Shown in pieces: positions 1 to 39,456 of a stretch of DNA of 39,456 nt; position 1 is the stretch's first letter, and each line of letters opens with the position of its first letter. Origin of the DNA: Verrucomicrobiales bacterium (lineage in GTDB: Bacteria; Verrucomicrobiota; Verrucomicrobiia; Verrucomicrobiales; DEV007). Position numbers and translations under genes: made by a program. The notes under the pieces are model-generated. The model saw only the letters and a program-made list of their open reading frames with translations. It made no database searches and was not told where the DNA came from. Location: the NCBI GenBank assembly GCA_022361255.1, contig JAKSBG010000262.1, positions 1-39,456 of the forward strand, given 5' to 3'.

Positions 1-815
1 ACAAGGGATCCGGTATCGTCAACGGTGATATCCCAGTCCGAAGCTGTCGCGGATCCGGTCGTGTTGCTGATAGCAAGAGTAGCAGGTCCATTGTTTCGCA
101 GCTCAAGAATATTCCTCGCTCCGCTCGTCGGATTGGTGTTTTCGATCACCGCAGCCGAAACGTCGGCAGACTCCTGCACGTGGAGTTTCGCTGTGGCATT
201 TGCAAGCCCGAGCCCCACCCCGAGAGGGCCGACTGCAATCGAGTTCTCCAGAGAGCCGGGTTTGATTTGAAACGGGACGACACCTCCGTTTGTGCCATCG
301 CGGAAGTGGATGCCGGCTTCATTGCCGATCAAATCCCAAATCTGGCCGGCGAGTCCTCCGTCTTCGCTCTGGTCGAAGCGGATCCCGGGGCTGTCGTTGG
401 AAACAATGTGAATGTCTTCGCCCGGGTTGTCTGTCCGGATCCCCAGATCTCCGGTTTCGCTGGAGAAAAGAGAGTGGGACGGAGCACCTGCTTCTACCGT
501 GAAAGGAGTCCTTCCACTGGTGATGTCATCAATCGAAAATTTATTGGCTCCGCCGTTCGTAGAGTCATTCGCGGTGAGCTGCCAGTCATTGCTGGGAAAG
601 GACGCGCTGACGCTTGTATCCTGAAACCGAATGCGAAGGTTGTTCTCTTTCAGTCGGATCGTATCGAATCCGTAGTCTTCTCCATTGGTAATGTCGATTC
701 CAACTCCGAGACTGTTCAGTGCTCCGACATTGTCGTGAAACAACTGATCGGCATGAGTGGACAAGGAGAGCAGTCCGGAAAGAGACAGGGTGAGAAACGC
801 GGTTGAGAACTTCAT
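1..815 (-). CDS. Secreted fibre-like repeat protein, C-terminus cut by window edge
   Basis: The reverse strand from the ATG at 815 stays open to the window edge (271 complete codons); the plus-strand ORFs here are its shadows. Residues 1-22 form a clear Sec signal peptide (MKFSTAFLTL start, probable cut after THA, before DQLFHD). After that come Asn/Gly/Thr-rich, beta-type sequences with recognisable modules: LGIRTDNPGEDIHIVS, DSPGIRFDQ, QIWDLIGNEAGIHFRDGT, then GLGLANATAKLHVQ. Such 'xGIGTxxPxxxLHV' modules are known from bacterial and phage tail-fibre-like surface proteins, often with a C-terminal intramolecular chaperone or anchor. That end lies outside the window, so the type of anchor cannot be seen. 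Function is unknown; a structural surface or adhesive role is inference. It is a single gene, with the next gene 3' to 5' (1054-1866) on the same strand 238 bases upstream. Confidence 0.8.
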   Translation of the reverse strand, partial: MKFSTAFLTLSLSGLLSLSTHADQLFHDNVGALNSLGVGIDITNGEDYGFDTIRLKENNLRIRFQDTSVSASFPSNDWQLTANDSTNGGANKFSIDDITSGRTPFTVEAGAPSHSLFSSETGDLGIRTDNPGEDIHIVSNDSPGIRFDQSEDGGLAGQIWDLIGNEAGIHFRDGTNGGVVPFQIKPGSLENSIAVGPLGVGLGLANATAKLHVQESADVSAAVIENTNPTSGARNILELRNNGPATLAISNTTGSATASDWDITVDDTGSL

Positions 816-926
816 GGTAGACTGATGGCGGATAGGTAAAACAGCGGTTGATGCAATCATTTGAGCCAGGAGTAAAACCCCGACCCGGATGGAAATAACT
901 AAGTCATGCGTAGTAACGTTCTTTTT

Positions 927-954
927 ATTGTTTTTACAATAATTATATTGTCAA
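927..954 (-). promoter_or_regulatory. Candidate promoter with overlapping ATTGT/ACAAT palindromes
   Basis: On the minus strand a perfect TTGACA lies at 954-949, followed after 16 bases by AACAAT at 932-927 (4 of 6 matches to a -10 box). This would start transcription about 100 bases before the ATG at 815. The same stretch holds two overlapping inverted repeats, ATTGT-TTTT-ACAAT (927-940) and ACAAT-AATTAT-ATTGT (936-951), which could be an operator. It is by far the most AT-rich patch nearby. Sigma-factor preferences of this organism are unknown, so this is a pattern match only. Confidence 0.4.
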
Positions 955-999
955 TTCTTGCGCAACGGCGCGGGTTTGGGCTGATTCAGGGCGAATCAA

Positions 1000-1050
1000 A
1001 CAGGGTGGGGCGATCACCCGACAGGGTAATGCCTCAGACTCGACAGGGTT
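1000..1050. repeat. 22-base-phased ACAGGGT array A (three copies)
   Basis: ACAGGGT occurs at 1000-1006, 1021-1027 and 1043-1049, all in plus orientation and spaced 21 and 22 bases. The first spacer reads GGGGCGATCACCC, close to spacers in arrays C and E. The array ends four bases beyond the stop codon of the DUF1402 gene (stop at 1056-1054, minus strand). It belongs to the family also found at 8250, 16204, 26246 and 38713. Confidence 0.8.
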
Positions 1051-1053
1051 GAA

Positions 1054-1866
1054 TCACCTGCCAGCTCCCGCGATCTTTGCGTCAAGAGTCTTCTGGTTAC
1101 GCAGCACCCAGTAGCCGAAATAGTTCAGCCACGGGCCGTCCCGCTCGCCTTTGTCAACGAGGGCTTTTGTCCCGGCCGCCCGTTTTTCAAAGCTCTTTCC
1201 GGTTTCACCGATGTTGAACAGAGTGACCATCAGCGGGGTGTCCCGCCGGACTTCGAAACCGGCTTCTTCATACCAGTTTGCCGCGTAGTTCATGTAGGCA
1301 CAGATGATGTTGATCGCGCCTTTCCAGTTGTACTTGTCCAGCTCATCCTCGGTTGCGTCCGGGCGGATTCGTTTGATCTCCGATTGCATTGCGGATGCGA
1401 TGAAGGGTTGGATTTGTCCGGGACCAAAAGAAGCCTGTCCGTTCGCGCCGCGGAATTTCAGGTTCATTTTGTTGACGACGTCTTCACCGGATGCTCCGAA
1501 CTTTTTACCGAGAAAGTTGATCCCTTTCTCCCCCGCCTGCTTAAAAGTCCCGCGTTGATTCATCGAGTGTTCCCCCATAATTCCTCCCAGCACTGCTGCT
1601 GCGGGCACATCGTAGATTTTCGCGGTCTCGATCAGGTATTTGAGAAGGAACTGATTGTCCTCCTCGAAATGCTTTTTATAGAAGACGGTATTGAAGGTTT
1701 TTTCCGTCCGGCGGTAGTAGCGGTCGCGCTGGATCTCCCGGTAGTTCGCCCGTGAAATTTCACGCCCGGCGATGGTCACTGCCTCGACCGAAGGAGGGGG
1801 AAGCAAAGTGGACAGCGTAAGCAGGCTGGGAATCAGGAGAGAGGCGGATTTCATGGCATTCAACAA
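1054..1866 (-). CDS. Exported DUF1402-like protein with lysozyme-like motifs
   Basis: 270 residues. The start is either M1 or M5 (MKSASLLIPSLL), both followed by a hydrophobic signal peptide ending near PSVEA. The body has the pattern AAAVLGGIMGEHSMNQRGT (about residues 95-115), with a Glu in the position expected of a lytic transglycosylase catalytic acid. It also has NGQASFGPGQIQPFIA, similar to the 'S-x-G-x-x-Q' motif of SLT domains, and a later helix with NYAANWYEEAGF and LMVTLFNIGE. These features match the DUF1402 family, a group of uncharacterised secreted proteins. Cell-wall cleavage in the periplasm is inference from the fold-like motifs. It lies 51 bases from the hydrolase stop upstream (1918); the pair may be co-transcribed. 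Array A begins just past its stop codon. Confidence 0.75.
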   Translation of the reverse strand: MLNAMKSASLLIPSLLTLSTLLPPPSVEAVTIAGREISRANYREIQRDRYYRRTEKTFNTVFYKKHFEEDNQFLLKYLIETAKIYDVPAAAVLGGIMGEHSMNQRGTFKQAGEKGINFLGKKFGASGEDVVNKMNLKFRGANGQASFGPGQIQPFIASAMQSEIKRIRPDATEDELDKYNWKGAINIICAYMNYAANWYEEAGFEVRRDTPLMVTLFNIGETGKSFEKRAAGTKALVDKGERDGPWLNYFGYWVLRNQKTLDAKIAGAGR

Positions 1867-1917
1867 ATGCTGCAGAAGGGGAAGGTCTTTCTTTTATCCG
1901 GGGAAATCAACGCGCTG

Positions 1918-2802
1918 TCAACGGGCGGTCAGCATCCAGTTGATCGTTTTTCTCCAGTCAATCATGCGGATGGGAGTTCCGTGGGTGCCCGATTCAAATC
2001 GCTCAAACTTGATCGGGTAGTCGGGGCTGACTTCGCGAATCCGGAGGTAGAGCGCCTCCATTTTGCTGAGGTAGGAAACCCAGTCGCGACTGCCGTGGCC
2101 AATATAGATCGGGACACGGGATTTCCATGCAGCGGATCCGATCAGCGGATTATCGGGAAAAGAGCCGAGAAAGATCATTCCGCCGAGTCGCGGGGCGAGG
2201 TCCTCTTTTCTCGCCAATTGATAGCAAAGTCTTCCGCCGGCAGAGCCGCAGGAAAGGATGATCGGTGCGCCCGGCGAACGCGCCGAATAGTGCATCAACA
2301 TGGCGTGGATTTGTTTTGCACCGCGCCCCGTGAAACTCGCAATGTCGGGGACCAGGTAGAGTCCCCCGCTACGGACCGCGAGATTCTTGATACGGTTGAA
2401 ATTGCCGCCGAAGGTTCCGTCGTCGACCCCCTGCTCGCGACTTCCGCCTTTTCCGTGAAAGTAGACCACGATGACCGAGGCACCCTCGGTCTTCCCGACG
2501 GCGAAATGTTTGATCGCGCCTGCCCTGGTTTTCAATTTGAGGTCCTGCTGGACATTGTTGATTTCCGTAGACACCCGTTCCGGCTTCGCCTGTTTTTCGG
2601 GAATGGCATCGCGCCCGTTGATATCGCGAGCGGAGCGGTAGTCGAGAATGAGAAAGTCACCGTCATGCCGCGATTCCAATACATCGGGCACGCGGAACAT
2701 TTCATCTTTCCACGGGACGAGTTGAAAAGAGCTGGTGCTCTGGGCCAATCCCGAGGAAATGATTGGAAAGAGAAAAAAGACGATGGCGCACACTCGCAGC
2801 AT
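1918..2802 (-). CDS. Exported alpha/beta hydrolase (esterase/peptidase type)
   Basis: 294 residues with a Sec signal peptide (MLRVCAIVFFLFPIISSGLAQ). Alpha/beta hydrolase landmarks appear in order: VVYFHGKGG, with an HG oxyanion-hole motif; ILSCGSAGGRLCY, a nucleophile elbow with the Ser in CGSAGG; YIGHGSRDWVSY, with the acidic residue; and ESGTHGTPIRMIDW, with the catalytic His. No lid domain or recognisable substrate domain is present, so the substrate is unknown. Esterases of this kind are common in polysaccharide-degrading Verrucomicrobiota, but nothing nearby points to a given polymer. A 346-codon ORF on the plus strand covers the same DNA and is a shadow, since only this strand gives a signal peptide and family motifs. 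Confidence 0.8.
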   Translation of the reverse strand: MLRVCAIVFFLFPIISSGLAQSTSSFQLVPWKDEMFRVPDVLESRHDGDFLILDYRSARDINGRDAIPEKQAKPERVSTEINNVQQDLKLKTRAGAIKHFAVGKTEGASVIVVYFHGKGGSREQGVDDGTFGGNFNRIKNLAVRSGGLYLVPDIASFTGRGAKQIHAMLMHYSARSPGAPIILSCGSAGGRLCYQLARKEDLAPRLGGMIFLGSFPDNPLIGSAAWKSRVPIYIGHGSRDWVSYLSKMEALYLRIREVSPDYPIKFERFESGTHGTPIRMIDWRKTINWMLTAR

Positions 2803-2870
2803 TCGCGCATATTCGCCGAAGGTGTTTCGATCGGCAAGGGCGGGATGCGAGGGCAGGCAAGTGAGCAGGG

Positions 2871-2944
2871 GCAGGCGGAGCGCCCGCCCTACAGGGGGAA
2901 CGCATGATCGATTATCTGTAGGGCGGCCGCTCCGGCTGCCACGG
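2871..2944. repeat. REP-type imperfect palindrome downstream of the RAYT gene
   Basis: The left arm GGCGGAGCGCCCGCCCTACAG and the right arm CTGTAGGGCGGCCGCTCC are inverted copies around a short centre (CGCATGATCGATTAT). The full arms run from GGCAGG to CTGCCACGG. The element ends ten bases from the RAYT stop codon. A near-identical copy lies just upstream of the same gene at 3481. Confidence 0.85.
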
Positions 2945-2953
2945 TTTGGATTT

Positions 2954-3442
2954 TCAATTCCCGCTCATCATCAACTCCAAATCCCGATATTCCCGCAAAC
3001 CAAGTGACCATTGCCAGTCCTGCCATTGCTCTACCAGCCCGGCACGGACGGGATTTTCTCTCATGTATTCCCACTTCCTCTCAATAGTATCCGTAGAGCG
3101 AAGAAGCCGATCAAAAGATCCACTTTGCCAATTCCACGAAGGTGAGGGCACCTGACTTCTTGTCCACCGCTTCAGTGCAGCGGACAGGTTTCCCACCGGC
3201 TGATCTCGCTCCTGGAGCGGGGTCGCAAGGAGATGAAGGTGGTCCGGCATTACGACTGCAGCCTTGATGAACCACAGCCGTTGATTTGTCAGTTTGTCTG
3301 CAGCAGCTTTAAATCCGGAAAAGAAACCTTCATTTGCCCAGGCATTTTTACGATCTCTTTCACAAATGGTCAGAAAATAAGTTACCGATGTTCCCCACGG
3401 AAGACGGACAGGAATTCGAGGAGGGTGCGCCATTGTTTCCAA
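2954..3442 (-). CDS. REP-associated tyrosine transposase (RAYT, Y1_Tnp family)
   Basis: 162 residues. The HUH motif is DHLHLL (H68 and H70) after the typical VVMPDH, and the catalytic tyrosine is Y126 in EYMRENPVRAGLV, a signature of IS200/IS605-like Y1 nucleases of the RAYT branch. N-terminal TYFLTICERDRK is also typical. RAYTs are single-copy domesticated transposases thought to move or process REP palindromes by single-strand cleavage. The two flanking palindromes (ending 10 bases after the stop, and starting 39 bases before the start) fit that directly. Length is normal and all key residues are present, so the gene is probably active. M4 (MAHPPRI) is an alternative start. I see no IS-type partner such as TnpB. 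Confidence 0.92.
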   Translation of the reverse strand: METMAHPPRIPVRLPWGTSVTYFLTICERDRKNAWANEGFFSGFKAAADKLTNQRLWFIKAAVVMPDHLHLLATPLQERDQPVGNLSAALKRWTRSQVPSPSWNWQSGSFDRLLRSTDTIERKWEYMRENPVRAGLVEQWQDWQWSLGLREYRDLELMMSGN

Positions 3443-3480
3443 TGGTGTTCATAATAACATGCTTTGTCAATGGTATTATG

Positions 3481-3604
3481 TGGCAGGCGGAGCGCCCGCC
3501 CTACAGGGGGGGCGTGATCACATTTTGTAGGGCGGCCGCTCCGGCTGCCACGGGGGGAATTGCGTGATCACGTTTCTGTAGGGCGGCCACTCCGGCTGCC
3601 ATGC
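3481..3604. repeat. REP palindrome upstream of RAYT plus an extra tandem half
   Basis: 3481-3553 is a full palindrome almost identical to 2871-2944, with a different centre (GGCGTGATCACATTTTG). The right half is then repeated once more at 3562-3604, starting GCGTGATCAC and running to GGCTGCCA, at a period of exactly 50 bases. The extra half has one change inside the arm (GGCGGCCACTCC instead of GGCGGCCGCTCC). The group occupies the whole space between the RAYT start and the HAD gene stop. Confidence 0.85.
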
Positions 3605-3609
3605 CGTGG

Positions 3610-4272
3610 CTACCCGGCGACGAGATCCGTCAAGTCCCCGGGCTTCCCTAACACCGCCTCGGCTCCCGCTTCGCGCAACTCCTCGACGCTGCGGAAACCC
3701 CAGCTCACCCCGACGGCGTGCATTCCGGCATTCACGGCGGTGAACATATCGACGTCGGAATCGCCGACGAAATAGCAGCTTTCCGGGGTGATCTCGAATT
3801 GAGTAGCTGCTTCGATAGCTCCGGCGGGGTCCGGTTTTTTCGGAACGCCATCACGAGCGCCGAGAATAACATCCCATTTCCATTCGCTTAGGAATGCCTG
3901 GGCGCACTTCACTGTGAAGTCGTGTGCCTTGTTCGACAGGATGCCGATGGGGATTTCCTGTTCGTTCAAGGAGTCGAGCAATTCGGCGATTCCGGGATAC
4001 AAGACTGTCGTGTTTCTCCAATTTCTGCCGTAGGCCTCCCGGTATTCTGTCAGGATTTGATCGGTCTCTGTTCCTTCGGCGGGGCGATGCCCGTCCGGGA
4101 AAATGTCCCGGACGAGATTCATCATTCCGTTTCCGATAAAGGTCCGGTAGGCATCCGTGGGATGAGTCGGAAACCCGCGCGCGGCGAGGACCTCGTTGCC
4201 GGAATCGGCGAGGTCCTGCAGCGTGTCGAGAAGAGTTCCGTCGAGATCAAAAAGGATCGCTTTTTTACTCAT
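3610..4272 (-). CDS. gph: HAD hydrolase, phosphoglycolate phosphatase-like
   Basis: 220 residues, the normal size for Gph/PGP-type HAD enzymes. Motif I is DLDGTLLDT (nucleophile Asp and acid/base Asp), motif II is GILSNKAHD, motif III is KKPDP and motif IV is FVGDSDVDMFTA. The cap inserted after motif I is helical, as in subclass IA. 2-phosphoglycolate is the usual substrate of this branch, but pyrophosphate or other small phosphoesters cannot be excluded. The start ATGA overlaps the leuA stop by four bases, so translation is probably coupled and expression should follow the leucine attenuator. A leuA-HAD pairing has no obvious pathway logic. Confidence 0.85.
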   Translation of the reverse strand: MSKKAILFDLDGTLLDTLQDLADSGNEVLAARGFPTHPTDAYRTFIGNGMMNLVRDIFPDGHRPAEGTETDQILTEYREAYGRNWRNTTVLYPGIAELLDSLNEQEIPIGILSNKAHDFTVKCAQAFLSEWKWDVILGARDGVPKKPDPAGAIEAATQFEITPESCYFVGDSDVDMFTAVNAGMHAVGVSWGFRSVEELREAGAEAVLGKPGDLTDLVAG

Positions 4273-5975
4273 GCTTCATCCGGTTCTGTGGTGCGGAGAA
4301 GATTCCATCCGCAGATGAGAGCCTTGAGGCCCGCCATTTCAATCGAAGGATCAACGCCGCAGCCCCAGAGGAGGCGACCGGAGTTTTCCTCCTGGATCTG
4401 CACGTAGGCAGCGGAGTCTGCATCGGATCCTCCGCGAAGCGCCTGGCTGCGGTAGTCGGTCACTTTGAAATCCTTGTGCCCGGCTTCTTCGAGAAGATGC
4501 ACAAAGGCGTTGATCGGGCCGTTTCCTTTTCCGGTACCCTGGATGGTTTCTTCTCCAATCTTCACGGTAGCATGGCAGACGACTTCGCCGCGGGCCATGG
4601 CGGTGTGATCGAGTTCGAATTCCTCAAGACTCATGGGCGCGTTCTTGTTGACGAATTCCTCGAAAAAGAAATCACCAATTTCGTCATTGGAAAGTTCACG
4701 GCCCTCCTCATCGGCGCGGTCATAAACAAATTTTCCAACCTGTGGGTGCATCGATTTGGGCAAATCGAATCCGTGCTCCCGGTCGAGCACGTAGGCGACT
4801 CCGCCTTTTCCGCTCTGGCTGTTGATACGGATGATCGCTTCGTAGCTGCGTCCGAGATCCTGCGGATCGATCGTGAGATAGGGCACACCCCATTTCACTG
4901 ATTCGTCTTCCGCGAGATCTTTCGTGCGCCGGTCAAAACCTTTCTTGATCGCATCCTGATGGCTGCCGGAAAATGCGGTAAAGACTAATTCGCCGGCGTA
5001 GGGCTGTCGCTCGGGAACGGTGAGGCGGGTCGTTTCTTCGTAGATTCTCCGCGTCGACGATAAGTCGGAAAAGTCCAACCCGGTTTCAATGCCGTGGCTG
5101 TTCATGTTCAAGGCGACAACAACGATATCGAGGTTCCCAGTCCGCTCCCCGTTCCCGAAGAGAGTGCCTTCGACCCGGTCGGCTCCGGCGAGCAAACCGA
5201 GTTCGGTCGCAGCAGTTCCCGTTCCCCGGTCGTTGTGCGTGTGCAGGCTGATGATCGAATTTTCCCGGTTGTCGACGTGGCGGCAAAACCATTCGATCTG
5301 ATCCGCGTGAACGTTCGGCGTGGACCATTCAACCGTCGCAGGGAGATTGAGGATGATCTTCTTTTCCGGAGTGGGTTCCCACACGGCAGAAACGGCATTG
5401 CAGACTTCGACGGCGTAGTCGAGTTCGGTATCGGAAAAGCTCTCCGGCGAATACTGCAAGGTGATGTCCGTGTCCGGCAAAGTCGGAACGAGTTCCTTGA
5501 TCAACTTCGCGCCGTCGACTGCGATTTGTTTGATCTTCTCCTGCGAGGCATCGCTGAAGGTAACTCGTCGCTGCAAGGGCGAGGTGGAATTGTACAAATG
5601 CACAATCGCCTTTTTCACACCGGCAAGACTTTCGAAAGTGCGTCGAATGAGATGCTCACGCGCCTGCACCAATACCTGAATGGTGACGTCGTCGGGGATG
5701 CGGTTTTGATCAACCAATGCCCGGAGAAAGTTGAACTCCGTGTCAGCGGCGGAGGGGAAACCGACTTCGATCTGCTTGAAGCCGATACGGACGAGTTCGT
5801 CGAAGAGACGGAGCTTTTCCTCCACGCTCATCGGAATCGGTAGCGCCTGATTCCCGTCGCGAAGGTCAACGCTGCACCAGGTCGGGGCATGCGTGATGGT
5901 CCGGTCCGGCCACTGCCGGTCCGGGAGATCGACCGCTGGAAACGGTCGGTACTTCTGGATGGATTCAGGTTTCAT
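4269..5975 (-). CDS. leuA: 2-isopropylmalate synthase
   Basis: 568 residues from the ATG at 5975 (MKPESIQKYRPF). An in-frame upstream ATG adds 16 residues, but that extension would run through the attenuator hairpin. The enzyme condenses acetyl-CoA with 2-oxoisovalerate, the first committed step of leucine synthesis. Seen: metal-binding VDLRDGNQAL near the N-terminus, the HTHNDRGTG metal His pair, GNGERTGNLD, and a C-terminal LeuA dimer/regulatory domain (VCHATVKIGEETIQGTGKGN onward) that normally carries leucine feedback inhibition. Length and the N-terminal PTWCSVDLRDGN match the longer LeuA form seen in actinobacteria and yeast rather than the 520-residue enterobacterial form. It is preceded by a leucine-rich leader peptide and candidate terminator and overlaps the HAD gene downstream. 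Confidence 0.95.
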   Translation of the reverse strand: MKPESIQKYRPFPAVDLPDRQWPDRTITHAPTWCSVDLRDGNQALPIPMSVEEKLRLFDELVRIGFKQIEVGFPSAADTEFNFLRALVDQNRIPDDVTIQVLVQAREHLIRRTFESLAGVKKAIVHLYNSTSPLQRRVTFSDASQEKIKQIAVDGAKLIKELVPTLPDTDITLQYSPESFSDTELDYAVEVCNAVSAVWEPTPEKKIILNLPATVEWSTPNVHADQIEWFCRHVDNRENSIISLHTHNDRGTGTAATELGLLAGADRVEGTLFGNGERTGNLDIVVVALNMNSHGIETGLDFSDLSSTRRIYEETTRLTVPERQPYAGELVFTAFSGSHQDAIKKGFDRRTKDLAEDESVKWGVPYLTIDPQDLGRSYEAIIRINSQSGKGGVAYVLDREHGFDLPKSMHPQVGKFVYDRADEEGRELSNDEIGDFFFEEFVNKNAPMSLEEFELDHTAMARGEVVCHATVKIGEETIQGTGKGNGPINAFVHLLEEAGHKDFKVTDYRSQALRGGSDADSAAYVQIQEENSGRLLWGCGVDPSIEMAGLKALICGWNLLRTTEPDEA

Positions 5976-5992
5976 GGGTTTTCTAGTATGGA

Positions 5993-6028
5993 GAAAAAAG
6001 GGAAACGTCGGGACATGGTTCACCCGAC
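5993..6028 (-). terminator. Candidate leucine attenuator terminator upstream of leuA
   Basis: On the minus strand GTCGGG (6028-6023) pairs with CCCGAC (6012-6007) around a ten-base loop, followed by GTTTCCC and a run of six T (5999-5994). It lies between the leader peptide stop (6074) and the leuA start (5975). An AACGT upstream of the stem could pair with the ACGTT at its 3' edge, a possible competing structure. The T-run is interrupted, so strength is uncertain. Confidence 0.6.
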
Positions 6029-6073
6029 AAAGCGAGAGTCAAACGTTGGGAGAAAAGACGGGGGCAGGGCAGA

Positions 6074-6145
6074 TCAGCCCAGTAGCACCAGCTCGAGAGC
6101 GAGCGGGAGAACAAGTAGATTGGTGCTGTGCGTCGAGATTTTCAT
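6074..6145 (-). CDS. leuL: Leucine-rich leader peptide of leuA (attenuator)
   Basis: A 23-residue ORF reads MKISTHSTN and then LLVLPLALELVLLG before TGA. Eight of the 14 C-terminal residues are Leu, using CTA twice, CTT, CTC three times and CTG twice. This is the standard design of amino-acid leader peptides, in which ribosomes stalling at scarce leucyl-tRNA prevent termination. The coding part can itself fold, because AGCACCA near its start is the exact complement of TGGTGCT near its end. A terminator-like hairpin and leuA follow on the same strand. No clear Shine-Dalgarno precedes the ATG, and the candidate promoter is so close that the message might be nearly leaderless. leuL is used here by analogy only. 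Confidence 0.75.
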   Translation of the reverse strand: MKISTHSTNLLVLPLALELVLLG

Positions 6146-6155
6146 CTGTGGAAAC

Positions 6156-6183
6156 AAAATAGTTTCAAATGCCTGAGTGGCAA
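6156..6183 (-). promoter_or_regulatory. Candidate promoter of the leu leader
   Basis: TTGCCA (6183-6178, 5 of 6 matches to TTGACA) is separated by 16 bases from TATTTT (6161-6156, 4 of 6). The leader ATG at 6145 starts ten bases after the -10 box, giving a 5' end only a few bases before the start codon. Either the leader is translated from a nearly leaderless RNA or the true promoter is further upstream. Confidence 0.4.
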
Positions 6184-6351
6184 GCGGCAAAACCGCAAAG
6201 TGAAAGGATTTAGAAATCCAGGCACTTCCATCGATCGGTTTGAAGTACGGCAGAAGACTCGGTAAGGTTTCAATTGGGGCATTTTTGTTGCTCCGCTGAT
6301 CCGTAAGGTGGCGGCCTTGACCATGCTTTCGTTTTTTCGCAAGCTCGGAGT

Positions 6352-9300
6352 ATGGATGTACGATTTGCAGGGATCCTTCTTTCGCCAGCTTTCCTTCTTC
6401 CATCCGTATGTGCCGAAGTCGACTTCATCCGCGATGTGCAGCCGATTTTCGCCGAGAAATGCACGCTCTGTCACGGGCCGGATGACAAGAAAGGCGGACT
6501 GCGCCTCACCTCGATCGAATTTGCTTCTTCCAAACTCAAGTCTGGCTTTCGCGCTGTTGTTCCCGGAAACGCCGCGGCATCTCATCTGATCGAGCGCATT
6601 CATTCGGATGATCCCGACGAAGTCATGCCGCCGCCGGACAAAGGCGAGCCATTGACGGAGGAGGAAAAAGAAATCCTGCAACGGTGGATTACGCAGGGAG
6701 CCCATTGGCCAAAGCATTGGGCTTATCGCGAGCTGGCGAATTTCGACTCGTCTGTTCTCAGGCCGGGAGATTCGCCCGTCGATTACTTCGTTTCCCAACG
6801 CCTGGAGAAAGAAAGCATCAAACCGTCACCGCCTGCCGACGATATCACCCTGATTCGTCGGCTTTTCTACGATCTCATGGGATTGCCGCCGACGCCGGAA
6901 CAAATCTCCGATCATTTGCCGCGTTTTCGGAAAGACCGGAAAACCGCCGTCGACCGTCTCGTTTCCGACCTGCTCGCTTCCCCCCACTTCGGAGAGCGAT
7001 GGGGCCGGCACTGGCTCGACCATGCGCGCTACGCCGACTCTTACGGGTACGAGAAGGACAACAACCGGCCCAACGCGTGGCGGTATCGCGACTGGGTCAT
7101 CGACGCGATCAATCGCGACCTGCCCTTCGATCAGTTCACCATCGAGCAGTTCGCCGGCGACCTCCTCCCGGACGCCACCGAAGGCCAGTTGCTCGCCACC
7201 GCTTTCAATCGTCAGACCCTGACAAACACAGAAGGCGGAACCGATAAAGAACAATGGCGTGTCGCGGCCGTGATGGATCGGGTCGAGACCGCCGGCACCG
7301 TGTGGCTCGGATTGACCGTCGGTTGTGCCCGCTGCCACACTCACAAATACGACGAGATCACGCTCGATGAATACTACCAGCTCTTTGCCTACTTCAACAA
7401 TGGTGATGAAACGACCACGACCATGGACGGACCATCTGCCGATGTGGCCCGCTGGAAAGATGTCGTTTCCTCCCGCAAAGTGCAGTTGGAGAAAGCAAAG
7501 GCGGACCTTGCCAAAGCGGAGAGTGCTTTTGCCCCCAATCTGGCAGATCGCATCCGCTCAGCTAATCGGCGACTCGCCACGGCAACTGACAAACCAACAT
7601 TTGCTCCGCTTTCTATAAATAAAATTACCGGACCCAAAGGAGTCACTTTCCAAACCGACAAAAAAGCCAATACGGTTCTGGTTGGCGGAACCAATGTCGA
7701 TTCCGGCACCTACCGGATCGAGGGTGAAATTCCCGCAGGTGCCACCGTGACGGGTCTCAAGCTCGAGGTCCTTCCTGATCCGTCTCTTCCCGCTAATGGA
7801 CCTGGTCGCGTGAAGCACGGAAACTTTGTTCTCAATCAAATCCGGCTCACGGTCGGCGGAAAACGCCAAATTTTCGCCGACGCCGAAGCCTCGCACTGGC
7901 AGGAGAAAACCTGGAACGTCACCGGAGCGATCGACGAGAACACAAAAGGCAAAACGGAAGGCACCGGATGGGCGATCGGGCCCGAATACGGAAAAGCCAA
8001 TCACGCCATTTTCGGTCTCGCGTCCCCGGTCACGTCGGACAAAGAGAGTCCGTTCGTCATTGAACTGGTCCAGAACTACGGAACCCAACACATGATCGGT
8101 AAGTTCCGCATCTCCGCTCTGACGAGTCCCACCCGCCTCATCGTTCCTTCCGGAGTTCGTGAATTCCTGACAAAACAAGAAGCGGTAGCGGTAATCTCCG
8201 GGTCATCGGACTCGCTTCCGGAAGGCGGTGCCCAACGGGGCGGTGCCCAACAGGGTTCCGTCAACGAATCAACAGGGTCAAGCTCCTCACCCGACCCTGT
8301 TGCGTCGAGTATTCCCGCTGCGGTTAGCGACTTCTTTACCCGAACCGACCCCGGCATCGCGGCGCTTCGTGAGGGTGTTTCGAAACTGGAAGCCGGGCTT
8401 CCGAAGAAACCGACCATGGCGGTCCGCGTTCTCACAGAGCGCGTCAAGGATCCGCGAAAAACGCACGTCTTCCGTCGCGGCGAATTCAAAGAACCGATGC
8501 ACGAGGTGATTGCCGGAACTTTCGCCTCTCTGCCTGCCGTTGAGCATCGGGGAGAGACCGGCGACCGGCTTGATCTCGCCCGTTGGCTGGTCAGTGGGGA
8601 AAACCCGCTACCGCCCCGCGTTGTTGCGAACCGTATCTGGGCGCACCTTTTTGGCGAGGGCCTGGTCAGTACGGTCGAGGATTTTGGCGTGCGGGGGGGT
8701 CGCCCTTCCCACCCGGAGCTGCTCGACTGGCTTGCTTCGGAATTCATCCGCAACGGCTGGTCTCGCAAAAAGCTGATTCGCACCATCGTCACGAGCGAGG
8801 CATACCAGCGATCCTCTCATCACCGCCCCGATCTTTCTGATATTGACCCGAAGAACCGTCTTCTCGCCCGGCAGAACCGTTTTCGCGTCCAGGCCGAAAC
8901 GGTTCGCGATATTTCCCTCTCCGCCGCCGGATTGCTTTCGCAGAAAGTGGGTGGGCCGAGTGTTTTTCCGCCGATTCCCCCCGGAGTCACCGACGCGAAC
9001 TACAATTCCGCTTTCAAATGGAAAGTCAGTGAGGGCGAAGATCGATATCGCCGGGGACTCTACACCTTCTTTAAGCGGACAGCCCCGCATCCGAATTTGA
9101 TGACATTCGATTGTCCTGATTCGAATGTCACGAATGTACAGCGGAGTCGCTCGAACACTCCCATCGCGGCACTCATTACCCTGAATAACGAAACCTTCAC
9201 CGAAGCCGCTCAGGCTCTCGCCGGACGCGTTCTTCGCGAAGCTCCTGCTGACGATGCGGCCCGCCTCGAACGAGCCTTCCGCCTCTGCCTTTCCCGCGCC

Positions 9301-9495
9301 CCGGCGGATCAGGAGCGGGAACGCCTCGCGAGTTTGCTCGAGCAGGCGAGATCACACTATCGGATCCACAATGAAGATGCCGTTGACTTCGCCGGTGCGC
9401 ACCGCCCCGAAGGTATCCCACCCGAAGAAGCCGCGAGCTGGGCCGCAACGGTTCGGGTGATTTTGAATCTGGATGAGTTTATAACCCGCGGTTGA
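6352..9495 (+). CDS. Planctomycete-type cytochrome c / DUF1549 / DUF1553 protein (1)
   Basis: 1047 residues with an N-terminal signal sequence (MDVRFAGILLSPAFLLPSVCA). Domain order: PSCyt1-type cytochrome c with CTLCHG (about residues 37-42) and VMPPPDKG as a candidate distal Met; DUF1549 (PSCyt2) with LIRRLFYDLMGLPPTPEQI and HFGERWGRHWLDHARYADS; a second CARCHTHKYDEI motif near residue 325; a beta-rich lectin-like insert (about 425-600); then DUF1553 (PSD1) with ARWLVSGENPLPPRVVANR and a C-terminal VILNLDEFITRG. The family is periplasmic, its function is unproven, and it is nearly always paired with DUF1501, as here. Between insert and DUF1553, residues about 625-655 are low-complexity Gly/Gln/Ser sequence encoded by repeat array B. 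The gene is transcribed away from the leu leader. Confidence 0.9.
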   Translation: MDVRFAGILLSPAFLLPSVCAEVDFIRDVQPIFAEKCTLCHGPDDKKGGLRLTSIEFASSKLKSGFRAVVPGNAAASHLIERIHSDDPDEVMPPPDKGEPLTEEEKEILQRWITQGAHWPKHWAYRELANFDSSVLRPGDSPVDYFVSQRLEKESIKPSPPADDITLIRRLFYDLMGLPPTPEQISDHLPRFRKDRKTAVDRLVSDLLASPHFGERWGRHWLDHARYADSYGYEKDNNRPNAWRYRDWVIDAINRDLPFDQFTIEQFAGDLLPDATEGQLLATAFNRQTLTNTEGGTDKEQWRVAAVMDRVETAGTVWLGLTVGCARCHTHKYDEITLDEYYQLFAYFNNGDETTTTMDGPSADVARWKDVVSSRKVQLEKAKADLAKAESAFAPNLADRIRSANRRLATATDKPTFAPLSINKITGPKGVTFQTDKKANTVLVGGTNVDSGTYRIEGEIPAGATVTGLKLEVLPDPSLPANGPGRVKHGNFVLNQIRLTVGGKRQIFADAEASHWQEKTWNVTGAIDENTKGKTEGTGWAIGPEYGKANHAIFGLASPVTSDKESPFVIELVQNYGTQHMIGKFRISALTSPTRLIVPSGVREFLTKQEAVAVISGSSDSLPEGGAQRGGAQQGSVNESTGSSSSPDPVASSIPAAVSDFFTRTDPGIAALREGVSKLEAGLPKKPTMAVRVLTERVKDPRKTHVFRRGEFKEPMHEVIAGTFASLPAVEHRGETGDRLDLARWLVSGENPLPPRVVANRIWAHLFGEGLVSTVEDFGVRGGRPSHPELLDWLASEFIRNGWSRKKLIRTIVTSEAYQRSSHHRPDLSDIDPKNRLLARQNRFRVQAETVRDISLSAAGLLSQKVGGPSVFPPIPPGVTDANYNSAFKWKVSEGEDRYRRGLYTFFKRTAPHPNLMTFDCPDSNVTNVQRSRSNTPIAALITLNNETFTEAAQALAGRVLREAPADDAARLERAFRLCLSRAPADQERERLASLLEQARSHYRIHNEDAVDFAGAHRPEGIPPEEAASWAATVRVILNLDEFITRG
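8249..8301. repeat. 22-base-phased ACAGGGT array B, inside a coding region
   Basis: ACAGGGT lies at 8250-8256 and 8272-8278 and the inverse ACCCTGT at 8294-8300: exact 22-base steps. Upstream, GCGGTGCCCAAC(G/A)GGG is directly duplicated at a 17-base period (about 8225-8256). The whole stretch keeps the host reading frame and encodes QQG, STG and DPV at the three copies. Confidence 0.85.
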
Positions 9496-9509
9496 AACAA
9501 GCCTCTCCC

Positions 9510-10985
9510 ATGAATCAATCTATTCAATCCACACGCCGGGAATTTCTCGCCACCTCCGCATCGGGTCTCGGCGGCATCGCGCTCGGCTCAATGTTGAGTG
9601 ACGACGGTCTGCTCAATGCCAATACAGTGAGCGACCCCGATACCTTTCGAAATCTCCAAACACACGGCGAAGCCAAAGCAAAGGCCTGCATCTTTATCTT
9701 TATGGCGGGTGCTCCGTCTCAGCTCGACCTCTTCGACCCGAAGCCGAAACTGAATGAGTTGGACGGACAAAAACTTCCGAAGGCGCTGACGGAAAAAGCC
9801 CGCTTTGCCTTCATTCAGCCGGATTCCGCCACAGTGATGGGCTCCCCGCGAGAGTGGAAGAAGCACGGGGAAAGCGGGATGGAGTTTTCTGACCTGCTTC
9901 CGCACCTGGGAACGGTTGCAGACGACCTCATCCAGATTCGCTCGATGCACAGTGAGGAATTCAATCACCACCCCGGGCAACTGCTCATGCAATGCGGCGT
10001 GTCACGCTTCGGGATGCCGACGATGGGATCGTGGCTCAACTACGGACTCGGTTCCGCTTCGCGAAACCTTCCCGGCTATGTTGTGCTCACTGCGGGACGC
10101 GGCTCTTCGGGAGGTTCAACGCTTTGGCAGTCGGGGTTTCTCCCGTCGAAATACGCCGGCGTGCCGTTTCGTAATCAGGGGGATCCGGTCCTGAATCTGG
10201 GAAATCCGAAAGGCCTTCCGCCGGAATTGCAACGGGCCGGGCTGGACGCGCTCAGGGATCTCAATGACCGGAAATACAAAGAGATCCACGATCCGGAGAT
10301 CGCGAGCCGGATTGCCAATTACGAGCTTGCGAATCGAATGCAAACAGCCGCGCCGGAGTTGGTGGATTTGTCAGGGGAGCCGCAGCACATTCTCGATCTT
10401 TACGGGGTCGGTCGAAAGGAGCCGCAGGGAAATTTTCGCGGTTCGCTGCCCGGCCTGCAAACCTACGATACCTTTGCGAAGAACTGCCTCCTCGCCCGCC
10501 GTATGGTCGAGCGTGGTGTTCGTTTCATAAATATTGTCCACGCGAGCTGGGATCAGCATTCCAACCTCGACAAGGAGTTGCAATACAACGCGACCGCGGT
10601 GGATCAGCCTGTCGCCGCGTTGATCAAGGATTTGAAGCAACGCGGTATGCTCGACTCGACCATGGTCGTTTGGGGATCGGAATTTGGGCGAACGCCTCTC
10701 GGGGAAAACCGGCGCGGACGGTCCGGGGTAACCGGTCGTGACCATCACCCTTTTGCCTATTCCATGCTCATGGCGGGAGGTGGTTTGAAGGGAGGACTGA
10801 CCTATGGCGAAACAGACGAAATCGGATGGAATATTGCCGACAAGCCCGTGCATGCGAATGACCTTCACGCCACGATGCTGCATCAGTTCGGGCTCGATCA
10901 CCTCAAGCTGACCTACCGGTTCCAGGGCCGCGATTTCCGGCTGACTGATGTGGGTGGAAAGGTGATTGAGGACTGGATTGCGTAG
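9510..10985 (+). CDS. Tat-exported DUF1501 protein (1)
   Basis: 491 residues from the ATG at 9510. A TTG six codons earlier is possible, but the ATG places the Tat motif normally. The N-terminus STRREFLATSASGLGGIALG is a twin-arginine signal. The body shows DUF1501 landmarks: FIFMAGAPSQLDLFDPKP, DDLIQIRSMHSEEFNHHPGQLLMQCG, FGMPTMGSWLNYGLGS, RRMVERGVRFINIVHASWDQHSNLD, VVWGSEFGRTPLGENRRG, GRDHHPFAYSMLMAGGG and HANDLHATMLHQFGLDH. The fold is sulfatase/alkaline-phosphatase-like by family knowledge; no enzyme activity is established. It begins 14 bases after the DUF1549 stop, so the two form an operon and probably act together in the periplasm. Confidence 0.9.
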   Translation: MNQSIQSTRREFLATSASGLGGIALGSMLSDDGLLNANTVSDPDTFRNLQTHGEAKAKACIFIFMAGAPSQLDLFDPKPKLNELDGQKLPKALTEKARFAFIQPDSATVMGSPREWKKHGESGMEFSDLLPHLGTVADDLIQIRSMHSEEFNHHPGQLLMQCGVSRFGMPTMGSWLNYGLGSASRNLPGYVVLTAGRGSSGGSTLWQSGFLPSKYAGVPFRNQGDPVLNLGNPKGLPPELQRAGLDALRDLNDRKYKEIHDPEIASRIANYELANRMQTAAPELVDLSGEPQHILDLYGVGRKEPQGNFRGSLPGLQTYDTFAKNCLLARRMVERGVRFINIVHASWDQHSNLDKELQYNATAVDQPVAALIKDLKQRGMLDSTMVVWGSEFGRTPLGENRRGRSGVTGRDHHPFAYSMLMAGGGLKGGLTYGETDEIGWNIADKPVHANDLHATMLHQFGLDHLKLTYRFQGRDFRLTDVGGKVIEDWIA

Positions 10986-11292
10986 ACTGTCGCAGGCGTT
11001 CTACCTCCTTTTCATTATCCTCCTCTTTTTCCCTGTCTCACAGAACGGCGATCTTCAGGCCGCCAATTTCAGCTCTGGGCTCGGCCACCTGGAGATCGGC
11101 GCTACAATGTGGTCGCTGAACGGAAGTTCGCGGGCAAACGAACAAACCGGTTACTCGCCCGGGGAACGCAACTCAGTCAACAGCACCCGTTCCGCGATTT
11201 TCACCTTCCCTACCAGATCGCGTATCGAAACAGTCAGCGAGGTCTCTTCACCCGCCCAATCAATCTCGATCTCGCCGAAGTTCTCTTTGTGA
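10966..11292 (+). other. Possible remnant ORF with a strong signal peptide
   Basis: An ORF starting inside the end of the DUF1501 gene encodes a very good Sec signal (LRRLSQAFYLLFIILLF, then FPVSQNGDLQA) and about 35 more residues (NFSSGLGHLEIGATMWSLNG). It then runs antisense into the 3' end of the PhoD gene, where the sequence becomes a shadow. No family is recognised. It may be the decayed start of a lost gene, or chance. The 165 bases between the flanking genes (10986-11150) otherwise hold nothing I recognise. Confidence 0.2.
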
Positions 11293-12164
11293 TAGGTCGT
11301 TTCTGAAACCCGAAACCGATTTTCCGTCGGCGTTCCTCTCGGGTGAATCTGATTCAGGCTGCTCGAAGTGAAATCATAAAGAGGATAGGGCGCGTTTTCT
11401 GTCACCCTCGAAAATTCGGACCAGTGGCGATCGCCGCTGAGAAGGATGACGCCTTCCGCCTTAGTCTCTGCGATTAAATCGAAGAGGCGCTGCCGCTCGT
11501 TAGGGAGATTCGACCACGTTTCCTGTCCTGCCGCCTCCGGCACGATTTGAATCCCCGATCCGATGAGCCGGATTTCGGCCGGTTTTCTGAGTTCTTTCTC
11601 CAACCACAGCCATTGCTTTTCTCCCAGCATTGAGATTGATGCGTCCTCAGTCGGATAATATTTTCCACCGGTTCGGCGTTCACCTGTCTTCAAGGGGCCG
11701 CGAAAGTATCGGGTATCGAGAAGAATGACCTGAACCCGTTTGCCGACCGGTCCGAAGATTTTGGAATCATAGACACCTTCTCTATCCGGATTGTCCGGCC
11801 TGTCCCAGAATTCCCGGAATACTTCCTGAGCCTCCGCCCGCATCGGGTATTCCGCTCCGGCATCGTTGCGACCGTAGTCATGGTCGTCCCAGACTGCCAT
11901 GATCTGGCTGACCTCTCGAAGTTTTTGAAAAGCGGGGACATTCCCAAGTTTTGCATATTTCTTCCGCATCTCGTTCATGTCATCTGTGTCGGCGTAGACG
12001 TTGTCGCCGAGGAAAAGAAACAGCTCCGGTTTCCGGGAAAGGACTGTCTCCAGAATCGGGATCGGGTTCTCCTGTTTGATGCAAGAGCCGAAGAGGATCC
12101 GCGTGAGAGGTTCTTCTGCTGCGACGCTTTGGCTGAGCAGCAGGAGGATGATGAGGAATCGCAT
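11151..12164 (-). CDS. Exported PhoD-like metallophosphatase (1)
   Basis: 337 residues with a short signal peptide (MRFLIILLLLSQSVAAEE). PhoD-type metallophosphoesterase motifs: ILFGSCIKQENP, LFLFLGDNVYADTDD, IMAVWDDHDYGRNDAG, VQVILLDTRYFRGPL, LIGSGIQIVPE, GVILLSGDRHWSEFSR and YDFTSSSLNQIH. These supply the Asp, Asn and His ligands of the Fe/Ca or two-metal site of the family. It lacks the N-terminal Ig-like PhoD_N domain present in the second copy (20524). Substrates may be phosphodiesters or phosphomonoesters; it could serve phosphate scavenging, though no Pho-box was identified. It is a monocistronic gene converging on the DUF1501 operon. Confidence 0.88.
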   Translation of the reverse strand: MRFLIILLLLSQSVAAEEPLTRILFGSCIKQENPIPILETVLSRKPELFLFLGDNVYADTDDMNEMRKKYAKLGNVPAFQKLREVSQIMAVWDDHDYGRNDAGAEYPMRAEAQEVFREFWDRPDNPDREGVYDSKIFGPVGKRVQVILLDTRYFRGPLKTGERRTGGKYYPTEDASISMLGEKQWLWLEKELRKPAEIRLIGSGIQIVPEAAGQETWSNLPNERQRLFDLIAETKAEGVILLSGDRHWSEFSRVTENAPYPLYDFTSSSLNQIHPRGTPTENRFRVSETTYHKENFGEIEIDWAGEETSLTVSIRDLVGKVKIAERVLLTELRSPGE

Positions 12165-12283
12165 GTGGGGAGCCTACATGAATTCTGTCTCGACCCTGAA
12201 GAGAAATTCAACGAAACCTATCTTTCGCAGCCGCCCGTCCTCGCGCAGCCGCTGTCGCATGGGTTCCGGCAAAGACTGAATTT

Positions 12284-13300
12284 TCACCCCTCCACCAAAA
12301 CCGGATCCAGAAGCAAAGTCGCCCTCCGATCGCGCGACGGATCTTCGATCCTCGATAGCAGCATCTGAAAGGCGAGTCTGCCCCGCGCTTCCGTTCCCAG
12401 GTCGATGGTGACGGGGCGGGGAAAAAGGCCTTCCAGATACGCCGCCTCGTTGTCACAGGAAACGAAGGCAAAATCTTTCCCCGGTGTCGCACCCAGCTTT
12501 CGGCATGCGAAGTGCGCTTGAGCGGTCATGTAGTCAGAGGGAAGAAACAGCGCGGTGGGTCGGTCCCGCTTCGGGCGGGAAAGGACTTTGCCGACGGCGT
12601 TTTCCATCCGCTGTCGGCCGTCCTGGATTTCCAGCTCGCGCTTCGTCGGAGAAAGCGACTGTACCTTCATACCGAGCTTTTTCGCGGCAGCGACGAAGGA
12701 ATCGATTCGGACGCGGTAGGAGGGATTGTCAGGCTCCACTCCGATGGCAGCGACTCGCTGGTGACCTTGTGCCTGCAGATATCGCGCTGCGATTTCTCCC
12801 ACCTTTTCGTTGCCCGGCAGAACCGAGTCCTCATGCCCGTCGCCGTGAGTGGTCAGCCAGAGCGAAGGGATTTCCTCTGCGGTCCGGGTGAGATGGCTGC
12901 GTGAGCGCAATCCCTGAAGAAGCAGGCCGTCAAGATTGCGGGGATGGATCCAGTCGGGAACCGAATCATACCCATCCAAAGAGAGGAGAGAGACAACGAA
13001 ATCCTTTTCCATCGCAGCCCGGCGCGCTCCTTCATAGACTGATGCAACAAAGGAACTGTGCTCGGCAAAGGCGCGATCGAAAGTCAGAAAGGCGATGTGG
13101 CGTTGCAGGCGTTTTGTATTCGGATTGCGACCTGGGCGCTGACTGGAAGGGGGTGCGAGGTATTGCAGCTCTGCCATTGCATCGCGAACGGCAGCTTCGG
13201 CCTGTGCGCTGACCCCGGGGCGCCCGTTCACAATCCGGGATACGGTTGCGTGAGATACTCCGGCACGCTCTGCCACATCTGTCATCGTCGGGTTTTTCAT
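12284..13300 (-). CDS. LacI-family transcriptional regulator
   Basis: 338 residues from the ATG at 13300. An upstream ATG would add nine residues, but MKNPTMTDVAERAGVSHATVSR is the normal LacI start. The N-terminal helix-turn-helix is followed by the hinge region (PPSSQRPGRNPNTKRLQRHIAFLTFD), then a periplasmic-binding-protein-like ligand domain with the usual GLLLQGLRSRS, QGHQRVAAIGVEPDNPSYRVR, TALFLPSDYMTAQ and FAFVSCDNEA. It is divergent from the PHP-oxidoreductase-transporter genes, with 108 bases between starts, and is the likely local repressor or activator of that locus, responding to a sugar-like ligand. The ligand is unknown. The C-terminus (SRDRRATLLLDPVLVEG) is complete. Confidence 0.9.
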   Translation of the reverse strand: MKNPTMTDVAERAGVSHATVSRIVNGRPGVSAQAEAAVRDAMAELQYLAPPSSQRPGRNPNTKRLQRHIAFLTFDRAFAEHSSFVASVYEGARRAAMEKDFVVSLLSLDGYDSVPDWIHPRNLDGLLLQGLRSRSHLTRTAEEIPSLWLTTHGDGHEDSVLPGNEKVGEIAARYLQAQGHQRVAAIGVEPDNPSYRVRIDSFVAAAKKLGMKVQSLSPTKRELEIQDGRQRMENAVGKVLSRPKRDRPTALFLPSDYMTAQAHFACRKLGATPGKDFAFVSCDNEAAYLEGLFPRPVTIDLGTEARGRLAFQMLLSRIEDPSRDRRATLLLDPVLVEG

Positions 13301-13339
13301 GGACGCGGGACACTTTGCCATCGTCAATATGCAGAATCA

Positions 13340-13361
13340 AATTGTAAAATAATTGTATAAT
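13340..13361. promoter_or_regulatory. AT-rich control region between lacI-type gene and PHP gene
   Basis: Plus strand 13356-13361 is a perfect TATAAT, which could serve the PHP gene starting at 13409, but no good -35 box stands 16-18 bases upstream. AATTGTA is directly repeated at 13340-13346 and 13351-13357, eleven bases apart, i.e. about one helical turn. No palindrome with the central CG typical of LacI operators is evident. Confidence 0.35.
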
Positions 13362-13408
13362 AGGCTTGTGGTTTACGGCGTGCGGTGGTAGATGGTCTTC
13401 CGCGATTT

Positions 13409-14941
13409 ATGCTCACTTCTTTTCAGAACTTCCGCCCACTCTATGGCGATATGCACAATCACTGCGGGATTTCCTACGGGCATGGCTCTCTTGACGACGC
13501 CTTGTCCAACGCGGAGGAGCAGCTCGATTTCGTATCGATCACGGGGCACGCACACTGGCCTGACATGCCGGAGGCGGATGAGCGCATCCAGTACATCATC
13601 GATTTTCACGAGATGGGTTTTGCCCGGCTTCGGGATGTTTGGGAGAAAATGATGGAGACCCTGCGGGAAAGGAACCGGGAAGGGGAGTTTGTCATATTCC
13701 CTGGCTTCGAAGTTCATTCCTGTGCGTCGGGCGACCGGAACATGTTATACAAAGATCTGGACGGGGAAATTCTCCACCCGGATTCCATCGAAGATCTGCA
13801 TGATCAATTGCAGCAACTCCGCGACGCGGGAAAAGACAGCATCGCGCAGCCGCACCACGTTGGATATCGCAAGGGCACGCGTGGTATCGATTGGGATTCC
13901 TTTGATTCGCGCTTTGCGCCTTTTGTGGAAATGCTATCCATGCACGGGTGTTCGGAGAGCAGTGAAAACACGCGCCCGTTTCTTCACTCGATGGGGCCTT
14001 CGGACTGGGAGAGCACGATCGCCTGCGGATTGGAACGCGGGCATGTCTTTGGGTTTTCCGGGGGAACCGACCATCACAGCGGCCATCCCGGGAGTTACGG
14101 GCACGGGCGAACCCTTCTGTGGGCGAAGGACGGAACGCGGGATGCGATCTGGGACGCTCTCTACGCGAGGCGATTGGTGGCTTTGACAGGCGATCGGATG
14201 GAGCTTCAGTTTTCGGTGAATGGCGCGCCTCTTGGGTCGGTGATCCCGGCTTCGAAAACCCGGGAAATTTCCGTCGATGTTCGCGCCGGGGGTGCCATTG
14301 ATTCGCTGGATATCATCCGGAACGGCAAACTTTGGAAACGGGTTTCCCCGACGGATATTGAACCGGTTGGCGAAGATGGTGAAATCATTCGGACGAAGCT
14401 TCACCTGGAACTCGGATGGGGCGCGAAGCACAAAACGGCGGATTGGGAGGTCGAGTTCGGAATCGAAGAGGGAACTATCCATTCTATTGAGTCCCGGTTT
14501 CGTGGCTTGGAGGTGGTGTCCCCGTCAGAACGCGACGCAGAGGAAGGAGAGAGTTTTTACACTTCGAAAGTTCTCGGGCAAAAGGACTGCTCTGTTTCTT
14601 TCCAAACCCGGTCCAGCGGCAATCCCACGAATTCCACTCCCACTACTCAGGGGATGTGCATTGAGGTGGAGATGCCGCGGCACGCAACGGTTTTTGCGGT
14701 TGTGAACGGGGTTCGTGCCGAACACACTCTCGAGGATTTGATTGCCGGAGCCAGGAGCGGATTCCTCGATCACACAGACGCTCCCTCCTGGCGTTTCCAT
14801 CGTGCGCCTCTTCCTCACGAATGGAAATGGAGCGTCTCCTTTGTCGACGACGAACCGATGGATGACGGGTTCTACTACGCCCGCGTTCGCCAGCTGAACG
14901 ATCAATGGGCCTGGGCCTCACCGGTATTTATTAGAAAATGA
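13409..14941 (+). CDS. PHP-domain metallohydrolase (CehA/DUF3604-like)
   Basis: 510 residues from ATG 13409 (MLTSFQNFRPLYGDMHNH); a GTG eight codons earlier is in frame but less likely. PHP metal-binding motifs: YGDMHNHCGISYGHG, FVSITGHAHWPDM, FVIFPGFEVHS, IAQPHHVGYRKGT and FGFSGGTDHHSGHPGSYGHG. The C-terminal 220 residues are beta-rich and probably form a sandwich domain. No signal peptide is visible, so it is probably cytoplasmic. The trinuclear metal site suggests hydrolysis of a phosphoester or similar bond, but no substrate is established for close relatives. It overlaps the downstream oxidoreductase gene by four bases (ATGA), which strongly suggests that the two act in one pathway under the divergent LacI regulator. 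Confidence 0.82.
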   Translation: MLTSFQNFRPLYGDMHNHCGISYGHGSLDDALSNAEEQLDFVSITGHAHWPDMPEADERIQYIIDFHEMGFARLRDVWEKMMETLRERNREGEFVIFPGFEVHSCASGDRNMLYKDLDGEILHPDSIEDLHDQLQQLRDAGKDSIAQPHHVGYRKGTRGIDWDSFDSRFAPFVEMLSMHGCSESSENTRPFLHSMGPSDWESTIACGLERGHVFGFSGGTDHHSGHPGSYGHGRTLLWAKDGTRDAIWDALYARRLVALTGDRMELQFSVNGAPLGSVIPASKTREISVDVRAGGAIDSLDIIRNGKLWKRVSPTDIEPVGEDGEIIRTKLHLELGWGAKHKTADWEVEFGIEEGTIHSIESRFRGLEVVSPSERDAEEGESFYTSKVLGQKDCSVSFQTRSSGNPTNSTPTTQGMCIEVEMPRHATVFAVVNGVRAEHTLEDLIAGARSGFLDHTDAPSWRFHRAPLPHEWKWSVSFVDDEPMDDGFYYARVRQLNDQWAWASPVFIRK

Positions 14942-16176
14942 GCACGCTACGAGTTGGGATCATCGGGACAGGGAGCCGAGGTATTACCTGCATTGGGCGG
15001 CAGATTGCAGAGCAGGCACAGGAACTCGACATCACAGTCACCGCTTTCTGCAATCGTACCGAAAGCCGGATGGAAATCGCTCGCGACGAGCTGAACGAAG
15101 TCGCGAAGGCGGCAGGAAATCCGCCATTGGAAATTCGCTTTCATGCAGCCGCGCAGGAGCTGATCGATGATCCGAATGTCGACCTGATTGTTGTGACTTC
15201 ACCGACAGCAGCTCATGCTGAGGCAACAATCCCGGCTCTCCAATCGGGGAAGAAAGTCTATCTCGACAAGCCGATCGCACACACTCTCGAAGACTCCATC
15301 GCGATTCGAGATGCGGAGATCGAGGCGGGTAATCCGATGATCATGGGATTCACTCGCCGCTACGAAACGCCGTGGCTGAAGCTGCACGAGATTGTTTCCT
15401 CCGGCAAAATTGGTGATCTCAAAATGTTGCTGATCCGCGCCGTGCTTCCTTACTCGTTCTACTTCCAAACCTGGCACCGCACCCGCGCGGTCAGTGGTGG
15501 TGCACTGAATGATAAGGGTTCCCACTACACTGACGTCTTCAACTGGTTCCTTGGTGATGCAAAGGCGACAAAGGTCAATGCTTTTGGAGGTCGAAACGTT
15601 TTCATCGAGGAGGAGGATGCGCCCGAATTTTGCTCCGTCTGTGATCGCGAATGCCCCTATCGTGCCAGCGAGGCCATGCCGGATACGCAGGACCAGATGA
15701 AAGGCGCGGTCGACCGCAGTTACGAAACCGAAACCGATCCGCTGAAGCGAAAAGACAACTGCGTTTACAAAAGCGGAGCCGATATTTTTGATCACGCTTC
15801 GATACACTATCAATACAACAACGGGGTGGTCGCGAATATTTTTTACAGCGTCTATGGGCCACAAGCGGATGACGAGGAAACGTTCGAGCTCGTCGGGACA
15901 AAAGGTCGAATCATCCTGACTCGCCTGCGCGGGGAGATCGACATCGTGACCGACTACGGAGAAAAAAGCCACGAAGTGATCGAGTGCAAATCCGAAGACT
16001 TCGAAACCTCCCACTTCGGTGCCGACCGCAAACTGGTGCAGGAGATCGCCGCCTTCGGGAGGGGAGGGGAGTCAACTGTCGATGGAGGCTACGGACTCGA
16101 AGCGACACGAATGATTCTCGCGGCGATGAAGTCAATTGATGACGGGGGTGTCACCGTCGACCTCGAAAACTTTTAA
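14938..16176 (+). CDS. Gfo/Idh/MocA family oxidoreductase
   Basis: 412 residues. N-terminal Rossmann fold with VGIIGTGSRGITCIG. VYLDKPIAHT takes the place of the family's EKP motif (the Lys is kept), followed by MGFTRRYETPW and GGALNDKGSHYTDVFNWFLG, with the His/Asp pair of the active site. A Cys cluster, CSVCDRECPY (C232, C235, C239), with a further Cys in RKDNCVYKSG, is typical of a subgroup and may bind metal. NAD(P)-dependent oxidation of a sugar or cyclitol is expected; the substrate is unknown. It has no Tat signal, unlike many PVC-group members, so it is cytoplasmic. It is translationally coupled to the PHP gene, and repeat array C follows its stop by 27 bases. Confidence 0.9.
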   Translation: MSTLRVGIIGTGSRGITCIGRQIAEQAQELDITVTAFCNRTESRMEIARDELNEVAKAAGNPPLEIRFHAAAQELIDDPNVDLIVVTSPTAAHAEATIPALQSGKKVYLDKPIAHTLEDSIAIRDAEIEAGNPMIMGFTRRYETPWLKLHEIVSSGKIGDLKMLLIRAVLPYSFYFQTWHRTRAVSGGALNDKGSHYTDVFNWFLGDAKATKVNAFGGRNVFIEEEDAPEFCSVCDRECPYRASEAMPDTQDQMKGAVDRSYETETDPLKRKDNCVYKSGADIFDHASIHYQYNNGVVANIFYSVYGPQADDEETFELVGTKGRIILTRLRGEIDIVTDYGEKSHEVIECKSEDFETSHFGADRKLVQEIAAFGRGGESTVDGGYGLEATRMILAAMKSIDDGGVTVDLENF

Positions 16177-16202
16177 CCTTTTGCCATCGTGTTTCGCTAC
16201 CT

Positions 16203-16255
16203 GACAGGGTTGAACAAAGATGCTGACCCTGTTGGGGCGGTGACCAAACAGGGTT
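16203..16255. repeat. 22-base-phased ACAGGGT array C, between two genes
   Basis: ACAGGGT at 16204-16210, inverse ACCCTGT at 16226-16232, ACAGGGT at 16248-16254: exact 22-base steps, with the middle copy flipped. The second spacer (GGGGCGGTGACCA) resembles the first spacer of array A (GGGGCGATCACCC). It lies between the oxidoreductase stop and the transporter start (16351) without any other evident signal. Confidence 0.85.
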
Positions 16256-16350
16256 TCCCGGCCGGTGTGCCGGATACGAAGTCTCCGGGTCGTGCTGACT
16301 CGCTGAAATGTAGGGTTTGCAAAAACATTTTCTAACCAGACCACACCACC

Positions 16351-17628
16351 ATGCCTGTATTCCCCCGCCTCTGTGCGATGATGTTTCTCCAGTTCGGAAT
16401 TTACGGGCTGTGGCTTCCCATCGCTGGAAAATTTCTCACTGCTTCGCCGGACGAAGGCGGCCTTGGATTCACCGAAACCCAGATGGGGATGATCGTCGGA
16501 ATCGCAGCCTCGGTAGGTGCGCTCTGTTCGCCGTTTATCGTACAATTCGCGGACCGTCATTTCGCAGCTCAACGGGTGCTTGGCGTTCTCATGATGATCG
16601 GAGGGATTCTCAAGATCGCGGTCTACCCGCAGAACAGCTTTCTCGCCTGGTTGCTGCTTTCCGTTTCCTTCACCCTGATGTTTATGCCGGCAGCGGCGAT
16701 CTGCAATGCCCTGGCGATGAAACATCTCAAAGATCCCAGTCGCCAGTTTCCCAACGTCCGGTTGTGGACCGCAGTCGGCTGGGTATTGATGGGTTGGAGC
16801 TTTTCCCTGCTCGTCTTGAAAACCAACGTTTCTCCAAGTTGGCTCCCTCCTTTCTTCAAAGGGGATGACGTTCCCATGGTGATGGGAGAGATGAAAAAAT
16901 CGGTTCTCTGGTCCGGGATCCTGGCACTGGGATACGGCGTGTGGGCATTCTTCTGCCTGCCGAATACGCCGGCTGTGAAATCGGCATCGCAGCGGCCTGC
17001 CGTAGCCGATGCTTTTGCACTTCTCAAGATTCCATCGATCGCGGTGATGTTGTTCGTCACCCTGATCATCAGTCCGATGAACACAATCTACTTCATGCAG
17101 TGTGCGAAGTTTCTCGGTGAAGCGGGGCTCGACAATGCGAGCATCTTGCCCGCGATGGCCGTCGGTCAGATCTGCGAAATCTTGATGTATATCGTATTGG
17201 GCCGCCTCCTTCCCCGACTCGGATTCAAGACCATTCTCCTGATCGGGATCGGAGCGTATGCCTTTCGCTTTTTTCTTTTCGGCACCATCGGAATCCCCAT
17301 GCCACTGATCATCTTTGGACTGGGAATTCACGGGATTTGCTACGCTTTCTTCACCAGTACCTGTTTCATCTACATCAACAAGGTTGCGTCCGAAGACGTC
17401 GCCAACACGGCGCAGTCCGTCTTTAATTTCATCTGGTATGGAATTGGACCTCTGCTTGCTGTCGCACTCAACAGCACGCTGGCTCATTTCTTCGCCAGCG
17501 GAAAAACCTTTGCCCTCGCTGAGTTCCGCCCCTTCTGGTATGCGCTTGGAGTGATTTCTCTGATCGGGTTTTTTGTATTTTTGATTCGGTTTCGTGTGGA
17601 AGTGGAGGATGGCGAAAGCTCCACCTGA
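16351..17628 (+). CDS. MFS transporter, nucleoside:H+ symporter (NupG/NHS) type
   Basis: 425 residues with about 12 hydrophobic segments. The N-terminus MPVFPRLCAMMFLQFGIYGLWLP, FTETQMGMIVGIAASVGAL, FADRHFAAQRVL (loop 2-3) and the later GICYAFFTSTCFIYINKVA resemble the nucleoside:H+ symporter branch of the major facilitator superfamily. In the PVC group such genes often stand beside Gfo/Idh/MocA genes, so transport of a sugar, nucleoside or inositol-like compound into the pathway of the two upstream genes is a reasonable inference. A long antisense ORF (16132-17487) covers it and is a shadow. The stop codon directly abuts the stop codon of the convergent SDR gene. Confidence 0.88.
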   Translation: MPVFPRLCAMMFLQFGIYGLWLPIAGKFLTASPDEGGLGFTETQMGMIVGIAASVGALCSPFIVQFADRHFAAQRVLGVLMMIGGILKIAVYPQNSFLAWLLLSVSFTLMFMPAAAICNALAMKHLKDPSRQFPNVRLWTAVGWVLMGWSFSLLVLKTNVSPSWLPPFFKGDDVPMVMGEMKKSVLWSGILALGYGVWAFFCLPNTPAVKSASQRPAVADAFALLKIPSIAVMLFVTLIISPMNTIYFMQCAKFLGEAGLDNASILPAMAVGQICEILMYIVLGRLLPRLGFKTILLIGIGAYAFRFFLFGTIGIPMPLIIFGLGIHGICYAFFTSTCFIYINKVASEDVANTAQSVFNFIWYGIGPLLAVALNSTLAHFFASGKTFALAEFRPFWYALGVISLIGFFVFLIRFRVEVEDGESST

Positions 17629-18378
17629 CTATTCCCGTGACATCTGGTTTGCGCGGATCCCGCCATCTACGAATATCGTTTCCCCGGTGATGTAGCCGGA
17701 ATCGTCGCCCAGGAGGAACAGGGCCGTGCCGACGCAGTCCTCCGCTTTTCCCATTGCGGCCATTGGAATGTTTTTCGCTACGTGGGCGGAGGCCTCATCC
17801 GATTGCGCGACTTCATCGGTGAGCCGCGTGTGAATCAATCCCGGCGCAAGAGCGTTGAAGCGGAGGCGGGGTGCGTGCTGAACGGCGAAGGCGCGAATGA
17901 CTCCGCCGAGAGCAGCGCAGGCCGGATCGTAGGCGAGGTGGTCGGGTTCAGATTGCTCCGCGTTGATGGAGGTAACGGCGACGAAGGCACCCCGGTCACT
18001 GGCGATCTCCGAAAAGGCGTGGGCCAGGAGATACCCGGCACGCGCCTTGATGTTTACCGTTTTGTTCCAGGTTTCGACAGCGGAGAGCGAGTTGCGGTTA
18101 CCTTCGAGATAGACGCCTGCGCAATGAACGATGCCATCGAGACCATTGAGAAGTTCTGCCGCATGGTGAACCAGTGAAACCGGTTCGTTTTCGGTTTCCA
18201 GATCGGCGCGGATGTATTGCGCGCCGCGCCCTCCGGGCTCTGCCCAATCAGACGGCTCCACCTCCTCTGCGGCGATGACGAGGTTTTTCACCCCGGCGTC
18301 GAGTAGTCCGAGTGCAATCGCCCGCCCGATCCCGTGGGTTCCGCCGGTGACGAGGATCCGTTTTTCTGACCAGTTCAC
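17629..18378 (-). CDS. SDR-family protein lacking the catalytic lysine
   Basis: 249 residues with a classical SDR layout: VTGGTHGIGRAI (cofactor glycines), IVHCAGVY in place of NNAG, VAVTSINAEQSEPDHLAYDPACAAL (Ser137, Tyr150) and NALAPGLIHTRLTDE, ending with GYITGETIFVDGG. The essential YxxxK motif reads YDPAC: the Lys is replaced by Cys154 (codon TGC). In characterised SDRs this Lys lowers the Tyr pKa and binds the nicotinamide ribose, so the protein may be inactive, may use another mechanism, or may bind a ligand. It sits tail to tail with the transporter with no intergenic base, and diverges from the esterase (18475). Confidence 0.88.
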   Translation of the reverse strand: MNWSEKRILVTGGTHGIGRAIALGLLDAGVKNLVIAAEEVEPSDWAEPGGRGAQYIRADLETENEPVSLVHHAAELLNGLDGIVHCAGVYLEGNRNSLSAVETWNKTVNIKARAGYLLAHAFSEIASDRGAFVAVTSINAEQSEPDHLAYDPACAALGGVIRAFAVQHAPRLRFNALAPGLIHTRLTDEVAQSDEASAHVAKNIPMAAMGKAEDCVGTALFLLGDDSGYITGETIFVDGGIRANQMSRE

Positions 18379-18474
18379 AGGGAGAAGAATAGCGGCGGAA
18401 TTGATCAGGAGGAGGGCGAATTTCTACGGAAGAGCGTAATTGCTCTGCGGGATTCACCGCACCATTTTAGGCGA

Positions 18475-19368
18475 ATGAGATTCTCTATCGTATTGCTCCT
18501 CGCGAGCCTTGTCTTTTCCACTTCATTCTCTCAGCAAAAGGGGAAAGCGCGCAAGCCGGGCTACCCGCCGCAGATTGAGAGCACGTCCTCACATATCTAC
18601 AAAACGGCTGGGGAGGTGGAACTGAAGCTTTGGCGTTTTGCCTCGGCGGACGGGAGGAAAGAGGAAAAGCGGCCCGCGATCGTCTTCTTTTTTGGAGGTG
18701 GGTGGAAAGCGGGTTCTCCGAATCAGTTCGTTCCCCATTCAGAACACCTCGCGGAGAAAGGCATGGTAGCGTTTGTCGCGGATTATCGGGTTTCGTCCCG
18801 TCACGGGACTCTGGCAAAGGACTGTGTCGAAGATGCCCGGGATGCGATGCGATACATCCGGTCTCATGCTGCTGAGCTGGGGGTAGATCCGGAGCGGCTT
18901 GCGGCCGGTGGTGGCAGTGCAGGCGGTCATATTGCGGCGTGCCTCGGAGTGATCGAAGCGGATCCGGAATCGAGGCCAAATGCCCTTGCGCTGTTCAATC
19001 CCGCCTGCGTTCTGGCGCCGCTCGATGGAAAAAATCCCTGGCCGGAGGACCGGCATGAGGAGTTGAAGGAAAGAATGGGAGTGGAGCCGGAGGCGCTTTC
19101 TCCCGCGCACCATGTTGGAGATGCGGAGCCGCCTGCTGTGATTTTTCACGGCAAAGCGGATACTATGGTTCCCTACGAAACGGCTAAAGCGTTTCACGAA
19201 AAAATGATTGCTGCGGGGAACGAATCGACCCTGCACGGTTATGAGGGCGAACCGCATGGCTTTTTCAATTTCGGTAGAGAATCGAAAGTCAGCGATCAAC
19301 CTGCCTACGATAGAATCCTACCGCAATTGGATGCGTTTTTTGCCTCCCTCGGCTGGATCGAGAAGTGA
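18475..19368 (+). CDS. Exported alpha/beta hydrolase (BD-FAE/HSL-like carboxylesterase)
   Basis: 297 residues with signal peptide MRFSIVLLLASLVFSTSFSQ. Motifs: AIVFFFGGGWKAGSP, with the oxyanion hole in the GGGW form of the HGGG motif; VAFVADYRV; DARDAMRYIRSHAAELGVDPERLAAGGGSAGGHIAA, with the nucleophile Ser in GGSAGG; VIFHGKADTMVPY, with the catalytic Asp; and GYEGEPHGFFNFGR, with the catalytic His. This arrangement is typical of secreted carbohydrate-ester-removing enzymes, for example feruloyl or acetyl esterases annotated in Verrucomicrobiota and Planctomycetota. The substrate is unknown. It has its own transcription unit and is convergent with ubiA-like (19387). Confidence 0.86.
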   Translation: MRFSIVLLLASLVFSTSFSQQKGKARKPGYPPQIESTSSHIYKTAGEVELKLWRFASADGRKEEKRPAIVFFFGGGWKAGSPNQFVPHSEHLAEKGMVAFVADYRVSSRHGTLAKDCVEDARDAMRYIRSHAAELGVDPERLAAGGGSAGGHIAACLGVIEADPESRPNALALFNPACVLAPLDGKNPWPEDRHEELKERMGVEPEALSPAHHVGDAEPPAVIFHGKADTMVPYETAKAFHEKMIAAGNESTLHGYEGEPHGFFNFGRESKVSDQPAYDRILPQLDAFFASLGWIEK

Positions 19369-19386
19369 TATCAGAAGGATGTGCCG

Positions 19387-20262
19387 CTACGTCGCCGGGA
19401 CGACTTTTTGCAGCCCCAGGGTGAGGAGAAAGCAGGCCAGCGCGGCGAAAGCAGCCCGCCAGTCAGCAAATGCGAGGATGGCGGCGTCGTAGAACGCGAT
19501 GCCTGCGATGAGAAGGGCGATACCTTTGGGAATTTTCTCAGAGAGTGCTTTTCGGGAAAGGACGATCCAGGCCCAAATCCCGAAAACACCGACCACCGTA
19601 ATCGCCACGTAGAGGGAGTCGGTCGGAACCGTGCGTGCACCTAGCAGGGGAAAAAGAACGGGCAGCATCAGGAGAATCCGGTTCAGAAATGAAGTTCCGA
19701 CCGGGCTGTCGAGGTGCTCATTTCTCGCTGCGAGAGTGATCCCGGCAATGTAGAGAACAACCGCTCCGGAAATGGCGTAGAGAATGCCCGGAACCTCAAT
19801 AGAACTTGTCTGGGTGGCGACGGCACTGCCGGCCGCAACATAGACGAATGCGCGGCACAGCCCCATGAGAAGAACGGATCCTTTCCAGTGCTTGTGAAGG
19901 AGATTGTACAGAACGACACAGAAAATCAGGCCGCCGATGAGAAGGGGATGAGCCGAAGTGAAACGGGTGAGGAGCGCAACCCCTCCAATAGTTTCCAGAA
20001 TGCAAACCACCCAGGTGGCACGGTGAGAGATTTTACCGGACGGTATCGGGCGGTCGGGAGCGTGCTTTCGGTCCCATTTGGCGTCGATGGCATCGTTCAT
20101 CGTCATTCCCCCGATGTAGAGAAAGCTGATTCCGGCAACGAGCCACCCCAACTCGGCTGTCCATCCTCCCCCGCTGAAGAACCAGCCTACCGCTACATTT
20201 GTCCAGACAGTGGGTAGATTGGAGATGCGACCAAGAATGAGGAGGGTTCGCAGGAATCTCAT
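19387..20262 (-). CDS. UbiA-family membrane prenyltransferase
   Basis: 291 residues from ATG 20262 (MRFLRTLLILGRISNLPTVW). A longer ORF to 20370 would run into the tRNA gene and is rejected. There are seven to nine hydrophobic segments. The first Asp-rich motif, NDAIDAKWDRKHAPDRPIPSG, is perfect for binding the prenyl diphosphate through Mg2+. The second motif is degenerate (LAARNEHLDSPVG instead of a DxxxD type). The aromatic acceptor is unknown: no menaquinone, heme or chlorophyll genes are adjacent, so ubiA, menA or another role cannot be chosen. It starts 66 bases downstream of tRNA-Gln on the same strand and may be expressed by readthrough from the tRNA promoter. Confidence 0.85.
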   Translation of the reverse strand: MRFLRTLLILGRISNLPTVWTNVAVGWFFSGGGWTAELGWLVAGISFLYIGGMTMNDAIDAKWDRKHAPDRPIPSGKISHRATWVVCILETIGGVALLTRFTSAHPLLIGGLIFCVVLYNLLHKHWKGSVLLMGLCRAFVYVAAGSAVATQTSSIEVPGILYAISGAVVLYIAGITLAARNEHLDSPVGTSFLNRILLMLPVLFPLLGARTVPTDSLYVAITVVGVFGIWAWIVLSRKALSEKIPKGIALLIAGIAFYDAAILAFADWRAAFAALACFLLTLGLQKVVPAT

Positions 20263-20328
20263 GGGAGAAGAGTCACTCAGAGCGCGGGAACGTCTGCGCA
20301 TCTGATAAATGGTGGGGGACTTCAAAAG

Positions 20329-20402
20329 TGGCAACTCCACAAGGATTCGAACCTTGACAAACAGAACCAAAATCTGTTGTGCTACCGTTACACCATGGAG
20401 TT
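20329..20402 (-). tRNA. trnQ: tRNA-Gln (anticodon TTG), CCA encoded
   Basis: On the minus strand the acceptor stem AACTCCA pairs with TGGAGTT. The D-arm contains GTAACGGTAGCAC, the anticodon stem ACAGA/TCTGT encloses TTTTGGT with anticodon TTG at 20370-20368, and the T-arm is CAAGG-TTCGAAT-CCTTG. The discriminator G and the 3' CCA are encoded. Length is 74 with CCA. All cloverleaf parts are intact. Confidence 0.97.
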
Positions 20403-20414
20403 ACACGGGGTGGG

Positions 20415-20442
20415 ACTTTACCTGGATTTTGCGTCGAATCAA
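20415..20442 (-). promoter_or_regulatory. Candidate promoter of tRNA-Gln
   Basis: TTGATT (20442-20437) is followed after 16 bases by TAAAGT (20420-20415). The predicted start lies about five to eight bases before the mature tRNA 5' end at 20402. Each box matches four of six consensus positions. Confidence 0.45.
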
Positions 20443-20523
20443 GTAGCGACTCCCTGATTTTTTCAGTTCGTGTTTTGAAAGGAAAACCGTGCTTTTTCGG
20501 CCTTCATTTGGTAATTCCGTCCC

Positions 20524-22074
20524 ATGAGAATCGTTTCTGTCTGTGGTCTTCTTCTTTTTCTCCCATCGTTTCTTTCTGCTCAACATGACGCGCAGCGAAA
20601 TGCCGTGATTGCTTTAGCGAAGGGAGACGATGAAAAATTTTCCCGGGAGTTTCTGAATCCGAGGAACGATGCAGGTCTGGAGGAGACGCGGATGGTTCAT
20701 TTGCTGCGACTTTTGCGGAAGGATCAGGTGGATGAGGCGATGAAGTGGGCGAAAGAGAGCCTGGAAGCGGGGCTGAACCCGGATCGCTTGATGGCGGGTT
20801 CCGGTGCGGAACTGACGAAGTTGCGGCTGCATCCGAAATTCGGAGATCTGCCCGGCTTGGAGACGGTGGCAACAGTCATTCACGGTCCGATGGTTGGAAA
20901 TGTGACCGATACGAGTGCCGGTGTCTGGGTGAGAACCCGTGCTGCCGGAGAATACGGTTGTGCCCTCTTTGAGGTGGATAGCGGGGATGTCGTTGTTGAG
21001 ACGACCGTAAAAACGACATCGGGTAACGATTTCACAGGAGTGGTAGAGTTGTCGGGACTGAAGCCTGCCACTCGATATCGGGGGTTTGTTTTCGAGGACA
21101 AAGAAGGGCAAGGCAGATTTACGTTCACGACCCGTCCGGCTGCCGGCTCTCCGACCAGGGCCAAGGTCATTTTCGGAGGTGGCGCGGGTTTCGTCCCCCA
21201 GTATCACCAGATGTGGGACACGATCGCGAGCTTCGAGCCGGATGCCCTTCTCATGCTGGGTGACAACGTCTACATCGACGATCCGGAGCATGTCATCACC
21301 CAGCACTATTGCTACCATCGTCGTCAGAGTGAGCCGAAATGGCGGTCGCTCGTCTCGAAAACGCCTGTTTACTCAATCTACGACGATCACGATTTTGGTG
21401 ACAACGATGTTATGGCGGGCCCTGCGATCGACAAGCCGGCATGGAAGCAGCCGGTTGTGGAAGTCTTTCGACAGAACTGGGTCAATCCGGGATACGGAGG
21501 CGGGAAGGAGAACCCCGGTTGCTGGTATTCGTTTTCAATTGGTGACATCGACTTTTTTATGCTCGACGGGCGCTACTATCGCCATCGGGATTCGGGCAGC
21601 ATGTTGGGAGAATTTCAGAAAGCGTGGTTGCTCGACGGTCTCAAAAAATCCAAGGCGACCTTCAAGGCGATCGTTTCCCCGGTTCCCTTTACCCCGGGTG
21701 TGAAGCCGGGTAGCAGAGATACCTGGGATGGCTACGCCGACGAGCGCGACGAGATTTTTTCTTTGGTGGAAGACAAATCGATAGACGGTGTCTTTCTCGT
21801 GTCCGCCGATCGTCACCGGACCGACCTCCGCACGATCGAACGGGAAGAGGGTCCTCCTTTTTACGAGTTCATGAGTTCACGCCTTACGAATCGACACGTG
21901 CATCCTGTGGTTGAAACCCCGGGATTGATCTGGGGCTACAACGAGAAATGCTCCTTCGGCTTAATGGAGTTCGATACCACTGCGGAGATTCCTCAAGTCG
22001 TCTTCCGCTGCATCGATATGAACGGTGAGGAGCAGCATGCCTTTACTTTCACCGCAGAAATGGCGGACCGGTGA
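20524..22074 (+). CDS. Exported PhoD-like metallophosphatase with N-terminal extension (2)
   Basis: 516 residues with signal peptide MRIVSVCGLLLFLPSFLSAQ. Residues about 20-115 are helical and of unknown type. Residues about 118-205 are an Ig-like PhoD_N domain (GPMVGNVTDTSAGVWVRTRA, SGLKPATRYRGFVF). The catalytic domain follows: DALLMLGDNVYIDDPEH, VYSIYDDHDFGDND, DFFMLDGRYYRH, FKAIVSPVPFTPG, GVFLVSADRHRTDLR and FYEFMSSRLTN. Metal ligands of the family appear complete. It is a probable periplasmic phosphatase or phosphodiesterase, larger than and only distantly similar to the copy at 11151-12164. It starts 122 bases from the tRNA gene and is transcribed away from it; it ends in an inverted repeat shared with the convergent POT gene. 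Confidence 0.88.
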   Translation: MRIVSVCGLLLFLPSFLSAQHDAQRNAVIALAKGDDEKFSREFLNPRNDAGLEETRMVHLLRLLRKDQVDEAMKWAKESLEAGLNPDRLMAGSGAELTKLRLHPKFGDLPGLETVATVIHGPMVGNVTDTSAGVWVRTRAAGEYGCALFEVDSGDVVVETTVKTTSGNDFTGVVELSGLKPATRYRGFVFEDKEGQGRFTFTTRPAAGSPTRAKVIFGGGAGFVPQYHQMWDTIASFEPDALLMLGDNVYIDDPEHVITQHYCYHRRQSEPKWRSLVSKTPVYSIYDDHDFGDNDVMAGPAIDKPAWKQPVVEVFRQNWVNPGYGGGKENPGCWYSFSIGDIDFFMLDGRYYRHRDSGSMLGEFQKAWLLDGLKKSKATFKAIVSPVPFTPGVKPGSRDTWDGYADERDEIFSLVEDKSIDGVFLVSADRHRTDLRTIEREEGPPFYEFMSSRLTNRHVHPVVETPGLIWGYNEKCSFGLMEFDTTAEIPQVVFRCIDMNGEEQHAFTFTAEMADR

Positions 22075-22078
22075 AGGC

Positions 22079-22130
22079 AATTTGGAGTGCGTCGAGCCGC
22101 CGCACTCCAAAGCATTCGCCCCTCCAAATT
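22079..22130. terminator. Strong hairpin between two convergent genes
   Basis: TTTGGAGTGCG (22081-22091) pairs perfectly with CGCACTCCAAA (22101-22111) around nine bases. A further CTCCAAATT at 22122-22130 can compete by pairing with AATTTGGAG (22079-22087). There is no T-run on either strand, so it may be a transcription stop for both genes or a REP-type palindrome rather than a standard terminator. Confidence 0.5.
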
Positions 22131-22137
22131 CCGAAAA

Positions 22138-24045
22138 TCAATTCCCGACCGCTTCCTCGCGGGCTTCCGCTTTGGTTTTCTCGTCGTGATAATATTCCTT
22201 CGGCTTGTATAGCTTAGCGACGACGACAAACAGCAGGGCGGCTCCCAGCATCACTGCGGTGAAGAACCAGAAGTAGCTTGCCCCCTCCAGTTTTACGAGT
22301 CCTCCGACTGCGTAGGTCTGAGAGACGGAAGGCCCCGCGTTGTTTGTTTCTTCGCGTGTTTCCACCCCCAGTTCCGCTTTTCTTCTTTCCAACCAGGGGG
22401 TATCCGGCCGGAATTTGGAGAAGAATTGTGCCAGTGCCGAAGGCTCCGTTTTCTCTGGGCGGGAAATTTCCAGCACTACGCTCTGGTCCCAGGGAGTCAG
22501 CAGCTCCCCGTCGGGGCCATTGCTGGAAATCCGCATCCGATTCCGGTTCACGAGAGTGTAGGAGTGCGGATTCCCCCAGGGATCCATTACGGAGGAAGCC
22601 AGCTCTTCACCCCGCTCCTGTGTCAGGGCGGTGAAGTTTTCGGCGGACACTTCATCTGTCACGGCCTTCACGATTTTCTCCAGCTCGGCTTTGCCGGAAA
22701 AGCTCAGGTCGGTGCGTTTCCCCTCTGCGTCGAACGTGATTTTGATGTCGTCGGATGTTCCTGTTTTTCCGTCAAAGCCGCCATGGTTTACCTCCGTTCC
22801 GACCGATTCGATTCTCGCAACAGGGTCGTCGACCTGGATGAAGTAATTGATCGCGGAAGTGAACTGATTCCCGAGAGTCACCGAGAAAAGAAAGATCGCC
22901 ATAATCACCGACTTCATGGTCCGCGGAGCCTGGGTATAACTGAATTCCAGGCAGACAATCGACACCATCACTTCGCCGGCAGTGAGAGTGACGTAGGCGA
23001 AAAGTTGCCACGAAATCGAAGGGGTCAGACCGGCGTCGATGCGCTCCTGTGCCATAGAAACGAGGAGGAAAGAAGATGCGGTAAGGAAAAGTCCGATACT
23101 GATTTTACGGAGTGGTGTCAGAGGGAAAAATTTGTCGATGAGAGGATAAACGACGTAGGAGAACAGAGGAATGAAGGTCAGGATCAGAATGGGATTCAAT
23201 GCCTGAATCTGGCTGGGGAGCCACTCCACTCCCAACCAGTTGCGATCCATGTTCTCTGCCTGCAGGACCCAGGAGGAACCGGTTTGGTCGAAGAGGGACC
23301 AGAAAATGGCCACGAAAATGTAGATCGAGAAAAGTTTACAGATGGCTTTGATCCCTTCGCCGCTGAAAAGTTCTTTTATGAAGCCGGTTCCTTTTGCAGG
23401 AACGTGAACAAATTTCCACCGCCCCATCCAGAAAACGAGCGTTGCCAGTGCCATCAGCAGGCCGGGAACTCCGAACGCGAGGTGAGGTCCATACCACTCC
23501 AGCAACCAGGGGGTGAGAATCGTTGAGACAAATGCGCCGAGATTGATTGACCAGTAGAACCAGTTGAAGATTTTCGGCAACAAGTGTCGGTTCCTTTCCC
23601 CGAACTGATCTCCGACGTGAGCTGAAACGCAGGGTTTGATACCTCCCGATCCAATCGAAATCAGCCAGAGCCCGGCAACGAGCCAGAGGTTTGCCTCGCC
23701 GATGACGCCCATGAAGGCAAGTGCCGCGTGCCCGATGCAGTAGACGATGGAGAGCAGCATGATGATGCGGTATTTGCCGAAGAACAAATCGGCAAGAAGA
23801 GCTCCGAAAATGGGGGTGAGGTAAACCAGAGAGACAAAATCGTGAAAGCGCTTTGTGACTTCCGTGTCGGACAGTTTTGCGGCCGGTGAGTCACCCATCA
23901 GCCAAAGATAATTCACCATAAAAATGGTGAGGATCGTTCGCATCCCGTAGAAGCTGAACCGCTCTGCCGCTTCATTTCCAATGATGTAAGGGATGCCCGG
24001 AGGCATCTTCTCTGTGGAAACGGGATGGGAACGGTAGACGGCCAT
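22138..24045 (-). CDS. POT/PTR2-family transporter with a large GspG-like insertion
   Basis: 635 residues against about 500 for usual proton-dependent oligopeptide transporters. The N-terminus has GNEAAERFSFYGMRTILTIFM (the ExxERFxYY-like POT signature) and FGALLADLFFGKYRIIMLLS; later segments include GSGGIKPCVSAHVGDQF (PTR2 signature) and FAYVTLTAGEVMVSIVCLEFSYTQAP. Between the penultimate and last membrane segments, residues about 410-590 form a soluble insert. Inside it, from residue 488, DPWGNPHSYTLVNRNR and MRISSNGPDGELLTPWD closely resemble the C-terminal part of type II secretion pseudopilin GspG. The transporter should import di- or tripeptides with protons. The insert's role is unknown. 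It is monocistronic and faces phoD 2. Confidence 0.88.
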   Translation of the reverse strand: MAVYRSHPVSTEKMPPGIPYIIGNEAAERFSFYGMRTILTIFMVNYLWLMGDSPAAKLSDTEVTKRFHDFVSLVYLTPIFGALLADLFFGKYRIIMLLSIVYCIGHAALAFMGVIGEANLWLVAGLWLISIGSGGIKPCVSAHVGDQFGERNRHLLPKIFNWFYWSINLGAFVSTILTPWLLEWYGPHLAFGVPGLLMALATLVFWMGRWKFVHVPAKGTGFIKELFSGEGIKAICKLFSIYIFVAIFWSLFDQTGSSWVLQAENMDRNWLGVEWLPSQIQALNPILILTFIPLFSYVVYPLIDKFFPLTPLRKISIGLFLTASSFLLVSMAQERIDAGLTPSISWQLFAYVTLTAGEVMVSIVCLEFSYTQAPRTMKSVIMAIFLFSVTLGNQFTSAINYFIQVDDPVARIESVGTEVNHGGFDGKTGTSDDIKITFDAEGKRTDLSFSGKAELEKIVKAVTDEVSAENFTALTQERGEELASSVMDPWGNPHSYTLVNRNRMRISSNGPDGELLTPWDQSVVLEISRPEKTEPSALAQFFSKFRPDTPWLERRKAELGVETREETNNAGPSVSQTYAVGGLVKLEGASYFWFFTAVMLGAALLFVVVAKLYKPKEYYHDEKTKAEAREEAVGN

Positions 24046-24319
24046 ATCCCTGTTTAAGCACGTAGCAGCTCGCGATGCAACGCCGGAAGCCAGAGTTTGC
24101 TACGGGGCGACATTGCGGGGTGACACGCCGGTCTGAAAAATCCCCGGACTTTCCCTCTTCCGAACTGCGGAGAGAACCAGTGGCTGGTTCCCGCTTTCGA
24201 ACCGGTTTGCCTTCTCCCGGTGCCGGATTTTGTCGAAAGGCGGAAGCACGCGGAAAAGCGTTCTCCGTAAAACGGCACGCCCCTTCCGTCTCGATAGTGC
24301 CTCGAACGCAGCCGGGCCT
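24046..24319. other. Gene-free 274-base spacer with small inverted repeats
   Basis: No convincing gene is present; short ORFs on both strands lack family features. Small inverted repeats are visible: CGTAGCA near 24060 with TGCTACG near 24098, and AACCAG-TGG-CTGGTT near 24176-24190. The region lies after the ROK kinase stop and before the POT start on the same strand. It probably holds the POT promoter, which I cannot point to. Confidence 0.4.
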
Positions 24320-25309
24320 CTAGCCCTCAATTATCTTCCGCGCCCAGGCAGTGCAACCGAGCACGCCGGCGTCGTCTTCCAGTTCGGCTGCGAGAATTTC
24401 GTATGTTCCCGCGTATGCAGGCAGCGTCCGCTCTGCAGTCGATTCGCGAACGGTTCTCAGGAACAAATCCGGCATCGCCTCGACGAGGCCGCCACCGAGC
24501 ACGATTTTATCCGGAGAAAGCAAATGGATTACAGTTGCGACGCCGCAGCCGAGAAGTGTTGCAGCGCGATGAATGATATTTTCAATCTCGACGTCGCCGG
24601 CTTCGACTGCTGCAGCGAGTTTGCCACTGGTAATATTCGACATGTCGGTGCCGCAGGCTTTGAGCAGGTTGGGAGCCTGTCCCCGATAGGCAGCACGGGC
24701 GGCTTCGCTCGCGATTTTGAGCCGGGAGCACTCCATTTCAAGCGTGCTTCCATGTTCGCCGTGGCCTGACGTTTCGGGAAAGAGGGGAATGTGACCCAAT
24801 TCCATGCAGGAAAGGCTTGCGCCCTGCAGCAGGCGTCCGTCAATCACGGCACCGGCTCCAATTCCGGTCCCGGGGAAAATTCCGACCGCGCAGCGGGCGT
24901 CACGGGCAGCGCCTTCATGATACTCCGCGTAGACACCGGCATCGACGTCATTGCAGATTACGACGCGGCAATCGAATGTTTCGCCGATGTGCTCTTCGAT
25001 GTGAACGTCACGCCAACCGAGATTCGGTGCCTCGACGAGCACTCCGGTCGTTGGATTGATCGGTCCCGGGCAGCCAACTCCAATTCCCATTACCTGGTCA
25101 GCTGTGGCCCCGGCATCTTCGAGCGCTTCCTCAATGACATCGACCATGCGGGCGAGACCTGCGGTGGTACCTTTGTTACCTTTTGTTTTCTGCTTGGCTC
25201 GTCCGAGGGTTTGGTAGTCGTCGTTGTAGACTTGTGCGAGCATCTTGGTTCCGCCGAGGTCAAACCCGACCCAGACTTTCCCCGGATATTTTTTCTTCTT
25301 CTTGCTCAT
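24320..25309 (-). CDS. ROK-family sugar kinase without the zinc-binding cysteines
   Basis: 329 residues. The N-terminal phosphate loop VGFDLGGTKMLAQVY, GVGCPGPINPTTG, CNDVDAGVYAEY (catalytic Asp in ND-D) and FPGTGIGAGAVIDGRLLQGA match ROK kinases. MELGHIPL keeps the ROK Glu and His (from residue 170). The usual CxCGxxGC zinc site is replaced by SGHGEHGS, so Ser, His and Ser stand where the three Cys are expected. VIHLLSPDKIVLGGGLVEAMP completes the second half. Glucose or N-acetyl-amino-sugar phosphorylation with ATP is likely; I do not assign glk. The start overlaps the dxr stop by four bases, putting a sugar kinase in a lipid and isoprenoid precursor operon. Confidence 0.88.
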   Translation of the reverse strand: MSKKKKKYPGKVWVGFDLGGTKMLAQVYNDDYQTLGRAKQKTKGNKGTTAGLARMVDVIEEALEDAGATADQVMGIGVGCPGPINPTTGVLVEAPNLGWRDVHIEEHIGETFDCRVVICNDVDAGVYAEYHEGAARDARCAVGIFPGTGIGAGAVIDGRLLQGASLSCMELGHIPLFPETSGHGEHGSTLEMECSRLKIASEAARAAYRGQAPNLLKACGTDMSNITSGKLAAAVEAGDVEIENIIHRAATLLGCGVATVIHLLSPDKIVLGGGLVEAMPDLFLRTVRESTAERTLPAYAGTYEILAAELEDDAGVLGCTAWARKIIEG

Positions 25310-26469
25310 GCGATCAATTCGGTTGCGGTGATTCGGGCTTCCTTGTCGGCGTTGATAATTTCCTCAAGGGAGGGGTGTGCAATCGTGTCGTGTTTTTCCA
25401 TTGTTGCACGGACGGTTTCCCAGATTTTCGTAAAGGCGATACGTTCTTTGAGAAAGGCGCTCACGGCCACTTCATTTGCGGCGTTCATCACAGCGGGGAG
25501 GGTGCCGCCAGCAGTCCCGGCTTCTTTTGCCAGAGTCAGCGCCGGGAAATCCTCCCAGCGGGGAGCTTCAAAATCGAGGCGGGCGAGCTCGGCAAAATCG
25601 AGCGGCGGCAGTGTGTTCGGCACGCGCTCGGGCCAGGTGATCGCGTATTGAATGGGGAAGCACATGTCAGTCGTGCTGAGCTGAGCGAGGATCGAGCTGT
25701 CGATGAATTCCACCATGCTGTGAACGATGCTCTGGGGGTGCACGATGACATCGACGCGTGCCATTTCGATGTCGAAGAGCCAGCGGGCTTCGATCATTTC
25801 CAGCCCTTTGTTGAATAGCGTTGCGGAATCGATCGTGATTTTCTGCCCCATTTCCCAGGTAGGATGCTTCAGCGCCTGGGCTTTGGTAACATCGTCGAGT
25901 TTCTCGCGTGGCAGGGTGCGAAAAGGGCCTCCTGATGCGGTGAGAATGAGTCGCGAAACGTCGGTGGAGGAACGATCCTCGAGGCATTGAAAAATGGCGT
26001 TGTGCTCTGAGTCGACCGGGAGCACGCGAACTCCTTTTTTCCGCGCGGCGGTCATGACGGTTTCCCCCGCCATGACGAGGATTTCCTTGCTCGCGACGGC
26101 GATGTCCTTTCCTGCCTCGATCGCTGCAAGAGCGGGTCGCAGCCCTGCCACACCGACGATTGCGATAAGGACGAGATCGGCATCGGGCAGGGTGGCGAGT
26201 TCGATCAGGCCCTCTTCTCCCGTATGAAGCGTCACGTCGGACCCAACCCTGTTGGAAAGATCATCCAACCCTGTTGGGTCATAGAGGCAACCCTGTTTGA
26301 TATCAAACTCCTCGATCTGTCCAGCAAGGGATTCGACGCTGCGATTGGCAGCGAGACCGATGACATTCATTCTCTCGGGAATATCGCGGGCAACCTTGAG
26401 GCTGCTTTCGCCGATTGAACCCGTCGAGCCTAACACGACGACATTTTTCCGCTGCGGTGTTTCAGGCAT
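25306..26469 (-). CDS. dxr: 1-deoxy-D-xylulose 5-phosphate reductoisomerase
   Basis: 387 residues, normal length. Converts 1-deoxy-D-xylulose 5-phosphate to 2-C-methyl-D-erythritol 4-phosphate with NADPH in the non-mevalonate isoprenoid pathway. Seen: VVVLGSTGSIGESSL (NADPH loop), ASKEILVMAG, PVDSEHNAIFQCLE (metal-binding Asp and Glu), LTASGGPFRTLP, LKHPTWEMGQKITIDSATLFNKGLEMIEA, VHPQSIVHSMVEF, and the C-terminal helical domain with MNAANEVAVSAFL. Residues 58-75, in the variable region between strands of the Rossmann domain, are encoded by repeat array D. It follows cdsA by six bases and overlaps the ROK kinase gene by four; cdsA-dxr order is widely conserved in bacteria, though uppS and rseP are absent here. 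Confidence 0.96.
   Translation of the reverse strand: MPETPQRKNVVVLGSTGSIGESSLKVARDIPERMNVIGLAANRSVESLAGQIEEFDIKQGCLYDPTGLDDLSNRVGSDVTLHTGEEGLIELATLPDADLVLIAIVGVAGLRPALAAIEAGKDIAVASKEILVMAGETVMTAARKKGVRVLPVDSEHNAIFQCLEDRSSTDVSRLILTASGGPFRTLPREKLDDVTKAQALKHPTWEMGQKITIDSATLFNKGLEMIEARWLFDIEMARVDVIVHPQSIVHSMVEFIDSSILAQLSTTDMCFPIQYAITWPERVPNTLPPLDFAELARLDFEAPRWEDFPALTLAKEAGTAGGTLPAVMNAANEVAVSAFLKERIAFTKIWETVRATMEKHDTIAHPSLEEIINADKEARITATELIA
26245..26297. repeat. 22-base-phased ACAGGGT array D, inside dxr
   Basis: The inverse form ACCCTGT occurs at 26246-26252, 26268-26274 and 26290-26296: exact 22-base steps, all in one orientation. Each copy is the full AACCCTGTT on the plus strand. On the dxr coding strand the copies are read KQG, PTGL and NRVG, i.e. 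in three different frames. No stop codon or length change relative to ordinary Dxr is evident. Confidence 0.9.
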
Positions 26470-26475
26470 GGAGGA

Positions 26476-27438
26476 TTACTTGAAAATAAGGAGGTAAATG
26501 TAGAAGAGCGGGGCTGTAAAAATGATCGAATCGATCAGGTCGAGGAAGCCGCCGATTCCCGGCATGACGGCTCCGCTGTCTTTCGCCTCAAGGCTGCGCT
26601 TGAGAATTGACTCGGCAAGATCGCCTAACACAGCCACTAGTGCGAGAAGAATGGCGAGAATTCCCGCATGAACCGGTGTGATGATGGGGATCTGGTCGCC
26701 CATCGCGAAATAGAGAGTGAAGCTGCCGGCGACAGCAAAAGCAATGGCTCCGCCGAATCCCTGCCACGTTTTGCCCGGGCTGACATGCGGTACCATCTTG
26801 TCACGACCGATGAGCGACCCGACTAGATAGGCTCCCATGTCAGTCAGCTTGGTTACGGCGATGAGGTAGATCAGATAGAAGTGAGCTGAGTTTTCCCCGC
26901 TTTCATTGGTGAGAGGGAGCATCAGGATTTTCGGAATGAAGGCGAAAAGAAGAACGCAGTAGATGAAACCGAAGATCGTCGCCGCGATTTCATCAAGAGT
27001 CCGGAATCCCTCGATCGGGGACCGCAGCCTCTCCAGGACAACCAGGGTTACCAGCAACGCAACCGCAAGTCCGTCGAGCTCCGACAGCCATTTCGCTTCA
27101 AAGCCCCAGATCGGAGCAAAAAGCAGGACGATGTAGGCGACACTGACGCCGTAAGTCTGCCAGCGGAAGCGGCGAAAACCGCGAATCGGGAATAGCCGGA
27201 AATACTCGATGAGTGCGCCGAGGGATATAATCGCGAAAAGGACGGAGTAGAGCCAGTCCTGTGAAAAAACAAAAGCCGGAACCAGAATCGCGATCAGGAT
27301 CAAGGTGCTGATCAGCCGGCTCTTGAAGGCGCGACGCTTTGCCGAGCCTTTGTCCGAATTTTCGGAAGGAGGCGGGGAACCATTCGGCGCATTTTCGGCC
27401 GGGGCATCATGGGAGTCAGCGGCGGTATCGTCTGGCAT
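26476..27438 (-). CDS. cdsA: Phosphatidate cytidylyltransferase
   Basis: 320 residues from ATG 27438 (MPDDTAADSHDAPAEN); a longer in-frame start would add 17 unlikely residues. It makes CDP-diacylglycerol from phosphatidate and CTP at the membrane. A charged N-terminal tail of about 50 residues is followed by roughly eight hydrophobic segments. KMVPHVSPGKTWQGFGGAIA and the C-terminal signature SILKRSLEAKDSGAVMPGIG, continuing GFLDLIDS, are present. In the signature the usual HGG-DR-D reads IGG-DL-D, so the His and Arg of the textbook pattern are replaced. Similar variants exist in the PVC group as I recall it, so I take the gene as functional. First gene of a cdsA-dxr-ROK operon, divergent from gpmI across 124 bases. 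Confidence 0.9.
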   Translation of the reverse strand: MPDDTAADSHDAPAENAPNGSPPPSENSDKGSAKRRAFKSRLISTLILIAILVPAFVFSQDWLYSVLFAIISLGALIEYFRLFPIRGFRRFRWQTYGVSVAYIVLLFAPIWGFEAKWLSELDGLAVALLVTLVVLERLRSPIEGFRTLDEIAATIFGFIYCVLLFAFIPKILMLPLTNESGENSAHFYLIYLIAVTKLTDMGAYLVGSLIGRDKMVPHVSPGKTWQGFGGAIAFAVAGSFTLYFAMGDQIPIITPVHAGILAILLALVAVLGDLAESILKRSLEAKDSGAVMPGIGGFLDLIDSIIFTAPLFYIYLLIFK

Positions 27439-27562
27439 CACACGGGGGTGAGTGAAAGCTATGAAACAGGCAGGCCCGTAGCTTGGCAATGAATAAATGG
27501 AACGAAAGTGATGTGTTGAAACAGTTGCGAAACGTCGGAGCTTGCCCGATTACTCGATCATT

Positions 27563-29101
27563 ATGGCAAAGAAACCTGTAGTATTGATCATTCGTGACGG
27601 ATGGGGAGACAATCCCGGCGGACCCGATGAAGCGAAAAAAGTGGGCGACTGCCCGCGCCTGGCGAATACTCCGTTCACCGATGAAATGCATGCAAATTAC
27701 CCCGTTGCGCATTTGAGCTGCAGCGGGATGGATGTCGGTTTGCCGGAAGGGCAGATGGGGAATTCCGAGGTCGGTCACCTCAATCTGGGTGCCGGACGGA
27801 TTGTGTATCAGGATTTTACGCGGATTAACAAGACGATTGAGGATGGCGAGCTGACTTCGATTCCAGAGCTGAAGAACGCTTTTGAAAAGGCGTCTTCCTC
27901 CCGACTTCATCTCCTGGGCCTTGTTTCTGACGGAGGTGTCCACAGCCATCAGGATCATCTCTGCGCTCTCGCCGCAGCTGCGAAGGCGGCGGGAGTGGAT
28001 GACATCATGGTTCATGCGATTACCGACGGACGTGACACTTCCCCGACCGGAGGGAAAGACTATCTGAGCTATTGCGAAGATAAACTGGCTGAGTCCGGCG
28101 CAAAAATCGCAACGGTGGTGGGGCGCTACTATGCGATGGACCGGGATAAGCGCTGGGACCGGACAAAGCTCGCCTGGGACGCGATTGTTCACGGAAAATG
28201 CGAAGCCAAAGAAATTCTCGCTTCAGAAGCGGTGGCCGAAAAATACGCCGACGATACGACTGATGAATTCATGAGCGCGATGGTGTTTGATGCGGTCGAT
28301 GAGCAGCGGGTTCGCGACGGGGACGTCGTGCTTTTCTTTAACTTCCGGGCCGACCGTGCGCGGCAGTTGAGTATTGCCTTTCTCACGGAAGACTTTGACG
28401 GTTTTGATCGGGGTGCCTGGCCGAAGGTCGACTATTGCACGATGACCGAATACGACGAGACCTATGACTGTCCGGTTGTGTTCCCGCCTGAAGAGCTTTC
28501 CAACACGCTGGGGGAAGTTGTCGCCCGCGCCGGAATGACGCAACTCCGCATCGCGGAAACAGAAAAATACCCGCACGTTTCTTTTTTCTTCAACGGCGGT
28601 GTAGAGGTCGAGAATGAAGGGGAGGACCGGCAGATGCTCCAGTCGCCGCAGGATGTCGCGACGTATGATGAAAAGCCGGAAATGTCGGCGGAAGGCGTGA
28701 CGCAAACCATTCTCGACCGCATCGAGAACTACGACATGGCGATCATCAACTATGCCAACCCCGATATGGTTGGGCACACCGGGGATGTTCCGGCAGCAAT
28801 CAAGGCATGCGAAGTCGTGGATGACTGCGTTCGCCGTGTCGTTGAAAAAGTGCTTTCGCTGGGCGGAAAGCTGTTGATTACGGCCGACCACGGCAACTGC
28901 GAAGTGATGATCAATTCCGACGGCTCTCCTCAGACCGCACACACGACCAATCTGGTTCACCTCATTTATGTGGGCGACGATGCCGACAACTACGAGCTTT
29001 CCAGCGGCAAACTGGCCGATATCGCTCCAACAATGTTGAAGCTGCTCGGTCTTGACGCTCCGGAGGAGATGACGGGCGACGTGCTGTTGGCGAAGAAGTA
29101 A
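27563..29101 (+). CDS. gpmI: 2,3-bisphosphoglycerate-independent phosphoglycerate mutase
   Basis: 512 residues from ATG 27563 (MAKKPVVLIIRDGWG); a GTG-free upstream in-frame extension of seven residues is unlikely. It interconverts 3- and 2-phosphoglycerate in glycolysis with two Mn2+. Seen: metal Asp in RDGWG, the phosphoserine nucleophile in MGNSEVGHLNLGAGR, GLVSDGGVHSHQDHL, TDGRDTSPTGG, YYAMDRDKRWDR, NFRADRARQL, NYANPDMVGHTGD, TADHGNCEVM and AHTTNLV. All residues of the family's two metal sites appear intact. It is a single transcription unit ending in a large palindrome (29120-29199). Confidence 0.97.
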   Translation: MAKKPVVLIIRDGWGDNPGGPDEAKKVGDCPRLANTPFTDEMHANYPVAHLSCSGMDVGLPEGQMGNSEVGHLNLGAGRIVYQDFTRINKTIEDGELTSIPELKNAFEKASSSRLHLLGLVSDGGVHSHQDHLCALAAAAKAAGVDDIMVHAITDGRDTSPTGGKDYLSYCEDKLAESGAKIATVVGRYYAMDRDKRWDRTKLAWDAIVHGKCEAKEILASEAVAEKYADDTTDEFMSAMVFDAVDEQRVRDGDVVLFFNFRADRARQLSIAFLTEDFDGFDRGAWPKVDYCTMTEYDETYDCPVVFPPEELSNTLGEVVARAGMTQLRIAETEKYPHVSFFFNGGVEVENEGEDRQMLQSPQDVATYDEKPEMSAEGVTQTILDRIENYDMAIINYANPDMVGHTGDVPAAIKACEVVDDCVRRVVEKVLSLGGKLLITADHGNCEVMINSDGSPQTAHTTNLVHLIYVGDDADNYELSSGKLADIAPTMLKLLGLDAPEEMTGDVLLAKK

Positions 29102-29119
29102 AGCAAGCCGAAAACGAGC

Positions 29120-29199
29120 CGTAGAGCGGACTTCCCGGTCCGCTTGTCGGTCGACTGGTGCGGACGCTTTGCTGAACGGACTGGGAAGTCCGTTCTACA
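29120..29199. repeat. Second type of REP-like double palindrome after gpmI
   Basis: GTAGAGCGGACTTCCCGG plus TCCGC (29121-29143) and, inverted, GAACGGACTGGGAAGTCC plus GTTCTAC (29174-29198) are near-identical arms around a 30-base centre. Each arm also folds alone (GCGGAC/GTCCGC and CGGACT/AGTCCG). The arm sequence differs from the RAYT-flanking REPs at 2871 and 3481, so it is a separate family, perhaps mobilised by another RAYT elsewhere. It may also help terminate gpmI and the convergent sulfatase. Confidence 0.8.
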
Positions 29200-29224
29200 G
29201 TGGGGGCGACGCGTTGGCGCGCTC

Positions 29225-30712
29225 TCACAAATCCTTCTCCGTCGGCGGGAATCGTTTTCTGCCGTCGCTATCGACTGGTTGCCCGTTGCGCAGGCTCCAC
29301 CACTCTCCGGCCCGCTCTTCATTGAAATGAGGATTCGGGATGGGCATGCGGGCGGTGACGCGGGTCTGCCAGCGTTTCAATTTCCCTTTCAGATCCGCGA
29401 CGCGGCCTTTTTTCTCTTCGGAGAGGTCTTTGGCTTCTCCGGGATCCGAGGCGAGATGAAAGAGCTCTACTTCGCCGGTTCGGTCGAGGTATTCGATCAG
29501 CTTCCACTCGCCTTCGCGAATAGCGGAGGCGGGACGATGATGGTGGTAGTGCGGATAGTGAAAATGGACGGCGTTTCGCTTCAGCGCGGTGGCCGGATCT
29601 TTCAGAACGGGAACGAGACTGAGTCCGTCGATAGTCTGATTTTCGGGAAGGGATCCTCCCGCCATTTCAACGAAAGTCGGGTAGAAATCGTAGCTGATCG
29701 AAACCGTCTCGCTTTCCGTTCCGGCTTTCACCAGCGGCGGATATTTCACGATGAGTGGCACGCGGATTCCGCCCTCGTAGAGTTGGCCTTTTTCCCCGCG
29801 GAGCGGAGCATTTGAGGTGACGTCGTCGTCAGCGTGTTCCCGATAGTCGTAGCGGCGGTAGAGCCCGCCGTTGTCTGAAGAAAAAACGATCATGGTTTCT
29901 TCGGTCTTCCCGGTGCTTTCGACTGCAGCAACGATTCGCCCGACGAGGTCGTCGAGTTCTTCGGTCATTGCCGCATAAACGGGATGAGGCAGGTCGCGAT
30001 TTTCGGCTGCGGCTTTCTTTTCGTATTTTTCAACAAGATCGGATCGCGATGCGAGGGGGATGTGTACCGCGTAGGGGGAAACCATGAGAAAAAACGGGTC
30101 GTCGCCCTGTTTTTTTACGTAGTCTTCCGCAAGCTGTGCCTCGAAGTCGGTGCGAAACTGGTCGGGTGCCGGCTGAACGCTCTTGTCTCCGTGTTGAACA
30201 CGGAACTTTCCGGGGAGAAATGGACCTCCGACGACGGCGGTCCAGTCGTATCCCTGGTGCTCGGGCTGAAATTCGGGAGCGTTCCCGAGATGCCATTTGC
30301 CGATGTAGCCTGTGGTGTATCCGGCCTCTTTCAGAGATTCGGCGATGGTGACAGTGTCGAGCGGCAGGGCCATTGTCGTGAGCGGTGTCTGGACTCTTTC
30401 GAAAGGACGCCAGTGACCGGGGATGTGGGCGGTGATTCCGATGCGGGCCTGGTTTTGGCCGGACTGGACTGCACAACGGGTTGGTGAACAGACAGCTCCC
30501 GCCGCGTAGAAGTCGGTGAATCGCATTCCGTCGGCGGCGAGCTGATCGAGATGGGGCGTTTCGATAAAATCGTTCCCGTAGCATCCGATGTCCGCCCAGC
30601 CGAGGTCGTCGGCCATGATGTAAATGATGTTCGGCTTTTCGGCAAAAGCAGCGAGCGGGAGAATGGCGAGGATTCCGGCGAGGAGTTTGCGGATCAAAAG
30701 GGTGTTTTTCAT
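29225..30712 (-). CDS. Exported formylglycine-dependent sulfatase
   Basis: 495 residues from ATG 30712 (MKNTLLIRKLLAGILAILPL, signal peptide ending AFA). Upstream in-frame ATGs give no signal-peptide start and are rejected. Metal-binding IIYIMADDLGWADIGCYG; the modification motif CSPTR in AGAVCSPTRCAVQSGQNQAR (C is the residue converted to formylglycine by an anaerobic or aerobic maturase not seen here); GYTTGYIGKWHLG; YAVHIPLASRSDL; and MIVFSSDNGGLYRRYD. It is a type I sulfatase of the arylsulfatase A-like fold, probably releasing sulfate from a marine or host polysaccharide. It is divergent from sodN across 136 bases. Confidence 0.92.
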   Translation of the reverse strand: MKNTLLIRKLLAGILAILPLAAFAEKPNIIYIMADDLGWADIGCYGNDFIETPHLDQLAADGMRFTDFYAAGAVCSPTRCAVQSGQNQARIGITAHIPGHWRPFERVQTPLTTMALPLDTVTIAESLKEAGYTTGYIGKWHLGNAPEFQPEHQGYDWTAVVGGPFLPGKFRVQHGDKSVQPAPDQFRTDFEAQLAEDYVKKQGDDPFFLMVSPYAVHIPLASRSDLVEKYEKKAAAENRDLPHPVYAAMTEELDDLVGRIVAAVESTGKTEETMIVFSSDNGGLYRRYDYREHADDDVTSNAPLRGEKGQLYEGGIRVPLIVKYPPLVKAGTESETVSISYDFYPTFVEMAGGSLPENQTIDGLSLVPVLKDPATALKRNAVHFHYPHYHHHRPASAIREGEWKLIEYLDRTGEVELFHLASDPGEAKDLSEEKKGRVADLKGKLKRWQTRVTARMPIPNPHFNEERAGEWWSLRNGQPVDSDGRKRFPPTEKDL

Positions 30713-30848
30713 GGTTGGGAAAAATGCTAGAGGGGACCGGTTCATTCGTCCAGCACCGTGCGATACCGTATTTCGAGAAAGCGATTCCACAAAAACGTGA
30801 TGGTTTTCCTCGGCAGAAAGCACATTCCGGGCGTAACATCAGAGGCGT

Positions 30849-31322
30849 ATGAAAACACAATCTCTACTTTCCATTCTCGCAGTTGCGGCAATCGCCGCAT
30901 TTTCCGTGCAGCAGGCTCAGGGGCATTGCCAGGTTCCTTGCGGAATCTACGGCGACCAGCTTCGTTTCGAGGCCATGCTGGAAGATCAGTCCACGATCGC
31001 CAAGGCGGGATCCGAGCTCGAGAAATATGTGAGCGAAGACATCACTGCTTTGTCGGCAAACCAGATGGGACGCTGGATCACGACGAAAGAACAGCATGCG
31101 CAGAAAATTCAGGACACGATCGCTGAATACTTTCTCGCACAGCGAATCAAGCCGGATGCGGAGAATTATCACGACCAGCTCGTCGCAGCGCATAACGTGA
31201 TCCGCGCAGCGATGAAAGTAAAACAGGATCCCGCTGCAGAGCATGCCGAGGCTCTGAAGAAGGCGATCACCGATCTTTACGAAGCTTACGAGGGCAAGGA
31301 ATACAAAGAGCACAGCCACTGA
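30849..31322 (+). CDS. sodN: Nickel superoxide dismutase with a Sec signal peptide
   Basis: 157 residues. The Ni-hook HCQVPCGIYGD (His1, Cys2, Cys6 of the mature enzyme) follows directly after MKTQSLLSILAVAAIAAFSVQQAQG. Cutting after QAQG would expose the His that ligates nickel through its amino group. The rest is the four-helix Ni-SOD body (RFEAMLEDQSTIAKAGSELEKY, QMGRWITTKEQHAQKIQDTIAEYF, LVAAHNVIRAAMKVKQ), with extra His at the end (KEHSH). In actinobacterial SodN a short propeptide is removed by a dedicated protease, SodX; none is encoded here. An AGAGG stands five bases before the ATG and an excellent terminator follows. Confidence 0.95.
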   Translation: MKTQSLLSILAVAAIAAFSVQQAQGHCQVPCGIYGDQLRFEAMLEDQSTIAKAGSELEKYVSEDITALSANQMGRWITTKEQHAQKIQDTIAEYFLAQRIKPDAENYHDQLVAAHNVIRAAMKVKQDPAAEHAEALKKAITDLYEAYEGKEYKEHSH

Positions 31323-31351
31323 TCGGCTCCCTCTAAACAACCGAATTCTGA

Positions 31352-31386
31352 AAAGCCCGACCGGTTCTCCGGTTGGGCTTTTTTTG
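31352..31386 (+). terminator. Intrinsic terminator of sodN
   Basis: AGCCCGACCGG (31354-31364) pairs over 11 bases, with one G-T, with CCGGTTGGGCT (31369-31379) around TTCT, followed by T at 31380-31385. Four A at 31351-31354 on the other side give it weak bidirectional capacity toward the convergent DUF1501 gene. Confidence 0.92.
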
Positions 31387-31391
31387 TGGGA

Positions 31392-32873
31392 TCAAGCGAG
31401 GACTCCTTCGACGACCCTCGCCGGGTTTACCCCGGTCAGTTTCTGCTGCAGGCCTTGAAACGGCACCGCGAGATGCTTGTGGTCGAATCCTAACAAGTGC
31501 AGAAGCGTGGCGTGGAAATCATTCAATGGCACGGGGTTCAGCGCGGCACTGTATCCGATCGGGTCCGTTTCCCCGTGGGTGAATCCGGGCTTTACCCCGG
31601 CTCCGGCCATCCAGAGGGTAAAAGCACCGGGGTTGTGGTCGCGTCCCTTCAGTGCCATTTCCTGGCCCCCGCGATTTTCGCGCATGGGCGTGCGGCCGAA
31701 TTCCCCGCTCCAGACGACGAGGGTGTCTTCGAGCATGCCGCGTTGCTTCAGGTCGGTCAGTAGCGCAGAGATGGGGCGGTCGACCTGTTTGCACTTGTCG
31801 AGAAAACCTGCGTTGAGCGCCTCGCCTTTGCTCGCCCCGTGGGAATCCCATCCCCAGTCAAAAAGCTGGATGTAGCGCACCCCCTGTTCGGCGAGGCGGC
31901 GGGCCAGCAGGCAGTTGTTGGCAAAACTCTCTTTGCCCGGTTCGGTGCCATACATTTCATGAATGTGTTGGGGTTCGTCTTTGATGGACATGACCTCAGG
32001 AACGGCAGTCTGCATACGGAAAGCCATTTCGTACTGGGCAATTCGCGTCAGTGTCTCCGGATCGCCGAATTCCTCGTGCGTTTTCTGATTCATCCGGTTC
32101 AGCGCGTCGAGCGCAGTTCGCCGGATCTCGCGCGAGCTGCCGGCGGGGTTGGAAACATTGAGAACCGGATCGCCGGTGGAACGGCATTGCACGCCCTGGT
32201 AGACAGAGGGAAGAAAACCGGAACTCCAGAGTGCTTTGCCGACTCGGGGCAGGCGCCCTCCTGACAAAAGCACCATGAAACCGGGGAGGTCGCGGTTTTC
32301 CGTTCCCATTCCCCAGGTCACCCATGACCCGGTGGAGGGATAGCCCATCTGGGCGTGGCCGGTATGAACCATCAGTTGGGCCGGTCCGTGGTTGAACTGG
32401 TCCGTCTGCATCGTTTTAATGAAGCAGAGGTCGTCCGCGTGACTGGCGAGGTGCGGGAGACGTTCTGATATCCACGCGCCCGAATTTCCGTGCTGAGAAA
32501 ACTTTGCCTGCGGCCCCATCATGTTCGGGGTTCCCTGGATGAAGGCGAAGCGCTTTCCTTCGAGAAATTCCTGCGGACAGGGTTTTCCGTCGAGACGTTC
32601 CAGTTCCGGCTTGTAGTCAAAGAGCTCCAGTTGGCTCGGTGCGCCTATCATGTGCAGGTAGATGACCCGCTTTACCTTCGGGTTGTGGTGCGTGGCGGAC
32701 AGGCTGAGCGGGTTGCCGGGGGAATGGTTGGGGGTTCCGGCGGCGGCTGATGCCAATTGATCACCGAGAAAAAATCCCCCCAAGCCGGTGGCGCAGGTTT
32801 TCAGGAATTGCCGTCGCGTGTCAGCTTCGAGCTGGCTGCGCTGGAGTTCGGCTAGAATGGTTTCAGGACTCAT
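31392..32873 (-). CDS. Tat-exported DUF1501 protein (2)
   Basis: 493 residues. Tat motif TRRQFLKTCATGLGGFFLG starts at residue 19, with an unusual polar lead (MSPETILAELQRSQLEAD). DUF1501 landmarks: IYLHMIGAPSQLELFDYKPE, DDLCFIKTMQTDQFNHGPAQLMVHTG, QMGYPSTGSWVTWGMGT, RRLAEQGVRYIQLFDWGWDSHG, TLVVWSGEFGRTPMRENRGG, GRDHNPGAFTLWMAG and PLNDFHATLLHLLGFDHK. It follows its DUF1549 partner by 29 bases (upstream at 32903), forming the second module of this type in the window. Cleavage, if any, and function are unknown. Confidence 0.9.
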   Translation of the reverse strand: MSPETILAELQRSQLEADTRRQFLKTCATGLGGFFLGDQLASAAAGTPNHSPGNPLSLSATHHNPKVKRVIYLHMIGAPSQLELFDYKPELERLDGKPCPQEFLEGKRFAFIQGTPNMMGPQAKFSQHGNSGAWISERLPHLASHADDLCFIKTMQTDQFNHGPAQLMVHTGHAQMGYPSTGSWVTWGMGTENRDLPGFMVLLSGGRLPRVGKALWSSGFLPSVYQGVQCRSTGDPVLNVSNPAGSSREIRRTALDALNRMNQKTHEEFGDPETLTRIAQYEMAFRMQTAVPEVMSIKDEPQHIHEMYGTEPGKESFANNCLLARRLAEQGVRYIQLFDWGWDSHGASKGEALNAGFLDKCKQVDRPISALLTDLKQRGMLEDTLVVWSGEFGRTPMRENRGGQEMALKGRDHNPGAFTLWMAGAGVKPGFTHGETDPIGYSAALNPVPLNDFHATLLHLLGFDHKHLAVPFQGLQQKLTGVNPARVVEGVLA

Positions 32874-32902
32874 ATGAATTTCTCGTCGTCTATTGCGCGG
32901 GT

Positions 32903-35809
32903 CTATTTTGTCAGCACTTCATCCAGGTTCAAAATGACCTGGGCTACAATGGTAAAGGCCGCGCCGTCGGCCGTTCCGGCCATTCCTTTATGCAGTTCCG
33001 GTTTTGACCGGTATTGGGCTTCAAGTTTGTCAAAAAGTCCGACCAGTTCATCGAGGCGGGCCTGATCCGGTTCGCGTGCGGTTGCGATGCGGTAGCCGGT
33101 AGCAACTTTTTCAGAGATCGTTCCTTCGGTTTTGTATTTCATGCGGCGGGCGAGTCCGGCGGCGGCTTCGGCGAAGGCTTCATCGTTCAGCATCGTGAGT
33201 GCCTGCAGGGGGGTGTTCGAAACAAGGCGTCTTGGATTGCAGAACTCCCGGGAAGGCGCGTCGAAGGTCGCAAAGGTAGGGTAGGGAATGCTGCGCTTGA
33301 TGTAGGTGTAGAGCGAGCGCCGGTAGCGATCCTCTTTTCCGGTCCCGGGTGTTTCCCATTTGTCTCCCGATTGAAAAGGCTTCCAGACCCCGTCTGGAAT
33401 GGGAGGATGGACGGGGGCGCCTCCCGTCTTTTCGGAAAGCAGTCCGGAAATTGCGAGAGCCTGGTCGCGCAAGGTTTCTCCGGAAAGCCGGCCTCTCGGT
33501 CCGCGGGCGAGCAGACGGTTATTCGGGTCTCGCGCGGTCAGTTCCTCCGATGCGTGGGCCTGCTGCCGGTAGGTTGAGGAAACCACGATGTCCCGGACGA
33601 TCTTTTTCATGCTCCAGCCGTGGTCGTCGCGGAAACGAACTGCGAGATAGTCGAGCAGTGCGGGGTGGCTCGGTTTTTCTCCGGAGGATCCGAAGTCTTC
33701 GAGGGTTGCGACAAGCCCGGTTCCAAACAGCTGCTCCCAGATTCGGTTTACGAAAACCCGGGAGGTGAGCGGATGTTCTTCCGAGACCCACCATTTTGCC
33801 ATGTCGAGGCGTGTCGGGCCGGGAGAGTCAATGGGGGGAAGGCTGGCGGGCACACCGGCGCTGACGGCCTTGTCTTTTTCCAGGAAATTGCCTCTCGCAA
33901 AAACGTGAGTCGGTCGGGCGATGGAGGAGGGGCGCTCCGCCATAACTGGAATGGCAGTTGCGGGGATCGCTTTTCGCGAAGCGATTTTTGTTTTCAGATC
34001 AGCCCGCTTTTTCCGCTGGTCTTCGCTTTTCGCAAATGTTGTCAGAGACGGATCACTGCTCGTTTCGAAGTAACCCTTTTGCACGACAAGCGGAAACGCT
34101 CCGAGAAGATAGCCCTTGTTGGAAATGCGGATTTTTAAACGCTGGCCTGCCACTGCGAGAGGCTCTTTCGGGATCAGGACTATGCTTCTCGCATGATGAA
34201 TTCTCGACCACGCTTCGAAGCCTTTTCCGGATGGCTCAATGACCGAAAGAGGGTCGTGGGGAAGGTGGGGAACGTCGGCAATCGAAAGGGCGAACTCGAT
34301 TGGTTTTTCCTTCCCTTCCGGACTTGAGAGGTCGACGGTTGCCGCCGAGAGATCGCTGATTTCAAATCCCCATTCTGAATCTTTGAGGGCTTTGCCGGAG
34401 TCTTTCGGGAGGACGGTGAGGCGCAGGCCGGTGAGAGGTGCTGCATCGGCCGGGAATTCTGAATGCAGGTCGTAATCGGGTCCCCGCTGCACGGTTCCGA
34501 CCGTGTAGAAGAGGGTTTGCCCGTTTCCTTCCTTTTTTTCCAGCTTTGTATGGTTGCTTGAGGCAGCGTGAGTCAGAGGAAGCGGTTTCCATTCCGCCGC
34601 CGCTGCGGCCTCATTTCCTGTCTTCCAGATCTCGTCGTGGAGTTTTTTGATTTTACGATCCAGATCACGGGCCTTTGAGTAGTCGGCGCGATTGTTCGGG
34701 ACGTGAAGCAGCGGCGCGTCGTTGTTCAGATCGGAGTCGGCCGTGTTGTTAAAAAAGGCAAGAAACTCGTAGTATTCGTGGTGTCGAAATGCTTCGTAGG
34801 GGTGGTCGTGGCATTGCACGCAGCCATATGTGATGGACCCCCAGGTCTGCCAGGTTGTGTTGACCCGGTCAATCACGGCTTCAGTGCGGAATTCTTCATC
34901 GTCAGTTCCGCCTTCGTTATTGGTCTGCGTATTGCGGTGGGCTGCTGTCGCAATGAGATCGCTGATTGTCGCGTTCGGCAACAAATCTCCCGCGATTTGC
35001 CGGATCGTGAACTGGTCGAAGGGCATGTCCTCATTAAAAGCATCCACCACCCAGTCCCGGTAGGGCCAGATCGTTCGTTTCCCATCCTGTCCCAGGCCTC
35101 GCGAGTCGGCGTAGCGAACGAGGTCGAGCCACATCGTAGCCCATTTTTCTCCGAAAGTGGGGCGGCTCAACAGGTCGTCGACTGCTTCTGCCACCGCTGC
35201 ATCGGGATCGCTCCTGTAGGCCGTCTCGAAAGCGTCCAACTCCTCCAATGTGGGGGGCAGGCCGGTAAGATCGAGTGAGAGGCGTCGGAGAAATCTCCCT
35301 CCCTTCGCCGGAGGCGAGGGCGACAGATTGTCTTTTTCGAGACGGGAGAGGACAAACGCATCAATCCCGGTTTTCGGAGCAGATGCTTCGGACAGCACGG
35401 GGATGTCCGGCCGCGTCGGTTTCTCAAAAGACCAGTGCCCGGACCATTTTGCGCCCTCATTGATCCATCGCTTTACCAGTTGGATTTCGTGTTCCGTCAG
35501 ACCTTCAGGATGCTCATCCGCAGGCGGCATTCGGTCTGAATCATCGGCCGGCAGAGTAACCCTTACGAAAAGTTCGGAAGCCTCAGCGTCGCCGGGCTTG
35601 ACGACCGGGTTGCCCGAATCGCCGGCAAAATTGATGACCTGATCCTCGTAGACGAAAGAAACTCCGCCGGCCTGTTTCACTCCGCCGTGACAGCCGGTGC
35701 ATTTTGCGTTCAATAGAGGTCGAATATCACGGGCGAAACTTACTGGATCGTTCGCGCCAGCCGTTTGGGTGGCTAGATACAAGGCGATGACTGTTAGGAT
35801 ACGCGACAT
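32903..35809 (-). CDS. Planctomycete-type cytochrome c / DUF1549 / DUF1553 protein (2)
   Basis: 968 residues with signal peptide MSRILTVIALYLATQTAGA. Cytochrome c-like domain with CTGCHG (about residues 37-42) and RMPPADEHP; DUF1549 with LRRLSLDLTGLPPTLEEL and TFGEKWATMWLDLVRYADSRGL; second motif CVQCHDHPYEAF; a middle segment shorter than in copy 1; DUF1553 with MAKWWVSEEHPLTSRVFVNR, EDFGSSGEKPSHPALLDYLA and RDPNNRLLARGPRGRLSGE, ending VILNLDEVLTK. Gene order with DUF1501 downstream is the same as copy 1, but it lacks an ACAGGGT array. Likely periplasmic and membrane-associated; role unproven. It is divergent from the DUF4832 gene across 68 bases. Confidence 0.9.
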   Translation of the reverse strand: MSRILTVIALYLATQTAGANDPVSFARDIRPLLNAKCTGCHGGVKQAGGVSFVYEDQVINFAGDSGNPVVKPGDAEASELFVRVTLPADDSDRMPPADEHPEGLTEHEIQLVKRWINEGAKWSGHWSFEKPTRPDIPVLSEASAPKTGIDAFVLSRLEKDNLSPSPPAKGGRFLRRLSLDLTGLPPTLEELDAFETAYRSDPDAAVAEAVDDLLSRPTFGEKWATMWLDLVRYADSRGLGQDGKRTIWPYRDWVVDAFNEDMPFDQFTIRQIAGDLLPNATISDLIATAAHRNTQTNNEGGTDDEEFRTEAVIDRVNTTWQTWGSITYGCVQCHDHPYEAFRHHEYYEFLAFFNNTADSDLNNDAPLLHVPNNRADYSKARDLDRKIKKLHDEIWKTGNEAAAAAEWKPLPLTHAASSNHTKLEKKEGNGQTLFYTVGTVQRGPDYDLHSEFPADAAPLTGLRLTVLPKDSGKALKDSEWGFEISDLSAATVDLSSPEGKEKPIEFALSIADVPHLPHDPLSVIEPSGKGFEAWSRIHHARSIVLIPKEPLAVAGQRLKIRISNKGYLLGAFPLVVQKGYFETSSDPSLTTFAKSEDQRKKRADLKTKIASRKAIPATAIPVMAERPSSIARPTHVFARGNFLEKDKAVSAGVPASLPPIDSPGPTRLDMAKWWVSEEHPLTSRVFVNRIWEQLFGTGLVATLEDFGSSGEKPSHPALLDYLAVRFRDDHGWSMKKIVRDIVVSSTYRQQAHASEELTARDPNNRLLARGPRGRLSGETLRDQALAISGLLSEKTGGAPVHPPIPDGVWKPFQSGDKWETPGTGKEDRYRRSLYTYIKRSIPYPTFATFDAPSREFCNPRRLVSNTPLQALTMLNDEAFAEAAAGLARRMKYKTEGTISEKVATGYRIATAREPDQARLDELVGLFDKLEAQYRSKPELHKGMAGTADGAAFTIVAQVILNLDEVLTK

Positions 35810-35877
35810 AGCTTCTAAAACGTAGAGTCGAAAAAGGATGGCCCTATCCGCGTAAATACGGAAGGATTTTCCGCGTA

Positions 35878-37167
35878 ATGAGTTTCTCTTTCCGCTGTAT
35901 CGCTGCCGCAGTCCTGCTCTCTGTTATGCCTGTCCATGGTGACGACAGGCTTGAATACCAGCCTGCTCCGCCGGATAATCCGTTGAAAGGGCTGGTCCCG
36001 TACGTGGAGGCCGACGGTTGGGATCAGTTCCCCCACAGTCTCGAGTTCCACTATTTTTCCATTCGAGACCTCATGACCGGATATGATGAGTTCAACTGGT
36101 CGCCGATTGAGGAAAAACTAGCGATCACGCAGGCGCGTGGCTGCCAACTCACCTTCCGGGTCATGATGGAATACCCGGGCAAGCCGAATCAGATTCCACA
36201 GTTCCTGATTGATGAAGGTGTGAAAATCACGAAGTGGAAACGGGAAGCTGCTGATGGCGGCGACTGCCACACGCCCGATTACGACGATCCCCGTTTACGA
36301 AGAGCGCTGGTCAATTTTATCACCGCGCTTGGTGAAAAATATGATGGCGATCCCCGGATCGGATTTCTGACCGCCGGTATTCTCGGCCTGTGGGGCGAAT
36401 GGCATAACCACCCGCGCGTCGACCTGATGGCGAAGAAGGAAGCGCAGGAAATCGTGATGGCCGCTTTTGAAAAAGCCTTCACGCGAACTCCCGTTCTGCT
36501 CCGCTACCCTGCCGGGGAAAACGACTATCACTACGCACCGAACGCGAAGCGCCGCTTTGGATTTCACGATGATTCTTTTGACTGGGCGACTCTGGATACT
36601 GGAAGACCGGAGGATGACTGGTTTTTTATTCCCCTGCTCAAGAATGCCGGGGCGCTGGATCGATGGAAGCAGTTTCCCGTCGGCGGCGAAATTCGCCCCG
36701 AGCTTTGGGAGAAAAGTTTCACTGATAGTCCTCACCCGAGGGCGCAGGGCTTCGATGAATGCGTTCGGCAGACTCACGTCACCTGGCTGATGGACTCCGG
36801 GCTCTTTGAAAAACGGTTCCCGCTTCCGGAAACGCGGAAGCAGCGGGCGATCAAAGAGGTTCAGCGAATGGGCTACGAGTTTCACATTTCCAACTGGAGG
36901 AAAACGGACGCCGGAGTCGAGATCGATGTGGAGAACCGCGGCGTCGCTCCGTTTTATCATGACTGGAAAGCGGAACTTCACTCCGGCGCCTCGCTTGTCA
37001 CAACCTTCGAGCTTCGTGGAATATTGCCCGGGGAAACGAAGACCTGGAAAGCGGAAACGAAAGGGGACGGCCCATTCAAACTGCGGGTTCCGAACCCAAT
37101 GGAAGGCGGGAAGCCTCTCCGCTTTGCAAACGAAGAACAGGGTGACGAGTGGCTTACCCTCCCGTGA
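35878..37167 (+). CDS. Exported DUF4832-like, glycoside-hydrolase-fold protein
   Basis: 429 residues with signal peptide MSFSFRCIAAAVLLSVMPVHG. Residues about 30-290 look like a TIM barrel: NPLKGLVPYVEAD, LEFHYFSIRDLMTGYDEFNW, GCQLTFRVMMEYPGKPNQIP, GFLTAGILGLWGEWHNHP and TPVLLRYPAGEND. The Glu in LGLWGEWH is in the place of a glycosidase acid/base, and DDSFDW resembles another active-site loop. The C-terminal 110 residues (GVEIDVENRGVAPFYHDWKAELH) are a beta-sandwich. This matches the DUF4832 group found near glycoside hydrolases. No activity is known. It stands 93 bases before the third DUF1501 gene on the same strand. Confidence 0.75.
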   Translation: MSFSFRCIAAAVLLSVMPVHGDDRLEYQPAPPDNPLKGLVPYVEADGWDQFPHSLEFHYFSIRDLMTGYDEFNWSPIEEKLAITQARGCQLTFRVMMEYPGKPNQIPQFLIDEGVKITKWKREAADGGDCHTPDYDDPRLRRALVNFITALGEKYDGDPRIGFLTAGILGLWGEWHNHPRVDLMAKKEAQEIVMAAFEKAFTRTPVLLRYPAGENDYHYAPNAKRRFGFHDDSFDWATLDTGRPEDDWFFIPLLKNAGALDRWKQFPVGGEIRPELWEKSFTDSPHPRAQGFDECVRQTHVTWLMDSGLFEKRFPLPETRKQRAIKEVQRMGYEFHISNWRKTDAGVEIDVENRGVAPFYHDWKAELHSGASLVTTFELRGILPGETKTWKAETKGDGPFKLRVPNPMEGGKPLRFANEEQGDEWLTLP

Positions 37168-37260
37168 ACCGGAAAATCGCCATCCGCAGATCGCGTGCCA
37201 TTGCCGTAGCGTGAAGGCGTTAGCAGCATTTCACGGAATATCGAGCACTTTGGGAACGTC

Positions 37261-38700
37261 ATGAGCCGCTTTTTTCCCACCACGTGCTCCGGACCGGTTT
37301 CCCGACGCAGTTTTCTGCAGGTAGGGGGACTCAGTGCTGCCGGACTTGGACTCAGTGATTTTCTCCGCTACGAAGCGCAGGCGATGGCGCAGGATGCTGC
37401 CCACGTGAAAAACGATCACTCGGTAATCTTCATCTGGCTCCCCGGCGGGATGCCGCACATGGAGACCTACGATATGAAGCCGGACGCTCCGTCGGAATAC
37501 CGAGGTGTCTTCAGCCCGATCAAAACGAATGTGTCCGGGATCGAGGTTTGTGAGTTGCTTCCCAACCATGCAAAGATCGCCGACAAATTCGCGATTGTCC
37601 GGTCGATTCACCACGAGTTCGCCGATCATGGTGGTGCTCACAAACGAATGATGACCGGCCGACCGCCGAAGACGCCGACCGGGACAGTCAACGATATGCC
37701 TGCAGTCTCGTCTATCGTGAAGCAGGTGATGGGCAAGGATGCGACGGGCAGCTCGGGAATGCCTCCCTGTGTGTCAGTGGTTGATCAGGGACGCCACGGG
37801 ATTGATACCTTTGCGATGGGCCCCGCCTACCTCGGTGCATCGAGCACGCCATTCATCGTCGCGGGTGATCCGAGCGATGAGGATTTTAAAGTGCAGAATA
37901 TCGGGGTGAAGCAGGAGATGCAGACCCGCCTCGATGACAGGCTTGCGATGCTGGAGGGAATGGACCGTCTCCGTCGCGAGATCGACAAGAGCGGTGTCAT
38001 GGGAGCGATGGATTCTTTCAATCAGCAGGCCATGGAGATGCTGACCAGTGATCAGGTGCGGGATGCGTTTGATCTGGGAAAAGAGGATGCCGCAACGAGA
38101 GAACGCTACGGCATGCACGCTTACGGACAGCGCGCGCTGATGGCGCGCCGTCTCGTCGAAGCGGGAAGTCGTTTCGTCACCGCCGTTTGGGAGAATCCGG
38201 ATCCCGGCGGGAAAATTCCGATCAACTGCGCCTACAACTGGGATTCCCACGCAGTGAACTGCGACATTTTTGCCGACTGCCGCTGGAGAATGCCGAGGTA
38301 TGATCAGGCACTCTCCGCTCTTATCGAAGACCTCTACGACCGTGGTCTGGACAAAAAGACCATGATCGTCGTTGCCTCGGATTTCGGGCATACGCCGAAG
38401 ATCAATCCGCAGCGCGGTAACAAATCGAAAGTCATTCAGCCCGGTCGTGATCACTGGCCGAAGGCGATGTCTGTTCTCGTTTCCGGAGGAAACGCAAGAA
38501 TGGGTCAGGTCATCGGAGCCACCAACGCGAAGGGGGAGCATCCCATCGAGCGCGTCATGACACCGAATGATCTCTGGGCGACGGTCTACCGCCACCTCGG
38601 TATCGACTACAATGCCTACCTGAAAAATCTCGATGGTCTGCCCGTGCAGATTCTGCCTTTCGGCAAACCGATCGAGGAACTCGCTCCGATGGGGGCATGA
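37261..38700 (+). CDS. Tat-exported DUF1501 protein (3)
   Basis: 479 residues. Tat signal SRRSFLQVGGLSAAGLGLSD at residue 14. DUF1501 features: VIFIWLPGGMPHMETYDMKP, CELLPNHAKIADKFAIVRSIHHEFADHGGAHKRMMTGRPP, GPAYLGASSTPFIVAGDPS, RRLVEAGSRFVTAVWENPDPGGK, NWDSHAVNCDIF, MIVVASDFGHTPKIN, GRDHWPKAMSVLVSGGN and TPNDLWATVYRHLGID. It belongs to a different subgroup from copies 1 and 2 (HHEFADHGGAHKRMMTG in place of the QFNHGPAQ type). Here the DUF1501 gene comes first and the cytochrome/DUF1549 gene second, overlapping by four bases (ATGA). Confidence 0.9.
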   Translation: MSRFFPTTCSGPVSRRSFLQVGGLSAAGLGLSDFLRYEAQAMAQDAAHVKNDHSVIFIWLPGGMPHMETYDMKPDAPSEYRGVFSPIKTNVSGIEVCELLPNHAKIADKFAIVRSIHHEFADHGGAHKRMMTGRPPKTPTGTVNDMPAVSSIVKQVMGKDATGSSGMPPCVSVVDQGRHGIDTFAMGPAYLGASSTPFIVAGDPSDEDFKVQNIGVKQEMQTRLDDRLAMLEGMDRLRREIDKSGVMGAMDSFNQQAMEMLTSDQVRDAFDLGKEDAATRERYGMHAYGQRALMARRLVEAGSRFVTAVWENPDPGGKIPINCAYNWDSHAVNCDIFADCRWRMPRYDQALSALIEDLYDRGLDKKTMIVVASDFGHTPKINPQRGNKSKVIQPGRDHWPKAMSVLVSGGNARMGQVIGATNAKGEHPIERVMTPNDLWATVYRHLGIDYNAYLKNLDGLPVQILPFGKPIEELAPMGA

Positions 38701-39456
38701 GAGCGGCATCCAACAGTATCGGGTCGATGAGCAAACAGGGTTGGGTCTTCGGATTAACCCTGTTGAGTTTGCTGACGGGGAGTCTCACTGCGGAAATTCG
38801 TCTGCACTCCGGTTCCGGGGCGGGCGTGGTATCACTTGTCGGTTCGGATGATCGATCTCAAATCGTGGCGACAGACAAAAGCGGTCGCGATGTCACGCGG
38901 GAGGTTTCTTTTTCTGTCGATCCTGCCGAAATCGCCACGATCGATGCGACAGGATTTCTCGTTCCGAAAAAAGACGGGAAAGCGACGCTGATCGCAACAA
39001 CATCGGGAGATAACCCGCTGGTCGCGAAAATGCCGGTCACGGTGGAGCGCTTTGCCAATCCCCGGCCGGTCAGTTTCGCGAACGACGTCGTTCCGGTTTT
39101 CACCCGTCAGCACTGCAACGCCGGGGCCTGCCATGCCAAAGACGGCGGTCAGAACGGATTCCGACTTTCGCTACTCGGCTACGAGGCGATGAGCGACTAC
39201 GAGCAGATTGTGAAACATTCACGCGGCCGACGGGTCAGTCCGGGGGCGCCGGAGAACAGCTATTTCCTGATGAAAGCGACCGGCGACATTCCCCACGAGG
39301 GCGGGGCGCGGCTTGATAAAGATTCTCTCGAATACCGGAAGATCGTCCGCTGGATTGAGAGCGGTCTGGAATTCCGGCCGGAAAATGATCCTGACGTAGA
39401 GCGCGTTGAGGTTTTCCCGAAAACTCTCGTGACAAAACCCGGTGCGAAGCAGCAGC
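38697..39456 (+). CDS. Ig-like (Big_2) plus cytochrome/DUF1549 protein (3), 3' end outside window
   Basis: Open from ATG 38697 to the window edge (253 complete codons, so absent from simple ORF lists). An in-frame ATG at 38727 (MSKQGWVFGLTLLSLL) is a second start choice; a signal peptide ends near SLTA. Residues about 33-120 form a bacterial Ig-like domain (RSQIVATDKSGRDVTREVSF, IATIDATGFLVPKKDGKATL). Then comes the start of a PSCyt-type domain: FANDVVPVFTRHHCNAGACH, continuing AKDGGQNGFRLSLLGYE, with a CX4CH spacing instead of CXXCH. Translation is coupled to the upstream DUF1501 gene. The signal-peptide region is encoded by repeat array E. The DUF1549/DUF1553 body should lie beyond the edge. 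Confidence 0.88.
   Translation, partial: MRAASNSIGSMSKQGWVFGLTLLSLLTGSLTAEIRLHSGSGAGVVSLVGSDDRSQIVATDKSGRDVTREVSFSVDPAEIATIDATGFLVPKKDGKATLIATTSGDNPLVAKMPVTVERFANPRPVSFANDVVPVFTRQHCNAGACHAKDGGQNGFRLSLLGYEAMSDYEQIVKHSRGRRVSPGAPENSYFLMKATGDIPHEGGARLDKDSLEYRKIVRWIESGLEFRPENDPDVERVEVFPKTLVTKPGAKQQ
38712..38764. repeat. 22-base-phased ACAGGGT array E, encoding a signal peptide
   Basis: A degenerate ACAGTAT at 38713-38719, ACAGGGT at 38735-38741 and inverse ACCCTGT at 38757-38763, at exact 22-base steps. The first spacer (around GGGTCGATGAGCA) matches the spacer seen in arrays A and C. It occupies codons 6 to 23 of the third cytochrome/DUF1549 gene. Confidence 0.8.

Follow-up and report, generated by a model that had tools for sequence, protein, structure and literature searches.

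The window analysed here, a stretch of 39,456 nucleotides, belongs to a member of the Verrucomicrobiales as judged from its nearest named relatives, which bears out the PVC-group host proposed in the first-pass annotation. On its minus strand lies leuA (4269..5975), which encodes a 2-isopropylmalate synthase scoring 731 bits in profile comparison, against a cut-off of 697 for NCBIfam TIGR00970, and has a start codon region, ATGAA(A/T)CC, that is conserved in the alignment of same-genus relatives. The end of leuA overlaps the coordinates of an ORF for a HAD-family phosphatase (3610..4272, minus strand), akin to phosphoglycolate phosphatases and scoring under their cut-offs, and because of this overlap the two genes probably share one transcript. 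We take leuA to be the gene regulated by the region upstream of it, where a short leader ORF (6074..6145, minus strand) runs from an ATG at 6145 to a TGA stop codon at 6076-6074 and encodes the 23-residue peptide MKISTHSTNLLVLPLALELVLLG. Eight of the residues are Leu, all within the final 14. The start of leuA is found 98 bases downstream of the leader stop codon, and the intervening sequence includes a terminator-like hairpin followed by a T-run, so that the succession of elements described in the first-pass annotation was recovered with its positions, on the minus strand. The divergent neighbour of leuA (6352-9495, plus strand) encodes a protein of 1047 residues in which PSCyt1, PSCyt2 and PSD1 domains are recognised, and a second gene of this kind is present at 32903-35809.

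On its own, the window is no more than suggestive. An equal density of Leu was reached by 19 of 3000 dinucleotide shuffles of the window (0.6%), making it moderately unlikely, and the folding energy of the leader is ordinary (z -1.18). The ORF is secured by its conservation among relatives. Of the 57 genomes in the initial search for relatives, 56 yielded a leuA-like gene, with weak paralogue matches counted too, and 24 of the 29 same-genus leuA upstream regions (the core clade, window included) carry an ORF of 23-24 codons located 165-180 bases before leuA. Three other same-genus regions (L027-L029) contain other Leu-rich leaders, and no recognisable leader was found in the regions L025 and L026. 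The core ORFs align without frameshift or internal stop codon, contain a mean of 7.0 Leu in frame 0 versus 1.7 in either other frame, and reach a mean of 6.2 Leu in their best 12 residues versus 2.6 in shuffles, although neither the shuffles nor the arm swaps described below remove kinship among the compared genomes. Twenty-three of the core leaders are 23 codons long, and in all of these codon 21 specifies Leu, with all four CTN codons seen, and codon 23 is GGC. The leader of Luteolibacter marinus (L053) reads MTTNLRGLLELRPLLLGLASR. Leu richness persists through changes in both codons and RNA sequence, which points to the codons of the peptide as the sensor.

The leader ORF and leuA are predicted to lie downstream of one conserved promoter. 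A consensus scan revealed a promoter-like site in the window (6156..6183, minus strand) comprised of a -35 box TTGCCA (6183-6178), a 16-base spacer and a -10 box TATTTT (6161-6156), the last of which ends ten bases before the leader ATG, at the distance claimed previously. Either TGGACA or TTGCCA, together with TAnnTT, is found at the matching place in most same-genus relatives. Across the phylum, 52 of 91 non-redundant leaders are preceded within 60 bases by a sigma-70-like promoter, versus 8% of shuffles, and in 33 of those 52 the distance from the end of the -10 box to the start codon is 6-14 bases, the spacing being less uniform in leaders outside the core clade (15 of 32). With the promoter placed so near the start codon, the 5' leader would be only a few bases long and the peptide is probably translated leaderless or nearly so; the conserved promoter at the right distance thus favours the leaderless translation raised as a possibility in the first-pass annotation. 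The missing Shine-Dalgarno sequence, which had been set beside the promoter in that proposal, is a true feature of the leader, with an SD-like sequence preceding 1 of 91 leaders across the phylum, but is not special to it and adds little, because only 1 of the 20 window genes checked has one. None was found before the window leuA. The reading also hints that leaderless translation is routine for these bacteria, most of whose genes in the window lack Shine-Dalgarno sequences.

Covariation supports three helices of the leader RNA, all on the minus strand. Helix P1 (6084..6127) brings the two ends of the ORF together by pairing AGCACCA (6127-6121) with TGGTGCT (6090-6084), and P2 (6091..6104), formed from GCTCG (6104-6100) and CGAGC (6095-6091), sits within P1 over the Leu codons. 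Helix P3 (6065..6082) pairs CTGGGC (6082-6077) with GCCCTG (6070-6065), with one mismatch in the window, and holds the stop codon in its loop. The three helices had been named in advance, and 93.8% of their cells are paired, with six pairs changed on both sides; P2 has three pairs with changes on both sides. Their joint covariation score was reached by 0 of 500 shuffles, and the paired share drops to 25-44% when the helices are slid. The result holds when twelve sequences from outside the model building are added, with 90.6% of cells paired and eight pairs changed on both sides, in an alignment fitted to the structure. The window copy is the sole match of the resulting covariance model in its genome, and leuA leaders of other genera (L056, L049 and L050) are also matched; compensatory changes in P1 occur in other genera, such as AGTGCC/GGCACT and AGCGCC/GGCGCT. 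No match for the window leader was found in Rfam, nor any family in NCBIfam. P1 is the AGCACCA/TGGTGCT pairing of the first-pass annotation, which is therefore real and covaries. The second pairing proposed there, AACGT/ACGTT across the terminator, is present in the window and absent from the alignment of relatives, which carry AACTT...GCTGTT and similar sequences instead. Loss of the Leu codons or of the hairpin from orthologous leuA upstream regions had been named beforehand as the outcome that would speak against a leucine leader; the Leu codons and helices P1-P3 are conserved, and the search of relatives for the peptide and its hairpins, with 24 of 29 same-genus leaders found and P1-P3 covarying, supports the leader through orthologue conservation and covariation alike.

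The region between P3 and P4 (6032..6061, minus strand) is rich in pyrimidines and poor in G, with means of 40% C, 11% G and 38% T before P4 in the core clade, and its base composition makes it a possible Rho-binding region. Hairpin P4 (6022..6039, minus strand) pairs ACTC (6039-6036) with GGGT (6025-6022) and is weak in the window and stronger in relatives; in an arm-swap comparison across 24 relatives, its own arms (CCC/GGG) fit better than swapped arms. Folding of the window gave a terminator-like hairpin, P5 (5994..6028, minus strand), in which GTCGGG (6028-6023) pairs with CCCGAC (6012-6007), followed by GTTTCCC and TTTTTT (5999-5994); the sequence after the hairpin reads GTTTCCCTTTTTT. 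P4 and P5 have the GGG strand in common and are mutually exclusive. A P5-related hairpin with a T-rich tail is recognisable in most relatives, where its covariation is weak, and many core-clade members have a weak intrinsic terminator. Occlusion folding simulations of the core clade revealed no uniform switch between P4 and P5. Downstream, 18 of the 24 core regions and 18 of 92 from other Verrucomicrobiales carry a motif of the form GGG...A[CT]TG[CT]G, compared with 0.4% of shuffles; the motif fits the elemental RNA polymerase pause signal, G-10, Y-1, G+1 (PMC12288461). It is located after the hairpin and 25-115 bases before leuA in L054, L056, L072, L078, L087, L090, L154 and most core loci. 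In the window P4 is weak, P5 is better and the TTGYG motif is lost. Two further candidates in this region were set aside: an antiterminator GGTGCT/TTGYGYCC occurs at the same spot in many genomes, but pairs within a genome fit no better than those swapped between genomes, and TTGYG is unlikely to be the -35 element of an internal leuA promoter, as several relatives are without a matching -10 box.

Leu-rich ORFs, with at least 5 Leu in 12 residues, precede leuA well beyond the genus, in 66% of other Verrucomicrobiales regions versus 6% of shuffles and in 49% of those examined from the class and phylum versus 5% of shuffles, all of these regions being the best matches of each search and not a balanced sample. 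Several distant relatives appear from their sequences to be textbook attenuators with strong terminators and matching antiterminators. In L268, the leader end GGCAGTCGGGTT is the complement of AACCCCACTGCC, which belongs to the 5' arm of a strong terminator, and strong terminators are also found downstream of the Leu-rich leaders of L292, L295, L297 and L299. Occlusion folding of L265 with the ribosome stalled at Leu gave an antiterminator value of 1.00 and a terminator value of 0.00, compared with a terminator value of 0.87 with the ribosome at the stop codon, and L261 resembles L265 in that the stall favours the antiterminator and the stop-codon position the terminator. Other members kept the terminator in both ribosome states, so folding alone is no proof of switching.

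The ORF, its Leu codons, the position of the promoter and P1-P3 are conserved across the sequences compared, and it is highly probable that the leader is a leucine-responsive, ribosome-mediated attenuator of leuA, a reading for which we infer the stalling, the direction of the response and the termination. The transcript would start a few bases ahead of the Leu-rich ORF, which would be translated leaderless or nearly so. With ample charged tRNA-Leu, the ribosome would get to the stop codon and transcription would end before leuA; with leucine short, it would stall on the Leu codons and keep P1 and P2 open, and the strands so freed could refold and allow RNA polymerase to continue into leuA. 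For the final step in the window's clade, the intrinsic hairpin P5 has about an even chance of being the agent, and Rho acting at the C-rich stretch is a lesser candidate.

The same leader peptide could be coupled to termination by Rho, which we regard as possible and somewhat doubtful; as this is a sub-case of the attenuator, the two confidences overlap. The ribosome leaving at the stop codon would expose the C-rich, G-poor stretch to Rho and polymerase would wait at TGYG, the conserved pause-like site, and a stalled ribosome would alter the folding or hide the Rho site. The composition before P4, the weak intrinsic terminators of many core members, the pause-like motif in 18 of the 24, with its fit to the signal of PMC12288461, and the presence of Rho-like genes in the genome are all consistent with such a route; there are two of these genes (G000:C168:10677-11951 and G000:C381:1561-2697), both under the curated cut-off of TIGR00767. 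Pyrimidine-rich stretches are however common in leaders and Rho binding here is putative, TTGYG is lost from the window, whose own hairpin and T-run are fair, and distant relatives have clear intrinsic terminators. A more sweeping proposal, that leucine attenuation of leuA through a leaderless peptide is an old trait of the whole Verrucomicrobiota and that the window's order moved from a U-tract terminator to a hairpin with the pause-like GGG...A[CT]TG[CT]G, alone or with Rho, is put forward tentatively and is rather unlikely.

It is improbable that the leader acts on the translation of leuA or on RNA stability, or binds a protein, with the Leu codons not serving as sensor. A role of this kind has been proposed for the Actinobacterial LEU element, the Leu codons of the Streptomyces coelicolor leuA leader did not act like a classical attenuator (PMC1262725) and mutations in that leader had effects inconsistent with classical attenuation (cited in PMC1262725), and the conserved unpaired A[CT]TG[CT]G near leuA would suit such a role. 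Against this stand the Leu richness that outlasts changes in codons and RNA sequence, a leuA with no Shine-Dalgarno sequence to hide, and the strong terminators of relatives. That a short Leu-rich ORF and an unrelated hairpin arose by chance in a C/T-rich leader fits the Leu density reached by some shuffles and the ordinary folding energy of the window, but is contradicted by the comparative data, in which many genomes keep the frame and length of the ORF, its Leu content, its spacing from the promoter and the covarying helices, and is extremely unlikely.

Of known systems, enterobacterial leuL (RF00512) shares with the window a short ORF rich in Leu codons, followed by a terminator-like hairpin with a T-run and then leuA, and alternative pairings. 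The Escherichia coli layout was checked in NC_000913.3, and its leader matches the Rfam Leu_leader at 145.8 bits as a positive control, whereas RF00512 matched neither the window, at the gathering score or at an E value of 10, nor the relatives tested, and the verrucomicrobial covariance model did not match E. coli. The enterobacterial layout drawn on by the first-pass annotation therefore holds for the order of the elements and not for likeness of sequence or structure. The window also differs in its start codon about ten bases from the -10 box, in P1, which pairs the ORF's own ends, in the stop codon in a hairpin loop and in a weaker terminator. Leu-rich leader ORFs before leuA are likewise found in Actinobacteria, where a LEU element with a leucine-run leader precedes leuA in most members and folds into a conserved pseudoknot in which Leu codons and the Shine-Dalgarno sequence of leuA make up the base stem (PMC1262725), and where LeuL1 of Streptomyces lividans (MRFGLLLLSCRGEGL) lies before leuA on a leaderless transcript without a typical Rho-independent terminator (PMC8079986). 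In the window, from a different phylum, the helices found join other parts, and a base stem of the LEU type is impossible in that form because leuA lacks a Shine-Dalgarno sequence. The general logic proposed here is supported by the ilvB1NC attenuator of Mycobacterium tuberculosis, which is ribosome-mediated, uses branched-chain amino acid codons and has been experimentally tested, and which differs in its operon, its phylum, its 166-base leader and its defined Rho-independent terminator (PMC13236596).

Leaderless leucine leaders without clear terminators before leuA are thus already known from Actinobacteria, and it is the spread across the phylum that is of interest here; no earlier report for Verrucomicrobiota was found in a literature search that reached a minority of subscription papers, and one may exist elsewhere. 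Leaderless polycysteine short ORFs of mycobacteria are reportedly attenuators that sense cysteine, going by the title of the work of Canestrari et al. in 2020, cited in PMC13236596, and as far as that title tells they resemble the window leader in being short, leaderless and dominated by a single amino acid and differ in the amino acid, operon and phylum. If correct, the present reading would extend a classic gene-control mechanism to Verrucomicrobiota, and would provide, among related leaders, a natural gradation from textbook terminators to forms nearly devoid of one, in which to study how attenuators change.

Other biosynthetic genes and atypical leuA regions were also inspected. A candidate trp leader of the same genomes, upstream of trpE and with ...WNQTEWAF at its end, was rejected, since its frame continues upstream and it resembles the tail of a longer gene. 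No consistent leader was found upstream of ilvB in these genomes or upstream of hisG, the latter being weak evidence because the scan often took the neighbouring gene. In L055, L081 and L089, two of them from Rubritalea, no Leu leader was found before leuA, and the space is filled by a conserved ORF of 45-46 residues (MTDGPLAGL...), apparently the end of another gene. One sub-group (L278, L279, L280, L284, L285 and L286) has very short, Leu-poor leaders, such as MRHIAQALRLT, and several of its members have a hairpin beginning GACGCACGATC after the stop codon, a different architecture. In leaders outside the core clade (for example L054, L062, L171, L270, L279 and L280), CGA is the codon for 42 of the 45 Arg residues that stand between two Leu, compared with a CGA share of about 9% of the Arg codons in leuA genes; this preference could reflect a slow codon ahead of the Leu control codon or a constraint on the RNA.
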